Notes under the pieces: model-generated
Database searches by the model: none
The model's input: the letters and a program-made list of their open reading frames with translations, nothing else
Told to the model about the DNA's origin: nothing
Shown here: piece after piece, positions 1-64,000 of the stretch
How positions within the stretch are numbered: the stretch's first letter is position 1
How the letters are laid out: each line of letters begins with the position of its first letter
Program-made: the position numbers and the translations under genes
NCBI GenBank assembly: GCA_017557405.1
Contig: JAFYYV010000009.1
Span: 1 to 64,000 of the forward strand
Source of the DNA: Prevotella sp.
Lineage (GTDB): Bacteria > Bacteroidota > Bacteroidia > Bacteroidales > Bacteroidaceae
Direction of reading: 5' to 3'
Length of the DNA: 64,000 nucleotides

Positions 1-291
1 AAGCCCTTCAAGAAGTTCAAGGCTTCTATCTACGTCCTGAAGAAGGAAGAGGGTGGCCGTCACACTCCGTTCGGCAACAAGTATCGTCCTCAGTTCTACC
101 TCCGCACCATGGACTGCACGGGTGAGATCACTCTGCCCGCAGGCGTTGAGATGGTGATGCCCGGTGACAACGTGGAGATCCAGGTTGAGTTGATCTACGC
201 TGTTGCTCTGAACCCCGGTCTGCGTTTCGCTATCCGTGAAGGTGGCCGCACCGTTGGTTCTGGTCAGATCACAGAGGTTTACGAGGATTAA
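1..291 (+). CDS. tuf: Elongation factor Tu, C-terminal part (5' end outside window)
   Basis: The frame is open from base 1 to the TAA at 289-291 and encodes the last 96 residues of EF-Tu, the GTPase that delivers aminoacyl-tRNA to the ribosome. What is seen is the C-terminal beta-barrel (domain III), with the conserved RTMDCTG stretch and the near-terminal GRTVGSGQ motif of this family. The GTPase domain lies upstream of the window. Its position before tRNA-Trp, secE and nusG is the standard Bacteroidota order. A GC-rich hairpin follows 53 bases after the stop. Confidence 0.97.
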
Positions 292-302
292 TACCTCACT
301 CT

Positions 303-338
303 CTAGACATTCTAGAACATCTAGCAAAACTAGATACT
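303..338. repeat. Four CTAG-anchored 9-bp units
   Basis: CTAG occurs at 303, 312, 321 and 330, an exact 9-bp period, between the tuf stop and the following hairpin. The five bases between the CTAGs vary. CTAG is generally a rare tetranucleotide in bacterial DNA, so four phased copies in 36 bases is not expected by chance. Function unknown. Confidence 0.7.
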
Positions 339-343
339 ATCAG

Positions 344-367
344 AGCCCCCACTCATGGGTGGGGGCT
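344..367 (+). terminator. Hairpin between tuf and tRNA-Trp
   Basis: A perfect 9-bp stem (AGCCCCCAC with GTGGGGGCT) closes a 6-base loop. Only a weak TTACTTA tract follows, so it may be a leaky terminator or an RNA-processing site ahead of the tRNA rather than a full stop. Confidence 0.6.
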
Positions 368-372
368 TACTT

Positions 373-445
373 ACGGGAATAGCTCAGTTGGTAGAGCATC
401 GGTCTCCAAAACCGAGGGTCGTGGGTTCGAGTCCTCCTTCCCGTG
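373..445 (+). tRNA. trpT: tRNA-Trp (anticodon CCA)
   Basis: The 73-base cloverleaf has a 7-bp acceptor stem (ACGGGAA with TTCCCGT), a D arm GCTC/GAGC, a 5-bp anticodon stem TCGGT/ACCGA around the loop CTCCAAA (anticodon CCA), and a T loop TTCGAGT. The discriminator is G445. CCA is not encoded, so the end must be added enzymatically. In my fold the T stem holds a U-C opposition and a G-U pair. It sits 16 bases before secE, the usual Bacteroidota place for this gene. Confidence 0.96.
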
Positions 446-461
446 CTAAACAAAAGATAAT

Positions 462-653
462 ATGTTCAAGAAATTCGTAAATTATTGCAAAGCTTGCTAC
501 GACGAACTTGCAAAGAAAACCACTTGGCCAACACCCAAGGAATTGACTCACACTGCAGTGGTTGTATTATCTGCTTCCCTTATCATTGCATTGGTGGTCT
601 TCCTCATGGACACGTGTTTCCGATGGTTTATGAGTGTAGTTTATCCAGGTTAA
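462..653 (+). CDS. secE: Preprotein translocase subunit SecE
   Basis: This 63-residue protein is the short, single-span form of SecE, which clamps SecY in the inner-membrane Sec channel. It has an amphipathic N-terminal helix with the conserved TTWPTPKE motif (residues 20-27) and one hydrophobic segment (about 32-50). It lies between tRNA-Trp and nusG, the order found across bacteria. Its partner secY is at 45338. Confidence 0.96.
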   Translation: MFKKFVNYCKACYDELAKKTTWPTPKELTHTAVVVLSASLIIALVVFLMDTCFRWFMSVVYPG

Positions 654-665
654 TCTGATTAGAAG

Positions 666-1211
666 ATGGCTGAAACAGGTAAGAATTGGTATGTGCTTCG
701 GGCTGTAAGTGGAAAGGAAGCCAAGGTGAAAGAATACATCGAGGCTGAGATGAAACATAACCCGTTGCTGCAGGCTCATGTTTCTCAGGTATTGATACCG
801 ATGGAGAAGCATGCTTCTTTGCGTAATGGCAAGAGGGTGGTCAAAGAGAAGGTCAGCATGGCTGGCTACGTCTTTGTCGAGGCCTCTCTTGTGGGCGACG
901 TGGCTCACACGTTGCGCTTTACGCCCAATGTTTTAGGCTTTCTTGGCGGATTGGATAATCCTTCACCCGTACCACAGGCCGACATCAACCGTATGCTTGG
1001 AAATGCCGAGGAGAGCGAGTTGGTGGATGAAATCAACATCCCCTTCATGGTCAACGAGACAGTGAAAGTTACGGAGGGTCCGTTCAGCGGTTTCAGTGGC
1101 GTCATCGAAGAGGTGAACGCCGAGAAGCACAAGCTGAAGGTGATGGTCAAAATCTTCGGGCGCAAAACGCCCCTGGAGTTGGGTTTCATGCAAGTCGAGA
1201 AAGAAGGTTGA
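666..1211 (+). CDS. nusG: Transcription antitermination factor NusG
   Basis: This 181-residue protein has the N-terminal NGN domain (NWYVLRAVSGKE near the start, GYVFVEASL in the middle) that binds the RNA polymerase clamp, and a C-terminal KOW domain (VTEGPFSGFSGVIEEV) that contacts S10 or Rho. Length is normal for the family. It starts 12 bases after secE. NusG links transcription with translation through S10, which is also encoded in this window. Confidence 0.97.
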   Translation: MAETGKNWYVLRAVSGKEAKVKEYIEAEMKHNPLLQAHVSQVLIPMEKHASLRNGKRVVKEKVSMAGYVFVEASLVGDVAHTLRFTPNVLGFLGGLDNPSPVPQADINRMLGNAEESELVDEINIPFMVNETVKVTEGPFSGFSGVIEEVNAEKHKLKVMVKIFGRKTPLELGFMQVEKEG

Positions 1212-1273
1212 TGTGTTGTTACGGACGCATCGGCTTCTTTTATAATTTCAAATTTTAAATATTAACAAAGAAA

Positions 1274-1714
1274 ATGGCTAAAGAAGTTGCTGGATTAATC
1301 AAATTACAGATTAAAGGTGGCGCTGCGAATCCTTCACCTCCCGTAGGTCCCGCTCTGGGTTCGAAGGGTATCAATATCATGGGATTCTGCAAAGAGTTCA
1401 ACGCCAGAACACAGGATAAGGCAGGAAAAATCATCCCTGTTGTTATCACTTACTATACTGATAAGTCGTTCAGCTTCGAACTCAAGACTCCGCCTGCAGC
1501 TGTACAGTTGAAAGAGGCAGCCAAGGTACAGAGCGGATCCGCACAACCCAACCGTCAGAAGGTCGCTTCTGTCACATGGGATCAGGTTCGCGCTATCGCC
1601 GAGGACAAGATGAAAGACTTGAACTGCTTCACAGTTGAATCGGCCATGAAGCTTGTTGCCGGTACTGCTCGCAGTATGGGTATAACTGTTAAAGGGGACT
1701 TCCCTGGTGAATAA
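1274..1714 (+). CDS. rplK: 50S ribosomal protein L11
   Basis: The 146-residue protein has the L11 N-terminal proline-rich motif ([14 protein letters not shown]) and the C-terminal rRNA-binding region ending near ARSMGI. L11 builds the GTPase-associated centre with 23S rRNA. It opens the rplK-rplA-rplJ-rplL group. The 62-base spacer from nusG is AT-rich and shows no clear promoter of the Bacteroidota type. Confidence 0.98.
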
Positions 1715-1736
1715 ACTATAAACTTCAATTAAGAAA

Positions 1737-2429
1737 ATGAGTAAACTGACAAAAAATCAAAAATCAGTAGCTGACAAGGTTGAAGCAGGGAAGATGTACA
1801 CACTCAAAGAGGCAACCGAACTGGTCAAGGAAATCACCACGACCAAATTCGATGCTTCTGTTGACATTGATGTACGACTGGGTGTTGACCCGCGTAAAGC
1901 CAACCAGATGGTTCGTGGCGTTGTGTCGCTGCCGAACGGAACTGGTAAGGTGACGCGTGTGCTCGCTCTCTGTACTCCTGATCAGGAAGCCGCCGCCAAG
2001 GAAGCTGGTGCTGATTATGTAGGTCTTGACGAATACATCGACAAGATCAAAGGTGGATGGACAGATGTTGATGTTATCATCACAATGCCCTCTTGCATGG
2101 GTAAAGTTGGCCCTCTGGGTCGTGTGCTCGGTCCTCGTGGCTTGATGCCTAACCCCAAGAGTGGTACTGTTACTATGGATGTCGCTAAGGCAGTGAAGGA
2201 AGTGAAGCAAGGTAAGATCGACTTCAAGGTAGACAAGGCTGGTATTATCCACACATCTATCGGTAAGGTGTCGATGAGTTCCGATGCTCTTTATGGCAAC
2301 GCCAAAGAGTTCGTCAACACGGTTATCAAGCTGAAGCCTGCTGCTGCTAAGGGTACATATCTCAAGAGTATCTTTATCTCGAGCACTATGAGTAAGGGTA
2401 TCAAGGTTGATCCTAAATCAGTAGAGTAA
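1737..2429 (+). CDS. rplA: 50S ribosomal protein L1
   Basis: The 230-residue protein carries the L1 signature region ([17 protein letters not shown]). L1 forms the mobile stalk at the E site and in other bacteria represses its own L11-L1 mRNA. It follows rplK by 22 bases and precedes rplJ by 19, so the three genes are probably one transcript. Confidence 0.98.
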
Positions 2430-2448
2430 CTCAAAAACGTTTGGAAAG

Positions 2449-2970
2449 ATGAGAAAAGAAGTTAAAGATACTATCATTGTTGAGCTTGGAGAGAAGTTGA
2501 AGGAGTATCCGCATTTCTACGTGGTGGACATCACCGGTTTGAATGCAGGTGATACAAGTGAACTTCGTCGCAAGTGTTTCAAGAACGAAATCAAGATGAT
2601 CGTTGTGAAGAACAAACTGCTTCACAAGGCTTTCGAGGCTAGCGACATCGATTTCGAACCTTTGTACAGCACTTTGAAAGGCAACACGGCTCTGATGTTC
2701 ACAAAGTCAGCCAACGTGCCCGCCAAACTGCTGAAGGACTATAAGAGCAAGAAAAAGGAAATCCCCGCTTTGAAGGCTGCTTATGCTGAGGAAGGCATCT
2801 TCGTCGGCGCCGACAAGCTGGATGAACTTTGTGCTATCAAGAGCAAGACTGAACTTATCGCCGACGTTGTGGCTTTGCTGCAGTCTCCTATCAAGAACGT
2901 TGTTTCTGGTTTGAATGCAGGTGGTAAGGTCCACGGCTTGCTTGACGCAATCGCTGAGCGTAACAAATAA
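2449..2970 (+). CDS. rplJ: 50S ribosomal protein L10
   Basis: The 173-residue protein matches L10, the base of the L7/L12 stalk (N-terminal VVDITGLNAGDTSELRRK, middle GNTALMF). Residues after about 140 form the helix on which L7/L12 dimers assemble. The spacer before it is only 19 bases, too short for the long L10 leader known from E. coli, so control of stalk-protein synthesis must differ here or lie inside rplA. Confidence 0.97.
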   Translation: MRKEVKDTIIVELGEKLKEYPHFYVVDITGLNAGDTSELRRKCFKNEIKMIVVKNKLLHKAFEASDIDFEPLYSTLKGNTALMFTKSANVPAKLLKDYKSKKKEIPALKAAYAEEGIFVGADKLDELCAIKSKTELIADVVALLQSPIKNVVSGLNAGGKVHGLLDAIAERNK

Positions 2971-3022
2971 GCGAGAGATTTAGTAACATTAACATTAAAA
3001 ACAATTAAAACATTTAAATAAA

Positions 3023-3400
3023 ATGGCAGATATTAAAGCTATTGCAGAAGAGTTGGTAAACCTTACTGTGAAAGAAGTTAACGAGTTGGCACAGGTCCTG
3101 AAGGACGAGTATGGTATTGAGCCCGCTGCTGCAGCTGTTGCTGTGGCTGCTGGTCCTGCTGCTGGTGCAGCCCCCGCTGAGGAAGAGAAGACATCTTTCG
3201 ATGTTGTCCTCGCTGAAGTTGGCGCTACCAAGCTCCAGGTCGTGAAGGCTGTGAAAGAGGCTTGCGGTCTCGGTTTGAAAGAGGCCAAGGATCTCGTGGA
3301 CGGCGCTCCCGCTACTATCAAGGAAGGTCTCTCTAAGGACGAGGCTGAGAACTTGAAGAAGGCTATCGAGGAAGCTGGTGCCAAGGTTGAGCTCAAGTAA
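3023..3400 (+). CDS. rplL: 50S ribosomal protein L7/L12
   Basis: The 125-residue acidic protein has the L12 plan: an N-terminal dimerisation helix, an Ala/Pro/Gly-rich hinge (about residues 36-54), and a C-terminal domain with [16 protein letters not shown] that recruits translational GTPases. It ends with VELK. A hairpin with a T tract lies 30 bases after the stop, ahead of rpoB. Confidence 0.98.
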
Positions 3401-3429
3401 TCGAACTTTTGATTTCTTTTTGAAAATAC

Positions 3430-3467
3430 GGTTAGGATCTTCCCAGTCGGTTGGTCCTAACCTTTTT
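3430..3467 (+). terminator. Attenuator between rplL and rpoB
   Basis: GGTTAGGA at 3430 pairs perfectly with TCCTAACC at 3455 and is followed at once by five Ts. With rpoB starting at 3532 and no promoter visible between, this is best read as a partial terminator that lowers rpoBC expression relative to the ribosomal genes, as at the same place in E. coli. Confidence 0.75.
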
Positions 3468-3531
3468 GTGTCTTTCGGCTGTAAATGCCGCGTTTTTTCC
3501 AAATTAGTCATAATCAGACCAATTATTTATA

Positions 3532-6500
3532 ATGGCTTCAAAACTTGTTGATAACAGAATTAATTTTGCCAGCGTGCATAATCCGATGCCCTATCCGGAT
3601 TTTCTCGATGTGCAGTTGAAGTCTTTCCGAGACTTCTTACAGTTGGATACTCCGCCTGAGGAACGCAAGAACGACGGTTTGTACAAGGTGTTCGCTGAGA
3701 ACTTCCCCATAACCGACACGCGTAATAATTTCGTCCTTGAGTTCCTGGACTACTTTATTGACCCGCCTCGCTACACGATTGAAGAGTGCTTGGAGCGTGG
3801 GTTGACTTACAGCGTACCTTTGAAGGCTAAGATGAAACTGTACTGCACAGATCCTGATCATGAGGATTTCGGTACTGTGACATCTGATGTTTTCCTTGGC
3901 ACTATTCCTTATATGACCCAGAACGGCACGTTCATCATCAATGGTGCAGAGCGTGTGGTTGTGTCTCAGTTGCACCGTTCGCCGGGTGTTTTCTTCGGCC
4001 AGGGTGTTCACGCCAATGGAACAGTGCTTTATTCAGCACGCATCATTCCGTTCAAAGGTTCATGGATTGAATTTGCAACTGACATCAACAACGTGATGTA
4101 TGCCTACATCGATCGTAAGAAGAAGTTGCCTGTCACGACGCTTCTTCGTGCCATCGGTTTCGAGCAGGACAAGGATATCCTGCAGATTTTCGACCTTGCC
4201 GAAGAGGTGAAGGTCAACAAGAAGAACATGAAGGAGGCTATCGGTCGCAAACTTGCTGCTCGTGTGCTGAAGACCTGGAATGAGGACTTCGTCGACGAGG
4301 ACACCGGTGAGGTGGTTTCCATCGAGCGTAACGAGGTTGTCATGGAGCGTGAGACCGAACTGACCACAGAGAACATTGTTGAGATTCTCGAGAGTGGTGC
4401 TTCTTCAGTCCTTCTTCACAAAGATGCCGAGATGGCCAGCAAGTATAGCATCATCTTCAACACTCTGTCCAAGGACCAGAGCAACTCTGAGAAGGAGGCT
4501 GTGCTCTACATCTATCGTCAGCTGCGTAATGCAGATCCTGCTGATGATGCAAGTGCACGCGAGGTGTTCCAAAACCTTTTCTTCTCTGACAAGCGTTATG
4601 ACCTTGGTGAGGTTGGCCGTTATCGTATCAATAAGAAACTCGGTCTCGACACTGATATGAATGTCCGTGTGTTGACAAAGGACGATATCATCGAGATTAT
4701 TAAATACCTGATTCAGCTTGTCAACTCGAATGCTACTGTTGACGATATCGACCACCTGTCGAATCGTCGTGTACGCACTGTTGGTGAGCAGTTGTCGAAT
4801 CAGTTCTCTATCGGTCTGGCACGTATGAGCCGCACCATTCGTGAGCGTATGAACGTTCGCGACAATGAGGTGTTCACTCCTACAGACCTGATCAATGCAA
4901 AGACTATTTCGAGCGTCATCAACTCGTTCTTCGGAACCAACCCGTTGTCGCAGTTCATGGACCAGACCAACCCGTTGGCTGAGGTGACCCACAAGCGTCG
5001 TCTCTCTGCTCTCGGTCCTGGCGGTCTGTCGCGTGAGCGTGCAGGTTTCGAGGTTCGTGACGTTCACTATACTCACTACGGACGTCTCTGCCCGATTGAG
5101 AGCCCTGAAGGTCCGAATATCGGTCTGATTTCTTCGTTGTGTGTCTATGCAACCATCAATGAGCTTGGTTTCATTGAGACTCCTTACCGTAAGGTGATCA
5201 ACAGCAATGTTGATTTGAAGAACGAGGATGTTGTATATCTCACTGCAGAAGAAGAGTCGGAGCACATCATCGGACAAGGTAATGCTCCTTTGAAGGAAGA
5301 CGGTTCGTTCATTCGCACTTATGTGAAGTGCCGCAAGGATGCTGACTTCCCCGTCGTTGATCCTTCTAAGGTGGACCTGATGGACGTGTCTCCCCAGCAG
5401 ATTGCTTCTGTTTCCGCTGGTCTTATCCCGTTCCTTGAGCACGATGATGGTCACCGTGCACTCATGGGATGTAACATGATGCGTCAGGCAGTACCTCTGC
5501 TTCACAATGATGCTCCTATCGTGGGAACAGGATTGGAGAAGCAGGTCTGCGAAGACTCTCGTACCATGATTGTCGCCGAAGGTGAAGGTATCATTGAATA
5601 TGTTGACGCCACCACTATTCGTATCCTCTACGACCGCACTGAAGACGAGGAGTTTGTCAGCTTCGAGCCGGCTTTGAAGGAATACAGAATACCCAAGTTC
5701 CGTCGCACCAATCAGAATATGACCATCGACCTTCGCCCTATCTGCCTGAAAGGTCAGCGTGTGAAGAAGGGCGATATCCTTACCGAAGGTTATGCAACTG
5801 AGAATGGTGAGTTGGCTTTGGGTCGTAACCTCTTGGTGGCATATATGCCTTGGAAGGGTTACAACTACGAGGACGCCATCGTGCTTTCCGAGCGTCTTGT
5901 TCGCGACGATGTCTTGACATCTGTCCACGTTGACGAGTATTCTCTGGATGTTCGTGAGACAAAGCGTGGAATGGAGGAGTTCACCGCTGATATTCCTAAT
6001 GTCAGCGAGGAGGCCACCAAGGATTTGGATGAGAATGGTGTCATTCGTGTCGGTGCTCGTGTCGAGCCAGGCGATATCCTGATTGGTAAGATCTCCCCGA
6101 AGGGTGAAAGCGATCCTTCTCCTGAAGAGAAACTGCTTCGTGCCATCTTCGGTGACAAGGCCGGTGATGTGAAGGATTCTTCACTGAAGGCCAATCCTTC
6201 TCTTTCTGGTGTCGTCATCGACAAGAAACTCTTCTCGCGTGCCATCAAGACTCGTGAGTCAAAGAAGCAGGATAAGCTCCTGTTGGCCAAGATTGACGAG
6301 GAGTATGAGGCAAAGAATAACGACTTGAAGGACATTCTTGTCGATAAGTTGTTGATCCTCACCGAGGGTAAGACCTGTCAGGGCGTGAAGGATTACACAG
6401 GTGCCGAGGTTATCACGAAAGGTAGCAAGTTCACTGCTGCCATCTTGAAGAACCCCACACTCGAATATGATGGCATTCAGTCGAACGACTGGACTGGTGA

Positions 6501-7350
6501 CGAGCATACTGATATGCTCATCCAGAAGCTCATCATGAACTACATCCGCAAGTACAAGCTTCTTGATGCCGAAATCAAGCGCCGCAAGTTTGCCATCACC
6601 ATCGGTGACGAACTGCCCTCAGGCATTCTGCAGATGGCCAAGGTTTACGTGGCTAAGAAACGTAAGATTGGCGTCGGTGACAAGTTGGCTGGTCGCCACG
6701 GTAACAAAGGTATCGTCTCTAAAGTGGTTCGCATGGAAGACATGCCGTTCCTTGAGGATGGTCGTCCCGTCGACTTGGTGCTCAACCCGCTGGGTGTGCC
6801 CTCTCGTATGAATCTTGGACAGATATTCGAGGCCATTCTTGGTGCTGCCGGTCGCAAACTGGGTGTCAAGTTCGCCACTCCTATTTTTGATGGTGCTAAA
6901 CTCGATGATCTTTCTGAGTGGACCGACAAGGCTGGTTTGCCTCACCTTTGCTCTACACGTCTCTATGATGGTGAGACAGGTGAGCAGTTCGACCAACCTG
7001 CAACGGTGGGTGTGACATACTTCTTGAAACTCGGCCACATGGTTGAAGACAAGATGCACGCACGTTCCATTGGTCCGTACAGTCTCATCACCCAACAGCC
7101 ACTTGGTGGTAAAGCTCAGTTTGGTGGTCAGCGTTTCGGAGAGATGGAGGTCTGGGCACTCGAGGCATTCGGTGCTTCTCATGTGCTTCAGGAGATCCTT
7201 ACCATCAAGTCCGATGATACTGTGGGTCGTTCAAAGGCTTACGAAGCTATTGTCAAGGGCGATCCTATGCCAACTCCGGGAATCCCCGAGTCTCTCAATG
7301 TGTTGTTGCACGAACTCCGTGGTCTTGGACTCAGCATCAAACTCGACTAA
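3532..7350 (+). CDS. rpoB: DNA-directed RNA polymerase subunit beta
   Basis: The 1272-residue protein is the full-length beta subunit. The rifampicin pocket is visible at about residues 465-500 ([19 protein letters not shown] and SALGPGGL) with the susceptible-type D, H and S residues. The segment [16 protein letters not shown] follows. The C-terminal clamp region ends [11 protein letters not shown]. It pairs with rpoC 43 bases downstream. There is no frameshift or truncation. Confidence 0.99.
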
Positions 7351-7393
7351 GCGAATTTGTCATTAGGAATTAGTAATTAGCAATTACAGAAAC

Positions 7394-10300
7394 ATGGCTT
7401 TCAAAAAAGATATTAAGGTAAAGAATAATTTCACGAAGATTACCATCGGTCTTGCTTCGCCTGAGGAGATCCTGGAAAATTCGTTTGGTGAGGTTACCAA
7501 GCCCGAAACCATCAACTATCGTACATACAAGCCCGAGCGTGACGGTCTTTTCTGCGAGCGCATCTTCGGTCCTACTCGTGACTACGAATGTGCTTGTGGT
7601 AAGTATAAGCGCATCCGCTATAAAGGCATTGTCTGCGATCGTTGTGGTGTGGAGGTCACCGAGAAGAAAGTGCGTCGTGAGCGCAGTGGTCACATCGAAT
7701 TGGTGGTACCCGTTGCTCATATCTGGTATTTCCGCAGCCTGCCCAATAAGATTGGTTATTTGCTCGGAATGCCTACCAAGAAACTCGACGCAGTGATCTA
7801 TTATGAGAAGTATGTGGTCATCAAGCCGGGTGCTTTTGAGGGACGCAAGGACGCTGAGGGTAATGAACTCAATGGTTCTCATAAGTTCGATTTGATTTCC
7901 GAGGAGGAATACATCGACATCTTGGATAATCAACTGGATCCCAACAACGATCATCTTGATGATGCCGATCCCAACAAGTTCATCGCCAAGATGGGTGCAG
8001 AGGCCATTTACGACCTTCTGCTCGATCTTGACCTCGATGCTCTTTCCTACGAGTTGCGCGACCGTGCCAACAACGATTCTGCACAGCAACGCAAGACTGA
8101 GGCCTTGAAGCGCCTGCAGGTGGTCGAGGCTTTCCGTAGCAGCAAGGAACTCAACCATCCCGAGTGGATGATTATGAAGATCATTCCTGTCACCCCGCCC
8201 GAGCTTCGTCCTCTGGTACCGCTCGATGGTGGACGCTTTGCTACGTCCGACCTCAACGACCTCTATCGTCGCGTCATCATCCGTAACAATCGCCTGAAGA
8301 GATTGGTGGAAATCAAGGCTCCTGAGGTGATTCTCCGCAACGAAAAGCGTATGCTTCAAGAGGCTGTCGACTCTTTGTTCGATAACTCTCGTAAGTCAAG
8401 TGCTGTGAAGAGCGAGTCGAATCGTCCTTTGAAGTCACTCTCTGATTCTCTGAAGGGTAAGCAGGGACGTTTCCGTCAGAACTTGCTGGGTAAGCGTGTC
8501 GACTATTCCGCTCGTTCGGTTATCGTCGTAGGTCCTGAGTTGAAGATGGGTGAGTGCGGTCTGCCTAAGTTGATGGCTGCCGAGCTCTACAAACCATTCA
8601 TCATCCGCAAGCTCATCGAGCGTGGTATCGTGAAGACCGTGAAGTCGGCCAAGAAGATTGTGGACCGTCGTGAGCCCGTCATCTGGGACATTCTCGAGAA
8701 TGTCATGAAGGGACACCCCGTGCTCCTCAACCGTGCTCCTACACTTCACCGTTTGGGTATCCAGGCATTCCAGCCGAAACTCATTGAGGGTAAGGCCATT
8801 CAGCTTCATCCGCTGGCTTGTACGGCGTTCAATGCCGACTTCGACGGTGACCAGATGGCTGTCCACCTTCCTCTTTCCAATGAGGCTGTGCTCGAGGCCC
8901 AGATCCTGATGCTTCAGAGTCACAACATCCTGAATCCTGCCAATGGTGCTCCTATCACAGTGCCTTCTCAGGACATGGTACTCGGACTCTATTACATCAC
9001 GAAGATGCGTCCAGGTGCCAAGGGACAAGGTCTTACTTTCTACGGACCCGAGGAAGCAATCATTGCCAAGAACGAAGGTAAATGCGACCTCCATGCTCCT
9101 GTGAAGGTCCTCATCGATGATATTGTGAATGGACAGAAGGTTCGCCACATGGTGGAGACCACTGTCGGACGTGTCATCGTCAATGGCATCATTCCTCAGG
9201 AAGTGGGCTTCTTCAACGATGTCATCTCGAAGAAGACATTGCGCAGCATCATCGCCAACGTGATCAAGCAGGTTGGTATGGCTCGCGCTTGCGAGTTCCT
9301 CGATGGTATCAAGAACCTTGGTTACCGCATGGCTTACGTGGCTGGTCTTTCCTTCAACCTTGACGATATCATCGTGCCGCCCGAGAAGGAAGGCATTGTG
9401 GCCAAGGGCCAGAAGGAGGTCGATGAGATTCAGGCCAACTACGACATGGGTTTCATCACCGACAACGAGCGTTACAACCAGGTTATTGATGCCTGGACTC
9501 ACGTGAACAACGAACTCGGCGATATCCTCTTGAAGGAGATGACCGAGGCCGACCAAGGATTCAATGCCGTTTACATGATGCTCGACTCAGGTGCTCGTGG
9601 TTCTAAGGACCAGATCAAACAGCTCTCTGGTATGCGTGGTCTGATGGCTAAGCCTCAGAAGGCAGGTGCCGAGGGTCAGCAGATTATTGAGAACCCCATC
9701 CTGTCCAACTTCAAGGAGGGTATGTCGGTGCTCGAATACTTCATCTCTTCTCACGGTGCCCGTAAGGGTTTGGCCGACACGGCTATGAAGACAGCTGACG
9801 CTGGTTATCTGACCCGTCGTCTCGTCGATGTCAGCCATGACGTCATTATCACTGAGGAAGACTGTGGAACGCTTCGCGGACTTGTCTGCACCGCCTTGAA
9901 GAATGGCGATGAGATCATTTCTCCGCTTGGCGAGCGTATCTTGGGACGTGTCTCTGTTCACGATATTGTCAATCCTACCACGGGCGAGATCATCTGCTCT
10001 GCTGGTGAGGAGATTACCGAAGACAAGGTGGCCATCATCGAGGCTTCGCCCATCGAAAGCGTCGAGATTCGTTCGGTGCTTACCTGTGAGTCGCGTAAGG
10101 GCGTCTGCATGAAGTGTTATGGACGTAACCTCGCCACCCAGCGCATGGTGCAGAAGGGCGAGGCTGTCGGTGTGATTGCCGCACAAGCCATTGGTGAGCC
10201 AGGTACACAGCTTACGCTTCGTACCTTCCACGCTGGTGGTGTGGCTGGTAACGCAGCCGCCAATGCAAGCATTGTTGCCAAGAACGACTCTCGCATCGAG

Positions 10301-11722
10301 TTCGATGAGCTTCGCACGGTTCCCTTCGTGGAGAAGACAGGTGAGCTCGACGTCAAGTGCGAGATGGTTGTCAGCCGTCTGGCTGAGATCCGCTTCGTCG
10401 ATCCTCACACCAACATCGTACTCTCTACATTGAACGTTCCTTATGGTTCGTCACTCTACAAGAAACATGGTGATGTGGTGAAGCGTGGTGAGATGATTGC
10501 CCGTTGGGACCCCTTCAATGCTGTCATCGTCAGCGAATATGCTGGTACGCTCCGCTTCCGTGATGTGATTGCAGGACAGACCTACAAGGCTGAGACCGAC
10601 GAAACAACAGGTCTTACCGAGAAGATTATCACCGAGTCGAGAGACCATACCAAGGTGCCTACTTGCGACATCCTTGGCAAGAATGGCGAGGTCGTTGGTA
10701 CCTACAACTTCCCCGTGGGTGGTCACGTTGTTGTCGATGATGGGGCTACCATCGAGACAGGACAGACGCTGGTCAAGATTCCACGTGCCGTAGGTGGTGC
10801 TGGTGACATCACTGGTGGTCTGCCTCGTGTCACCGAGCTCTTCGAGGCTCGCAACCCATCGAACCCTGCTGTGGTCAGCGAAATCGATGGTGAGGTAACC
10901 ATGGGTAAGGTGAAGCGTGGTAACCGCGAGATTGTCGTTACGTCGAAGACGGGCGATCAGAAGAAATATCTTGTCTCACTCTCTAAGCAGATTCTGGTGC
11001 AGGAGCACGATGCTGTGCGTGCCGGTACTCCGCTCTCCGATGGTGTCATCACTCCGTCCGACATCTTGGCCATCAAAGGCCCCACTGCTGTTCAGGAGTA
11101 CATCGTTAACGAGGTGCAGGACGTCTATCGTCTGCAGGGTGTGAAGATCAACGACAAGCACTTCGAGATTATCGTTCGTCAGATGATGCGTAAGGTTCAG
11201 ATCAACGATCCGGGTGACACTACCTTCCTTGAGCAAGAGTTGGTTGACAAACTCGACTTCTCTGAAGAGAACGACCGCATCTGGGGTAAGAAGGTTGTCA
11301 TCGACGCTGGTGACTCAGAGAACCTCCAGAAGGGACAGATTGTCACCGCCCGTCGTCTGCGCGATGAGAACTCAAGCCTCAAGCGCCGCGACCTCCGTAC
11401 CGTTCAGGTGCGTGATGCTGTGCCCGCAACTTCTACGCAGATCCTGCAAGGTATCACCCGTGCAGCCCTGCAAACCAAGTCGTTCATGTCAGCCGCATCG
11501 TTCCAGGAGACCACCAAGGTGCTCAACGAAGCCGCCATCCGTGGCAAGCAGGACTACCTCGAGGGAATGAAGGAGAACGTCATTTGTGGACACCTCATCC
11601 CCGCTGGTACAGGACTCCGTGCTTGGGACAAACTTGTTGTCGGCTCACGTGAGGACTATGAGCGCATGCAGGCCAACAAGAAGAATATCATCGATTTCGC
11701 TGAGCAGCCCGTCGTGGAGTAA
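7394..11722 (+). CDS. rpoC: DNA-directed RNA polymerase subunit beta'
   Basis: This 1442-residue protein is the complete beta' subunit. The N-terminal zinc ribbon is seen as [13 protein letters not shown] followed by VCDRCGVEV. The catalytic magnesium loop NADFDGDQ is at residues 480-487. A second cysteine cluster ([11 protein letters not shown]) is near residue 896. Bridge-helix and trigger-loop sequence follow ([17 protein letters not shown]). A strong terminator follows, so the rpoBC transcript ends here and the next 16 kb is independent. Confidence 0.99.
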
Positions 11723-11763
11723 TCCCGTTGTACTCGCGAAATCCATATAAATGCTAAAAGAGG

Positions 11764-11803
11764 GGCGTGGAAGTCAATCGGCTTTCACGCCTTTCTTTTT
11801 TTT
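11764..11803 (+). terminator. Rho-independent terminator of rpoBC
   Basis: A 10-bp stem (GGCGTGGAAG with CTTTCACGCC, one G-U pair) closes an 8-base loop and runs into a T-rich tract to 11803. It is 41 bases after the rpoC stop. Confidence 0.9.
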
Positions 11804-11902
11804 ACCCCCCACGTCTCATTTTTATCGACAAACGGGATTAAATCTTATTTTTTGTTTATTTGTACCAAATAATCTTTAAATTGTTCCATATTTGAAGAAT
11901 AA

Positions 11903-11934
11903 TTTGGTTGGTCGAATAATAGTTCGTATCTTTG
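11903..11934 (+). promoter_or_regulatory. Promoter of the LRR gene at 12223
   Basis: TTTG at 11903 and TATCTTTG at 11927 are separated by exactly 20 bp, the Bacteroidota -33/-7 arrangement. Transcription should begin near 11941, which leaves a leader of about 280 bases. Confidence 0.8.
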
Positions 11935-12005
11935 TCGCCGAGTTATTACCTATGTCCTCTGTGTGAGGATAATTGAAGAAAGATTTTTTAGTTATTATTA
12001 TATAC

Positions 12006-12037
12006 CTGGCGTTGAGTCGTGAGACTGTGACCGCCAG
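12006..12037 (+). promoter_or_regulatory. Nested hairpin in the LRR gene leader
   Basis: CTGGCG at 12006 pairs with CGCCAG at 12032, and inside it AGTC pairs with GACT around a GTGA loop. It lies about 65 bases after the expected transcript start and 185 bases before the ATG. It has no T tract, so it is not a simple terminator. A regulatory or stabilising role is a guess. Confidence 0.45.
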
Positions 12038-12222
12038 ATTTCTTTGCGCTTGTTGGACAGGTTTAGACTCATTGTGTGCGCTCACATGCCTAATTATTGC
12101 GTACTAGGATCTATTTTCACTCTCAACTTTTCACATAAGCTGACCGTGCGACTCTAATGACAAAATGATAGACAATCCTGAAAATATTAACAAAAAAACA
12201 AAATAACTAATTAATTCAACAA

Positions 12223-15200
12223 ATGATGAAAAGGATTTTACTTTTCCTAATTACCTTGGTCTGCGTGCAATTTTGTGCGTGGGCTACTGATTACACTGTA
12301 GGAAGCACTACCATTACTATTGATGACAATGATGCCACGAAAGCCACAATTACATTTGGTGACCCAGATGATATTGTGAATTTTGCAGCCGCTTGGAACT
12401 CTTCTCCTACGGCAAATCAAATTAATGCTATTACGGACCTCAAGGTTAAGTATACAATTAATGAAGCATTGGTGAATTTTCTCGGTGCAAATTATCCTTG
12501 GCAAAATTGCGCTAATCGTTTGGATTATAGTGATGCCACGGGATATACCATTACAGGTGTGCCTGGTGCAGTTAAGAGGTTGATACTCCCAAAGGGTAGC
12601 TCCCTCCCCTCTGATGGTGATTTGGCTGGAGGCAATGCATTCAATAAGGATCATGGATTGATGTATGTGATGGCTCCCAATGCTACCGGTACGTCATTCA
12701 ATGTTTGGGGAAATCCTGAAAAAGGAGATGGAGAACTTTGGGTGGATGATCCTTTGTTGACAAGTGGAACTACGGTAAACGTATATAGCCCCTCGACATT
12801 GAGCGATGAGGCATTGGCTACATTGCAGGCGAAGGGTGTCAATGTGGTGATGGCAGGTTCTGGAAGCGCCGTTACCCTAACTGCAAACGAAGGTGATTTG
12901 GCAACACAGATTGCTGCTATGGATTCAGAGAACTGCCCAGAAACAGTCAATATTGAAGGAACGTTGAATGCAGCAGATGTAGCAGCCTTGAAGAATCTTC
13001 CTTGTGGAGAGCACATCTTGATGAACAAGGCGACATTGACCAACGATGCCAAGACTGCCGATTTCTCGTTTGCCAACAATACTAAGGTGCAGACCATCGT
13101 GCTGCCGAAAGGACTTGATGAGGTGAAAGAAAGTTGGTTCAATGGTTGTACGAGTCTTGGCTCTGCTATTTCATATAGTATTGATAACGATGGAAATGTG
13201 TCTATCAAGACATACTGCAAAGTCGCAGGAACATTGAACGAGACACTACAATCATTAAGCCTTAATGAAACAGATTCGGATCTGGCTTCGTCTACTTCTG
13301 CAACTGGAAAGGTGACGGAAGTGATAGTTAAGGGAAATGTCAATGCAAGTGACTTGGCAGGTGGTCATATGCCAATGTCGACGTTTACAGGTGCTCCAAT
13401 CAAGCATTGGGACCTCTCTGGTGCCGTGTTGAGCGATCCCTCTGACATTCTGGCTGCAGGTAATGGCGCAACGAGTACGGAAGACAAGGGCTACAGGGCT
13501 ACTCTTGAGCAGATTGAGTTCCCTGCAGACTTGACAGAGATTCCTCCATATTGTTTCTATACATTCAAGAATCTTTCTGGTGAAGTGTTTGTGCCAAATA
13601 CTGTAAAAACTATAGGCGAATGTGCTTTCTATATGTGCACATCGTTGTCCAAGGTGGAATTCCAGGAGAATATGCCAGAAGACTTTGCTTGTGGTGATTA
13701 TGCATTTAGCGAGTGTTGGGGTATTAAGCACATTGTCTTGCCCGAAGGTCTGACAGTTGTTTCTAAGGGCATGTTCCAGCGTTGTTATAATCTGGAGTCC
13801 ATTCGATTGCCGAACACACTGACTCGTATTGAAGAGGCTGCTTTTGAACAAGCCGATGCCTTGTCATATCTGACCATTCCTGAAAACGTGGAGTTTATAG
13901 GACAGAAAGCATTCTTCAATTCGGGAGTTAAAGATTTGTATTTGATGGCTCCAACGCCAGATAAGTTGCCAGAAATCTATTCTATTGGTAATGACGGAAC
14001 TTTGCAAGGACAGTCATCGTTTGGTGGTGATAATGTGGATGGTTATAATAATTTCCCTGATGTCGACGAATACTTTGACTATTTGAAAACATTGGTTGAT
14101 CGTGGATTAGTGCAAATTACATCTGAAGATCAGGCTGATTATACTGCTGCATGTGCAGAAGGTGCGGATATTAATGAAAAGAATATCAATAGATGGTTGA
14201 AGTATCTGACTTCCGATCAAATGGAAGAAGTGTACAGACTTCATGCTGCTGCCACTGAAAGACCTATTACAGCCATTCACTATGCTGATACTCCAGAGAT
14301 GAACGAGTTCTTCCATCATAACCCATGGAAAGGTGATGAGACTTTCTGTAATAGTCTTAATATGTCGGCATATGATGATGGATATGGAAGAGCTGCAGAA
14401 GAGCAACAGCGCTATCTTGAGGCTGATTATTTGACTGAGGCCTATGGCCTTGGCCCTGATAAGTATGGAAAACGGTGGCCCACCTATAATCACCGTGATT
14501 ATGATTTGCGTGTTCAATGGGGCTATCCTGGCAACGCAATAAATGCTGATGATCCGTTAAATAGTGCAAATAAGCAAGATCCATCAAGACTTGGTTGGCG
14601 TCAGTTTGTATTGAGTTTTGGTTACAGTCCGAATAATGATGATGAAGTTTATGCGAAAGACTATGATGATACATGGTATACGATGTGCTTCCCCTTCGAC
14701 TTGTCTGACGAACAATTAGAAGGTGCGTTCAACTCGAACTTCAACATCTGCGAGTTCAATGGTGTTGCTGTAGTGGAGACAGAAACGACAGAGAAAGATC
14801 CTGCTACTGGTGAGCTTTATAAGGACGAACAAGGAAATGTGAAGAAGGTTAAAAATCTGGTATTGCTCTTCACTAACATCGCAAAAACTTATTACCGTGA
14901 TAAGTACGGCAATTTCTATGATCGTGTCAAGATTAATAAGGAAGTGGAAAAAGAAGGTAGTACAGTCATAGTTTCTGAAAAATGGTATCACCCTGTTGTT
15001 GGTACACCAGATGGAAAGGGTGGATATGATATGACCTATACAACGAACCAATATGTTCCTTCTGGCACCAGCTATAATGGTGAGGATGGTTGGTTCACTT
15101 ATGACAATGCCAAGACCAATGGCTCCTTGGATGTCTATGAATCCATACGTGGCGTGTTGGCACAAGCAGGTCACCCATATATGATTCATCCACAAAAGGT

Positions 15201-15939
15201 TGAAGATGCCAATGGTGGTGCTACTCAATGTGTGCTCAATCACATTCAATATAAGTTCGAGTATACTAAGTTGAAGAAATTGTATGAAGCCAATCCTGAT
15301 GATGCTACTGCAAGACAGAATTATGAGGAAGCTTTGGCACTTCTTACCAGTCTCTATGATACTGAGAAGGTAACGCGTAAACTCTCGAAGGTAAAAGAAG
15401 GCACAATTAGCGAAAGTGAAGAAGGTGATTATGATGTGGTCAACAAGGCTGGTGGAAAAGTGTATCTTGAAACCGTTAATGACAATGTCACATATACCTT
15501 CAAAGGATCGTTTGAGCCAGACAAGACTGTTGCCATCCCGAATCGTGCTTATTTCCTTGGTGTTCCTCCAGGAACTAAATATCCTAAGTTCTTCCGCGAG
15601 AAGAATGGAAATACCAATACAGGCTATTGGGGACAATTCTCTGCTGTGATTATTCCAAATGATGCTGCTAAAGCATGGGAGGATGCCAATATAGAAGTGA
15701 AGCCATATTCTTCTGGCAACAACGCAAAAGCTGCTAGCATGGGCTTCGGTGATTTTGAGGAAGTGACTGCTGACGAGATTGAGGCAATCGTGGCTGATGC
15801 TAAGGAGAAGAAACAGCCTGTCCAGTTTATGAATGTGGTTGTCAACATCAATGGCCAGGTTGTTCGCGACGGTCTTGACATGACAGGCCTGCCTAAGGGC
15901 ATCTATATTGTGAATGGTAAGAAATATATGGTCAAATAA
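12223..15939 (+). CDS. Secreted BspA-type leucine-rich-repeat protein
   Basis: This 1238-residue protein begins with a signal peptide (hydrophobic residues 5-20, likely cut after WA). Residues about 428-566 hold BspA-type LRRs of the pattern 'L..I.LP..L..I...AF..C..L'. The remainder is low-similarity extracellular sequence without a domain I recognise. The end (about 1212-1238) has a conserved look, GLPKGIYIVNGKKYMVK, resembling the C-terminal tail of many secreted Bacteroidales proteins and possibly a sorting signal. BspA relatives bind fibronectin or host surfaces; that role here is inference. Two adjacent ATGs (12223, 12226) could both start it. It has its own promoter and long leader. The next small gene begins 19 bases after its stop. 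Confidence 0.85.
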   Translation: MMKRILLFLITLVCVQFCAWATDYTVGSTTITIDDNDATKATITFGDPDDIVNFAAAWNSSPTANQINAITDLKVKYTINEALVNFLGANYPWQNCANRLDYSDATGYTITGVPGAVKRLILPKGSSLPSDGDLAGGNAFNKDHGLMYVMAPNATGTSFNVWGNPEKGDGELWVDDPLLTSGTTVNVYSPSTLSDEALATLQAKGVNVVMAGSGSAVTLTANEGDLATQIAAMDSENCPETVNIEGTLNAADVAALKNLPCGEHILMNKATLTNDAKTADFSFANNTKVQTIVLPKGLDEVKESWFNGCTSLGSAISYSIDNDGNVSIKTYCKVAGTLNETLQSLSLNETDSDLASSTSATGKVTEVIVKGNVNASDLAGGHMPMSTFTGAPIKHWDLSGAVLSDPSDILAAGNGATSTEDKGYRATLEQIEFPADLTEIPPYCFYTFKNLSGEVFVPNTVKTIGECAFYMCTSLSKVEFQENMPEDFACGDYAFSECWGIKHIVLPEGLTVVSKGMFQRCYNLESIRLPNTLTRIEEAAFEQADALSYLTIPENVEFIGQKAFFNSGVKDLYLMAPTPDKLPEIYSIGNDGTLQGQSSFGGDNVDGYNNFPDVDEYFDYLKTLVDRGLVQITSEDQADYTAACAEGADINEKNINRWLKYLTSDQMEEVYRLHAAATERPITAIHYADTPEMNEFFHHNPWKGDETFCNSLNMSAYDDGYGRAAEEQQRYLEADYLTEAYGLGPDKYGKRWPTYNHRDYDLRVQWGYPGNAINADDPLNSANKQDPSRLGWRQFVLSFGYSPNNDDEVYAKDYDDTWYTMCFPFDLSDEQLEGAFNSNFNICEFNGVAVVETETTEKDPATGELYKDEQGNVKKVKNLVLLFTNIAKTYYRDKYGNFYDRVKINKEVEKEGSTVIVSEKWYHPVVGTPDGKGGYDMTYTTNQYVPSGTSYNGEDGWFTYDNAKTNGSLDVYESIRGVLAQAGHPYMIHPQKVEDANGGATQCVLNHIQYKFEYTKLKKLYEANPDDATARQNYEEALALLTSLYDTEKVTRKLSKVKEGTISESEEGDYDVVNKAGGKVYLETVNDNVTYTFKGSFEPDKTVAIPNRAYFLGVPPGTKYPKFFREKNGNTNTGYWGQFSAVIIPNDAAKAWEDANIEVKPYSSGNNAKAASMGFGDFEEVTADEIEAIVADAKEKKQPVQFMNVVVNINGQVVRDGLDMTGLPKGIYIVNGKKYMVK

Positions 15940-15958
15940 CAGATAGGAGGACTCAACA

Positions 15959-16207
15959 ATGAAAAAAACATATATTAGACCAGAGATAGAATTGGTGTTC
16001 ACAGCCCCAATCATGCCTGTGTGTGGAAGTGAGGATCCGAAAGGAACTGCTAACACTCTTTTCGGTAGCGACCTTCCCTCAGATCAGTTCGGTAATGAGG
16101 ACTGGGTTGTTGAAGGTTATAAAGACTTTAGTAACGGTTACTTTGATAATTTCGAGGATGCCATCGAGATTGGTGGAGATGACAACGGAACTATTTTCAG
16201 CCGCTGA
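15959..16207 (+). CDS. Small acidic protein with MKKTYIRPEIE head, unknown function
   Basis: This 82-residue protein has a basic start (MKKTYIRPEIE), a short hydrophobic stretch (LVFTAPIMPVCG) and a tail rich in Asp, Glu, Gly and Asn. I do not know its function. Similar heads are a recurrent theme in small Bacteroidales proteins as I recall; this needs a search. It is the second gene of a two-gene unit with the LRR protein: a 19-base spacer, and a strong AGGAGGA at 15945 spaced 7 bases from the ATG, unusual in a phylum that mostly lacks such sites. A terminator follows. It could be a secreted partner or a leader-type peptide. Confidence 0.75.
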   Translation: MKKTYIRPEIELVFTAPIMPVCGSEDPKGTANTLFGSDLPSDQFGNEDWVVEGYKDFSNGYFDNFEDAIEIGGDDNGTIFSR

Positions 16208-16267
16208 TTCCCATTTGGTAACAATCGATGATTTCAAGAGATTGATAATAAGTTGAATTAATTACGG

Positions 16268-16302
16268 TGGGGGTGCTTCGTGATGGAGCACCCCCGTTTT
16301 TT
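16268..16302 (+). terminator. Terminator of the LRR/small-protein unit
   Basis: GGGGGTGCT at 16269 pairs with AGCACCCCC at 16287 around a 9-base loop, followed by six Ts. It is a strong rho-independent terminator. Confidence 0.92.
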
Positions 16303-16356
16303 GTAAAAAGTGGCGTTAGATGTATACATGTAGCAGGCGAAATAAGCGATTTTGCT

Positions 16357-16444
16357 ACATGTGGCATGTAAGGCGCTCACATGTATCATGTAAGGCCCTT
16401 AGATGTGGCATGTAAGAGGCTCAGATGTGGCATGTAGCAAAAGC
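16357..16444. repeat. 22-bp periodic dyad array A
   Basis: Four units start at 16357, 16379, 16401 and 16423, an exact 22-bp period. Each opens with a 13-bp dyad close to ACATG-TGG-CATGT (the second has TAT in the centre; the last two begin AGATG), then 9 more variable bases usually ending in CTC or CTT. Degenerate copies flank it at 16318 and 16448. The same unit length recurs at 32328 and 58922. Not a CRISPR: the repeat is too short and there are no cas genes. Confidence 0.85.
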
Positions 16445-16564
16445 ATTAGATATAGGCATTTATGCGCTAGTTTTTCTGTGTACAAAGTTAACAAAAATTC
16501 TGGAAATACACAACATTTTTGATTGATTTTTTAAGGTGAAAAGATCAGTATTTTTCACTATTCA

Positions 16565-18037
16565 CTATTCACTTTTCACTTGTGGTAAGGTGATGGGAAA
16601 AAGTGGCGAGTCGGTATGGTCTTCGTAGACTTTGGTCACGAGGATGCGCACTAGTTCTGGATATTGTGCTGCCAGGTCGTGGTCTTCGTGGGGATCTTCG
16701 GCGAGGTTGTAGAGGCGGGGTTGTCCGTGCTCCACCAACAGTTTCCAGTCACCTTGTCTCACGGCAATCATGTCGGTCTCGTGGAACTCCCAATAGAGGT
16801 GGTCGTGTTGAGGCTGCGTCCCTATTCCAGTAAGGGTAGGCAAGATGGAGAGACCATCGTAGGGACCATCGCCAGCATCAATCTGGGCAATGTCGCAGAA
16901 GGTGGGAAGGAGGTCGTAGAAGGCGAAGGGCTGGTCGCTCTCGCTGCCAGCACGTATATGGTTTGGCCATCTCACGATGAACGGGATGCGGATGCCACCC
17001 TCGTGGGCACTACGTTTGAGTCCACGGAACTTGCCGTCGTGGTTGAAATAGTAGGGGTCGGCACCTCCTTCCTCATGCGGTCCGTTGTCGCTGGTGAAGA
17101 TGAGTACTGTGTTTTCTGCCAATCCTTTTTCATCCAACAGTTGCATGATCTCACCCACTTGTGCATCGAGACGTGTGATCATGGCAGAGAATTGTGCGTG
17201 GGCTTCGGAAGTGGGATTGTAACGTGAGGGTTCGCTGCCTTGGAACGTCCGCTCGGGCAAGAGTCGGCCACGGAACGATTGCAACAGCGAGTCGTCGGGC
17301 TGACGAAGTTCGGCATGGGGGAGGGTATAGGTGAAGATGCCCAAAAAGGGTTGGTCTGCCTCTTGTTGTCGCAACCAATCCATTGCCCGCTGGTGGATGA
17401 GGTCGGCGCTGTATTGGCTTCGATGGTTGTAGTCGTCACCATACATGGCGTGCTGGATGTTGTCCTCCAACACCTCGCGCACTACCGCCGTGTCACCCTG
17501 CGAACGACTGTATCTGTTCAGGAAGTTGGGGAAATAGAGATGGGCCTGAAACTGGCAGATGTAACCATAGAACTCGTCGATTCCGCGTTTGTCGGGGGTC
17601 GATGGACTACCCTCGTAGCCTCCTGCCCATTTGCCGAACAAGGCGGTCGTGTAGCCGGCTCGCTGGAACAGTTCGGGAAGAATCACGTGGGCGGTATCGT
17701 AGGGTTCTTGTCCCACGATGGCATAGTCAACGTTGTCGCCATATTGCACTCTTCCCTGCCAATGCTCTCGGTTGCCACGCACGAGGGTGTGTCCTGTGTG
17801 CTGACCCGTCATGAGAGCTGCCCGCGAAGGAGCCGAGACAGGACTACCAGCGTAGGCGGAAGTCATGCGCATACCCTCAGTAGCCAGGCGGTCGATGTTC
17901 GGCGTGCTGAAATGCCGCTGCCCGTAGCACGAGAGGTCGCCGTAGCCCATGTCATCGCACATGATGTAGATAATATTGGGGCGTTGTTGCGCAACTGCGG
18001 GCAAGGCCAAGAAGGGTAGGATGGCGGTCAGTTTCAT
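16565..18037 (-). CDS. Secreted S-type sulfatase
   Basis: This 490-residue protein is an arylsulfatase-family hydrolase that removes sulfate from sugars. A signal peptide covers residues 1-16 (cut after AVAQ). Metal-binding D28-D29 sit in MCDDMGYGD. The sulfatase signature SAPSRAALMTG places the formylglycine precursor at S68, so it is an S-type enzyme that needs an anaerobic radical SAM maturase (not in the window). The C-terminal half has the TSDNGPH motif. A longer frame upstream adds 14 lysine-rich residues, but the ATG at 18037 fits a signal peptide and lies about 25 bases after the promoter. It is divergent from the GH84 gene. Substrate inferred: sulfated host glycan. Confidence 0.93.
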   Translation of the reverse strand: MKLTAILPFLALPAVAQQRPNIIYIMCDDMGYGDLSCYGQRHFSTPNIDRLATEGMRMTSAYAGSPVSAPSRAALMTGQHTGHTLVRGNREHWQGRVQYGDNVDYAIVGQEPYDTAHVILPELFQRAGYTTALFGKWAGGYEGSPSTPDKRGIDEFYGYICQFQAHLYFPNFLNRYSRSQGDTAVVREVLEDNIQHAMYGDDYNHRSQYSADLIHQRAMDWLRQQEADQPFLGIFTYTLPHAELRQPDDSLLQSFRGRLLPERTFQGSEPSRYNPTSEAHAQFSAMITRLDAQVGEIMQLLDEKGLAENTVLIFTSDNGPHEEGGADPYYFNHDGKFRGLKRSAHEGGIRIPFIVRWPNHIRAGSESDQPFAFYDLLPTFCDIAQIDAGDGPYDGLSILPTLTGIGTQPQHDHLYWEFHETDMIAVRQGDWKLLVEHGQPRLYNLAEDPHEDHDLAAQYPELVRILVTKVYEDHTDSPLFPITLPQVKSE

Positions 18038-18064
18038 GGTCTTTTTCTTTTTATGTGTTTGTTT

Positions 18065-18096
18065 TTTGCAAAGATACAAAAAAATTTATAACTTTG
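18065..18096 (+). promoter_or_regulatory. Promoter of the GH84 gene
   Basis: TTTG at 18065 and TAACTTTG at 18089 are spaced by 20 bp. It overlaps the oppositely directed sulfatase promoter almost completely. The leader to the ATG at 18125 would be about 20 bases. Confidence 0.75.
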
Positions 18097-18103
18097 TACC
18101 AAA
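18069..18103 (-). promoter_or_regulatory. Promoter of the sulfatase gene
   Basis: On the minus strand TATCTTTG (18076-18069) is preceded by TTTG (18103-18100) with a 23-bp gap, longer than the usual 19-21. It interlocks with the GH84 promoter, so the two polymerases should exclude each other. Confidence 0.6.
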
Positions 18104-18124
18104 CAATCATAAATAACATCTACA

Positions 18125-20167
18125 ATGAAGCCACGATTAACACTTTTGACATTGCTTCTGCTGATGCTAAGCGGAAGTGCGTTGGGAGCCAACTCCTCGA
18201 AAAAAGGAAAGAAGGGTGATGCTCCTTACGCGGTTTATCCTATTCCTCACGAACAACTGAAGGCCTCTGGCACGGCGACGTTCTCGCAGAAGGTGGACGT
18301 GGTGGCCGAAATGGGTATCGACCGTTACACGTGCGATAGGGCTCAACAGATTCTTACCGAACATGGGTTGCAAATCAACTTCCAGGACAACACCAAGCCA
18401 CCAACACCTGACGCCTATCCTTCTCCCAACGTCTCAACAGTCTATTTGGGATTGAATGGCTCGGGCGGGATGATTGACCGTTTGGCAAAGAAATGGAAAC
18501 TGAGTCGCAAGGTGTTCGCTTTGGATAAATACGACCGCCACGTGGTGGCATTGCGCAGCAGGAAGAATGGTGTGGCCGAGGTGATTGTATTGGGCGAAAA
18601 CACCGATGCCGTGTTCTGCGGTTTGGCCACGTTGGAGCAGATGCTCGACCAAGGGACAAAACAGATGCCATGCGCCACGTTCTACGACTATGCCGATGTG
18701 CAGAACCGAGGCATCATCGAAGGCTATTACGGCGTGCCTTACAGCATGGAAGTGACGGCCGACTTGTTCCGTTTCATGGCCCGATACAAGTTGAACATGT
18801 ATATGTATGGCGCGAAGAGCGACCCCTATCACTCGCGTTATTGGGACAAGGCCTATCCCGAGAAGATTAACGATGACCAGCGCCGACTGGGATTGATGAC
18901 GCAGGATATGTTGCGACATCTTTGCGATGTGGCTCATCAGTCGAAAGTGAACTTCATCTGGGCCATCCATCCAGGACAGAACTTCACCAATGCGGCAAGC
19001 ACGGACGTCATCGATCGCATCATGTCGAAGTTCGAGAAGATGCATGAGTTGGGTGTGCGCCAGTTCGGTGTGTTCGTCGATGACGTAGGTGTACCTAACG
19101 ACGAGGCTACACTCAAGTTGGGAGCCGATAGGCTTACAACGTTGCAAAAACGTATCGACCAGCGATGGAACAAGAAAGGTGTGGCACCTGCCGACACCGT
19201 GAAGCCGTTGCATTATGTGCCGCAACTCTATGCGTTCAGTTGGGTGAAACCCGATGTGGCGCGCCGATTCTGGGAGTCTCTGCGTCCTGTGCCAGCGAAG
19301 GTAAACCTCTATATCACGGGTCGGAATGTATGGTCGGTACCAAACAATGCAGATCTTGAGGTGCTCGATGATTACTTGGGGCGCGAGGTGTCGTGGTGGT
19401 GGAACTATCCATGTAATGACAACGACTTGACGAAGATATTTCCTGCCGACACCTATACGAATTTCTCTGATGAAACGCATATTGCCAACAGCGAGCGTCT
19501 GGAGAGTGGGCTGCGGCTGAAAACGCTCATCATCAATCCCATGCAGCAAGGCGAGCTCTCGAAGATAGCACTTTTCAGTGTGGCCGACTATGCGTGGAAC
19601 ATGGCCACTTTCGACAACATGAGGAGCTGGCAGGCATCATTGCCAGCCATCGTGGGCGAGGAGCGTGCGAAGTCGTTCGAGACGTTGGTGCCCCATCTGC
19701 GCTACTACGACGAGTTGGCTCCCTTGGGCCGGTTGATTAACACTTACAAGAAAGCATATGGCACCGGGAACGAGTTGTCGGCAGCGACCGCCTTGTTGGC
19801 TGAGTTGGAACGAATTGGAGGTGAATGCGATGTGATTGCTTCCATGGCAGATAGTGCCAACGAGAGCGATCGCCTGTTCTATGCTGACCTGCGTCCTTGG
19901 CTGATGAAGTTGAAAGCGATGGTCGAGCATGCCAGTGTGATGATTCAGGCGTTGGGTCCCGATGGAGATACGATTGTGGATAAGGTGACTTTTGCCAAGA
20001 GTTGGTCGGCTATCGAGGGAATGGAGAAAAACGAGAATTATCAGTTCGACGTGCTAACGGGCATGGATTCCGACATCGCCCTTTCGGTGCGTACGGCAGA
20101 GCCCTCAGCCCGTTTGCTGCGTCCGTTCCTCGATTGGTTGTTGACAAAGCACTCTATGCCAGAATAG
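18125..20167 (+). CDS. GH84 beta-N-acetylglucosaminidase (O-GlcNAcase-like)
   Basis: This 680-residue secreted enzyme removes beta-linked GlcNAc from glycans by substrate-assisted catalysis. Residues 1-21 are a signal peptide. An N-terminal GH20b-like domain (about 35-180) precedes the barrel, which opens with RGIIEGYYGVPY. The catalytic Asp pair is D319-D320 in FVDDVG. A helical C-terminal part follows. Length and order match Bacteroides GH84 enzymes. Together with the divergent sulfatase and the convergent GH35 beta-galactosidase it forms a set suited to sulfated mucin-type or glycosaminoglycan chains; that substrate is inference. Confidence 0.93.
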   Translation: MKPRLTLLTLLLLMLSGSALGANSSKKGKKGDAPYAVYPIPHEQLKASGTATFSQKVDVVAEMGIDRYTCDRAQQILTEHGLQINFQDNTKPPTPDAYPSPNVSTVYLGLNGSGGMIDRLAKKWKLSRKVFALDKYDRHVVALRSRKNGVAEVIVLGENTDAVFCGLATLEQMLDQGTKQMPCATFYDYADVQNRGIIEGYYGVPYSMEVTADLFRFMARYKLNMYMYGAKSDPYHSRYWDKAYPEKINDDQRRLGLMTQDMLRHLCDVAHQSKVNFIWAIHPGQNFTNAASTDVIDRIMSKFEKMHELGVRQFGVFVDDVGVPNDEATLKLGADRLTTLQKRIDQRWNKKGVAPADTVKPLHYVPQLYAFSWVKPDVARRFWESLRPVPAKVNLYITGRNVWSVPNNADLEVLDDYLGREVSWWWNYPCNDNDLTKIFPADTYTNFSDETHIANSERLESGLRLKTLIINPMQQGELSKIALFSVADYAWNMATFDNMRSWQASLPAIVGEERAKSFETLVPHLRYYDELAPLGRLINTYKKAYGTGNELSAATALLAELERIGGECDVIASMADSANESDRLFYADLRPWLMKLKAMVEHASVMIQALGPDGDTIVDKVTFAKSWSAIEGMEKNENYQFDVLTGMDSDIALSVRTAEPSARLLRPFLDWLLTKHSMPE

Positions 20168-20211
20168 TATGGAAGGAGCACATAAAGTGCCACTTAAATT
20201 GACATAAAGAG

Positions 20212-20248
20212 CAAAAGCCCTCTGAATCATTGATTTAGAGGGCTTTTG
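20212..20248. terminator. Bidirectional terminator between GH84 and GH35
   Basis: An 18-bp near-perfect inverted repeat (CAAAAGCCCTCTGAATCA and its complement, one G-U) with A tract on one side and T tract on the other serves both converging genes. The inner pairs must open to make a loop. Confidence 0.9.
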
Positions 20249-20273
20249 GTTCCTATTAATGGAAGTTTTTGGA

Positions 20274-22619
20274 CTAATAGACGTAGATCTTGTACTCTTT
20301 CACACTGCCAGGAGTACCTTGTTCGGCACGCGGCAGGTATTCCAGAGCCTTCACGGTCTGCTCTGAGCCCAGGTCGATGACGAGTAGGTGGGGTGCAGTA
20401 GCTCCGCGCTCCGTCTGCCAATAGGTCGATTCCTGCAAGTCGAAGACTTTGTCGCCAGTATGGTTGCCGTTTTCCTCCTCGGAGTTTGCGTACTTGGTTG
20501 TCCAAGGCTCACGACTCAGACGCTTTCCATCAGACCCCTGTACGTAGAGTTCGGCGATGGCTACACGGTCGTTGTCCTTTTGGGTAGAGAGGCACTCGAT
20601 GGCAAGGTAACGACCTTTGGCGGCCTTGTTAAATGTAATAGTCTGCCAGCCGTTGCCAGCCTTGAAGGCACCAGTAGCGACGGGGGTAGCACTATTGAGG
20701 TCGGGTTTGTCGCCGATGTTATTGTGCTTATTACTCTTCTCCAACTGCAGCTTGTTCAGCTCAGGCTCGGCCTGTCCCCAAACAACCGCCTCTTTCGGAC
20801 CGACTACGTCAAGGACGATAATCTCGTTCTTGCCCTTCTTCAGCCAGCAGCCTGGTACGTAGAGCGTCTGCTGTGGACCGATGCTCCAAATGCGACCCAT
20901 GGCGTGACCGTTTACCCATACCTGGCCCTTGCCCCACGTCTCGAAGTTCAGGAACGTGTCGCCCACTTTGGTGAGGTTGAAGTAGCCGCGATGATAGCCA
21001 ATGGCTTTCTTACTATTAACAATTATATCCTTAACATCTGTTGTAGTTACCTGATGAGCAAAGGCATCGTAGTCATCTGGGATAGGCTGTATGCGCCAGT
21101 TCTTCAGATTAAAAGTTACTTCGTTACCATCTACCTCAGCCTCAACAATTGCATTGCCAAGAAGCCCCTTAAAGTCCATGATAGCACGGCCAAAGTTGAT
21201 ACGCCCCATGGCTTCGACGAGGATGGTAAGTTGCTCTCCTTTTTTTACAGGCGGCAACGTGATACTCTTTTCATTTTTAACGCGGTCAATTTTGCCGATG
21301 AACTTGTTGCCAATCCAAATTTGAGCATAGTCGTGAACCTCGAGTGTGAGTACGCTCTGCACGGGTATTTCGGGCAGTTGCGTACGATAATAGGCGCAAC
21401 CCCAACCCATATCAAGTTCCTCGAAAGTTTTCAGGTCACGGCTTTCAATCTCGGTAGTTATACAACTCCAAAGATGATTGAACTCCTTCAACTCGAACTT
21501 AGGCACGGTAATGATGGGATTGGGAGCTTTGGGCACGGCGGGCATCTTCTTGCCATCGTTATATTTCTCCATCATCTTGCGCAACTCCCAGAACTTCGGT
21601 GTAGCCAAGCCATACTCGTTGATGGGCGCATCGTAGTCATACGAGGTGACGTCGGGTGCGAAGCCGGGCGAGTTGGCGCCAGCCCAATGGCCGAACGAGG
21701 TGCCGCCGTGGGTCATGTAGAGTGAGAAGCTGATACCCTTCGAGAGCATTTCGTCCATGCCGTCGACCATATCCTTCGCAGGACGGGTCTCATGGCGGGC
21801 ACCCCACTTGTCGAACCATCCGCTCCAGAACTCGGAGCACATCTTCGGGGCGTTGGGACGCAACTCGCCGAGACGGCGGAACTGGTCGTTGATGTTGGCA
21901 CCTGTTCCGAAGTTCATGGTCCACGTTAGGTCGTCGAGGCCGTTCTTCTCGAAGTTGGACGACCAGTCGCACTGGAAGAGCGACAACTCCTTGCCGTAGA
22001 TGCTGCGTAGGCAATCACGAATCTCGGAAACGTAAGGCTTATCCTCGCCATACGAGCCGTACTCGTTCTCCACCTGAATCATGATGATGGGACCGCCGTT
22101 CTGGATGGTCAGACCTTTGAGTTGCTCGCCCACCTTTTCTTCGAAGATCTTCACGCGCTCCATGAAGTATGGATCGCGCTCGCGTAGCTTAATGTCCTTT
22201 TTCTTCAGAAGCCACCAGGGCAGACCGCCCATCTCCCACTCGGCACAGACGTATGGGCCGGGGCGCACGATGACGTACATGCCGTTCTTCTGTGCCAGAC
22301 GGCAGAACTCAGCCACATCGTTGTTGCCCGTGAAGTCGAACTCGCCTTCACGCTGCTCGTGAATATTCCAGAACACATAGAGGCAAAGCGTGTTCATGCC
22401 CAGTGCCTTGCACATCTTGATGCGGTGCTCCCAGTAGGGACGCGGGATGCGGGGGTAATGAACTTCGGCAGCCTTCACGATGAAGGGTTTGCCATTGAGG
22501 AGGAATGTGCCTTGGCCAGCGGTGAAGGTTCCGCCTTTGTCGGCGGCGTTGGCGTTGGCTGGCGCAAACATCAGTGCTGCAGCCAGTCCCAATGCAGTCA
22601 TTAATCTTGAAAATCTCAT
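20274..22619 (-). CDS. GH35 beta-galactosidase with C-terminal discoidin-like domain
   Basis: This 781-residue secreted enzyme releases terminal beta-galactose. Residues 1-26 are a signal peptide (cut near ANA-AD). The (beta/alpha)8 barrel fills about 35-360, with the acid/base E186 in VENEYGSYG and the nucleophile E263 in SEFWSGWFDKWG. Jelly-roll modules with WVNGHAMGRIW follow. From about 640 to the end there is a discoidin (F5/8 type C)-like domain, probably for glycan binding. It has its own promoter, which overlaps the end of the next gene upstream. It likely acts with the nearby GH84 and sulfatase. Confidence 0.94.
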   Translation of the reverse strand: MRFSRLMTALGLAAALMFAPANANAADKGGTFTAGQGTFLLNGKPFIVKAAEVHYPRIPRPYWEHRIKMCKALGMNTLCLYVFWNIHEQREGEFDFTGNNDVAEFCRLAQKNGMYVIVRPGPYVCAEWEMGGLPWWLLKKKDIKLRERDPYFMERVKIFEEKVGEQLKGLTIQNGGPIIMIQVENEYGSYGEDKPYVSEIRDCLRSIYGKELSLFQCDWSSNFEKNGLDDLTWTMNFGTGANINDQFRRLGELRPNAPKMCSEFWSGWFDKWGARHETRPAKDMVDGMDEMLSKGISFSLYMTHGGTSFGHWAGANSPGFAPDVTSYDYDAPINEYGLATPKFWELRKMMEKYNDGKKMPAVPKAPNPIITVPKFELKEFNHLWSCITTEIESRDLKTFEELDMGWGCAYYRTQLPEIPVQSVLTLEVHDYAQIWIGNKFIGKIDRVKNEKSITLPPVKKGEQLTILVEAMGRINFGRAIMDFKGLLGNAIVEAEVDGNEVTFNLKNWRIQPIPDDYDAFAHQVTTTDVKDIIVNSKKAIGYHRGYFNLTKVGDTFLNFETWGKGQVWVNGHAMGRIWSIGPQQTLYVPGCWLKKGKNEIIVLDVVGPKEAVVWGQAEPELNKLQLEKSNKHNNIGDKPDLNSATPVATGAFKAGNGWQTITFNKAAKGRYLAIECLSTQKDNDRVAIAELYVQGSDGKRLSREPWTTKYANSEEENGNHTGDKVFDLQESTYWQTERGATAPHLLVIDLGSEQTVKALEYLPRAEQGTPGSVKEYKIYVY

Positions 22620-22649
22620 TGTTATAGTTTTATTTAGGTTTTCTGGTTA

Positions 22650-22681
22650 CAAAGATAATGATTTTATTTTGCATTTCACAA
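22650..22681 (-). promoter_or_regulatory. Promoter of the GH35 gene
   Basis: On the minus strand TATCTTTG (22657-22650) follows TTG (22681-22679) with a 21-bp gap. The upstream element lies inside the last codons of the CxxCH lipoprotein gene. Confidence 0.65.
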
Positions 22682-24163
22682 CTTTGTCTCTAAAACTCTT
22701 TTCAAAGTAGTGTTAATTCGTTCTTTGCTGGTTAGTCGCTGATGAATATTCGCCTTTTGAAGATCAATAGGCTTAGAGGCAAAGTCGGGCGTGTTGAACG
22801 AGTAGATGGTCTCGGCATCGTATTCTTTGGGATTGCGTTGGGGCAATCGGAAAGGCTTCGAGGCTTTTCCTTGCTCGTCGATGTGAGCGAAATAAAGTTG
22901 TGTGTAAAGACCGTCATCGCGTCGGCTGGTGAACACTATCCATCGTGAGTTCAGACTCCAGTTGTGGAAACTCTCGGCATCGTTGCTGTTGGCATTGTCC
23001 AACGGCCATGTGTCGCCTGTGGTCAAGTCCATCATCCATAGGTCGGCTTCAGAGTGCCAGATGGGGAAACATCCGTAGTCGCTCAAGGTATAAAGCAAAT
23101 ACCGCCTGTCGTAGGACAATCGGGGCATGTTGGCGCTTTTCCCCATGCTGCATGCATTCACAATGGTTTCGATACTTCTGCCCAACTGTCCGGTAGTCGG
23201 ATCGAATGACACCCGACAAATGTTGTATTTCACGTCGCGGTATTGTTTCCAGATGCTGTCCACCCTTTGTGCGGAGCAGAAGTAGAGCCACTTTCCGTCA
23301 GGAGAGAACGTTGGGTAGTTTTCCAATAGTTCGGCGGTGGCCACGATACTATCAAGTAGGATTTCGCGGGTCTGCGGGCGATAGATGATGATGTCGGACT
23401 TGTCATCGTAGACCTCTACGCGATGGTTGGCCAGTTGATAGAAATTCTGGTGGGTCTGGTTGGTGGAGAATGCAATGAACTGTCCCGATGGATGCCAATA
23501 GGGATATACCATGCTGCCGCCCAATTCCTCGTTGCGTGGCGTCAGGATGTCGATTTGTCCGTCGTGCCCCACCACGGTAGCACCATGTTCGCCCCTCACG
23601 TGGAAGGTCCAAAGGTTTGGCTGGGTGCGGTTAGGGGTGTGACAGTTCATGCAGTTTCCTCCCACGTCTTTGTTCTCTATGATGGGTGTCTCTTCGAATG
23701 TCGCAAGGTCGCGCTGATAGAGTCCCATCGTGCCGTATGTCTCATATCCTGGTGGAATCAGTCGGTAGGTGACACCCCATTCGCCGAGGGAATCATTGCT
23801 CACGTAGATGGTGAAAGGCTTGTATTCTGTCCATGTGCCATTGCTTCTTACGGTGACGATGACGTTCAGGCTGTCACCGATGTTCTGAGTGAGCAATGTG
23901 TTCCATTCATCGATGTCGAAATCGGCATAGTCTCCATTGCTGTGCAGTTCACCACCTTTGTCACCTTTCACAATAACATCCACTCGGTCGGCACCATCTT
24001 CATCCACATAGAAGTTCAGCGGTGCGATGCCAGCTGGGATGGTCACGCCAATATAGTCGGGGACAATACTTGGCATCCGTTCGCTTTTCTGCGGATGGTC
24101 GGGCAGAGACGAACAGGCAGCCATCGTGACGGCGATGACGAGAAGTGCGAACAGTTGTTTCAT
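22676..24163 (-). CDS. Lipoprotein with CxxCH motif and TolB-type beta-propeller
   Basis: This 495-residue protein has a lipobox (TMAAC, lipidated C17). An Ig-like or beta-sandwich region follows (about 35-125). Then comes C171-M-N-C174-H175, the covalent heme c attachment motif. The rest is a beta-propeller with PD40/TolB-like blades (YPYWHPSGQFIAFSTN, YPTFSPDGKWLYFCS, HNWSLNSRWIVFTSRR). So it may be a surface c-type cytochrome-propeller fusion. Heme binding is inferred from the motif alone, and I see no methionine ligand I can assign. The start at 24163 overlaps the upstream DUF6057 gene stop in ATGA, so the two are translationally coupled and probably act together. The natural role is unknown. 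Confidence 0.85.
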   Translation of the reverse strand: MKQLFALLVIAVTMAACSSLPDHPQKSERMPSIVPDYIGVTIPAGIAPLNFYVDEDGADRVDVIVKGDKGGELHSNGDYADFDIDEWNTLLTQNIGDSLNVIVTVRSNGTWTEYKPFTIYVSNDSLGEWGVTYRLIPPGYETYGTMGLYQRDLATFEETPIIENKDVGGNCMNCHTPNRTQPNLWTFHVRGEHGATVVGHDGQIDILTPRNEELGGSMVYPYWHPSGQFIAFSTNQTHQNFYQLANHRVEVYDDKSDIIIYRPQTREILLDSIVATAELLENYPTFSPDGKWLYFCSAQRVDSIWKQYRDVKYNICRVSFDPTTGQLGRSIETIVNACSMGKSANMPRLSYDRRYLLYTLSDYGCFPIWHSEADLWMMDLTTGDTWPLDNANSNDAESFHNWSLNSRWIVFTSRRDDGLYTQLYFAHIDEQGKASKPFRLPQRNPKEYDAETIYSFNTPDFASKPIDLQKANIHQRLTSKERINTTLKRVLETKL

Positions 24164-25485
24164 TTTCCTTGTCTTAGTTGTGTGGTAGCCCATGCGTGAT
24201 AGTGCCAGTACGATTGATTGTAGGGTGGGGTGTCGAGCGACGGATCTTGCCGGTTGCCCGTGGTGTTGATGGTGTTCATGTAGTTCACCGTGGTCTCAAA
24301 CACCGACTGGTCGATGCCGATGGGCAGAGAGTCGTTGGGGTGGGAAAGCAACCAGTGGCCGGCGATGCACTCCTGTACGGCCTTTGGTGCGCGCTGTTGC
24401 TGGTAGTTTGTTCGTTCTTGTACCAATTGCGTTACGCCTTCTAAGTCCAGCCTGAGAAGTTTATAGGCCATCAGATAGTCTGCAGCTAGTGTGTTCTCGG
24501 GATTCTCCCTAGCCAGTTCCTCCAACATCTGGTCTTTTGCATAGGCCAGTTCGTCGTTCTCTTTCTGTCGGAAAGACCTCAGGCGTCCTAGGCGTTCGTC
24601 ACTTTTAAGTGCCTGTTCATTGCCATACAAGTTGATGGCCTTTTTAGCCCAAGCGCCATAAAACAACGTTGAGCGCAGTATGTCAAGATACTTGCGTGCC
24701 ACCTTGTCATTTCCATTGACAAGATTGGTCTCTGCCAAACGTTGATAGAGTCGTCCGCTCTTGTGATTGTTGGGAAGCCGTTGCTTGGCATCGAAGGCGA
24801 ATCGATCGGCGCTGTTTACCATACCCAAATCCAAAGCGATGTCGCTCAATGAATAGAGAGCCAATGGGTCCATTCGAACAGCATCCATCAGCAAACCATC
24901 GGGGCCAACTTGTTTGTAGTGGAACATCTTTTCCAACAACAATCCTTTCTTGGCCAATGCGTAGTTGGTTGCCCATATGCCGTTGGTGGTCTCGGGTGGG
25001 TGGTTCCACGAACGCCGAAGAATGGCGTTCCACTTCTGCGCCCTTACCAGATAATCGTAATCCACCGCCTCGCGCACTTGGTTGTCGGTCTTGTATTCCG
25101 ACGGGATGAAGCCATAATAGAACAATGCCAACGAAGGAATCAGCGTCAGCGGATAGAGCCACGAACGTCCCAGCCGCATCTTCTTCAAGCACCACCAGAT
25201 GCATAGTTGCAACGCTACGGCCAACAATGCCACGACAGCAGCCCCCAACCAACCGATATGGAAAAACTGCGTCACAAACGACACGAAGAACTCTCGCCAA
25301 CCATCATCGGCTGCCCATTGCTCACGTAGGTAGTAGCCAGTCCAGCGGAACATGTGGCGTTGCTCGTGATAGTTCATCACGGCTCGGTAAGGCAGCAGGC
25401 AAGCAAAGAACACGCCAACGCCCAGCAGAGCGGTCAGCAAAGGCTTCCAGCCGTTTCTTATTTTTTGTGTCAATGGTTTCTTCAT
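24160..25485 (-). CDS. DUF6057-like membrane protein with helical-repeat tail
   Basis: This 441-residue protein has three N-terminal membrane spans (about 13-33, 73-98, 105-124) and a long soluble tail rich in paired helices of TPR-like spacing (about 135-430). I recognise it as resembling a family annotated DUF6057 in Bacteroidales; no function is established. The ATG at 25485 is chosen over an upstream TTG. It is the first gene of a two-gene operon with the CxxCH propeller lipoprotein (ATGA overlap). The natural reading is a membrane anchor or assembly partner for that protein. Confidence 0.8.
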   Translation of the reverse strand: MKKPLTQKIRNGWKPLLTALLGVGVFFACLLPYRAVMNYHEQRHMFRWTGYYLREQWAADDGWREFFVSFVTQFFHIGWLGAAVVALLAVALQLCIWWCLKKMRLGRSWLYPLTLIPSLALFYYGFIPSEYKTDNQVREAVDYDYLVRAQKWNAILRRSWNHPPETTNGIWATNYALAKKGLLLEKMFHYKQVGPDGLLMDAVRMDPLALYSLSDIALDLGMVNSADRFAFDAKQRLPNNHKSGRLYQRLAETNLVNGNDKVARKYLDILRSTLFYGAWAKKAINLYGNEQALKSDERLGRLRSFRQKENDELAYAKDQMLEELARENPENTLAADYLMAYKLLRLDLEGVTQLVQERTNYQQQRAPKAVQECIAGHWLLSHPNDSLPIGIDQSVFETTVNYMNTINTTGNRQDPSLDTPPYNQSYWHYHAWATTQLRQGK

Positions 25486-25504
25486 TCGTGGCAATATTAC
25501 TTCG

Positions 25505-25534
25505 CAAAGATACGCATTTTTTTTGAAAACGCAA
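25505..25534 (-). promoter_or_regulatory. Promoter of the DUF6057/propeller operon
   Basis: On the minus strand TATCTTTG (25512-25505) follows TTG (25534-25532) at 19 bp. The leader to the ATG at 25485 is about 10-15 bases. Confidence 0.65.
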
Positions 25535-25661
25535 TGAAAAAGGCTTGTTTCCTCTCTTGTGGTTGGAATACAGTTGTGTCAACTTAGACAGGAACGGAAT
25601 CTCTAACTTGCTTGTTTCCAACGGAATAGCTTCTTGAGGTTGTGTCAATGGCCAAGAGCCT

Positions 25662-25693
25662 CTTGCCCAATTCAGTTTTTCTTCCTACTTTTG
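25662..25693 (+). promoter_or_regulatory. Promoter of the TonB/radical SAM operon
   Basis: CTTG at 25662 and TACTTTTG at 25686 are spaced by 20 bp. The ATG is at 25724. Confidence 0.7.
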
Positions 25694-25723
25694 CAGTAGT
25701 GAAAAATCAAAAAACGTAAGGAT

Positions 25724-26437
25724 ATGACAAAAGGAAAATCAACCTGCAAGACGCTGAAGGACATCCGCAAACGGATTGCCCAAGCCAACGACATTGTTTA
25801 TGAACCGCACGAGTGCCGATATGAAGGTCCGTGCCTAGGTACCTGTCCTGCTTGCGAGGCAGAAGTTCGCTATCTTGAAAACCAACTCAGTCGCCGTAGG
25901 ATGTTGGGGCGTGCCATCTCGCTGTTAGGTGTGTCGGCAGGATTCCTCACTGCTTGTGCTCAAACAACGAAAAGCGTAGAAGAGCCGACATTCGAACTAT
26001 TGGGTGATGTGGAGAACGTAGAAACGTGGAAAAGCCCCGATACGATGATTGCGGGAGTAATTGCGTTGCCCGAATTCCAGGTGATAGACACCCTTCCTGC
26101 CACGAAAGAGGAGAAGAGCAAGATTTTTGGTGATTGCGTAGAGCAGCAACCCATGTTTCGTGGTGGCCAGCAGAAACTGTTGGAGTATCTTGAGGCCAAT
26201 GTCCGTTATCCCGAGTCGTTGGCCGAGACGTGCGCCCAAGGACGTGTCGTCGTCTCGTTCATGGTGGAAAAAGACGGTAGCATCACCGGACCGAAGGTCG
26301 TGAAGAGCGTTTGTCCTGAACTTGATGCCGAGGCCTTGCGCGTTGTTTCCAACATGCCCAAATGGCTTCCTGGCAAGCAGAACGGGACGGCCATTCGTGT
26401 GAAATATACCCTTCCCGTCATATTCCGCCTCCAATGA
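25724..26437 (+). CDS. TonB-family protein with cysteine-rich cytoplasmic head
   Basis: This 237-residue protein has an N-terminal domain with C8 and the cluster C31-x5-C37-x3-C41-x2-C44, then SRRRML (56-61) and one hydrophobic segment (62-78), and a C-terminal TonB domain (about 155-237, with NVRYPESLAE and VVVSFMVEKDGSI). TonB proteins pass inner-membrane energy to outer-membrane receptors. The Cys head should face the cytoplasm by the positive-inside rule. It could bind metal or an Fe-S cluster (inference). Alternatively the twin-Arg and LTAC78 could make a Tat-type lipoprotein signal. No exbB or exbD is near. Its stop overlaps the radical SAM gene start in ATGA. Confidence 0.88.
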   Translation: MTKGKSTCKTLKDIRKRIAQANDIVYEPHECRYEGPCLGTCPACEAEVRYLENQLSRRRMLGRAISLLGVSAGFLTACAQTTKSVEEPTFELLGDVENVETWKSPDTMIAGVIALPEFQVIDTLPATKEEKSKIFGDCVEQQPMFRGGQQKLLEYLEANVRYPESLAETCAQGRVVVSFMVEKDGSITGPKVVKSVCPELDAEALRVVSNMPKWLPGKQNGTAIRVKYTLPVIFRLQ

Positions 26438-27045
26438 AAGCCCCACTCATCGGCATCAGCCGCCACCGTCTGACCACAGATGGCGAGGGAGTGACCACGC
26501 TGGTGGCCTTCCACGGTTGTCCTTTGCGTTGCCAGTACTGTCTGAACAGCCATTGTCTGCGACCAGACGGTGTGTGGCAGCGGCTTTCTGCTGATGAGAT
26601 TCTTGAGCAGGTGGCCATTGACGACCTCTATTTCCAAGCCACCAATGGTGGTATCTGCTTCGGAGGAGGCGAACCGCTGTTGCGAAGCGATGTCATCAGC
26701 AAGTTTTGCCAGAAGTGTCCCAAAGAATGGAACATCTATCTCGAGACGTCCCTCAATGTGCCACTTCACCATTTGCAGCAGGTTGTTCCTTTCGTTACCC
26801 ATTATTATGTTGACATCAAGGACCTTTCACCTGATGTTTATCGCTCTTATAGTGAGTCTGACAACACTCGCGTTGTGGCCAATCTCCAGCATCTCGCCGA
26901 CCTTCAGTTGCAATCGCGTGTCACCATTCGGCTTCCGCTCATCCCGGACTTCAACACTCCCGCAGACCGCCAGCGTAGTCGTTGGCAATTGGAGGAAATG
27001 GGCTTTACACTTTTCGATGAATTCGAATATATCGTTCCTAAGTAA
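26434..27045 (+). CDS. Radical SAM protein, PflA-like activating-enzyme type
   Basis: This 203-residue protein has the radical SAM cluster motif C29-x3-C33-x2-C36 (HGCPLRCQYC) and the SAM-contacting GGGEPL at 77-82. Size and sequence resemble glycyl-radical-enzyme activases without the extra ferredoxin domain. No glycyl radical enzyme is in the window, so its target is unknown. The start is set by the ATGA overlap with the TonB-family gene; a longer upstream frame is only the shadow of that gene. Tight coupling to a Cys-rich TonB protein suggests a joint role, for example modification or electron supply; this is inference. Confidence 0.88.
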   Translation: MKAPLIGISRHRLTTDGEGVTTLVAFHGCPLRCQYCLNSHCLRPDGVWQRLSADEILEQVAIDDLYFQATNGGICFGGGEPLLRSDVISKFCQKCPKEWNIYLETSLNVPLHHLQQVVPFVTHYYVDIKDLSPDVYRSYSESDNTRVVANLQHLADLQLQSRVTIRLPLIPDFNTPADRQRSRWQLEEMGFTLFDEFEYIVPK

Positions 27046-27098
27046 AGGCGTTTTTCTTGGTTTTCATCCTTTTTCGTTGCGATAATTCTCTCAAAAAG

Positions 27099-27130
27099 TT
27101 CGTTTATTTCGGTGAATCTTCGTATATTTG
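27099..27130 (+). promoter_or_regulatory. Promoter of the lipoprotein gene at 27163
   Basis: TATATTTG at 27123-27130 is a good -7 element. The -33 region 20 bp upstream is only TTCG, so the promoter is probably weak. Confidence 0.5.
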
Positions 27131-27162
27131 CGGCTTGAAAGATAAACCTAAATTAATTGAAT

Positions 27163-27966
27163 ATGAAGAAATTTGTTTTTGTTGCCGCCATATTGGCGGT
27201 TTTTATGAGCACTGGTTGCAGGCAGACTCAGAGCAAACAGGAGGCTGCTGCCGACAATGCGGTGGCGTGGTATGAGGACTTGGATGCGTTGCAGGCCGAC
27301 CTTACGGCCGCCATTGCTGACGCTCAAAAACTCGATTCGTCGAAGATTGCAAACGACCTGATGCCTGTTAAGAAAGGTTATCCTGGTGAGGAATGGGCCA
27401 CATTCGACGGGCGCGATATGGTGCTCCTTGTGACATTGGCCGATTCGAGTCGTATGAAGCGTTTCTTCGGTCGCGACGATGTTTATCAGCTTGACCGCGA
27501 AATGGGAACATGGGTGACGATTCCTGCCGACTGGAAGCGCAAGAAGGAGGCTTTCGAAGGACTTGACAGTGTGGCTGCCCACATGCGACTCATTCAGATG
27601 TATGGCCTCAGCCCCGATTGCGATTATAATATCATGGTGCTGTTCTATGCAGACCCTGCCACCATGTTCCGTCCTGCCCACGATCCCGATATCACCACTA
27701 CCTCGGCAGGATTGGAGTTCCCCGCTTATGCCAACGAGAACTACAAGGTGGGCGAGACCAATTTCCGCGAGTGGTATCGCTATAGCGTCTCTGCCGCTTA
27801 CGAAGACGACAGCCCACTGCCTTGGACACAGATGGGTTATACCTACGACTGGCACAACGGTGCCGATCATCAAGGATTGTCGGAATACATCGTCGGCCAT
27901 CAGAGCTTCATCAAGGTGAAGGAGTGCGTGAGCGAATGGGCTTTTATCCAAAATCTGTTGAAATAA
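27163..27966 (+). CDS. Lipoprotein of unknown function
   Basis: This 267-residue protein has a lipobox ending at C19 (VFMSTGC), a short helical linker, and a globular domain of about 200 residues with many aromatic and acidic residues. I do not recognise the family and see no catalytic motif. The ATG at 27163 is preferred to a TTG two codons earlier. It stands alone between the radical SAM gene and a palindromic element before the DUF3467 gene. Confidence 0.75.
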   Translation: MKKFVFVAAILAVFMSTGCRQTQSKQEAAADNAVAWYEDLDALQADLTAAIADAQKLDSSKIANDLMPVKKGYPGEEWATFDGRDMVLLVTLADSSRMKRFFGRDDVYQLDREMGTWVTIPADWKRKKEAFEGLDSVAAHMRLIQMYGLSPDCDYNIMVLFYADPATMFRPAHDPDITTTSAGLEFPAYANENYKVGETNFREWYRYSVSAAYEDDSPLPWTQMGYTYDWHNGADHQGLSEYIVGHQSFIKVKECVSEWAFIQNLLK

Positions 27967-27980
27967 AGCCTCACCCCTAA

Positions 27981-28002
27981 CCCCTCTCCAAAGGGAGAGG
28001 GG
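27981..28002. repeat. GC-rich palindrome
   Basis: CCCCTCTCC at 27981 pairs with GGAGAGGGG at 27994 around AAAG, set in a C-rich flank (CCTCACCCCTAA). No T tract follows. It is more GC-rich than its neighbours and resembles dispersed REP-type palindromes. It may also stop the lipoprotein transcript. Confidence 0.6.
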
Positions 28003-28049
28003 GATAGAAGGGAAGTTAAAGGGAAAGGAAGTTATTTATATATTAATAA

Positions 28050-28065
28050 GGTGGGGAATCCCACC
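28050..28065 (+). promoter_or_regulatory. Small hairpin before the DUF3467 gene
   Basis: GGTGGG pairs with CCCACC around GAAT, 28 bases before the ATG at 28093. It could affect translation of that gene. Confidence 0.4.
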
Positions 28066-28092
28066 ACTCATTAACAAACAATCAACAAAGAA

Positions 28093-28419
28093 ATGGAAGA
28101 CAACAACAATAATGGCAACCAGCCGGCGCCTTTGCAGATGGATTTGAAGCCTGAGATTGCCGCAGGCGTGTATTCAAACCTCGCTTTGATCAGTCATTCA
28201 CATAGCGATTTCGTTCTCGATTTCGCCCGTATTCTGCCGGGAATGCCGAAACCCGAAGTGTGCAGCCGCATCATTCTAGCCCCCGAACACGCGAAGCGCC
28301 TTTTGGGTGCCTTGCAGGAGAACATCCACAAATACGAACAGGAGTTCGGAAAGATAGATGTGCCAGGACAAGGACAACGCACAATCGCTCCTTTTGGCAA
28401 CCACAAAGGAGAGGCGTAA
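28093..28419 (+). CDS. DUF3467 family protein
   Basis: This 108-residue protein matches the small DUF3467 family: a disordered Asn-rich start, then a compact domain (about 18-90) with SHSDFVLDFARILPG and PEHAKRLLGALQENI. The function is not known. In other Bacteroidales, as I recall, a gene of this family lies directly between rpoC and rpsL. Here it still precedes rpsL but is separated from rpoC by 16 kb, which suggests the accessory block was inserted just upstream of it. Confidence 0.88.
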   Translation: MEDNNNNGNQPAPLQMDLKPEIAAGVYSNLALISHSHSDFVLDFARILPGMPKPEVCSRIILAPEHAKRLLGALQENIHKYEQEFGKIDVPGQGQRTIAPFGNHKGEA

Positions 28420-28452
28420 GATAGAATCGATATAAAAATTGTTAACAAAGTG

Positions 28453-28533
28453 TATATTTGCTTAAATCATGGCAAGTGTACACTTTTTTGTTTTCTATTA
28501 ATTAGGTAGAATGAAGAATTGTTTGTACCTTTG
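28453..28533 (+). promoter_or_regulatory. Promoter elements for the str operon
   Basis: Two -7 elements are present: TATATTTG at 28453-28460 and TACCTTTG at 28526-28533. The second matches the form seen before rplC and rpsM and should start transcripts near 28540, at the head of the structured rpsL leader. Neither has a clear TTTG at the right distance. Confidence 0.6.
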
Positions 28534-28542
28534 CAGCCCGAA

Positions 28543-28592
28543 ACGCCTTTTTGCACAGCCCATAATGGAGGGGAAGTGTGCGCATTTGGCGT
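28543..28592 (+). promoter_or_regulatory. Structured leader of rpsL
   Basis: ACGCC (28543) pairs with GGCGT (28588), and inside it GCACA (28553) pairs with TGTGC (28577), with a C-rich/G-rich inner loop. The two-tier stem starts a few bases after the predicted transcript start and ends 55 bases before rpsL. A ribosomal-protein binding site for feedback control is plausible but unproven. Confidence 0.5.
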
Positions 28593-28647
28593 GTAATGTA
28601 CTGATAATAAACGAAATATAATATATAATAATTAAAAAAGTAAAATT

Positions 28648-29028
28648 ATGCCTACTATTTCACAGTTAGTAAGAAAAGGCAGAAAGGAATTGGTAGACAA
28701 GAGCAAGTCGCCCGCTTTGGATTCATGTCCTCAGCGTCGTGGTGTCTGTGTTCGTGTTTACACGACAACTCCTAAGAAGCCTAATTCGGCAATGCGTAAA
28801 GTTGCCCGTGTTCGTTTGACAAACCAGAAGGAAGTGAACTCTTACATTCCCGGCGAGGGCCACAACCTTCAGGAGCACTCTATCGTTTTGGTACGTGGTG
28901 GTCGTGTGAAAGACCTGCCCGGTGTACGTTATCACATTGTTCGTGGTACTCTTGATACCGCCGGTGTGGCCAATCGCACCCAGCGCCGCAGTAAGTACGG
29001 TGCAAAACGTCCGAAAGCTAAGAAGTAA
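28648..29028 (+). CDS. rpsL: 30S ribosomal protein S12
   Basis: The 126-residue protein has the S12 hallmarks: [22 protein letters not shown] near the start of the decoding loop and [16 protein letters not shown]. The lysine in TTPKKPNSA corresponds to the streptomycin-sensitive type. S12 monitors codon-anticodon pairing. It is the first gene of rpsL-rpsG-fusA-rpsJ. Confidence 0.98.
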
Positions 29029-29115
29029 TAATCGGAGAGGATTAATACTAAGGACAAAAAACAATTCATCAAACAAAAAATCGTTTTGCTGGAGAAATGT
29101 TATAAAGGTTGAGTA

Positions 29116-29135
29116 AACGTCCGGGAGCGGATGTT
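29116..29135 (+). promoter_or_regulatory. Hairpin in the rpsL-rpsG spacer
   Basis: AACGTCC pairs with GGATGTT (one G-U) around GGGAGC within the unusually long 157-base spacer between rpsL and rpsG. In E. coli S7 binds the equivalent spacer to repress its own synthesis; the same use here is inference. Confidence 0.4.
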
Positions 29136-29185
29136 GAAGAACAAAAAGTTGACAACCCCATGCAGAATAAAATTTTTTCGAAACA

Positions 29186-29662
29186 ATGAGAAAAGCAAAA
29201 CCCAAGAAGCGTCTGGTTCTTCCCGATCCAGTCTTCAATGACACAAAAGTGTCTAAATTCGTGAATCACTTGATGTATGATGGTAAGAAGACCATTTCAT
29301 ACGACATTTTCTACAAAGCTCTTGACATCGTGAAGGAGAAGATGGCCAAGGAGGAGAAGTCTCCCCTGGAAATCTGGAAGCAGGGCCTCGACAACATCAC
29401 CCCACAAGTGGAGGTGAAGAGCCGCCGTATTGGTGGTGCTACATTCCAGGTTCCTACTGAAATCCGCCCCGACCGCAAGGAGAGCATCTCGATGAAGAAC
29501 ATGATCAACTTCGCTCGCAAGCGTGGTGGTAAAGGTATGGCCGAGAAGTTGGCTGCCGAGATCATGGACGCCTACAACAACCAGGGTGGTGCCTTCAAGC
29601 GTAAGGAGGACATGCACCGCATGGCTGAGGCTAACCGCGCATTTGCACACTTTAGGTTTTAA
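29186..29662 (+). CDS. rpsG: 30S ribosomal protein S7
   Basis: The 158-residue protein matches S7 ([14 protein letters not shown] near the start, [15 protein letters not shown] in the middle, [18 protein letters not shown] at the end). S7 starts assembly of the small-subunit head and contacts tRNA at the E site. fusA follows after 42 bases. Confidence 0.98.
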
Positions 29663-29704
29663 TTAGTTGAGGTAAAAAGGTAAAAAGGATAAAAATATAA
29701 GAAA

Positions 29705-31822
29705 ATGGCAAATCGCGATTTACATTTGACACGTAACATCGGCATTATGGCTCACATCGATGCCGGTAAGACCACCACTTCTGAGCGTATCCTGTTCTAC
29801 ACGGGTAAGACCCACAAGATTGGTGAGGTGCACGACGGCGCCGCAACCATGGACTGGATGGCACAGGAGCAGGAGCGTGGCATCACCATCACATCGGCTG
29901 CTACGACCTGTAACTGGAACTATGGTGGCAAGCAGTATAAGATCAATCTGATCGACACTCCGGGACACGTCGACTTCACCGCCGAGGTGGAGCGTTCGCT
30001 GCGTGTGCTGGATGGAGCCGTGGCCACTTACAGTGCCGCTGACGGTGTGCAGCCTCAGTCGGAGACCGTGTGGCGTCAGGCCGACAAATATAATGTTCCG
30101 CGTATCGGTTATGTGAACAAGATGGACCGCTCTGGTGCCGACTTCTTCGAGACCGTGCAGCAGATGAAGGACATCCTGGGTGCCAACCCCTGCCCCGTGC
30201 AGATTCCCATCGGTGCTGAGGAGAACTTCAAAGGTGTGGTTGACCTCATCAAGATGAAGGCCATCCTGTGGCACGACGAGACTATGGGCGCTGAGTACGA
30301 CATCGAAGAGATTCCCGCCGACCTCGTTGACGAGGCCAACGAATGGCGCGAGAAGATGATTGAGACCGCTGCCAGTTTCGATGACGACCTGATGGAGAAA
30401 TACCTCGAAGGCCAGGACATTCCCGAGGAGCAGCTCATCGCTGCCATCCGCAAGGGATGCTGCGCTATGGAGGTCACTCCTATGGTGCTCGGTTCTTCCT
30501 ATAAGAACAAGGGCGTTCAGCCGCTGCTCGACTACGTGTGCGCTTTCCTGCCTTCGCCTCTCGACACCGAGGCTGTGATGGGTGTGAACCCCAACACTGA
30601 CGAGGAAGAGGGCCGCAAGCCCAGCGAGGCCGAGCCCACATCGGCTTTGGCATTCAAGATTGCCACCGACCCCTACATGGGCCGTCTGGTGTTCTTCCGT
30701 GTCTATTCGGGTAAGGTTGAGGCTGGTTCCTATGTCTACAACCCCCGTTCGGGCAAGAAAGAGCGCATCAGCCGTCTGTTCCAGATGAACTCCAACAAGG
30801 AGATTCCTATGGATTCAATCGACGCTGGCGACATTGGTGCAGGCGTAGGTTTCAAAGACATCCGCACAGGTGATACTCTCTGCGACGAGAACCATCCCAT
30901 CGTGCTCGAGTCGATGACCTTCCCCGACACCGTGATCTCTATCGCTGTGGAGCCCAAGAGCCAGGCCGACATCGCCAAGCTCGACAACGGATTGGCCAAG
31001 TTGGCTGAAGAGGATCCCACATTCACCGTACGTACCGACGAGCAGAGTGGTCAGACCATCATCTCGGGTATGGGTGAGTTGCACCTCGACATCATCATCG
31101 ACCGTCTGAAGCGCGAGTTCAAGGTGGAGTGCAACCAGGGTAAGCCCCAGGTGAACTACAAGGAGGCCATCACCAAGACCGTCGAGAACTATCGCGAGGT
31201 CTACAAGAAGCAGACTGGTGGTCGTGGTAAGTTCGCCGATATCATCGTCAACGTTGGTCCTAAGGATCCCGACTACACCGAGGGCGACCTGCAGTTCATC
31301 AACGAGGTGAAGGGTGGTAACATCCCCAAGGAGTACATCCCCTCCATCCAGAAGGGCTTCGAGACTGCCATGAAGAATGGTGTGCTCGGTGGCTATCCCA
31401 TGACTGGCCTGAAGGTGACTGTCGTCGATGGTTCGTTCCACCCCGTGGACTCCGACCAGCTTTCGTTCGAGCTCGCCGCCATCAATGCCTATCGCAACAT
31501 CTGCCCGAAGGCTGCTCCCGCTCTGATGGAGCCCATCATGAAGGTGGAAGTTGTCACTCCCGAGGAGAACATGGGTGACGTGATTGGCGACCTCAACAAG
31601 CGTCGTGGTCAGGTCGAGGGTATGGATGAGGCACGTTCTGGTGCTCGCATCATCAAGGCAATGGTTCCGCTGGCCGAGATGTTCGGCTATGTGACCGCCT
31701 TGCGTACCATCACCTCCGGTCGTGCAACCAGTTCTATGGAGTATGACCATCACGCTCCTCTGTCGAGCTCAATCGCCAAGGCTGTGCTCGAGGAAGTGAA
31801 GGGTCGTGCCGACCTAGTGTAA
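29705..31822 (+). CDS. fusA: Elongation factor G
   Basis: The 705-residue GTPase has G1 [10 protein letters not shown] (about residues 16-25), switch [10 protein letters not shown] and G4 NKMD, followed by domains II to V in normal order and length. EF-G drives translocation. This is the canonical str-operon copy. Its codon use is strongly biased toward C-ending codons, as expected of a very highly expressed gene. Confidence 0.98.
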
Positions 31823-31912
31823 GCAATGCATAACAAAGAGGGGTCGCTGAGCAAATGACTCTTTAGTGGCTCCTCTTCATTTTATAATTTTATAATTTTT
31901 AAATTTTAAGAC

Positions 31913-32218
31913 ATGAGTCAGAAAATCAGAATCAAGTTGAAGAGCTACGACCACAAACTCGTAGACAAGTCGGCTGAGAAGATCGTGAAGGCCGTGAAAG
32001 CCACAGGTGCTGTTGTCAGCGGCCCGATCCCCCTGCCCACACACAAGCGCATTTACACTGTGAACCGCAGTACGTTCGTTAACAAGAAGGCACGTGAGCA
32101 ATTCCAGTTGTCAGACTACAAGCGTCTGATCGACATCTACAGCTCTACCGCCAAGACTGTTGACGCTCTGATGAAGCTCGAACTCCCCAGCGGTGTCGAG
32201 GTTGAAATCAAAGTATAG
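31913..32218 (+). CDS. rpsJ: 30S ribosomal protein S10
   Basis: The 101-residue protein matches S10 ([20 protein letters not shown] near the start, [15 protein letters not shown] in the loop). It is both a head protein of the 30S subunit and the partner of NusG. In most Bacteroidota rplC follows directly; here a strong terminator, repeats and a large LRR gene intervene. Confidence 0.98.
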
Positions 32219-32244
32219 TACCTGCTATTCGCAAGTCCATCATA

Positions 32245-32284
32245 AGCGACACGCCAGTTCTATCTGGTGTGTCGCTTTCTTTTG
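32245..32284 (+). terminator. Terminator of the str operon
   Basis: AGCGACACGCCAG at 32245 pairs with CTGGTGTGTCGCT at 32264 (13 bp, one G-U) around six bases and is followed by a T-rich tract. It ends rpsL-rpsG-fusA-rpsJ and separates them from rplC. Confidence 0.92.
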
Positions 32285-32327
32285 TTGCGTGAGGTAGGGC
32301 ACACCCTTCACTTCATCTTGAAAAATG

Positions 32328-32415
32328 TCAGCTATGCTTTAGCCCTCTCAAAGCATAGCTTTCATGCGACTAAAGCATAGCTCTTGCACGGTCAAAGCTA
32401 TGCAATGAGACGGTC
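32328..32415. repeat. 22-bp periodic dyad array B
   Basis: Units start at 32328, 32350, 32372 and 32394, exactly 22 bp apart, with a faded fifth at 32416. The 13-bp core is AAAGC-ATA-GCTTT or its reverse complement form, followed by 9 bases ending in CTC, ACT or GTC. Same unit length and plan as arrays at 16357 and 58922. Confidence 0.85.
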
Positions 32416-32506
32416 ATTTGTGGTCTTTTACGAAGCCGAAAAGGTGGTTGCTCAAGAATCAAAATCATTCGAGTGTTGTAAAAATATGTTAACACTTGGG
32501 CGATTT

Positions 32507-32538
32507 ATAACAATATAACAATATAACAATATAACATT
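32507..32538. repeat. 8-bp tandem array, left arm
   Basis: Three perfect ATAACAAT units and one ATAACATT follow without a break. The reverse complement type recurs at 32710, so the two arrays form an inverted pair around the 40-bp palindrome. Confidence 0.85.
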
Positions 32539-32579
32539 AAGCTTTTTCGATGTGCAAAATCGCCCTCCTCTACTATGGG

Positions 32580-32619
32580 TTATTATAATATATAATATGT
32601 ATATTATATATTATAATAA
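32580..32619. repeat. Perfect 40-bp AT palindrome
   Basis: Nineteen bases from 32580 are the exact reverse complement of 32601-32619, with only GT in the centre. Both arms are made of A and T alone. It could extrude a cruciform or form a long RNA hairpin, but it has no terminator T tract. Confidence 0.9.
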
Positions 32620-32709
32620 AATTATTATTATTACACACCATTTCATTTATACCCATCTTATCTTTCAGTTTGCAACCAGAAATCATCCGCGAAAAGGTGG
32701 AAAATCCTT

Positions 32710-32741
32710 ATTGTTATAATGTTATAATGTTATAATGTTAT
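32710..32741. repeat. 8-bp tandem array, right arm
   Basis: One ATTGTTAT is followed by three AATGTTAT units; read on the other strand this is ATAACATT three times then ATAACAAT. The similarity with the left array continues about 12 bases inward (TAAG, T-rich, TTTTC), as expected for terminal inverted repeats. Confidence 0.8.
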
Positions 32742-32849
32742 ATTTTGGGTGTTTTCCTTTGATTTTAGAGGTCTTTTGCCATTCTCAAAACAGTCTGCCC
32801 CCACATGAACATTGCTGTAATAAAATTTTACTAGTTAGATGCCTCGAAA

Positions 32850-32881
32850 TTTGGAGGTTTCAAAAACTTTTTGTATCTTTG
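32850..32881 (+). promoter_or_regulatory. Promoter of the LRR/dockerin-like gene
   Basis: TTTG at 32850 and TATCTTTG at 32874 are separated by exactly 20 bp, the same elements and spacing as the promoter of the other LRR gene at 11903. Transcription should begin near 32888. Confidence 0.8.
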
Positions 32882-32906
32882 CAGTCGTAAAGCCAACTAA
32901 AAAACT

Positions 32907-32951
32907 ATGCCTTTGTTGATGAATTCAATTGGGGGGGGACTGCCTGACTAG
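32907..32951 (+). other. Upstream 14-codon frame containing a G8 run
   Basis: An ATG at 32907 opens a 14-codon frame ending in TAG at 32949-32951. It contains eight Gs in a row (32931-32938). It lies in the leader of the LRR gene, 13 bases before the first possible LRR start. The G8 run could slip during replication; the frame could influence downstream translation. Both are inference. Confidence 0.4.
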
Positions 32952-32985
32952 AACGTGAATATTAATGATTAAAAACAATAAACCT

Positions 32986-35817
32986 ATGAAACAGTTCAGA
33001 TTACTATTTGCGGCTATCCTGCTATGGGCGGGAGTGGCGAGTTCTTATGCCAACTCTGGTTATAATGACCATGGCACGAGGGATATCAGTGGCGTCACCT
33101 ATCATTTGTATTATTTTTGGTCGAATTACTTTGGTGAAACGAGACATGGTGTTGCTTATGTTGAAGGATTCGATAGTTCATACTCAGGATCAGAAATTAC
33201 CATTCTAGAAAGCATTACAGATGATGGAGAAAGTTATAAGGTGGAATGGCTTCGCTATAACCCAGCGATTTCGAGCAGAACCAACACGCTCTCATCTTCT
33301 ACCGTGCAGACCATCCATTTTCAGTCTTGGCCCGCGTTCAACCCCGATGCAAGCAGCCCCACTTTCGACTGCCCCAATCTGAAGACCATCTATTTCGAAG
33401 GGGCATCCCCGTCGTTCTATGCGTCGTATGAGAGTTATTTCAAGTCGCCAGGGAAAAACAACATCACCGTTTGGGTGTCTGACAAGACGCCAGAAGAGAT
33501 TACCGCCCTGAGAACAAATTCTGCCGTGTGGTGTGACTTTGCAGCTGTCAATCTCATCCCCAATGCCAATGTGAAGCGCAACGTCTTCTTGACCATCAGC
33601 AATGCCCGTATGTATGTAGACCAAGGTTCTACCTCTGTTCCTTACATCGCCGATAAGGAATTGCAGGTCGATTTGTATTCTAACTTGTCATTCCGCATTG
33701 ATAAGACTTATGGTAGTGGTAATCCCTACGAAGTTATGAGCGTGAAACTAAACGGTCAGGAGTTCCTCGGCGAAATGCATGATTCAGGCACCTACTATTG
33801 GTATGACTTGCAGAATATCACTAACGATGTCTTCATCAGTGTTGCCAGCGAGAACACCAAGTATGAGGCGAGCGTTATCTGCAACGATGGTGGTACATGC
33901 TACAGTTCTGATGCGGTCATCTATGGTGGTGTTATCCAACCCGGTGATCGGCAAACCATCCGTTGGGACAAGAGCAATGCCGATGGCTCCAACCTGCAAA
34001 TCCGCCCCAAAGAAGGTTATACGCTCGACCATTTCTACTACAATTCCTACGACAACACCAATCGCGTCACTCACAACAGCGATGGAACCTATACCTATAA
34101 TCTCACGGGCAATGCCGAAATCTCTGTGGTGTTCAAGAGTGCCGGCGAGAACATCCTGTTTGCTGATTCGAACGTGAAAGCCATCTGCGTGGCCAACTGG
34201 GATACTAACGGCGACGGCGAACTCTCGAAGGCTGAGGCTGCGGCAGTCACCACGCTCATCAATAGCGAAACTGGAAAGTCGGTGTTTTATGAAAAGGGAG
34301 CCACCATCACGTCCTTCGACGAATTCCAGTACTTCACTGGATTGACCGTTGTTGAGACGGATGCTTTCTATAACGATAGTCTGACATCGATTGTCCTTCC
34401 GCCTACCATCACGGCAATACAGACTCGGGCATTTTCTGGTAATAAGAGTCTGAAAAACATTCGTATTCCTGAAGGGGTAAAAACCATTGGTGTCTATGCA
34501 TTCAATAATACTTATAGTTTGGAACACATAACTCTGCCAGAGTCTTTGGAAGCTATTGACGCCTATGCTTTCTTCCAATCATCACTCAAGCAACTCTATA
34601 TACCAAAGAATGTTAATTCCCTGGGTGGTAGTAATTCGCAAAATCCCTTCATGCGATGCAAGAATTTGATCAGTATAGAAGTTGACAAGGATAATACAAC
34701 TTTCAACTCAGGAAATCACTGTAATGCCATCATAAGTTCAGGAACTACACCGATGCTCTATGTCGGCTGCCAGACCACAGTCATTCCACAGGACCTTAAA
34801 AAAGGATTGTACATCTTGGAAAGTTCTTTTGCGAGTATTGACCTGAAGAAAATCGTAATTCCTGCTAATCTTGGGAGACTATACGACGGAGCTTTTGAAA
34901 GTGCAAAAATCGACACGATTGTGTTGAAGATGAAAACCCCCATTGAGTACAAACATAGATATTTCGCACCATCATCTGGCTCAACGAAACTTGCTGACTG
35001 CATAGTTATCGTTCCCTACGGCACGAAGGATGCTTATGTCCAGAATGGTTGGGTTGGCGAAGGCGACGAAGGCACTCAGGTGGTCAAGAAGGTCATCGAA
35101 GCCGCTCCTGAGTTGAACGCTGTGATTGTTCCTGCTGATGGCCAGTATATCAAGGTCTTCACAGACGAAGACGATGACAATTACCTCGCTTATGGCAACG
35201 AGACGTTCACCTGCGGGATGGAGAAGGGTGGAACCTACAAGATTGGAGTCGGATACAAATCAGTTTCAGAGAATAATCTCTATATTAATGGAGTGAAACA
35301 GACGGAATTCGTCGATAACGGAGACGGCTATCTTACCTATACCGTGACAAATGTCACCGAGGACATGCTGATTGAGGCGAAGTATGCCGATACAGAATGG
35401 AACATCCCCATCTGTGCAACTCTGGGAGGTATAACCAGCGTATACTACCAAAAGACGGATGGCATGGAACACAGTCTTTCCTATAATACAAGTGAAACCA
35501 CGATTTTTGAGTTAAGAGAGGTCAAGCCAGGCGAACCCATCAGATTCCTCATCGAGCCCAGTGAAGGCTATGAGTTGTTTATGGTTTTTTGCGGATGGGA
35601 ACGCTCGATTGGTGCAGAAGTTGGTGATGAAGTGAAGCCATTGGAAGACGGCAGTTATGAGTTCACACTTCCTGCCTACCAAATAACAACCGATAAGACC
35701 ACCCCCATCATCATCTACAAAAAGATAGGTGAGGATGTGAACTACGACCTCAATGGCGACGGAACTGTGAATGTTGTCGACTTGACGAAGCTGGTGGACT
35801 ATATTCTGCATCATTGA
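32986..35817 (+). CDS. Secreted BspA-type LRR protein with dockerin-like C-terminus
   Basis: From the ATG at 32986 the protein has 943 residues; another in-frame ATG at 32965 adds seven. A signal peptide covers about 1-22 (cut after SYA). An EF-hand-like DTNGDGELSKAE lies near residue 405. BspA-type LRRs fill about 441-651 (AFSGNKSLKNIRIPEGVKTI and similar). Beta-sandwich-like repeats surround them. The last 25 residues hold DLNGDGTVNVVDLTKLVDYIL, a half-dockerin calcium loop. Surface adhesion or glycan contact is likely from the family but unproven. It lies between rpsJ and rplC, with its own promoter and terminator. Confidence 0.85.
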   Translation: MKQFRLLFAAILLWAGVASSYANSGYNDHGTRDISGVTYHLYYFWSNYFGETRHGVAYVEGFDSSYSGSEITILESITDDGESYKVEWLRYNPAISSRTNTLSSSTVQTIHFQSWPAFNPDASSPTFDCPNLKTIYFEGASPSFYASYESYFKSPGKNNITVWVSDKTPEEITALRTNSAVWCDFAAVNLIPNANVKRNVFLTISNARMYVDQGSTSVPYIADKELQVDLYSNLSFRIDKTYGSGNPYEVMSVKLNGQEFLGEMHDSGTYYWYDLQNITNDVFISVASENTKYEASVICNDGGTCYSSDAVIYGGVIQPGDRQTIRWDKSNADGSNLQIRPKEGYTLDHFYYNSYDNTNRVTHNSDGTYTYNLTGNAEISVVFKSAGENILFADSNVKAICVANWDTNGDGELSKAEAAAVTTLINSETGKSVFYEKGATITSFDEFQYFTGLTVVETDAFYNDSLTSIVLPPTITAIQTRAFSGNKSLKNIRIPEGVKTIGVYAFNNTYSLEHITLPESLEAIDAYAFFQSSLKQLYIPKNVNSLGGSNSQNPFMRCKNLISIEVDKDNTTFNSGNHCNAIISSGTTPMLYVGCQTTVIPQDLKKGLYILESSFASIDLKKIVIPANLGRLYDGAFESAKIDTIVLKMKTPIEYKHRYFAPSSGSTKLADCIVIVPYGTKDAYVQNGWVGEGDEGTQVVKKVIEAAPELNAVIVPADGQYIKVFTDEDDDNYLAYGNETFTCGMEKGGTYKIGVGYKSVSENNLYINGVKQTEFVDNGDGYLTYTVTNVTEDMLIEAKYADTEWNIPICATLGGITSVYYQKTDGMEHSLSYNTSETTIFELREVKPGEPIRFLIEPSEGYELFMVFCGWERSIGAEVGDEVKPLEDGSYEFTLPAYQITTDKTTPIIIYKKIGEDVNYDLNGDGTVNVVDLTKLVDYILHH

Positions 35818-35877
35818 TCATTGATAGAAACACCGCTATTGGTTTCAGAGAAACCTGTGTGGTGATATGATAAAAGG

Positions 35878-35916
35878 AAGGCTATGCTTTTGATTGATTC
35901 AAAGGCATAGCTTTTT
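35878..35916 (+). terminator. Terminator of the LRR/dockerin-like gene
   Basis: AAGGCTATGCTTTTGA pairs with TCAAAGGCATAGCTTT (two G-U pairs) around a 5-base loop and ends in a T tract. The stem contains AAAGGCATAGCTTT, nearly the same as the core of the 22-bp arrays. Confidence 0.88.
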
Positions 35917-35996
35917 GATTTCATGCGCAGATGAGGGGTTTATTTGATAATAAATCTTAATAAAACGAAAATAATCATTATTTGGAGGTGGGTACT

Positions 35997-36028
35997 CTTG
36001 CCCATGTTAATAATAATGTGTACCTTTG
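35997..36028 (+). promoter_or_regulatory. Promoter of the S10-spc operon (rplC onward)
   Basis: CTTG at 35997 and TACCTTTG at 36021 are spaced by 20 bp. The same TACCTTTG box precedes rpsL and rpsM. It gives rplC its own start, which is needed because the LRR gene separates it from rpsJ. Confidence 0.8.
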
Positions 36029-36116
36029 CAGCCGCTAAAGTGGGTATTGCGCTGGCTTTTATGCTATCAATATACTGATAAAGAGCGACTTAACCTTCAA
36101 TTGCGAAGAAGTGAGC

Positions 36117-36175
36117 GTTTCTTTTTAAGTGTTTTGTGTGTGTATGAGGAAGCGTGATGGCACTTAAAAAGAAAC
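36117..36175 (+). promoter_or_regulatory. 15-bp stem-loop in the rplC leader
   Basis: GTTTCTTTTTAAGTG at 36117 is exactly complementary to CACTTAAAAAGAAAC at 36161, around a 29-base loop. It ends 40 bases before the rplC ATG. It is too perfect to be chance and lies in the leader of a long ribosomal operon, so it is a candidate feedback site, as L4 acts on the S10 leader in E. coli. Confidence 0.6.
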
Positions 36176-36215
36176 AATATTCAAAATTCATACTTTTTAA
36201 AAATTTAAAACTGAA

Positions 36216-36830
36216 ATGCCAGGATTATTAGGAAAGAAAATCGGAATGACTTCCGTTTTCAGTGCCGACGGTAAGAATGTACCGTGCACTGTTATCGAAG
36301 CTGGTCCTTGTGTTGTTACTCAGGTGAAGACTGTGGAGAAGGATGGCTACAAGGCCGTTCAGCTCGGTTTTGGTGAGGCTAAGGAAAAGCGCACCACGAA
36401 GCCCATGATGGGTGTCTTCAAGAAAGCCGGTACAACACCAAAGAAGCACTTGGCCGAGTTCAAGTTTGACGAGGAGCTGAACCTCGGAGACACCGTCACA
36501 GTGGAACTGTTCGCCGACACCGACTATGTTGACGTGACGGGCACCTCGAAGGGTAAAGGTTTCCAGGGTGTGATCAAGCGCCACGGTTTTGGTGGTGTGG
36601 GTCAGGCTACTCACGGTCAGGACGACCGCGCCCGCAAACCGGGATCTATCGGCGCTTGTTCTTATCCAGCTAAAGTGTTCAAGGGAATGCGCATGGCCGG
36701 CCAGATGGGTGGCGATCGCGTGACGACCCAGAACCTCAGAGTGTTAAAGGTGATTCCGGAGCACAACCTTCTTCTTGTGAAGGGCAGCGTGGCCGGATGT
36801 AATGGTTCAACTCTAATTATTCGTAAATAA
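36216..36830 (+). CDS. rplC: 50S ribosomal protein L3
   Basis: The 204-residue protein matches L3 ([13 protein letters not shown] start; [10 protein letters not shown] and THGQ core; [12 protein letters not shown]). Its loop reaches the peptidyl transferase centre. It is the first gene of the S10-spc run and overlaps rplD by one base (stop and start share A36830). Confidence 0.98.
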
Positions 36831-37459
36831 TGGAACTTAGCGTATTAAACATCAATGGTCAGGAGACCGGGAGAAAGGTTACGTTGAACGAATCTATCTT
36901 CGGAATTGAGCCTAACGATCATGTCATCTACCTCGACGTGAAGCAGTATCTGGCTAACCAGCGCCAGGGAACAGCCAAGGCTAAGGAAAGAAGCGAGGTG
37001 AGCGGTTCCACTCGTAAGTTGATCCGTCAGAAGGGTAGCGGCGGTGCCCGCCGTGGTGACACCAACTCGCCCGTGCTGGTTGGTGGTGGCCGTGTTTTCG
37101 GTCCGAAACCCCGCGACTATGGTTTCAAACTGAACAAGAAGGTGAAGCAGCTTGCTCGCAAGTCGGCTCTCTCGTATAAGGCTCAAGAAGACGCCATCAT
37201 CGTTGTTGAGGATTTCGACTTCGATGCACCCAAAACAAAAGAATTTATAAACTTTACTAAAAATCTTAAAGTTGAGGGTAAAAAGACACTCCTTCTTTTG
37301 CCGGAAGTGCAGAAAAATGTATATTTGTCGGCTCGTAATTTGCAGCGCTCTGAAATTATGACGGCTTCAGCACTCAATGCTTATAAGGTTTTGAATGCTG
37401 ACGTGCTTGTTGTGACAGAGAAATCGCTGGAGGCCATCGACGGAATCTTAAACAAGTAA
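36830..37459 (+). CDS. rplD: 50S ribosomal protein L4
   Basis: The 209-residue protein has the L4 loop that lines the exit tunnel ([20 protein letters not shown] followed by [13 protein letters not shown]). In E. coli L4 also represses its own S10 operon. It starts at the last base of rplC. Confidence 0.98.
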
Positions 37460-37475
37460 AAAGGAGAAATAAGAT

Positions 37476-37916
37476 ATGGGATTTATCATTAAACCTCTGG
37501 TCACTGAGAAGATGACCATGATTACAGAGAAGACTTCTGTCGAGAAGAAACTGACTTCGGGTAAGAAGTCGGACATCGAGAAAAAGAATGCTGTCGAGAA
37601 GAAGTACACCTATGTCGTGAAGAAAAAGGGCAAGGCTGACCAGACCAAGGAGAAGGTCAAGTACGAGTACGTGAAGCCCGCCCAGCCACGTTATGGTTTC
37701 ATCGTGAAGCCCGAGGCCAACAAACTTCAGATCAAGCAGGAAATCGAGGCTCTGTATAATGTTACAGTTATTGATGTGAACACGATTCGCTATGCAGGCA
37801 AGCGCCAGTCGCGCTACACCAAGGCAGGTCTTGTGAAAGGCCAGAGAAACGCGTTCAAGAAGGCAATCGTCACCTTGAAGGAGGGCGATACAATTGATTT
37901 TTACAGCAATTTTTAA
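37476..37916 (+). CDS. rplW: 50S ribosomal protein L23 with lysine-rich insertion
   Basis: At 146 residues this L23 is about 50 longer than the usual 95-100. Both ends match the family (IIKPLVTEKMT at the start; ALYNVTVIDVNTIRYAGKR, AFKKAIVTLKEGDTID at the end). Residues about 18-70 are an inserted lysine/glutamate-rich stretch with repeated VEKK or IEKK words and KVKYEYVKPAQPRYGF. L23 sits at the tunnel exit and docks trigger factor and SRP, so the insertion could alter that contact (inference). Confidence 0.95.
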   Translation: MGFIIKPLVTEKMTMITEKTSVEKKLTSGKKSDIEKKNAVEKKYTYVVKKKGKADQTKEKVKYEYVKPAQPRYGFIVKPEANKLQIKQEIEALYNVTVIDVNTIRYAGKRQSRYTKAGLVKGQRNAFKKAIVTLKEGDTIDFYSNF

Positions 37917-37925
37917 TATTAGACA

Positions 37926-38753
37926 ATGGCAGTACGTAAATTAAAACCGGTTACTCCGGGACAAAGACACAAAATTATTGGCACGTTCGAGGATATTACT
38001 GCATCCGTGCCAGAGAAGTCTCTCGTTTTCGGCAAACGCTCTACCGGCGGTCGAAACAACACCGGAAAAATGACAGTCCGCTATCGCGGCGGCGGTCACA
38101 AGAGGAAGTATCGTCTGATCGACTTCAAGCGAGAGAAAGATGGTGTTCCAGCTGTAGTGAAGACAATCGAGTACGATCCGAACCGTTCGGCTCGCATCGC
38201 ATTGTTGTTCTACGCTGATGGTGAAAAACGTTACATTATTGCTCCTAACGGACTTCAGGTCGGTGCACAGGTGATGTCGGGCGCAGAGGCTGCTCCCGAG
38301 GTCGGAAACGCCCTTCCTTTGGCAAACATCCCCGTTGGTACTGTGATCCACAACATTGAGTTGCGTCCAGGCCAGGGTGCTCTGCTCGTTCGTTCGGCTG
38401 GTAATTTTGCTCAGTTGACTTCTCGTGAGGGCAGTTATTGTGTAATCAAACTCCCTTCTGGAGAGACTCGTCAGATTCTCTCTGCTTGTAAGGCTACAGT
38501 GGGTAGCGTTGGCAACTCCGACCACGCTCTTGAGCAGTCGGGTAAGGCTGGACGCTCTCGTTGGCTCGGCCGTCGTCCTCACAACCGTGGTGTTGTGATG
38601 AACCCGCACGATCACCCGATGGGTGGTGGTGAAGGCCGTCAGTCTGGAGGTCACCCACGTTCGCGCAAGGGTCTGTATGCTAAGGGCTTGAAGACTCGTG
38701 CTCCGAAGAAGCTTTCAAACAAGTACATCATTGAAAGAGCTAACAAGAAGTAA
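37926..38753 (+). CDS. rplB: 50S ribosomal protein L2
   Basis: The 275-residue protein matches L2, with the conserved [20 protein letters not shown] near the C-terminus that supports peptidyl transferase activity. Length is normal. It follows rplW by 9 bases. Confidence 0.98.
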
Positions 38754-38776
38754 ACAAGTTAAATTAGAGTAAATTT

Positions 38777-39043
38777 ATGAGTCGTTCACTTAAAAAAGGC
38801 CCGTACATCAACGTTTCGCTCGAGAAGAAGATTCTCGCCATGAACGAAAGTGGTAAGAAAACCGTCGTCAAGACGTGGGCCAGAGCATCAATGATCTCAC
38901 CCGATTTCGTGGGACACACTGTTGCAGTTCATAACGGAAACAAATTTATCCCTGTTTACATTACTGAGAACATGGTTGGCCACAAGCTGGGAGAGTTCTC
39001 TCCGACACGCCGTTTCGGTGGTCACGCCGGCAACAAGAAATAA
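38777..39043 (+). CDS. rpsS: 30S ribosomal protein S19
   Basis: The 88-residue protein matches S19 ([10 protein letters not shown] start; [34 protein letters not shown] end). It forms the head of the 30S subunit with S13. Confidence 0.98.
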
Positions 39044-39076
39044 GCAGGGTAGAACCATTTAAAAATTAAAGCAATA

Positions 39077-39484
39077 ATGGGAAATAGAAAGAAATTAGCG
39101 GCTGAAGCAAGAAAAGAAGCCCTAAAGACACAATACTTTGCAAAGCTCAAAGGCGTGCCCTCTTCTCCTCGCAAGATGCGTTATGTCGTCGACATGATCC
39201 GTGGCATGGAGGTGAACCGCGCCTTGGGTGTATTGAGATTCTCGAAGAAGCATGCCGCCGCAGATGTTGAGAAACTGCTGCGTTCGGCCATTGCCAACTG
39301 GGAAGCTAAGAACGAGCGTAAGGCCGAGGATGGCGAACTGTTTGTGAGCCGTGTCTTTGTTGACGAAGGCGTTACGATGAAGCGTATGCGTCCGGCTCCT
39401 CAGGGTCGTGGCTACCGCATCCGCAAGCGCTCTAACCACGTGACACTGTTTGTAGATTCCAAAACTAATGACGAAAAAGAATAA
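39077..39484 (+). CDS. rplV: 50S ribosomal protein L22
   Basis: The 135-residue protein matches L22, whose long hairpin lines the exit tunnel near the macrolide site ([20 protein letters not shown]). Ends with a short acidic tail. Five bases separate it from rpsC. Confidence 0.97.
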
Positions 39485-39489
39485 GTAGA

Positions 39490-40224
39490 ATGGGACAGAA
39501 AGTTAATCCAATAAGCAACCGACTTGGTATTATCCGTGGTTGGGATTCGAATTGGTTCGGTGGCAAGAACTTCGGTGAGAACATTGTCGAGGACATGAAG
39601 ATCCGCAAGTACCTCAACGAGCGTTTGGCTAAGGCCAGCGTTTCGAAGATCGTCATCGAGCGTACGCTGAAACTCGTCACCATCACGATTTGCACTGCCC
39701 GTCCGGGCATCGTCATCGGTAAAGGTGGTCAGGATGTTGACAAACTGAAGGAAGAGCTGAAGAAACTTTACAAGAAGGATATTCAAATCAATATCTTTGA
39801 AATCAAGAAACCCGAGCTCGACGCTACTATCGTGGCTAATAACATCGCTCGCCAGGTGGAAGGCAAGATCGCATATCGCCGCGCCATCAAGATGGCTATT
39901 CAGAACACGATGCGTGCTGGTGCAGAGGGTATCAAGGTTCAAATCAGTGGACGTCTGAACGGTGCTGAAATCGCACGTAGCGAAATGTTCAAGGAGGGTC
40001 GCACCCCGCTGCACACATTCCGCGCAGACATCGATTACTGTCAGGCTGAGGCTCTCACGAAAGTGGGTCTGCTGGGTATCAAGGTTTGGATTTGCCGTGG
40101 CGAAGTTTACGGTCAGGTCGACCTCGCCCCCAACTTCTCTCAGGAGAAGCAGAATGGTGGCCGTTCAAACAACAATGGTGGTCGCAATGGCCGCGGTAAT
40201 CGCAAGAGAAACAATAACCGTTAA
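39490..40224 (+). CDS. rpsC: 30S ribosomal protein S3 with Asn/Gly/Arg-rich tail
   Basis: The 244-residue protein has the KH domain ([19 protein letters not shown]) and the C-terminal GVKVWI-type domain ([15 protein letters not shown]). The last 25 residues are low-complexity Asn, Gly and Arg, a tail often seen in Bacteroidota S3. S3 works at the mRNA entry channel. Confidence 0.97.
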
Positions 40225-40238
40225 AAGAAGAAGCTATC

Positions 40239-40667
40239 ATGTTACAGCCAAAAAGAGTAAGATATAGAAGACCTCAAGATGGTCGTGGCAACAAAGGCGA
40301 CGCCCACAGAGGTACACAGCTGGCTTTCGGCTCGTTCGGAATCAAGACACTTGACCGCAAGTGGATTGACAGCCGTCAAATCGAGGCCGCTCGTGTCGCT
40401 ATCAACCGTTATATGAACCGTGAAGGTCAGGTTTGGATTCGTATTTTCCCCGACAAACCCATCACTCGCAAGCCCGCTGACGTGCGTATGGGTAAAGGTA
40501 AGGGAGACCCTGCAGGATGGGTTGCACCCGTGACTCCGGGTCGTATCCTCTTCGAAGTGGAGGGAGTTCCTTTCGAGACCGCCAAAGAGGCTCTTCGCCT
40601 GGGCGCTCAGAAACTTCCCGTTAAGACTAAGTTTGTTGTGAGACGTGATTACGATAAAAACGCTTAA
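40239..40667 (+). CDS. rplP: 50S ribosomal protein L16
   Basis: The 142-residue protein matches L16 ([11 protein letters not shown] start; [35 protein letters not shown]). It positions tRNAs at the A and P sites. It begins 14 bases after rpsC. Confidence 0.98.
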
Positions 40668-40670
40668 GCT

Positions 40671-40865
40671 ATGAAGATTAATGAAGTAAGAGAACTCGAG
40701 ACCAAGGATTTGGCAGAGAAACTGGAGAACGCTGTGGCCAAACTGAACCAGCTGAAGATGAACCACACCATCTCTCCGCTTGAGAATCCATCACAGATTA
40801 AGGCAGTGCGTCGTGACATCGCTCGTATGAAGACTGTACTTCGCCAGAGAGAACTTAACAAATAA
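40671..40865 (+). CDS. rpmC: 50S ribosomal protein L29
   Basis: The 64-residue protein matches L29, two helices near the tunnel exit ([14 protein letters not shown] start; [19 protein letters not shown] end). It is tightly packed between rplP and rpsQ. Confidence 0.96.
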
Positions 40866-40867
40866 CA

Positions 40868-41134
40868 ATGGTCCAGATGGAAACAAGAAATTTAAGAAAA
40901 ACAAGACAGGGTGTCGTGATCAGCAACAAAATGGATAAAACCATTGTTATTGCCGCCAAGTTCAAGGAGAAGCACCCGATTTATGGTAAGTTTGTCCAGA
41001 AGACAAAGAAATACCATGCTCATGATGAGAAGAATGAGTGCAATATCGGTGATACTGTGCTCATTATGGAGACCCGTCCTCTCTCTAAGACTAAGAGATG
41101 GAGATTAGTACAAATCGTTGAAAAAGCTAAGTAA
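40868..41134 (+). CDS. rpsQ: 30S ribosomal protein S17
   Basis: The 88-residue protein matches S17 ([38 protein letters not shown]). It binds 16S rRNA early in assembly. A second ATG four codons in (METRNLRK) is a possible start. Confidence 0.97.
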
Positions 41135-41136
41135 TT

Positions 41137-41502
41137 ATGATACAAGCAGAAACAAGACTTACCGTATGTGATAACAGCGGCGCACGCGAGGCTCTTTGCA
41201 TCCGTGTTCTGGGTGGTACCCGTCGTCGTTATGCAAGCGTTGGTGACGTGATTGTCGTGGCAATCAAGAACGCCATCCCTACAAGTGATGTGAAGAAGGG
41301 TGCAGTATCTAAGGCTTTGATCGTTCGCACAAAGAAGGAAATCCGTCGTGCTGATGGTTCTTACATCCGTTTCGACGATAACGCTTGTGTGCTGCTGAAC
41401 AATGCAGGCGAGCTTCGTGGCAGCCGTATCTTCGGCCCTGTGGCTCGTGAGTTGCGCGCCGTCAACATGAAGGTCGTTTCATTGGCACCTGAGGTTCTTT
41501 AA
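41137..41502 (+). CDS. rplN: 50S ribosomal protein L14
   Basis: The 121-residue protein matches L14 ([20 protein letters not shown] start; [31 protein letters not shown]). It starts two bases after the rpsQ stop. Confidence 0.98.
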
Positions 41503-41522
41503 TTTTTAAACAGTTTAGAGTA

Positions 41523-41858
41523 ATGAGTAAATTACATATCAAGAAAGGTGACATGGTCCTGGTGATTGCCGGTAAGGACAATTACAAGATCAAAGGCAGC
41601 AAGACTCCTCACAAGGTGCTGAAAGTGCTGGTTGATGAGCAGCGTGCCATTGTAGAAGGCGTGAACATCGTCTCTAAGAGCACCAAGCCTTCAGCTAAGT
41701 ATCCTCAGGGAGGCATCATCAAGCAGGAGGCTCCTATTCATATTTCTAATTTGATGTTGGTGGATCCGAAAAGCGGAGAGCCCACACGTGTGTCTATCAA
41801 GCACGAAGGCAAAAACGTGATTCGCATCGCTAAAAAATCAGGGGAGGTCATTAAGTAA
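41523..41858 (+). CDS. rplX: 50S ribosomal protein L24
   Basis: The 111-residue protein has the L24 KOW motif near the start ([19 protein letters not shown]) and starts large-subunit assembly. It shares one base with rplE. Confidence 0.97.
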
Positions 41859-42412
41859 TGAATACAGCACAATTAAAGCAGCAGTATAAGGAGCGCATCG
41901 CTCCCGAACTCCAGAAGCAGTTCAATTATACGTCGACAATGCAGATTCCCGTTCTGAAGAAGATCGTCATCAACCAAGGTTTGGGTTCTGCCACTCAGGA
42001 CAAGAAGATCATCGACGTTGCAGTCAATGAGATTACCGCTATCGCCGGCCAGAAGGCTGTTGCCACTTATTCAAAGAAGGACATCGCCAACTTCAAGCTT
42101 CGTAAGAAGATGCCTATCGGTGTGATGGTTACTTTGCGTCGTGAGCGTATGTATGAGTTCTTGGAGAAACTCGTGCGTGTCGCTTTGCCACGTATCCGTG
42201 ACTTCAAGGGTATTGAGAGCAAGTTCGATGGCCAGGGAAACTACACACTGGGTATCCAGGAGCAGATTATCTTCCCGGAAATCAACATCGATGCTATCGA
42301 CCGCATTCAGGGTATGAACATCACTTTCGTGACTTCCGCCAAAACCGACGAAGAGGGCTACGCCCTGCTCAAGGCTTTCGGTCTTCCATTCAAGAACGCT
42401 AAAAACGATTAA
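41858..42412 (+). CDS. rplE: 50S ribosomal protein L5
   Basis: The 184-residue protein matches L5 ([14 protein letters not shown]-type start; [34 protein letters not shown]). It organises 5S rRNA and contacts the P-site tRNA. Confidence 0.98.
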
Positions 42413-42417
42413 GAGAT

Positions 42418-42720
42418 ATGGCAAAAGAATCAATGAAGGCTCGCGAGATTAAGCGTGCAAAGCTTGTCGCTCGTTACGCTGAGAAACGCGCCGCTCTGAA
42501 AAAGATCATCGCAACAGCTGAGGATCCCGCAGAAGCTTACGAGGCTGCTCGTAAACTGCAGGCCATCCCCAAGAATGCCAACCCCATCCGTCTGCACAAC
42601 CGTTGCAAGATTACTGGCCGTCCCAAAGGATACATTCGCCAGTTCGGTCTTTCACGTATCCAGTTCCGTGAGATGGCATCTGCTGGTTTGATTCCCGGAG
42701 TGAAGAAGGCTAGCTGGTAA
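42418..42720 (+). CDS. rpsN: 30S ribosomal protein S14, zinc-free long form
   Basis: The 100-residue protein is the long S14 type that lacks the four-cysteine zinc site: only one cysteine is left in [14 protein letters not shown]. It ends [11 protein letters not shown]. No second S14 copy is in the window. A 68-base spacer with a small GC hairpin (42752-42766) separates it from rpsH. Confidence 0.97.
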
Positions 42721-42788
42721 TGGCAAGACTAGGATTTATTTTTTAATATTGTCGGGGGAGTCCCGATTAATTAAACATTTTATAATTT

Positions 42789-43184
42789 ATGACAGATCCA
42801 ATAGCAGATTATCTGACCAGACTCAGAAACGCAATCATGGCTCATCACCGTGTTGTTGAAGTTCCTGCGTCGAACTTGAAGAAAGAGATCACAAAGATCC
42901 TCTTCGAGAAGGGTTACATCCTGAACTACAAGTTCATCGAGGATGGACCTCAGGGTACAATCAAGGTTGCCTTGAAATACGACCCTGCCACAAAAAACAA
43001 CGCTATCAAGTGTTTGAAGCGTGTGTCTAGACCAGGCCTTCGCCGGTATACTGGTTACAAAGACATGCCGAGAGTAATAAACGGACTGGGTATTGCAATC
43101 ATATCTACGTCCAAGGGTGTAATGACTAACAAAGAGGCTGCCGAGCAGAAGGTCGGTGGTGAAGTTCTTTGCTATGTTTATTAA
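42789..43184 (+). CDS. rpsH: 30S ribosomal protein S8
   Basis: The 131-residue protein matches S8 (MTDPIADYLTRLRNA start; GLGIAIISTSKGVMTNKEA end). In E. coli S8 also represses the spc operon. It begins after a spacer with a small hairpin. Confidence 0.98.
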   Translation: MTDPIADYLTRLRNAIMAHHRVVEVPASNLKKEITKILFEKGYILNYKFIEDGPQGTIKVALKYDPATKNNAIKCLKRVSRPGLRRYTGYKDMPRVINGLGIAIISTSKGVMTNKEAAEQKVGGEVLCYVY

Positions 43185-43198
43185 TTGGAGGATTGAAT

Positions 43199-43768
43199 AT
43201 GTCAAGAATAGGAAAATTGCCAATTAGTATTCCCGCTGGTGTTACTATTGCTCAGGACAACAATGGTGTCGTGACTGTAAAAGGTCCGAAAGGTGAATTG
43301 TCTCAGAAGGTGGACGGCTCTATCAAAATGAAGGTAGAGGATGGTCAGGTGATTTTTGAAATCGATGAGAACAGCCCCGTCAATGTCAAGCAGAAGCAGG
43401 CTTTCCATGGTCTTTATCGCGCACTTGTCAACAATATGGTTGTTGGCGTGAGCGAAGGATACAAGAAAGAGCTCGAGCTCGTAGGTGTGGGTTATCGTGT
43501 GTCTAACCAAGGCAACATCATCGAGTTCTCACTCGGTTATACGCACCCTATCTTCCTCCAATTGCCCAAAGAGGTGAAGGTTGAGACGAAGTCGGAGCGT
43601 AACCAGAATCCTCAGATCATCCTGGAGTCATGCGACAAGCAGTTGCTCGGGCTCATCTGTGCCAAGATTCGTTCTTTCCGCATGCCTGAGCCGTATAAAG
43701 GTAAAGGTATTTTGTTCAAAGGCGAGGTTATCCGTCGCAAGTCGGGTAAGTCAGCTTCAGCTAAGTAA
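43199..43768 (+). CDS. rplF: 50S ribosomal protein L6
   Basis: The 189-residue protein matches L6 (MSRIGKLPISIPAGV start; PEPYKGKGI near the end). The ATG at 43199 is chosen because a good GGAGG lies 8 bases upstream; an earlier ATG at 43169 lies inside rpsH. Confidence 0.97.
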   Translation: MSRIGKLPISIPAGVTIAQDNNGVVTVKGPKGELSQKVDGSIKMKVEDGQVIFEIDENSPVNVKQKQAFHGLYRALVNNMVVGVSEGYKKELELVGVGYRVSNQGNIIEFSLGYTHPIFLQLPKEVKVETKSERNQNPQIILESCDKQLLGLICAKIRSFRMPEPYKGKGILFKGEVIRRKSGKSASAK

Positions 43769-43787
43769 TTTTAATTAATTGACGACT

Positions 43788-44132
43788 ATGACAAATAAGA
43801 AAGTAGAAAGACGAATTAAAATCAAATATAGAATTCGTAAGAGCGTAAATGGTACTGCTGAGCGTCCACGCTTGAGCGTTTTCCGCAGCAACAAGCAGAT
43901 TTACGCACAGGTTATTAATGATTTGACTGGCAACACACTTGCTTCTGCCTCTTCACTGGGTCTTGAGAAAATGCCTAAGAAAGAGCAGGCTGCCAAGGTG
44001 GGCGAACTCGTTGCCGAGAAGGCAAAGGCTGCTGGTATTACTTCTGTTGTGTTCGACCGCAATGGTTATCTTTACCATGGCCGTGTGAAAGAGTTGGCTG
44101 ATGGTGCTCGTAAGGGTGGACTTAATTTTTAA
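43788..44132 (+). CDS. rplR: 50S ribosomal protein L18
   Basis: The 114-residue protein matches L18, which binds 5S rRNA ([36 protein letters not shown]). The ATG at 43788 is preferred to a TTG three codons upstream. Confidence 0.97.
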
Positions 44133-44138
44133 ACGATT

Positions 44139-44651
44139 ATGGCAATGAATAAAGTAAAAATCAATACTGACGTAGAACTGAAAGATCGTCTGGTTGCTAT
44201 CAACCGCGTTACCAAGGTAACGAAAGGTGGACGTACATTCACATTCGCTGCTATCGTCGTTGTGGGTGATGGCAAAGGTGTTATCGGCTGGGGCCTTGGA
44301 AAGGCTGGCGAAGTGACAGCTGCCATCGCTAAAGGCGTTGAGTCTGCCAAGAAGAATCTTGTGAAGGTTCCCGTGCTGAAAGGCACTGTTCCTCACGAAA
44401 TGGAATACGCATATGGTGGTGCAAAGGTGCTGTTGAAGCCCGCTGCTGCCGGTACCGGTTTGAAGGCTGGTGGTGCTATGCGTGCTGTACTTGAGAGTGT
44501 TGGCATCACTGATGTGATTGCAAAGTCGAAGGGTTCTTCCAACCCTCACAACCTTGTGAAAGCTACAATCGCTGCTCTCTCTGAGATGCGCGATGCTTAC
44601 ACTGTGGCTGGCGACCGTGGTATCAGTATGAACAAAGTTTTTAACGGATAA
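44139..44651 (+). CDS. rpsE: 30S ribosomal protein S5
   Basis: The 170-residue protein matches S5 ([29 protein letters not shown]). It works in decoding and mRNA unwinding. It begins 6 bases after rplR; a second ATG lies two codons in. Confidence 0.98.
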
Positions 44652-44663
44652 GGAGATAAGACA

Positions 44664-44840
44664 ATGGCAACAATTAAAATCAAGCAGATTAAGAGCAAAA
44701 TCGGTTATCCGGTAGATCAGAAGCGCACGCTTCAGGCCCTCGGTCTTCACAAGATTTCGCAGGTTGTTGAAGTTGAGGATTGTCCCAGCATCCGTGGAAT
44801 GATCAGAAAAGTTCGTCATCTGGTAACCGTAGTTGAATAA
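44664..44840 (+). CDS. rpmD: 50S ribosomal protein L30
   Basis: A 58-residue frame from the ATG at 44664 to the TAA at 44838-44840 matches L30 ([45 protein letters not shown]). It fills the gap between rpsE and rplO, its standard place. Confidence 0.97.
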
Positions 44841-44884
44841 ACATTTCAATTCATTATCAACAACGCGTAAAAAATAGAACAACT

Positions 44885-45331
44885 ATGAAATTGAATAATT
44901 TGAAACCCGCTGCGGGCTCAACCCATTCACGTCGTCGCATTGGCCGTGGTCCTGGTTCTGGACTCGGTGGTACTTCTACTCGTGGTCACAAGGGTGCAAA
45001 GGCACGCTCTGGATATAAGAAAAAGGTAGGCTTTGAAGGTGGTCAGATGCCACTTCAACGTCGTGTTCCGAAGTCAGGATTCAAGAACATCAACCATAAG
45101 GAGTATTTCGCAGTCAATTTGTCTACTTTGCAGGAACTGGCCGAGGCCAAGAACCTGACAAAGATTGGAATTGCCGAGCTTAAAGAGGCTGGCATCACCA
45201 ATGGCAAAAAGCTCGTGAAGGTCCTTGGTAAGGGTGAATTGAAAGCTAAACTCGAGGTGGAAGCCAATGCTTTCTCGAAGACAGCAGAAGAGGCTATTAA
45301 AGCAGTTGGTGGAAACACAACAATAATCTAA
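44885..45331 (+). CDS. rplO: 50S ribosomal protein L15
   Basis: The 148-residue protein matches L15 (MKLNNLKPAAGSTHSRRRIG start; RGPGSGLGGTSTRGHKGAKA; GFEGGQMPLQRRVPK). It is followed by secY after 6 bases. Confidence 0.98.
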   Translation: MKLNNLKPAAGSTHSRRRIGRGPGSGLGGTSTRGHKGAKARSGYKKKVGFEGGQMPLQRRVPKSGFKNINHKEYFAVNLSTLQELAEAKNLTKIGIAELKEAGITNGKKLVKVLGKGELKAKLEVEANAFSKTAEEAIKAVGGNTTII

Positions 45332-45337
45332 AGAATA

Positions 45338-46675
45338 ATGAAGAAGTTAATTGAGTACCTGAAGAACTGTTGGAAGGTTGAGGATCTGCGTCAGCGTCTT
45401 CTCATCACGCTTTTGTTTACGGCAATCTATCGTTTCGGATCATTTGTCGTACTTCCTGGTATTAACCCTGCTGGACTCCAGAAGTTGCAAGAGCAGACCG
45501 CTGGTGGTTTGATGTCGCTTCTTGACATGTTCTCCGGAGGTGCATTCTCCAACGCGTCTATCTTCGCGCTTGGTATTATGCCTTACATCTCAGCTTCTAT
45601 CGTTATGCAGCTTCTTGCAGTTGCTGTGCCTTATTTCCAGAAGATGCAGCGCGAGGGTGAGAGCGGTCGTAAGAAGATCAACTGGTATACGCGTATCCTG
45701 ACAGTGGCTATCCTCCTGTTCCAGGCTCCCGCTTATCTCCAGAACCTCAGATGGCAGGCTAGCCAGGCGTTGGCTTCCGGCATCTCTTGGCAGGTCTTCG
45801 TAATTCCAGCCGTCATCATTCTTGCTGCGGGAAGTATGTTCATCCTTTGGTTGGGTGAGCGCATAACCGATAAGGGCATTGGTAATGGTATCTCTCTGAT
45901 CATTATGATTGGTATCATCGCCCGTCTGCCTCAGGCATTTGTGCAGGAATTGACTTCTCGTTTCACAGCCATCACTGGTGGTGGATTGGTGATGTTCATT
46001 GTAGAATTGCTCATTCTCTATTTGGTCATTTGTGCAGCTATTTTGCTCACTCAAGGTGTGCGAAAAGTGCCTGTACAGTATGCCAAGCGTTTGGTGGGCA
46101 ACAAGCAGTATGGTGGTGCTCGTCAGTACATTCCATTGAAGTTGTTTGCAGCCAATGTGATGCCTATCATCTTTGCTCAGGCTTTGATGTTCATCCCGTT
46201 GGCCATCGTACAGTACAATTCTGAAAGCTCAAGCTATTTTGTACGTTCGATGCTTGACAACCGCAGTCTGCTTTACAATATTGTATATGTTATCCTTATC
46301 ATAGCATTTACATATTTCTACACTGCCATTACCTTGAACCCGACTCAGATGGCTGAGGACATGAAGCGTAACAACGGATTCATTCCTGGCATCAAACCAG
46401 GTAAGGACACTGCTGATTACATCGACACCATCATGTCGCGTATCACATTCCCTGGTTCGTTGTTCATCGCATTCATTGCCATCATGCCAGCCCTTGCAGG
46501 TCTTCTGAATGTTCAACAGGCGTTCTCGCAATTCTTCGGAGGTACATCGTTGCTCATCCTCGTTGGTGTTGTCATCGATACCTTGCAGCAGATTGAGAGT
46601 CATCTGATGATGCGTCACTATGACGGATTGTTGAATTCTGGTCATACACGCAACAGCGGAGTTTCTGCATACTAA
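45338..46675 (+). CDS. secY: Preprotein translocase subunit SecY
   Basis: The 445-residue protein is the Sec channel core with ten predicted membrane spans. The plug and pore region includes GGAFSNASIFALGIMPYISA. Conserved cytoplasmic loops carry LTQGVRKVPVQYAKR and PTQMAEDMKRNNGFIPGIKPG. It works with SecE (462). It stands between rplO and map, as in most bacteria. Confidence 0.98.
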   Translation: MKKLIEYLKNCWKVEDLRQRLLITLLFTAIYRFGSFVVLPGINPAGLQKLQEQTAGGLMSLLDMFSGGAFSNASIFALGIMPYISASIVMQLLAVAVPYFQKMQREGESGRKKINWYTRILTVAILLFQAPAYLQNLRWQASQALASGISWQVFVIPAVIILAAGSMFILWLGERITDKGIGNGISLIIMIGIIARLPQAFVQELTSRFTAITGGGLVMFIVELLILYLVICAAILLTQGVRKVPVQYAKRLVGNKQYGGARQYIPLKLFAANVMPIIFAQALMFIPLAIVQYNSESSSYFVRSMLDNRSLLYNIVYVILIIAFTYFYTAITLNPTQMAEDMKRNNGFIPGIKPGKDTADYIDTIMSRITFPGSLFIAFIAIMPALAGLLNVQQAFSQFFGGTSLLILVGVVIDTLQQIESHLMMRHYDGLLNSGHTRNSGVSAY

Positions 46676-46689
46676 TCTGATCTTACGGG

Positions 46690-47490
46690 ATGAAGATATT
46701 TCTGAAGACCGAAGATGAAATCGAGTTAATGCGTCGGGCGAACCAACTTGTTGGTAAAACGCTCGGTGAATTGGCCAAACACATAAAACCAGGTGTAACG
46801 ACCCTCCATTTGGATCATATAGCAGAGGAGTTCATTCGTGATCATAGTGCAATCCCCACGTTTAAGAATTTCCCCAATCCTTATGGAGGGCCATTTCCCG
46901 CAAGTATCTGTACATCAGTGAACGATGTCGTCGTTCATGGTGTGCCGGATGAAAAGACGGTCTTGAAAGATGGTGATATCATCTCCATCGATTGCGGTAC
47001 ACTTCTCGACGGCTACAATGGCGATTCGTGCTATACGTTCTGCGTTGGTGAAGTGAAACCTGAAGTCCGTCAGTTGCTGAAAACCACCAAGGAGTCTTTA
47101 TATCTTGGTATTGAGCAAGCTGTTGCGGGGAGACATGTCGGCGATATTGGCGATGCAGTCCAGTCCTACTGCGAGGCACATGGCTATGGTATCGTTCGTG
47201 AGTTGACAGGACATGGCATCGGTCGTAAGATGCACGAAGATCCTCAAGTACCAAACTATGGTCGTCGAGGAAACGGAGTGTTGCTGAAAGCTTCGATGTG
47301 CATTGCGATAGAGCCAATGATCACAATGGGTGACAGACAGATTTATCTGATGCCGGACCGTTGGACTGTTAAGACTCGTGACGGCAAACCTGCTGCACAT
47401 TTCGAGCACACCGTTGCCGTTCGCAGAGGAAAGGCTGAGATTTTATCATCGTTTGAGGAAGTAGAAACGTTAGAAGGAGAATTATATTAA
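46690..47490 (+). CDS. map: Methionine aminopeptidase, type I
   Basis: The 266-residue metalloprotease removes the initiator methionine. Metal ligands are visible in [37 protein letters not shown] and FEHTVAV. There is no N-terminal zinc-finger extension. It lies between secY and infA, so it is made together with the ribosome. Confidence 0.97.
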
Positions 47491-47494
47491 GTAT

Positions 47495-47713
47495 ATGGCA
47501 AAACAATCCGCTATTGAGCAAGATGGTACTATTGTAGAATCATTGTCGAATGCAATGTTTCGTGTTGAACTTGAGAATGGAGTGCAGATCATAGCCCACA
47601 TCTCTGGGAAGATGCGTATGCACTACATTAAGATATTGCCTGGCGACAAGGTGAAGGTCGAGATGAGCCCTTACGACTTGACGAAAGGCAGAATTGTGTT
47701 CAGATATAAATAA
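47495..47713 (+). CDS. infA: Translation initiation factor IF-1
   Basis: The 72-residue OB-fold protein matches IF-1 ([54 protein letters not shown]). It blocks the A site during initiation. Confidence 0.98.
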
Positions 47714-47727
47714 TCAAATTATTAGAT

Positions 47728-47844
47728 ATGAAGACAAGAGCATCATTAAAGAAACGTACTCCCGACTGCAAAATCGTTCGTCGTAAAGGTCGCCTGTTCG
47801 TTATCAACAAGAAGAACCCTAAGTACAAAATGCGTCAGGGCTAA
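47728..47844 (+). CDS. rpmJ: 50S ribosomal protein L36, zinc-free form
   Basis: A 38-residue frame from the ATG at 47728 to the TAA at 47842-47844 matches L36 ([29 protein letters not shown]). Only one cysteine of the zinc ribbon remains. It lies between infA and rpsM, the normal place. Confidence 0.95.
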
Positions 47845-47887
47845 AGTTAAATAAGCATAAAAGGAATAAAAATCCAATATTTTTTTG

Positions 47888-47895
47888 TACCTTTG
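47888..47895 (+). promoter_or_regulatory. -7 element upstream of rpsM
   Basis: TACCTTTG followed by CA matches the boxes before rpsL and rplC and lies 55 bases before rpsM in the 105-base gap after rpmJ. No TTTG is seen at the -33 position, so it may be a secondary start for the alpha operon. Confidence 0.5.
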
Positions 47896-47949
47896 CATGC
47901 TTTTTAGCGAAATCAGATTTTTAAGTTTTTATTTTATCAATTTTTACAA

Positions 47950-48330
47950 ATGGCAATAAGAATTGTTGGAGTAGATTTGCCCCAGAATAAGCGTGGCGAA
48001 ATCGCATTGACCTATATCTATGGTATTGGTCGAAGTAGTTCAGCAAAGATATTGGATAAAGCCGGTGTGAGTCGTGACTTGAAGGTCAACGAATGGAGCG
48101 ACGACCAGGCAGCCAAAATCCGTGAAATTATCGGCGCTGAATTCAAAGTTGAAGGTGATCTCCGCAGTGAGATCCAAATGAATATCAAGCGACTGATGGA
48201 TATTGGTTGCTATCGTGGTGTCCGTCATCGTAATGGTCTTCCTGTTCGCGGTCAGAGCACTAAGAACAATGCCCGTACTCGCAAGGGAAAGAAGAAGACT
48301 GTTGCTAATAAGAAGAAGGCTACTAAGTAA
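47950..48330 (+). CDS. rpsM: 30S ribosomal protein S13
   Basis: The 126-residue protein matches S13 ([35 protein letters not shown]). It bridges the two subunits and contacts P-site tRNA. It has a lysine-rich tail. It is the first gene of the alpha group. Confidence 0.98.
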
Positions 48331-48351
48331 TTTTGAAGGAGGAAATTAATT

Positions 48352-48741
48352 ATGGCAAAGAAACAAGCAACATCAAAGAAGAGAAACGTTCGTGTTGACG
48401 CAATCGGTCAGCTCCACGTTCACAGTTCTTTCAACAACATCATCGTTACTTTGGCAAACTCTGAGGGACAAGCTATCTCTTGGTCGTCTGCTGGTAAGAT
48501 GGGTTTCCGTGGTTCTAAGAAGAACACTCCTTATGCAGCTCAGATGGCTGGTGAGGATTGCGCTAAGGTTGCCTATGATCTTGGTCTTCGTAAGGTCAAG
48601 GCTTATGTCAAAGGTCCGGGTAATGGACGTGAGTCTGCCATCCGTGCCGTGCATGGCGCTGGTATTGAGGTGATCGAAATTATCGATGTGACGCCGCTGC
48701 CACATAATGGCTGCCGCCCTCCCAAGCGTCGTAAGGTCTAA
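48352..48741 (+). CDS. rpsK: 30S ribosomal protein S11
   Basis: The 129-residue protein matches S11 ([48 protein letters not shown]). A clear AAGGAGG lies 10 bases before the ATG. Confidence 0.98.
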
Positions 48742-48767
48742 AAAGAATTATTATTTTATTAAGTATT

Positions 48768-49373
48768 ATGGCAAAGTATATTGGTCCGAAATCTAAAATT
48801 GCACGCCGATTTGGAGAACCCATCTTCGGCGCCGACAAAGTTTTGTCCAAGAGAAACTTCCCTCCTGGACAGCATGGCAACAACCGTCGCAGAAAGATGT
48901 CTGAGTATGGTGTCATGTTGGCAGAGAAGCAGAAAGCTAAGTACACATACGGTGTGCTTGAGCGTCAATTCCGTAATATGTTTGAAAAGGCAGCCAAGGC
49001 TGATGGTATCACTGGTGAGGTTCTGCTTCAGAACCTTGAGAGTCGTCTCGACAATGTAGTGTTCCGTCTTGGCATTGCTCCTACACGTGCTGCTGCCCGT
49101 CAGTTGGTAGGTCACAAGCATATCGTTGTAGATGGCAAGGTTGTCAACATTCCTTCATTTGCTGTTAAGCCTGGCATGGTCGTTGGTGTTCGCGAGAAGT
49201 CAAAGTCTCTCGAGGTCATCGAAGCATCTCTTGCAGGTTTCAACCACAGCAAGTACCCGTGGATCGAGTGGGATGAGCAGACAAAGAGCGGTAAGTTCCT
49301 TCACAAGCCGGAGCGTGCCGACATCCCCGAGAATATCAAGGAGCAGTTAATCGTTGAGTTGTACTCTAAATAA
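48768..49373 (+). CDS. rpsD: 30S ribosomal protein S4
   Basis: The 201-residue protein matches S4 with its S4 RNA-binding domain ([37 protein letters not shown]). It is a primary 16S rRNA binder. No cysteines of the zinc form are seen at the N-terminus. Confidence 0.98.
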
Positions 49374-49385
49374 ATCATTAAATTA

Positions 49386-50378
49386 ATGGCGATATTAGCA
49401 TTTCAAAAACCTGACAAAGTTGTAATGCTGGAGGCTAATGACCAGTTCGGCAAGTTCGAATTCCGTCCTCTTGAGCCTGGCTTCGGTGTTACCATCGGCA
49501 ACGCCCTCCGCCGCATTCTCCTTTCGTCGCTCGAAGGTTTCGCCATCAACACCATCAAGATTAGTGGTGTTGAGCACGAATTCTCTTCGGTTCCTGGCGT
49601 GAAAGAGGATGTTACCAACATTATTTTGAATCTCAAACAAGTTCGATTCAAGCAAGTAGTAGAAGAATTCGAGAATGAGAAAGTTAGTATCACCGTAGAG
49701 AATTCCACCGAATTCAAAGCTGGTGATATCGGTAAGTATCTGACTGGATTTGAAGTGTTAAACCCCGATTTGGTGATTTGTCATTTAGATGCCAAAGCTT
49801 CAATGCAGCTCGACCTCACCATCAACAAAGGTCGTGGTTATGTTCTCGCTGATGAGAACAGGGAGTTCTGCACTGATGTCAACGTAATTCCAATCGATTC
49901 TATCTACACCCCGATTCGTAATGTGAAATATGCTGTCGAGCCTTATCGTGTCGAGCAGAAGACCGACTACGACAAACTCGTCATCGAAGTCACTACGGAT
50001 GGTTCCATCCACCCGAAAGATGCGCTTAAAGAGGCCGCCAAGATCTTGATTTATCACTTCATGCTCTTCTCGGATGAGAAGATTACGCTTGAGAATCCTG
50101 ATCAAGAGACCAACCAGGAGTTCGACGAGGAAGTCCTCCACATGCGTCAGTTGCTGAAGACCAAGCTTGTTGACATGAACCTCTCTGTTCGTGCTCTCAA
50201 CTGCTTGAAGGCTGCAGATGTTGAGACCCTTGGCGACTTGGTCCAGTACAACAAGACCGACCTCCTCAAGTTCCGCAACTTCGGTAAGAAATCGCTTTCT
50301 GAGCTTGATGATTTGCTCGAAGGTCTGAATCTGTCGTTTGGAACCGATATTTCAAAGTATAAACTGGAAAAGGAGTAA
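49386..50378 (+). CDS. rpoA: DNA-directed RNA polymerase subunit alpha
   Basis: The 330-residue protein has the alpha N-terminal assembly domain ([20 protein letters not shown]) and the C-terminal DNA-binding domain ([34 protein letters not shown]). Length is normal. It follows rpsD by 12 bases. Confidence 0.99.
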
Positions 50379-50430
50379 TTGGGAGACTTTAGTTCTCTGG
50401 AATTCCTAGTCCTAAAAGAAAAAACAAAAA

Positions 50431-50934
50431 ATGAGACACGGAAAGAAATTCAAACATCTGGGCCGTACTGCTGATCACCGTCACGCCATGCTTGCCAACA
50501 TGGCCATCTCACTGATCATGCACAAAAGAATCACTACGACCCTCGCCAAGGCAAAGGCACTCAAAAAATATGTAGAGCCGCTGATTACGCGTGCCAAAGA
50601 CGAAAACAATAGTGACAAGATTCAGTCGATGAATCATCGTCGTGTTGTGTTCAGTTATTTGCAGAACAAAGAAGCTCTGAAAGAGCTGTTCGGTGTTGTA
50701 GGTCCTAAGGTGGGTGACCGTCCTGGTGGCTACACACGTGTTATCAAGTTGGGTAGCCGTCTGGGTGACGGTGCCGACATGGCTTTCATCGAGCTCGTTG
50801 ACTTCGATGAGAACATGGCCAAGACTCCGAAGGCTGCTGCCAAGAAGACTCGTCGTTCGCGCAAGTCGACAAAAGCAGAGGCTCCTGTTGCTGCTGAAGA
50901 GGCTCCCGCTCAGGAAGAGGAAAAGGCTGAATAA
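50431..50934 (+). CDS. rplQ: 50S ribosomal protein L17 with Ala/Glu/Lys-rich tail
   Basis: The 167-residue protein matches L17 over residues 1-120 ([17 protein letters not shown] start). It has a low-complexity tail of about 40 residues rich in Lys, then Ala and Glu. It closes the ribosomal cluster. Confidence 0.97.
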
Positions 50935-50964
50935 TTCATCATTTGAATATTCAATTTTGAGAAT

Positions 50965-50999
50965 ATGCTCCCGTTCCAATTGGAATGGGGGCATTTTTT
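50965..50999 (+). terminator. Terminator of the alpha operon
   Basis: ATGCTCCCGTTCCAA pairs with TTGGAATGGGGGCAT over 15 bp (two G-U pairs), with no free loop bases so the centre must open, and runs into six Ts. It follows rplQ by 30 bases. Confidence 0.92.
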
Positions 51000-51065
51000 G
51001 TTTGCCATTTTATTAGTTAAATATTGATTTAGGGAATTCCCTATGTTAAATTAGGGAAATCTGCA

Positions 51066-51095
51066 TTTGCGTGTAGTCAAAATTGCTTATCTTTG
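51066..51095 (+). promoter_or_regulatory. Promoter of the glycine-zipper lipoprotein gene
   Basis: TTTG at 51066 and TATCTTTG at 51088 are spaced by 18 bp. The leader is about 20 bases. Confidence 0.7.
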
Positions 51096-51122
51096 CACAC
51101 AGATAATTCAAAAACTTGAGAT

Positions 51123-51953
51123 ATGAAGAAGGTTTTCGTCTATGCAGTTTGTGCTGCGCTATTGGCCAGCAGCTGCGATACTTACACGGGTGCAGGGGCC
51201 TACACAGGTTCTAATCTGGGAGCCATTCTCGGCTCGGCCATCGGAGGAATTAGTGATGGTCCTCGTGGATCTGACATCGGAACGATTGTCGGCATGGCTG
51301 GTGGTGCCATTATTGGCGGTGCCATTGGCGCTGCTAAGGACAAACGTGATGCTCAAGAGGTCCACGATCGTTATCAGCAAGTGATGGAGCGCAAGGCACA
51401 ACAGAATGCTCGTCGCCAGTCATCAGATTTTGGCTATGAGTATGACGATAATTATGGTAGTGGCTTCGACTCCACCAACAGTGGCGACGACCGCATCTAC
51501 GACTTCAATGGTAGCGACTACACGGGCAACTACAGCGCCCAGCAACCCACCGTCGTTATGCCAGGTTCATCGAGTGTAGAGGAATTGGCTTATGGTTTGG
51601 AGTACACTCCCGCATTGGAGGTGCGTAATGCCCGCTTCGTTGATGATAACCAGGATAATGTGATAAGCCGCAACGAACTTTGCAAAGTTATCTTCGAGGT
51701 CTACAATCATGGTTCACAACCCGTTTTCGATGTGCAACCTACAGTTGTCGAGGCCTTGGGTAACAAACATATCTTCATCTCACCGAACATGCATGTCGAA
51801 CGTATCGACCCACACAAGGGAATACGTTACACGGCATTGGTGAAGGCTGACAATCGCCTTCGCGATGGTACTGCAAAAATATGTGTCTCTGTGTTGCAAG
51901 GAAGAAAAGCCATCTCGAAAGTCAGTGAGTTCAGCATCCCTACAAGAAAATGA
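51123..51953 (+). CDS. Glycine-zipper lipoprotein
   Basis: This 276-residue protein has a lipobox (LLASSC, C18), a glycine-zipper stretch at about 29-71 (GAILGSAIGG, GMAGGAIIGGAIGAA) that can form a membrane-embedded helical hairpin, a charged, low-complexity middle, and a C-terminal beta-rich domain (about 165-276) with VRNARFVDDNQDNVISRNE, suggestive of an Ig-like or CARDB-type fold. An envelope role is likely; the precise function is unknown. It is convergent with rlpA, 7 bases apart. Confidence 0.8.
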   Translation: MKKVFVYAVCAALLASSCDTYTGAGAYTGSNLGAILGSAIGGISDGPRGSDIGTIVGMAGGAIIGGAIGAAKDKRDAQEVHDRYQQVMERKAQQNARRQSSDFGYEYDDNYGSGFDSTNSGDDRIYDFNGSDYTGNYSAQQPTVVMPGSSSVEELAYGLEYTPALEVRNARFVDDNQDNVISRNELCKVIFEVYNHGSQPVFDVQPTVVEALGNKHIFISPNMHVERIDPHKGIRYTALVKADNRLRDGTAKICVSVLQGRKAISKVSEFSIPTRK

Positions 51954-51960
51954 TGTATCT

Positions 51961-52587
51961 TCATCTGTGAAGATATTCCAACCTATCGAAGACGTCGCTC
52001 CATTGAGTGGCGTCTTCTTGTTTTTCTGCATTCTTTGTGGGAGGCACGTCTTGCAATTTCCGGGTTGTCTGCTGGCGTTCCTTCCATTCATCAATAAAAC
52101 TATAGCCAGCAACGGTGATGTCGAATTCAAACTCAGGAAGGCTGTTCTGCTCTTCCTCATCGTCTTTCATGATGATAGGTTTGCCGACTCTGCCCACCTT
52201 CTCCACTTCCACCATCGCCACACCTTGTGCGATGATGCCCAGTTCCTTGGCAGCCCGCCACGACAGGTCGATGATGCGTCCACGAATAAAAGGACCACGG
52301 TCGTTCACGCGCACCACTACCTCACGTCCGTTGGCAGGATTCTTCACACGCAGCATTGTGCCGAACGGGAATGTCCGGTGTGCGCATGTCAGACTGTCGT
52401 TGTTCAGTCGTTCGCCGTTGGCCGTTCGTGACCCTGTTGCGCGTTTCGAATAGAACGTAGCCTTACCCTTGATAACTTGGGCGTTGGTTGTTATTTGACA
52501 ATAGCAGAACAAACACAACATCAACGCCCAAATTCCCAAGAAGTGCGTGGTTTTCAATAAGCGAATACTATTATTATCTCTCGTCAT
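51961..52587 (-). CDS. rlpA: RlpA-type septal lytic transglycosylase-like lipoprotein or secreted protein
   Basis: This 208-residue protein has a hydrophobic signal segment (about 15-36, likely cut after TNA) and a double-psi beta-barrel (about 40-130) with the RlpA motifs GKATFYSKRATG, FPFGTMLRVKN, VVVRVNDRGPF and RIIDLS. RlpA enzymes cut or bind denuded peptidoglycan at the septum. No SPOR domain is present; the tail is basic and Gln-rich. The ATG at 52587 is chosen over an upstream TTG. It lies 73 bases after gdhA on the same strand. Confidence 0.9.
   Translation of the reverse strand: MTRDNNSIRLLKTTHFLGIWALMLCLFCYCQITTNAQVIKGKATFYSKRATGSRTANGERLNNDSLTCAHRTFPFGTMLRVKNPANGREVVVRVNDRGPFIRGRIIDLSWRAAKELGIIAQGVAMVEVEKVGRVGKPIIMKDDEEEQNSLPEFEFDITVAGYSFIDEWKERQQTTRKLQDVPPTKNAEKQEDATQWSDVFDRLEYLHR
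51988..52026 (+). terminator. Terminator of the glycine-zipper gene inside the rlpA 3' end
   Basis: GAAGACGTCGCT pairs with AGTGGCGTCTTC (12 bp, two G-U pairs) around six bases and runs into TTGTTTTT. It lies within the coding sequence of the opposite-strand rlpA gene. Confidence 0.75.
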
Positions 52588-52660
52588 GAGTCTCAAGGTT
52601 GGTAGTCGTTATTATAAATAACGGCAAATCCCCTTGTTTATTGTATATAAGTGAGTGAGG

Positions 52661-53998
52661 TTAGACAATGCCCTGGGCCATCATGGCGTTGGCCACCTTC
52701 ATGAATCCTGCCACGTTAGCACCTTTCACGTAGTCGATATAGCCGTCGGGCTGCTTGCCATATTTCACGCATTGCTCGTGAATCGACTGCATGATGAAAT
52801 GCAGCTTCTCGTCCACCTCTTTGTTGGTCCAACTCAGACGCATCGAGTTTTGTGTCATCTCCAGACCACTCGTTGCCACGCCACCAGCGTTCACAGCCTT
52901 TCCTGGTGCGAAGAGCGTCTTCGTTGCTACAAACTTCTCAGCAGCTTCGGCAGTACATCCCATGTTCGACACCTCGGCCACGCACAATGGTTCGTTGGCC
53001 AGAATGCGGTCAGCGTCTTCACCATTTAGCTCGTTTTGTGTAGCGCAAGGCAGATAGATGTCGGCCTTCTGTTCCCACGGCCTGCGACCCTCGAAGAAAG
53101 TTGAGCCCTCGAACTCCTCCTCATAAGGTTGGCAAACATCGTTGCCGCTGGCACGCAGTTCTAACATGTATTCAATCTTCTCATCATCCAAACCAGCTGG
53201 GTCGAGAATGTAACCGTCGGGACCACTGATGGTGATGACCTTTGCTCCCAGTTCAGTAGCCTTCTTCGCGGCACCCCATGCCACATTTCCAAATCCGCTC
53301 AGGGCGATGGTCTTGCCTTTGATGTCGAGACCTTTCGAGTGCAGCATGTGTTGGACGAAGTAGATGGCGCCATAGCCAGTGGCCTCAGGACGAATGCGCG
53401 AACCGCCAAATTCGAGTCCCTTGCCCGTGAGAACGCCTTGGAATTGGTGAGTCAGTTTCTTGTACATGCCAAACAGATAGCCAATCTCACGGCCACCCAC
53501 ACCAATGTCGCCAGCTGGCACGTCCTCGTCGGGACCGATGTGGCGATATAGTTCTGTCATGAAAGCTTGGCAGAAGCGCATTACCTCAGCATCGCTACGA
53601 CCGCGGATTGAGAAGTCCGAACCGCCTTTTCCACCACCCATAGGCAGTGTGGTCAGAGCGTTCTTGAACGTCTGCTCGAAACCAAGGAATTTCAAAATCG
53701 ACAGGTTCACCGATGGGTGGAACCGCAGACCACCTTTGTATGGGCCAATGGCTGAGTTGAATTGCACACGATAGCCCAGATTTACGTGCACCTCGCCCTT
53801 GTCATCAGTCCAAGGCACACGGAACGTGATGATGCGTTCTGGCTCCACAAGCCGTTCAATCAGTTTCGCCTTCTCAAATTCGGGATGCTGGTTGTAGACG
53901 TCTTTGATTGATTCCAATACTTCTCTGACAGCCTGTATGTATTCAGGCTCGCCCGGATGCTTGTGTTCCAGGTCTTGGATGATTTTTCCGACTTCCAT
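52661..53998 (-). CDS. gdhA: NADP-type glutamate dehydrogenase
   Basis: The 445-residue enzyme converts 2-oxoglutarate and ammonia to glutamate. Substrate residues are visible in GPYKGGLRFHP (K88) and PMGGGKGGSDF (119-129). The Rossmann fold begins at about 235 (ALSGFGNVAWGAAKKA). Length and sequence fit the hexameric bacterial class that uses NADP. It has its own strong promoter. It is the main ammonia-fixing enzyme in gut Bacteroidales. Confidence 0.97.
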   Translation of the reverse strand: MEVGKIIQDLEHKHPGEPEYIQAVREVLESIKDVYNQHPEFEKAKLIERLVEPERIITFRVPWTDDKGEVHVNLGYRVQFNSAIGPYKGGLRFHPSVNLSILKFLGFEQTFKNALTTLPMGGGKGGSDFSIRGRSDAEVMRFCQAFMTELYRHIGPDEDVPAGDIGVGGREIGYLFGMYKKLTHQFQGVLTGKGLEFGGSRIRPEATGYGAIYFVQHMLHSKGLDIKGKTIALSGFGNVAWGAAKKATELGAKVITISGPDGYILDPAGLDDEKIEYMLELRASGNDVCQPYEEEFEGSTFFEGRRPWEQKADIYLPCATQNELNGEDADRILANEPLCVAEVSNMGCTAEAAEKFVATKTLFAPGKAVNAGGVATSGLEMTQNSMRLSWTNKEVDEKLHFIMQSIHEQCVKYGKQPDGYIDYVKGANVAGFMKVANAMMAQGIV

Positions 53999-54063
53999 AG
54001 TAGTAATTCGTTATTATAGGTTATCAATTATGTTTTTTCTGGCAATGTGTCAGCTTAACACCG

Positions 54064-54095
54064 CAAATATACCCTAAAATCCTGAAACTTCCAAA
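54064..54095 (-). promoter_or_regulatory. Promoter of gdhA
   Basis: On the minus strand TATATTTG (54071-54064) follows TTTG (54095-54092) with 20 bp between, a full match to the consensus. Confidence 0.8.
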
Positions 54096-54177
54096 TAAAA
54101 ATGCGACTATTTTTCACCTTTTGCTTACTTTTGTCAATAGGTTCTGTTTATGTAAACAAAATGATAACAAACAAACG

Positions 54178-54214
54178 AAAAACGCCCCGTAGATAATCAT
54201 GTACCTACGGGGCG
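54178..54214 (-). terminator. Terminator of metY
   Basis: CGCCCCGTAG pairs with CTACGGGGCG around 12 bases; read leftward it ends in five Ts. It lies 25 bases beyond the metY stop. Confidence 0.9.
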
Positions 54215-54238
54215 ATGGCCTTTACTAAATGTATCAGT

Positions 54239-55522
54239 TTAGATTTTGTCCAATGCCTGACGGATGTCGTCGAGAATGTCCTCCACATCTTCGATACCCA
54301 CCGAGAGACGGATGAGGTCGGGAGCGATACCTGCCTCGCGCAGCTGCTCATCGGAGAGTTGTCTATGGGTGTGACTGGCGGGGTGGAGCACACAGCTTCG
54401 TGCGTCTGCCACGTGCGTCACGATGTTGATCATCTGCAGAGAGTCCATCCATTTGATGGCTGTCTGGCGGTCGCCCTTCAGACCGAAGGCAATGACACCG
54501 CAAGAACCATTGGGCAGGTATTTCTGTCCTAATTCATAGTTGACATCGTTTTTCAATCCACAATAGTGAACCCATGCCACCTTCTCGTTGTCGTTCAGGA
54601 ACTCAGCCACGCGTTGAGCGTTCTTGCAATGCTGTGCCATACGCAGGTGCAGCGTTTGCAATCCCATGTTCAACAGGAACGCGTTCTGTGGAGCGGGAAT
54701 GCTACCGAGGTCGCGCATCAGTTGGGCGACGAGTTTCGTAATGTATCCCATCTTTCCGAATGCCTTCACATACGTCAGTCCGTGATACGAGTCATCGGGT
54801 GTGCAAAGTCCAGGGAACTTCTCGGCATGTTCCAACCAAGGGAAGTTGCCGCTGTCCACCACGCATCCGCCCACCTGAGTGGCCAGACCGTCCATGTACT
54901 TCGTGGTAGAGTGGGTGACAATGTCAGCACCCCATTCAAACGGGCGACAGTTCACAGGCGTTGCGAAAGTGTTGTCCACAATGAGGGGCACACCATTCTT
55001 GTGGGCGATTTTTGCAAACTTCTCGATGTCGAGCACAGCACAACCGGGATTCGAGATGGTCTCACCGAAGAGAGCCTTCGTGTTCGGACGGAAAGCGGCC
55101 TGTATCTCTTCTTCGCTGGCTTCAGGCGATACGAATGTGCACTCGATGCCCAGTTTCTTCAGCGTCACGCCGAAGAGATTGAATGTGCCACCATATATTT
55201 CATTGGAGGTGACGATATGGTCGCCAGCCTCGCAGATGTTGAATACGGCATAGAAGTTGGCAGCTTGGCCGCTACTGGTGAGCACAGCGCCCACACCACC
55301 TTCCAGCGTGGCTATCTTCGCAGCCACAGCATCGTTGGTGGGGTTTTGCAGACGAGTATAGAAATATCCCTCTTTCTTCAGGTCGAAGAGTTGGGCCATT
55401 TCATCAGAGTTGTCATACTTGAAAGTGGTACTTTGGATGATAGGCACCTCGATAGGTTCGCCGTTTTTGGCTTTGTAACCAGCCTGCACACAAAGGGAGG
55501 CCATGCGGAGTTTCTTGTCCAT
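54239..55522 (-). CDS. metY: O-acetylhomoserine sulfhydrylase (PLP enzyme)
   Basis: The 427-residue protein is a Cys/Met-metabolism PLP enzyme. It has YFYTRLQNPTND near residue 53, VDNTFATP (D183 for the PLP nitrogen) and HSTTKYMDG (PLP lysine K208). The length, with the extended loop after 210, favours O-acetylhomoserine sulfhydrylase, which makes homocysteine from sulfide, over cystathionine synthase. It stands alone with its own terminator. Confidence 0.93.
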   Translation of the reverse strand: MDKKLRMASLCVQAGYKAKNGEPIEVPIIQSTTFKYDNSDEMAQLFDLKKEGYFYTRLQNPTNDAVAAKIATLEGGVGAVLTSSGQAANFYAVFNICEAGDHIVTSNEIYGGTFNLFGVTLKKLGIECTFVSPEASEEEIQAAFRPNTKALFGETISNPGCAVLDIEKFAKIAHKNGVPLIVDNTFATPVNCRPFEWGADIVTHSTTKYMDGLATQVGGCVVDSGNFPWLEHAEKFPGLCTPDDSYHGLTYVKAFGKMGYITKLVAQLMRDLGSIPAPQNAFLLNMGLQTLHLRMAQHCKNAQRVAEFLNDNEKVAWVHYCGLKNDVNYELGQKYLPNGSCGVIAFGLKGDRQTAIKWMDSLQMINIVTHVADARSCVLHPASHTHRQLSDEQLREAGIAPDLIRLSVGIEDVEDILDDIRQALDKI

Positions 55523-55550
55523 TTGTTAGTCGGTTTAGGAATTTTGCCTG

Positions 55551-55587
55551 CAAATTTACTAAAAAATCTGCATTACGCATCAACAAA
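55551..55587 (-). promoter_or_regulatory. Probable promoter of metY
   Basis: On the minus strand TAAATTTG (55558-55551) is a good -7 box. TTG at 55583-55581 lies 22 bp upstream, slightly beyond the usual spacing. No sulfur riboswitch-like fold is visible in the short leader. Confidence 0.5.
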
Positions 55588-55612
55588 GCAATGTTTTCTC
55601 GTATAAAATATT

Positions 55613-55620
55613 TATCTTTG
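55613..55620 (+). promoter_or_regulatory. -7 element of the PEP-synthase-like gene
   Basis: TATCTTTG followed by CA lies 24 bases before the ATG. No -33 TTTG is found at 19-21 bp, so the promoter may need an activator. Confidence 0.5.
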
Positions 55621-55643
55621 CATAAGAATTTTATAAATAATCT

Positions 55644-58631
55644 ATGAGCGAGACATACAATATTCCGCAGGAGTGGAATGAGTTCCTTTTGAAAGACGTG
55701 ACGTTCGTCAATTTGATGATGCGTCGCATCTATAACGTGTTGATAGTGGCAAATCCCTACGATGCCTTTATGCTGGAAGACGATGGACGCGTGGAGGAGA
55801 AGATCTACAACGAATACATGGAGTTGGGATTGCGCTATCCGCCCACGTTCACACAGGTGTCCACCATCGAACAGGCTGAGGAGGTGTTGCAGACCACCAA
55901 CATCGACCTCGTAATCTGTATGCCTGGTAATGCCGACAACGACGCGTTTACGGTGGCACGAGCCATCAAGGGCCGTTTCCCCGACATCCACTGTGTGGTG
56001 CTGACGCCTTTCTCGCATGGTATTACGCGCCGTATGGAGAATGAAGACCTCTCCATCTTCGACTACGTCTTCTGCTGGTTGGGCAACACTAACTTGATTC
56101 TTTCCATCATCAAGTTGATAGAGGACAAGATGAACCTAGAGCACGACATCCAAGAGGCTGGCGTGCAAATGATTCTGTTGGTGGAAGACAGCATTCGTTT
56201 CTATAGTAGCATTCTCCCCAATCTATATAGCTTCCTCTTGGTGCAGAGTCAGCGGTTCTCTACCGAGGCATTGAACCCTCATTCGGCCACCTTGCGTATG
56301 CGTGGTCGACCTAAGGTTGTGCTGGCACGAAACTACCAAGAGGCTTGGGAACTCTACACGAAGTATAGCGGCAATACGTTGGGTGTCATCAGCGATGCGC
56401 GCTTCCCTCTGACACCGCAAGACAAGGAGGGTATCGCCCAGGAGAAGGACGCCGAGGCTGGTATCCGACTGCTCAGGGCCATCCGTGCGAACGATGAGTT
56501 TGTGCCGCTCATCATGGAGAGTGCAGAGACTGAGAACCGCCAATTGGCTGAGGCCGAGGGTTTCCGCTTTGTCAACAAGCACTCGAAGACCATGAACCTT
56601 GACCTGCGCCACTTGCTCGAAGAGCACATGGGTTTCGGCGACTTCATCTTCCGCGACCCTGTGACGCGTCAGGAGATCATGCGCATTCACAACCTGAAGG
56701 AGTTGCAGGACAACATCTTCAAGATTCCGCGCGACTCTATGCTTTACCACATCTCGCGCAACCACATGAGCCGTTGGCTCACGGCGCGTGCCATCTTCCC
56801 TGTGGCCAAGTTCTTGAAAGACATTACGTGGCACAAGTTGCAGGATGTCGATGCCCATCGCAAGATCATTTACGACGCCATCGTGCAATACCGCCACATG
56901 AAGAACATCGGTGTGGTGGCTGTCTTCGACCGCGGAAAGTTCGACCGCTTCTCCCACTTCGCCCGTATTGGTGATGGTTCTTTGGGAGGCAAGGGACGTG
57001 GTTTGGCCTTCCTCGACAGCGTGGTGAAGCGCCACCCGCAGTTCCGACAATTCCCGGGTGTGACGGTGCAGATTCCGAAGACCGTCGTGCTTTGCACCGA
57101 CATCTTCGACGAGTTCATGGAGAAGAACAATCTTTATCCCATCGCGCTGAGCGACGCCAGCGACGAAGAGATATTGCAGCATTTCCTGCGGGCGCAGTTG
57201 CCCGACACGCTGGTGGCCGACTTCTTCACATTCTTCGAGGCCACGCGTTGCCCTATCGCCGTGCGTTCCAGTTCGTTGCTTGAAGATGCCCACTACCAAC
57301 CATTCGCTGGCATCTACAGCACCTACATGATTCCTTTCCTCAACGACAAATACGCCATGCTTCAGATGTTGGCATGTGCCATCAAGGGCGTCTATGCGTC
57401 GGTGTATTACCGCGATTCCAAAGCCTACATGACCGCCACTTCCAACGTCATCGACCAGGAGAAGATGGCTGTCATCCTGCAGGCAGTTGTCGGAAAAGAG
57501 TATGGCGACCGCTACTATCCCAATTTCAGCGGTGTGCTCCGCTCGCTCAACTATTATCCCATCGGAGACGAACAGGCCGAAGATGGTATTGCCTCGTTGG
57601 CATTGGGTTTGGGAAAATATATCGTCGATGGCGGACAGACCTTGCGTGTGTCGCCCTATCATCCCAGTCAGGTGCTGCAAACGAGTGAACTCGATATCGC
57701 CCTGAAGGAGACGCAGACGAAGTTCTATGCCCTCGACCTGAAACACACGGGCGAGGACTTCAAGGTTGATGATGGTTTTAACATCTTGAACCTGAAGGTG
57801 AAGGAGGCCGACAAAGACCTGTCGTTGGCGGGTATTGCCTCCACCTTCGACCCTTACGACCAAGTCATTCGCGATGGAATCTACGAGGGTGGGCGCAAGG
57901 TCATCACTTTCAGCGGTGTGCTCCAGCAGGGCGTGTTCCCATTGCCCGAGTTGTTGCAGATGTCGATGAAGTATGGCTCCGAGGCCATGAAGCGCCCTGT
58001 GGAGATAGAGTTTGCGTGCAACCTGAATGACGACAAGACGGGCGATTTTTATCTGCTCCAGATACGTCCTATCGTCGATTCCAAGCAAATGCTGGAGGAG
58101 GATGTGGCGGCCATTCCCGACGACCAATGTCTGTTGCGGTCGCACATGTCTCTCGGTCATGGAATCAGCGAAGACGTTGTGGATGTGGTGTATGTGAAGA
58201 CCGACGATGACTTCTCAGCGATGAACAACCCTGCCATTGCCGAAGACATCGAACTCATCAATCGCAAGTTCCTAGCCGAGGGTACCAACTATGTGCTTTG
58301 CGGACCTGGACGATGGGGCTCGAGCGACTATTGGCTGGGCATTCCCGTGAAGTGGCCTCATATCTCGGCAGCACGTGTCATCGTTGAAGTGGCGTTGAAG
58401 AACTATCGCGTGGATCCCTCGCAGGGCACTCATTTCTTCCAGAACCTTACATCGTTTGGTGTGGGCTATTTCACCATCGATACCAACACGGGACAGGGCG
58501 TCTTCCGCAAAGACCTGCTCGATCAGATGCCAGCCATCGAAGAGACCCGCTTCGTGCGCCACGTGCGCTTCGAACACCCCCTCCGCATCATGATGGATGG
58601 TAAGAAACAAGAGGGTGTGGTCTTGATTTAA
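55644..58631 (+). CDS. PEP/pyruvate-binding-domain protein with two receiver-like domains
   Basis: This 995-residue protein has two receiver-like regions (about 28-165, YNVLIVANPYDAFML; about 172-345, MILLVEDSIRF with E and D in the phospho-site place), then an ATP-grasp domain of the PEP synthase/PPDK type (about 440-810) with GDGSLGGKGRGLAFLD (K450), IAVRSSSLLEDA and a final LLQIRPI. I see no swivelling phosphohistidine domain (no SHAA-like motif) and no PEP-binding barrel; instead about 185 residues with GPGRWGSSDYWLG and GTHFFQNLTSFGVGYF close the protein. It is probably not a complete PEP synthase; a regulated nucleotidyl or phosphoryl transfer enzyme is more likely. It is alone in its transcript. 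Confidence 0.85.
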   Translation: MSETYNIPQEWNEFLLKDVTFVNLMMRRIYNVLIVANPYDAFMLEDDGRVEEKIYNEYMELGLRYPPTFTQVSTIEQAEEVLQTTNIDLVICMPGNADNDAFTVARAIKGRFPDIHCVVLTPFSHGITRRMENEDLSIFDYVFCWLGNTNLILSIIKLIEDKMNLEHDIQEAGVQMILLVEDSIRFYSSILPNLYSFLLVQSQRFSTEALNPHSATLRMRGRPKVVLARNYQEAWELYTKYSGNTLGVISDARFPLTPQDKEGIAQEKDAEAGIRLLRAIRANDEFVPLIMESAETENRQLAEAEGFRFVNKHSKTMNLDLRHLLEEHMGFGDFIFRDPVTRQEIMRIHNLKELQDNIFKIPRDSMLYHISRNHMSRWLTARAIFPVAKFLKDITWHKLQDVDAHRKIIYDAIVQYRHMKNIGVVAVFDRGKFDRFSHFARIGDGSLGGKGRGLAFLDSVVKRHPQFRQFPGVTVQIPKTVVLCTDIFDEFMEKNNLYPIALSDASDEEILQHFLRAQLPDTLVADFFTFFEATRCPIAVRSSSLLEDAHYQPFAGIYSTYMIPFLNDKYAMLQMLACAIKGVYASVYYRDSKAYMTATSNVIDQEKMAVILQAVVGKEYGDRYYPNFSGVLRSLNYYPIGDEQAEDGIASLALGLGKYIVDGGQTLRVSPYHPSQVLQTSELDIALKETQTKFYALDLKHTGEDFKVDDGFNILNLKVKEADKDLSLAGIASTFDPYDQVIRDGIYEGGRKVITFSGVLQQGVFPLPELLQMSMKYGSEAMKRPVEIEFACNLNDDKTGDFYLLQIRPIVDSKQMLEEDVAAIPDDQCLLRSHMSLGHGISEDVVDVVYVKTDDDFSAMNNPAIAEDIELINRKFLAEGTNYVLCGPGRWGSSDYWLGIPVKWPHISAARVIVEVALKNYRVDPSQGTHFFQNLTSFGVGYFTIDTNTGQGVFRKDLLDQMPAIEETRFVRHVRFEHPLRIMMDGKKQEGVVLI

Positions 58632-58638
58632 ATCAAGA
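58621..58638. repeat. 18-bp perfect palindrome over the stop codon
   Basis: TCTTGATTT and its exact complement AAATCAAGA meet at 58629/58630, inside the TAA stop of the PEP-synthase-like gene. No T tract follows on the + strand, so it is not a standard terminator. Confidence 0.7.
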
Positions 58639-58672
58639 AAACGCATAAAAATACAACATTTCTATGTATTTT

Positions 58673-58704
58673 CTTGCACTGTTAGCGCAAACAGTGTATC
58701 TTTG
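58673..58704 (+). promoter_or_regulatory. Promoter of a candidate small RNA
   Basis: CTTG at 58673 and TATCTTTG at 58697 are spaced by exactly 20 bp. No gene follows; a terminator ends the transcript after about 60 bases. Confidence 0.65.
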
Positions 58705-58710
58705 CATCGT

Positions 58711-58773
58711 GTTTTTCATGGTATTAGATTTAAGGTTAACAAAGGTTGGGGTGCAGCGGCACCTCTTTTTTTT
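58711..58773 (+). ncRNA. Candidate small RNA of about 63 bases
   Basis: From the predicted start near 58711 the transcript runs to a 7-bp hairpin (GGGGTGC at 58748 with GCACCTC at 58759, loop AGCG) followed by eight Ts (58766-58773). No open frame in this span looks coding. Promoter, short body and terminator together make a small RNA likely. I cannot assign a family. It may instead be the attenuated leader of a lost gene. Confidence 0.5.
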
Positions 58774-58921
58774 GCCCTTAACTCTCGTGCGCACGATGGT
58801 TTGAATGCTGAAAAAACACGACAAATTTTTGTCGACTTTTCCGTTCAATCTAGAAACGAAAAACGAGTAACAAAACGACTTTTATGCTCCAATCTCCTCA
58901 TTTTCCACACCCAGAATTGTC

Positions 58922-59053
58922 ACATGTGGCACCTAAGGTGCTCAAAGATATGCTTTGACCCGCTTACATGTGGCATCTGACGCCCTCAAAGCATAGCTAT
59001 GACAAGCTCATTCCATAGCTTTGACAAAGTCATTGCATAGCTTTGACGATGCT
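58922..59053. repeat. 22-bp periodic dyad array C, mixed types
   Basis: Six units start at 58922, 58944, 58966, 58988, 59010 and 59032, each exactly 22 bp apart. Units 1 and 3 carry the ACATGTGGCAYCT core, the others the AAAGCATAGCTTT-like core, each followed by nine bases such as GACAAGCTC or GACGCCCTC. Mixing both cores in one register shows that arrays A, B and C belong to one family. Confidence 0.88.
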
Positions 59054-59237
59054 ATAAAAAGTAAAGAAAACGGAAGTATCTGGCTATCAACAACTTCCGA
59101 AAACGCTCATTTTCCGCGTATTTGCCCACGAGGAACTATTTTTCAGAAAACCAGCCTTCTCGTGGCACCAAAAATCAGAATTTTCTTTACAAAATAAGAT
59201 AGTTCCTTTTGGAACTTTAGTACTTCCAAAAGAAAAA

Positions 59238-59277
59238 CTCCAGGCTACTCTTCACGAGCAACGCTGGAGCCTTTTTT
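59238..59277 (+). terminator. Orphan hairpin terminator
   Basis: CTCCAG at 59238 pairs with CTGGAG at 59264 with extra G-C pairs inside, and six Ts follow. A small AGTTCC/GGAACT hairpin lies just upstream, near 59205. No gene on this strand ends nearby, so it may close a second short RNA. Confidence 0.6.
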
Positions 59278-59335
59278 GCATGCAATCAGTTATGTCTAAT
59301 AACTAAATCGGTTTTATCATTATTCTAGGTATACT

Positions 59336-59373
59336 TTATCCGCATGGTCTTACCTCCCTGACCACGTGGATAA
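59336..59373. other. Imperfect 14-bp stem downstream of the DUF4488-like gene
   Basis: Fourteen bases from 59336 pair with 59360-59373 with one mismatch and one G-U pair around a 10-base loop. It lies about 40 bases beyond the stop of the minus-strand gene; it lacks a T tract but may protect the mRNA end. Confidence 0.4.
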
Positions 59374-59414
59374 CTTCTACTCTCAATGCTTACACATCGG
59401 AGTAATAGGCGTGT

Positions 59415-59909
59415 TTATTTGAACAAGTTCTGCTTAATCATCTGCTGAACATCGGCAGGTGTATCTTTCATTTTGCAGCAATTGACAATGTACTTCACCA
59501 CCTTATCGGGCAGAGAGACTTTCTTCCAGATATCGTGGCGTTTCTTCCATGTTCCTTTGGTTGTTGTCTTGTCAATCCAGACGATGGCGTCCTTTATTTT
59601 TTCGCGTCCCATTTCTGAGTACCAACCGTCCTTGAACGTGTAGGTTCCATACTCGTGAGGCATCACCACCACCTTGCCTTCTTTGGTTAACGCAAGTTCT
59701 GCGCACGCATACTCGCCATCGGCACCATAATACTTGAACTGTGTGTAGCCGGTCGACTTGCCGCAGACGGTTTTCTTTTCACCCTCCCACTGCATCGATT
59801 CCATGTACCATGTGCCAATGAGCTCCTTGTCATCGACTTTTACGTTCTGAGCGCTTACTTGCACAGAACCCATGAGTACCAACACCATTACAAACATCAT
59901 CTTTTTCAT
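59415..59909 (-). CDS. Secreted DUF4488/lipocalin-like protein
   Basis: This 164-residue protein has a signal peptide (1-20, cut after VSA) and a beta-rich domain beginning ELIGTWYMESMQWEG, with FKYYGADGEYACAELAL in the middle, which resembles small lipocalin-like Bacteroidales proteins (DUF4488). Function unknown. The ATG at 59909 is preferred; an upstream frame extends it by 33 non-signal-like residues. Four TTTGCA repeats spaced 11 bp stand upstream of its promoter, the same pattern as before the neighbouring regulator, which also has a lipocalin-like outer domain. It is probably the regulator's target. Confidence 0.8.
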   Translation of the reverse strand: MKKMMFVMVLVLMGSVQVSAQNVKVDDKELIGTWYMESMQWEGEKKTVCGKSTGYTQFKYYGADGEYACAELALTKEGKVVVMPHEYGTYTFKDGWYSEMGREKIKDAIVWIDKTTTKGTWKKRHDIWKKVSLPDKVVKYIVNCCKMKDTPADVQQMIKQNLFK

Positions 59910-59961
59910 AAGTTTTACGTTTTTAATTAGGTTAGACATTGAGTGATTATTGTTTTCGATG

Positions 59962-59993
59962 CAAAAGTAGAGGCATTTCACCATTGTGCCAAG
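59962..59993 (-). promoter_or_regulatory. Promoter of the DUF4488-like gene
   Basis: On the minus strand TACTTTTG (59969-59962) follows CTTG (59993-59990) at 20 bp. The leader to 59909 is about 45 bases. Confidence 0.7.
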
Positions 59994-60001
59994 CTTTTGG
60001 G

Positions 60002-60040
60002 TTTGCATTTACTTTGCAAGAAGTTTGCATAGTGTTTGCA
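60002..60040 (-). promoter_or_regulatory. Four phased TTTGCA repeats (operator)
   Basis: TTTGCA lies at 60002, 60013, 60024 and 60035, exactly 11 bp apart, so on one face of the helix. On the coding strand the word is TGCAAA. The first copy begins 33 bp from the end of the -7 box. The same arrangement precedes the regulator gene. Activator binding by that regulator is inferred. Confidence 0.75.
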
Positions 60041-60046
60041 TCCCAC

Positions 60047-61072
60047 TTATGCACCTATGGAAAGAATGAATTCATCCCATTCTCTGGCACCACCTTTGCG
60101 GGCGAATACCTTTTTATAGAGTCGGCTGCGTACGGTGCTAATGGTGCTCGCGTCGCGCGCAAGAACAGCTGCGATGTCCGAGGGTGTAATCCTGAGTTTG
60201 ATAAGCAGGCATACTTGGTATTCCAGTTCAGACATGGTGTGAAGGCCTCGCAATTGGCTGCTGAAGCCAGGGTAAACTTTCCTGATTTGGCTTTCAACAT
60301 TGAGCCAGTCTTCATCTTTAAGCCTCTGTCCTGTAGCGATGCGGCGTTGCAGGGCCTGGTATTCGTCAGACGCAAAATAGTTTTCCTCCACCGACTCAAT
60401 GGCTTGCCTAACGGCTTGCGGACGCTTTTCCTGCACTTCTTGTATTTGTTGCAGTTGCAGCTGAAGACGACGTCTGGCCTTGCGGTTGTCGAAAGCAATT
60501 CTGACAATAAGCAACAACAAAATGATGACGCCGATAGTTGCCAAGATAAACCCTTGTATCACATTGGCTTGTTGGCGCTCCTTGGCGGAAAGCACATAGC
60601 TCTGCTGCTCGTCCGTATAGTCTTTCTGCACGTCAGCGGTAATAAGTTCTTTGATTTCTTCGCCCCATTCATGCGCAATATCATCAGCGCAATGCCAAGT
60701 ATACAGAATTCCGTTTCGCTGGATGATGATAGTAGTATCATCCTTCACAATCAATGGTCGTGGATTGTCATCTTCTAAATAGACATGTTCGCCACCGCCT
60801 TTATCAATCAAAGTAACTTGGCATTGAGAGCCAGGCTTAACAATCAATCCAGACTCTGTTCTGATCAACCAGCATTCATACATCACGCTGTCACCATCAT
60901 ACAGTCTAAGGATAGTACCTTTTGTCTCTGCAAACGTCTCAGAGCGTCCGGTGGGATAATCCAATAGTTTCAGCGTCCATGCCCCTTGAAGAACATGTGG
61001 TTTGTCGTTATGGCTGTTGGAAGTGCATCCGAGCATAATGCACGCAGCCATAAATATTAATATGTGTTTCAT
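60047..61072 (-). CDS. Membrane-bound HTH regulator with lipocalin-like outer domain
   Basis: This 341-residue protein has a lipobox-like start (CIMLGC, C16), an outer beta domain (about 27-128, LQGAWTLKLLDYPTG, GTILRLYDGDSVMYECWL), one membrane span (171-192), a basic coiled coil (195-220), and a C-terminal LuxR-like HTH (about 280-325, LLIKLRITPSDIAAVLARD, VRSRLYKKVF). It would sense a ligand outside and act directly on DNA inside. The outer domain resembles the adjacent secreted DUF4488-like protein (GTW/GAW start, then Y-x-C-x-L strand). Phased TTTGCA repeats stand before both genes, suggesting autoregulation. Whether C16 is really lipidated in a spanning protein is open. Confidence 0.82.
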   Translation of the reverse strand: MKHILIFMAACIMLGCTSNSHNDKPHVLQGAWTLKLLDYPTGRSETFAETKGTILRLYDGDSVMYECWLIRTESGLIVKPGSQCQVTLIDKGGGEHVYLEDDNPRPLIVKDDTTIIIQRNGILYTWHCADDIAHEWGEEIKELITADVQKDYTDEQQSYVLSAKERQQANVIQGFILATIGVIILLLLIVRIAFDNRKARRRLQLQLQQIQEVQEKRPQAVRQAIESVEENYFASDEYQALQRRIATGQRLKDEDWLNVESQIRKVYPGFSSQLRGLHTMSELEYQVCLLIKLRITPSDIAAVLARDASTISTVRSRLYKKVFARKGGAREWDEFILSIGA

Positions 61073-61095
61073 TACTTTTGCCTTGTTTTTAAACG

Positions 61096-61103
61096 CAAAA
61101 GTA
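61096..61103 (-). promoter_or_regulatory. -7 element of the regulator gene
   Basis: TACTTTTG on the minus strand, identical to the box before the DUF4488-like gene including the following C. The -33 position holds no TTG, consistent with activator dependence. Confidence 0.6.
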
Positions 61104-61135
61104 GAAAAAATAACACAAAGGGTCGGCTATTTCAC

Positions 61136-61163
61136 TTTGCATTTTGTTTGCATCCTCTTTGCA
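61136..61163 (-). promoter_or_regulatory. Three phased TTTGCA repeats (operator)
   Basis: TTTGCA lies at 61136, 61147 and 61158, exactly 11 bp apart. The first begins 33 bp from the end of the -7 box (61103), the same distance as in the other operator (59969 to 60002). Confidence 0.75.
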
Positions 61164-61214
61164 ACTTTAGTGAAACGAAGGGGAGCGCTTTATATAGAAA
61201 ATATATACGCTTGG

Positions 61215-62126
61215 TTATTTCGCATTCCAGAAGAAATACTGCAAGCCTTGTGCGGGGAAGTGGTAAATGTATTCCGCAATTTCCGGCTCTTTTTTTGTCA
61301 CCATTCCCACAATTTGATTGATGTGCTCGTCGGTAAGTTTGTTCGGGTCAAGTTGATTGAAACTGTCACCGTCTTCTACTACGCAGAGACTCTCGTTGTA
61401 TTTGATGAAGAAGTTGCCTCCTTCTTCTTTGATTTCAATAGGCTCTTTTTGGCTGTTATCCAGTTGGCAGTCGAACGAATAGGAGACAGGTGTGGCAATG
61501 CATCCGTCGAGTAACATGCCTACTTGAAGCGTCTCTCCATATAGTTCGTCTTCGTTGTCGATGAGCACGATGTCCTTGTATTTGCCGTCTTTCAGTATGC
61601 GCGACCTGATTCCTCCCTCGTGATTGTCGAGCATGTTTGCTTTTATGGGAGCCACCTCGATGTCGCCGACAGTAGCTTTGTGGATGTATGCACTTTCTAT
61701 TTCGCACCATTTGTTGAGAACGGCCACCTTGTAGTAGTCGCCCTTCTCGCCCAGTACAGGAAAGATTTTTCCTACGTAGGCAATAGCATCTGTCCCTAAA
61801 TCGAAACCTTGCGGACGAGGTTGGTCTGACCATTGGTATATCTCCTCGCAGAAGTCGCTTTCGCAGTCGGACTCAAACCACATCTGCAGGCTCGGGCTGT
61901 TGGAGTCGGCGTCTTTCAAGAGTGCAACTCCATCATCTTCATCTCCATCTGTTACCACCACGAATTTCTTAAATTCAGGCTTGGTCACCTTGATTACGCT
62001 TTCCGTTTCTGCGGTTGCTTCCGTTGTCTCAGCCTTCTCAACGGTTTTTTTGTCTGTGCAGTTTGTTGTCAGGACGGCTATCATCAATCCCAGCAACAGA
62101 AATAGTCGATTCTTCATTGTTTTCAT
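61215..62126 (-). CDS. Lipoprotein with SH3-like region, unknown function
   Basis: This 303-residue protein has a lipobox ending at C23 (VLTTNC), a Thr/Glu linker, and a region (about 55-155) with the pattern of bacterial SH3 domains (FPVLGEKGDYYKVAVLNKWCEIESAYIH is split over two strands typical of them). The second half is beta-rich and acidic, ending AQGLQYFFWN. A second ATG three codons in (62117) is equally plausible. It precedes the HTH regulator on the same strand by 142 bases; a functional link is possible but unproven. Confidence 0.75.
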   Translation of the reverse strand: MKTMKNRLFLLLGLMIAVLTTNCTDKKTVEKAETTEATAETESVIKVTKPEFKKFVVVTDGDEDDGVALLKDADSNSPSLQMWFESDCESDFCEEIYQWSDQPRPQGFDLGTDAIAYVGKIFPVLGEKGDYYKVAVLNKWCEIESAYIHKATVGDIEVAPIKANMLDNHEGGIRSRILKDGKYKDIVLIDNEDELYGETLQVGMLLDGCIATPVSYSFDCQLDNSQKEPIEIKEEGGNFFIKYNESLCVVEDGDSFNQLDPNKLTDEHINQIVGMVTKKEPEIAEYIYHFPAQGLQYFFWNAK

Positions 62127-62160
62127 TATTGAGGTTTTAAGGAAAAGGGGTAATTATATA

Positions 62161-62216
62161 AACTTATCAACTCATAAACTTACGAACTAATCAACTCACG
62201 AACTCATGAACTTATT
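62161..62216. repeat. Seven 8-bp AACT-anchored tandem units
   Basis: AACT recurs at 62161, 62169, 62177, 62185, 62193, 62201 and 62209, exactly 8 bp apart, with the other four bases close to YAYS. The array starts three bases beyond the RDD gene stop and fills most of the gap before the SH3-like lipoprotein. A looser run of the same kind begins at 63967, after the SpoIIM-like gene. Confidence 0.85.
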
Positions 62217-62218
62217 CC

Positions 62219-62947
62219 TCAAATAATCTGTGTGGCGTAGAAGCGGTAGTCGTAGAGCAGGGTGATGAGGAAATTGGCATCGGACCCTTTTTTCGGACGA
62301 ATACCCAATGCTTCTTGCACTTTCTGCGAGAGTTGACGGACGCGTTGTTCATCGTAATTGGCAGAGTCGGCCATTACTTGCTCGATGACGTTGATTTGTC
62401 CTTGCGAAAGTTCGGCTGCTTCGGGATAGGTAGGGCGATAGTGGCGTGAGACACTATAGAACTCGTCGAGCGACACGTGAATCTGGTTGATATTGTCGGT
62501 CTTGATGACCATCGTGCCAGCGGCAAGGTCGCCAAGTCGTTGGTTGTTTTTGGTAAGGATGACGGCAATCGTACCCATTCCTGTGGTGAGCCATAGGTCG
62601 AAAGGCAGCAATATCCATCGGAGTAGGATGGCTCCGAAAGTGGGAGCGGAACCGTCAACCATTACGACGCGCGTGTGCAAAAGGAACTTGCCGACCGTTT
62701 GTCCGTGTGTGAGCGTTTCGCAGATGGCGGAATAGAAAAAGAAAGGAAAGTAGGAGAGGACGGGAATGAGCCACGTGTCGAAGTCGTAGACATTTTTGTC
62801 GATGAACTCCACGAAGTAGAATGCGGCATAGGCATAGATGAAGAGCACGACAACGTCGATGAGCCTTGCGAAGATGCGTTCGCCGACGCTGGCAGGAGTC
62901 TGGCTGATTTGTACGTATTGGCCAGTTATGATGTTTGATTCCGACAT
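62219..62947 (-). CDS. RDD-family membrane protein
   Basis: The 242-residue protein matches the RDD family: ARLIDVVVLFIYAYAAFYF (first span with the Arg-Asp pair), two further spans (about 62-80, 107-135), HGQTVGKFLLHTRVV and RLGDLAAGTMVI. A soluble tail of about 75 residues follows. RDD proteins are transport-like or structural membrane proteins of unclear role. In Bacteroidota they often stand beside SpoIIM-like, DUF4129 and MoxR genes, as here. Confidence 0.9.
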   Translation of the reverse strand: MSESNIITGQYVQISQTPASVGERIFARLIDVVVLFIYAYAAFYFVEFIDKNVYDFDTWLIPVLSYFPFFFYSAICETLTHGQTVGKFLLHTRVVMVDGSAPTFGAILLRWILLPFDLWLTTGMGTIAVILTKNNQRLGDLAAGTMVIKTDNINQIHVSLDEFYSVSRHYRPTYPEAAELSQGQINVIEQVMADSANYDEQRVRQLSQKVQEALGIRPKKGSDANFLITLLYDYRFYATQII

Positions 62948-62963
62948 GTTTTTTCTTGTTTTG

Positions 62964-62999
62964 CTTGCAAATTTAAGTGAAATTGTTTACTTTTGCAAG
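62964..62999. promoter_or_regulatory. Interlocked divergent promoters, RDD and SpoIIM-like genes
   Basis: Plus strand: CTTG at 62964 and TACTTTTG at 62988 (20 bp). Minus strand: TTG at 62998-62996 and TAAATTTG at 62975-62968 (20 bp). Each -33 element lies beside or within the other's -7 element, so the two cannot be used at once. The plus transcript would begin within a few bases of the ATG at 63005. Confidence 0.7.
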
Positions 63000-63004
63000 A
63001 CTTA

Positions 63005-63961
63005 ATGAAAGAAATCACGTTTATACGAAATAATTTTGACAAATGGAGGCATCTGGAGGAGATGCTTGCGGATGTTGATGGCCAGTCGCCTGCCGACTTG
63101 GCCGACATGTATGTCGACCTGACTGCTGATTTGGCATTCGCCCAGAGTCATTATCCCAAGTCGCGCATCACGTTGTATCTGAACAACCTGTCGTCGACAC
63201 TCCACAACGAGATTTACAAGAACAAGCACGAGAAATGGTCGCGTCTGCTGACGTTCTGGACGCGCGAGGTTCCGCTGACGATGTATCAGGAGCGGAAGAT
63301 GCTGCTGATCTCTTTCCTTGTCTTTGTGGGGTGCGCTTTGATAGGTGTGATATCGCAGATGGCCGACCCGGAATTCGTTCGTGTGATATTGGGTGACTCT
63401 TATGTGGAGATGACGCTTGAAAACATCGCGAATGGCAAACCGATGGACGTGTATAATGGCGGCAACGAGACCGACATGTTCCTCGGCATTACATTAAATA
63501 ATGTATGGGTGTCGTTCCAGACGTTTATTCTCGGCATCTTCACCAGTCTTGGCACGTGTTGGGCATTGTTCAATAACGGCATCATGATGGGTTCGTTCGA
63601 GGCGTTCTTTTATCAGCACGGCTTGCTGGGCGAGAGTCTGTTGGCGGTGTTCCTGCACGGAACGTTGGAGATTTCCGCCATCATCGTGGCAGGTGCCGCA
63701 GGTATAGCGTTGGGCAACAGTTGGCTGTTCCCAGGCACATATAGCAGGATTGTGTCGTTTCAACGCGGCGCCAAACGAGGCTTGAAGATCATCGTGGGAA
63801 CTGTGCCCATCTTCGTGGTGGCAGGTTTCATCGAGGGTTTCCTGACCCGCCATACCGAGGTGAACGACTGGTTGCGTTTGGCGTTCATCCTCTTGTCGTT
63901 GGCATTTGTGATATTCTATTTCATCGTTTATCCGCGAAGACTTCACAATAAAAACAATTGA
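63005..63961 (+). CDS. SpoIIM-like (stage II sporulation protein M family) membrane protein
   Basis: The 318-residue protein has a cytoplasmic helical head (1-95) and about six spans (from about 100), with NNVWVSFQTFILGIFTSLGT, FNNGIMMGSFEAFF and LHGTLEISAIIVAGAAG, the signature of the SpoIIM/DUF95 family. The family is widespread outside spore formers; here it pairs with an RDD gene, a combination found in Bacteroidota with DUF58, DUF4129 and MoxR genes that may follow beyond the window. The ATG at 63005 is chosen over a TTG at 62993, which lies inside the -7 box. Confidence 0.88.
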   Translation: MKEITFIRNNFDKWRHLEEMLADVDGQSPADLADMYVDLTADLAFAQSHYPKSRITLYLNNLSSTLHNEIYKNKHEKWSRLLTFWTREVPLTMYQERKMLLISFLVFVGCALIGVISQMADPEFVRVILGDSYVEMTLENIANGKPMDVYNGGNETDMFLGITLNNVWVSFQTFILGIFTSLGTCWALFNNGIMMGSFEAFFYQHGLLGESLLAVFLHGTLEISAIIVAGAAGIALGNSWLFPGTYSRIVSFQRGAKRGLKIIVGTVPIFVVAGFIEGFLTRHTEVNDWLRLAFILLSLAFVIFYFIVYPRRLHNKNN

Positions 63962-63966
63962 CTCAA

Positions 63967-64000
63967 AACTTATAAACACATAGAATCTTAGACATAAATA
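63967..64000. repeat. Degenerate 8-bp AACT-type run at window edge
   Basis: AACTTATA, AACACATA, GAATCTTA and GACATAAA-like words follow at 8-bp steps from 63967, six bases after the SpoIIM-like stop. It resembles a faded version of the array at 62161 and may continue beyond the window. Confidence 0.4.

Follow-up and report, generated by a model that had tools for sequence, protein, structure and literature searches.

We examined two neighbouring minus-strand genes in a 64,000-nt stretch of Prevotella DNA, the whole of which is referred to as the window. The regulator gene (60047..61072), identified from the list of open reading frames together with domain and model evidence, encodes 341 aa. 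It is followed by a partner gene (59415..59909), a putative target, which encodes a 164-aa secreted lipocalin-like protein homologous to the regulator's sensor domain. An upstream ATG (ORF 59415–60008) falls inside the array preceding the partner gene; since relatives align from 59909, this position was taken as the partner start.

Both genes are preceded by a putative operator on the same strand, a conserved array of TGCAAA hexamers in 11-bp steps: four copies before the partner gene (60002..60040) and three before the regulator gene (61136..61163). Read on the opposite strand as TTTGCA, the copies start at 60002, 60013, 60024 and 60035 in the partner set and at 61136, 61147 and 61158 in the regulator set, in the numbers and 11-bp steps given by the original prediction, which had been made from the sequence alone. 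It had also placed the first TTTGCA of each set 33 bp from TACTTTTG, and this distance was recovered in both cases (60002–59969 and 61136–61103). We take TACTTTTG, found on the minus strand at 59962..59969 (partner) and 61096..61103 (regulator), to be a -7 box of the Bacteroidota type TAnnTTTG; in both promoters its TA lies 38 bp downstream of the start of the last TGCAAA. The partner promoter carries CTTGG, a probable -33 element (59989..59993, minus strand), 24–20 bp before TA, whereas the regulator promoter has none, in agreement with the poor -33 position predicted there. The regulator promoter contains TTTG 16 bp before TA (61116..61119, minus strand), which is conserved in relatives.

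The pattern TTTGCAN5TTTGCA occurs five times in the window, always at this locus (60002, 60013, 60024, 61136 and 61147). In dinucleotide-preserving shuffles, the mean number of such overlapping pairs was 0.03 and the maximum one, and none of 100 shuffles reached five; a chance origin of the arrays, which the original prediction had called very unlikely, was rejected. Across the window genome, searched with up to two mismatches, a pair with a -7 box and no mismatch was found at these two promoters only, so the circuit looks local; two further sites had two mismatches each. The bare TTTGCA pair is a poor motif: 14 of its 19 matches in the window genome lay elsewhere, and 11 of these 14 arose where TTTGCA stands just before a -7-like TAnnTTTGCA. 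The pair combined with the -7 spacing, unlike the bare pair, is a good motif. Separately, an imperfect direct repeat of CATAGCTTTGAC was seen by eye in non-coding DNA downstream of a 995-aa gene (about 58990–59055).

Regulator and partner proteins

The regulator begins with a lipoprotein-type signal with a lipobox cysteine, Cys16, kept in 19 of 20 members, followed by a lipocalin-like domain (about residues 24–131) that is expected to be periplasmic. In the structural model, a membrane helix runs into a coiled coil (helix 163–215), and helices 253–338 form a C-terminal, probably LuxR-like HTH. The membrane span was located as a hydrophobic stretch read by eye, together with the model; along with Cys16, this fits the earlier claim that the regulator spans the membrane. 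We infer that the protein consists of a periplasmic sensor, a membrane span and a C-terminal HTH.

Structure comparison gave both the sensor domain and the partner an antiparallel barrel like that of known lipocalin-like proteins, the fold being shared with Bacteroides proteins of this kind (4qrl, 5byp, 4gzv; PF13648). We know of no Bacteroides lipocalin-like protein that serves as the sensor of a membrane HTH regulator. Pfam Lipocalin_4 (PF13648) matched two of 19 partners (best E 0.0017), and neither Pfam nor NCBIfam gave a firm family for regulator or partner, NCBIfam BT3442_fam matching only weakly (E 0.013). Searches of PDB sequences with the regulator and partner profiles returned nothing credible. 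GerE gave no Pfam match at E <= 1 for the window's regulator and was absent from the 25 of 62 families listed for 20 members; likewise, no receiver domain appeared among the Pfam matches listed for the regulator and its members or in the model. The partner had originally been called DUF4488-like. No Pfam match of that name was obtained at E <= 1 for the partner and 18 relatives, in a library that may lack such a model, and lipocalin-like is the better name.

Array conservation and the recognition helix

Orthologous loci were collected by searching 398 genomes of the genus with the regulator and by a scan of named genomes, which yielded 24 loci, mostly from MAGs of the rumen and gut (deposited under Prevotella, Prevotellaceae, Bacteroidaceae or Bacteroidales) and from Prevotella communis. 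The resulting set comprised the window and 53 further loci (L077–L129), some of them the same DNA reached by both routes, and one (L129) being a 34% paralogue. Regulator orthologues were about 48–71% identical. Allowing one mismatch per copy, a phased pair was present upstream of the regulator at 51 of 54 loci (all except L125, L126 and L129) and upstream of 47 of the 52 partners found. The five partners lacking it (L094, L104, L123, L125 and L126) had no -7 box there either; the partner search gave no match at L090 and L129. The comparison with related genomes proposed in the original prediction thus showed arrays and spacing persisting at both promoters at this level of divergence, and did not refute it.

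After removal of near-copies, the hexamer lay 37–39 bp from the -7 TA in 40 of 42 regulator promoters (38 bp in 27) and exactly 38 bp from it in 36 of 41 partner promoters. One partner promoter, L094, was placed at 39 bp and belongs to a second copy of the gene that has no array; the length limit of the promoter alignment left out L085, whose array is present in the upstream scan. Conserved features of the aligned partner promoters were the hexamers, A-rich letters in the last spacer and just past the array, CTTGG 24–20 bp before TA (T, T and G kept in 35, 35 and 34 of 36), AAAG 8–5 bp before TA and the -7 box; most remaining positions were variable. CTTGG occurred in only a minority of regulator promoters (e.g., L099, L105 and L118). 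These promoters keep instead the TTTG 16 bp before TA (T 24, T 19, T 22 and G 19 of 27), which lies 22 bp, or two turns, from the last TGCAAA in the opposite sense and is not kept in the aligned partner promoters. In one genome (G066, L057), the lipocalin-like gene is duplicated.

We searched 396 Prevotella genomes for a strict motif consisting of two exact TGCAAA copies, a gap of 32–33 bp and TANNTTTG. It was detected in 60 genomes: 43 of the 46 with the regulator (presence cut-off E <= 3.5e-74) versus 17 of the 350 without it (Fisher p-value 6.5e-40, the 398-genome and 396-genome samples being treated as the same, as their labels indicate). A reversed-pattern control gave zero in every row. 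In ten of the 17 regulator-less genomes (G018, G065, G292, G354, G357, G359, G366, G368, G390 and G411), the motif adjoined or lay within about 2 kb of another HTH-family gene, mostly of TPR type and 520–565 aa long; in the other seven (G041, G045, G062, G208, G260, G266 and G383), no HTH-family gene was nearby in the stretches examined. Three regulator genomes lacked the strict motif (G362, G263 and G276); in G362, the arrays deviate by one mismatch or by a gap of 40 bp. Three exact copies were found in 14 of 100 genomes, several of these arrays being unrelated short tandem repeats without such a gene pair. One genome (G396; C25 and C28, L220) had four strict sites, and that on C25 precedes a gene for a 317-aa protein with a Porph_ging match.

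Most orthologues have the recognition helix TISTVRSRL or a close variant of it. The exceptions, with TISSLRKRL or TISTMRKRL, form one branch (L174, L175, L179/L125/L126 and L209) of a tree built on the whole regulator protein, recognition helix included. The partner promoters of G276 (L175) and G263 (L209) carry TGCGAG copies in 11-bp steps, one position in G276 reading CGCAAG, and TAATTTCG follows at 38 bp from the last copy. The regulator promoter of G255 (L179) has TGCGAAccaaaTGTGAA twice, ending 38 bp before TACTTTTG; no site was seen in L174. In this clade, the letters of the array change with the recognition helix while the geometry stays constant. As the change lies in one clade, it counts as one event. 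The association of Lys at position 316 with base 4 was not significant (A4 in 0 of 4 versus 8 of 12, p-value 0.077), and the correlation between helix and operator across 16 classes was weak.

The wider HTH family

Related geometry was observed in other membrane HTH proteins of the genus. For HTH proteins of less than 320 aa, mostly short and encoded before NfeD-like and SPFH/Band-7 genes (Pfam for L167, similar neighbours for the other loci), a TGCAAA-like hexamer stood exactly 38 bp from 25 of 46 nearby -7 boxes, and 21 of the 46 had another hexamer at 48 bp, a 10-bp step; the 46 boxes include near-copies. Short membrane HTH proteins with half-sites in 10-bp steps were seen at L003, L167, L169, L171 and most of L225–L244, the last copy in this NfeD/SPFH-linked branch being mostly 38 bp from TA.

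TPR-type regulators were sampled through protein similarity only (45 loci, 32 regulators, 43 distinct -7 boxes), and a promoter was scored positive if any hexamer was repeated at 10 or 11 bp with its last copy at 38 or 39 bp. Eleven of 43 promoters were positive, including two weak 10-bp cases (L010 and L014) and two AT-rich TTCAAT repeats (L251 and L261), against a mean of 0.88 and a largest value of five in 1000 single-letter shuffles. A wider count of 15 of 49 took in loci chosen for their TGCAAA sites, so that 11 of 43 is the clean figure. The signal peaked at offsets of 36–40 bp. The repeated word varied by protein: TGTACA, TGTAGA, TGTCAA, TGTGAA, TGAGAA, TGCGAA/TGAGAA, TTCAAT and TGCAAA. 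DUF6377 TPR regulators, used as a control family, gave 0 of 60 promoters, and 1 of 79 with wider flanks. Outside the genus, the repeat was found in one of 23 promoters of 17 BT3442_fam regulators of the order (shuffle mean 0.5), and the geometry is thus supported for this genus only. One TPR regulator outside the genus (L329), which has TGTCCTattatTGTCCT and a -7 box 39 bp after the last copy, is a possible case beyond Prevotella.

Some genes following other family regulators are also of note. At L212, L213, L215, L216 and L224, the gene after a TPR-HTH regulator is preceded by a TGCAAA array at 39 bp, and inspection by eye showed a terminator-like hairpin (CTCCGGTAG...CTATCGGAGTTTTT; L215 has a less perfect form) immediately after the array and ahead of the -7 box; the terminator of the regulator seems embedded in the promoter of the next gene. 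The genes after the regulators at L161, L212, L213 and L215 encode thioredoxin-like or Porph_ging proteins, hinting at envelope functions.

Mechanism, alternatives and known systems

Our analysis supports the original prediction's reading of the phased arrays as a one-component membrane circuit. Judging from sequence and model, the regulator is very probably an autoregulated membrane activator that acts as a multimer on the arrays and drives its own gene and the partner; its binding to the arrays is equally likely, and its activation of both promoters a little less so. Located in the inner membrane, it would expose its lipid-anchored lipocalin-like domain to the periplasm and its LuxR-like HTH to the cytoplasm. 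The signal would arise in the periplasm, probably as a small molecule bound by the lipocalin-like domain, and reach the HTH through the membrane helix; several HTH domains would align along the same side of the DNA, each occupying one TGCAAA half-site of the 11-bp series. Since the last half-site keeps a constant position immediately upstream of the -33 region, the bound multimer may touch RNA polymerase there and aid use of the -7 box. We infer activation from this array position and from the missing -33 box in the window's regulator promoter. With a -33 box at the partner and none at the regulator, the two promoters of the window would differ in basal level. The circuit is predicted to control the regulator's own gene and the gene after it; as a secreted protein homologous to the sensor, the product of the latter could share the sensor's ligand, titrate the signal and feed back on the sensor.

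Proximity by itself is no proof of binding, and the arrays could be sites of another regulator, with the membrane protein as a target rather than the binder. Six-base sites in direct 11-bp steps are a classical layout of the OmpR/PhoB family, and a response regulator of this type could be one such binder. We nevertheless consider this improbable: the arrays follow the HTH family, including TPR-sensor loci elsewhere, and change with the recognition helix, and a general response regulator would hardly be expected to have just two strict sites in the window genome. About as unlikely is that the membrane protein binds the arrays as a repressor or a mixed auto-regulator. The inverted TTTG between -33 and -7 of regulator promoters could be a repressing half-site, but partner promoters do not keep it, and in both kinds of promoter the array is located upstream of the -33 region.

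Two further explanations dispense with a specific protein or with selection. With AAA at the end of every half-site and a step close to one helix turn, the arrays could be phased A-tracts bending the DNA. Runs of AAA are short for bending, however, TGCGAG arrays keep the geometry with no A-run in the hexamer, and other family members use TGTACA, TGTAGA or TGAGAA; we regard bending as very unlikely. That the arrays reflect chance or shared ancestry without selection is barely conceivable: although the relatives belong to one genus or its close kin, hexamers and distances stay constant while most other upstream positions vary, and the shuffles never reached the window's count.

Extended to the family, our reading of a membrane activator bound at phased half-sites becomes a single grammar for a large group of Prevotella membrane HTH proteins with lipocalin-like, TPR or minimal sensors, a proposal that we hold to be evenly balanced. 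Its terms would be a tandem, clade-specific hexamer at the promoter of the regulator or of a following gene, with letters set by the recognition helix, and a geometry fixed by polymerase contact: a step of 11 bp, or of 10 bp in the branch linked to NfeD/SPFH, and 38–39 bp from the last copy to the -7 TA. In the window's branch, a secreted paralogue of the sensor, under the regulator's control, would add ligand-buffering feedback.

Membrane one-component activators of the ToxR/CadC/TcpP type have winged helices of OmpR type, whereas the HTH of the window's regulator probably resembles VpsT (LuxR/CsgD-type); phylum and promoter type also differ. The arrangement of its C-terminal domain may be that of LuxR/NarL/CsgD-type proteins (VpsT, 3kln), but here the sites are direct arrays and not inverted pairs, the protein is membrane-anchored, and GerE is not among the listed matches. 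The nearest described kind, going by the portions of Ravcheev et al. (2013, PMC3878776) that concern them, are the SusR-like regulators (SusR BT3705, Bacteroides), which are presented there as membrane proteins with a periplasmic sensor and a C-terminal cytoplasmic HTH, unique to Bacteroidetes and poorly studied, that activate sugar-use operons from predicted direct-repeat operators. By that description, the membrane plan and direct-repeat operators are the same; the predicted SusR boxes consist of two sites 67 or 77 bp apart, in contrast to the 11-bp hexamer steps 38 bp from the -7 box seen here. In the sections of PMC2954219 that mention it, BT_3442 is described only as a TPR protein. PMC12596196 contains none of the operator terms looked for in it, except "membrane-spanning" once, in its reference list. 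Searches of open-licence papers, at the level of listings and the opening of abstracts, gave no report of these arrays or of such an operator rule, and we regard the window's system as a one-component membrane regulator with an operator rule that these searches did not turn up.

One-component regulators located in the membrane are widespread among Bacteroidota of the gut and rumen. If the helix determines the letters and polymerase contact the geometry, targets of many uncharacterised regulators can be read from sequence; a constant layout of hexamer, 11-bp step and 38-bp distance from the -7 box is checkable and would allow target prediction for many such regulators. The change from TGCAAA to TGCGAG together with the helix offers a natural specificity switch for testing recognition, and the geometry points to a way in which an activator might engage the unusual promoters of Bacteroidota. 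The system would also represent a compact part linking an outside signal to a promoter in commensals.
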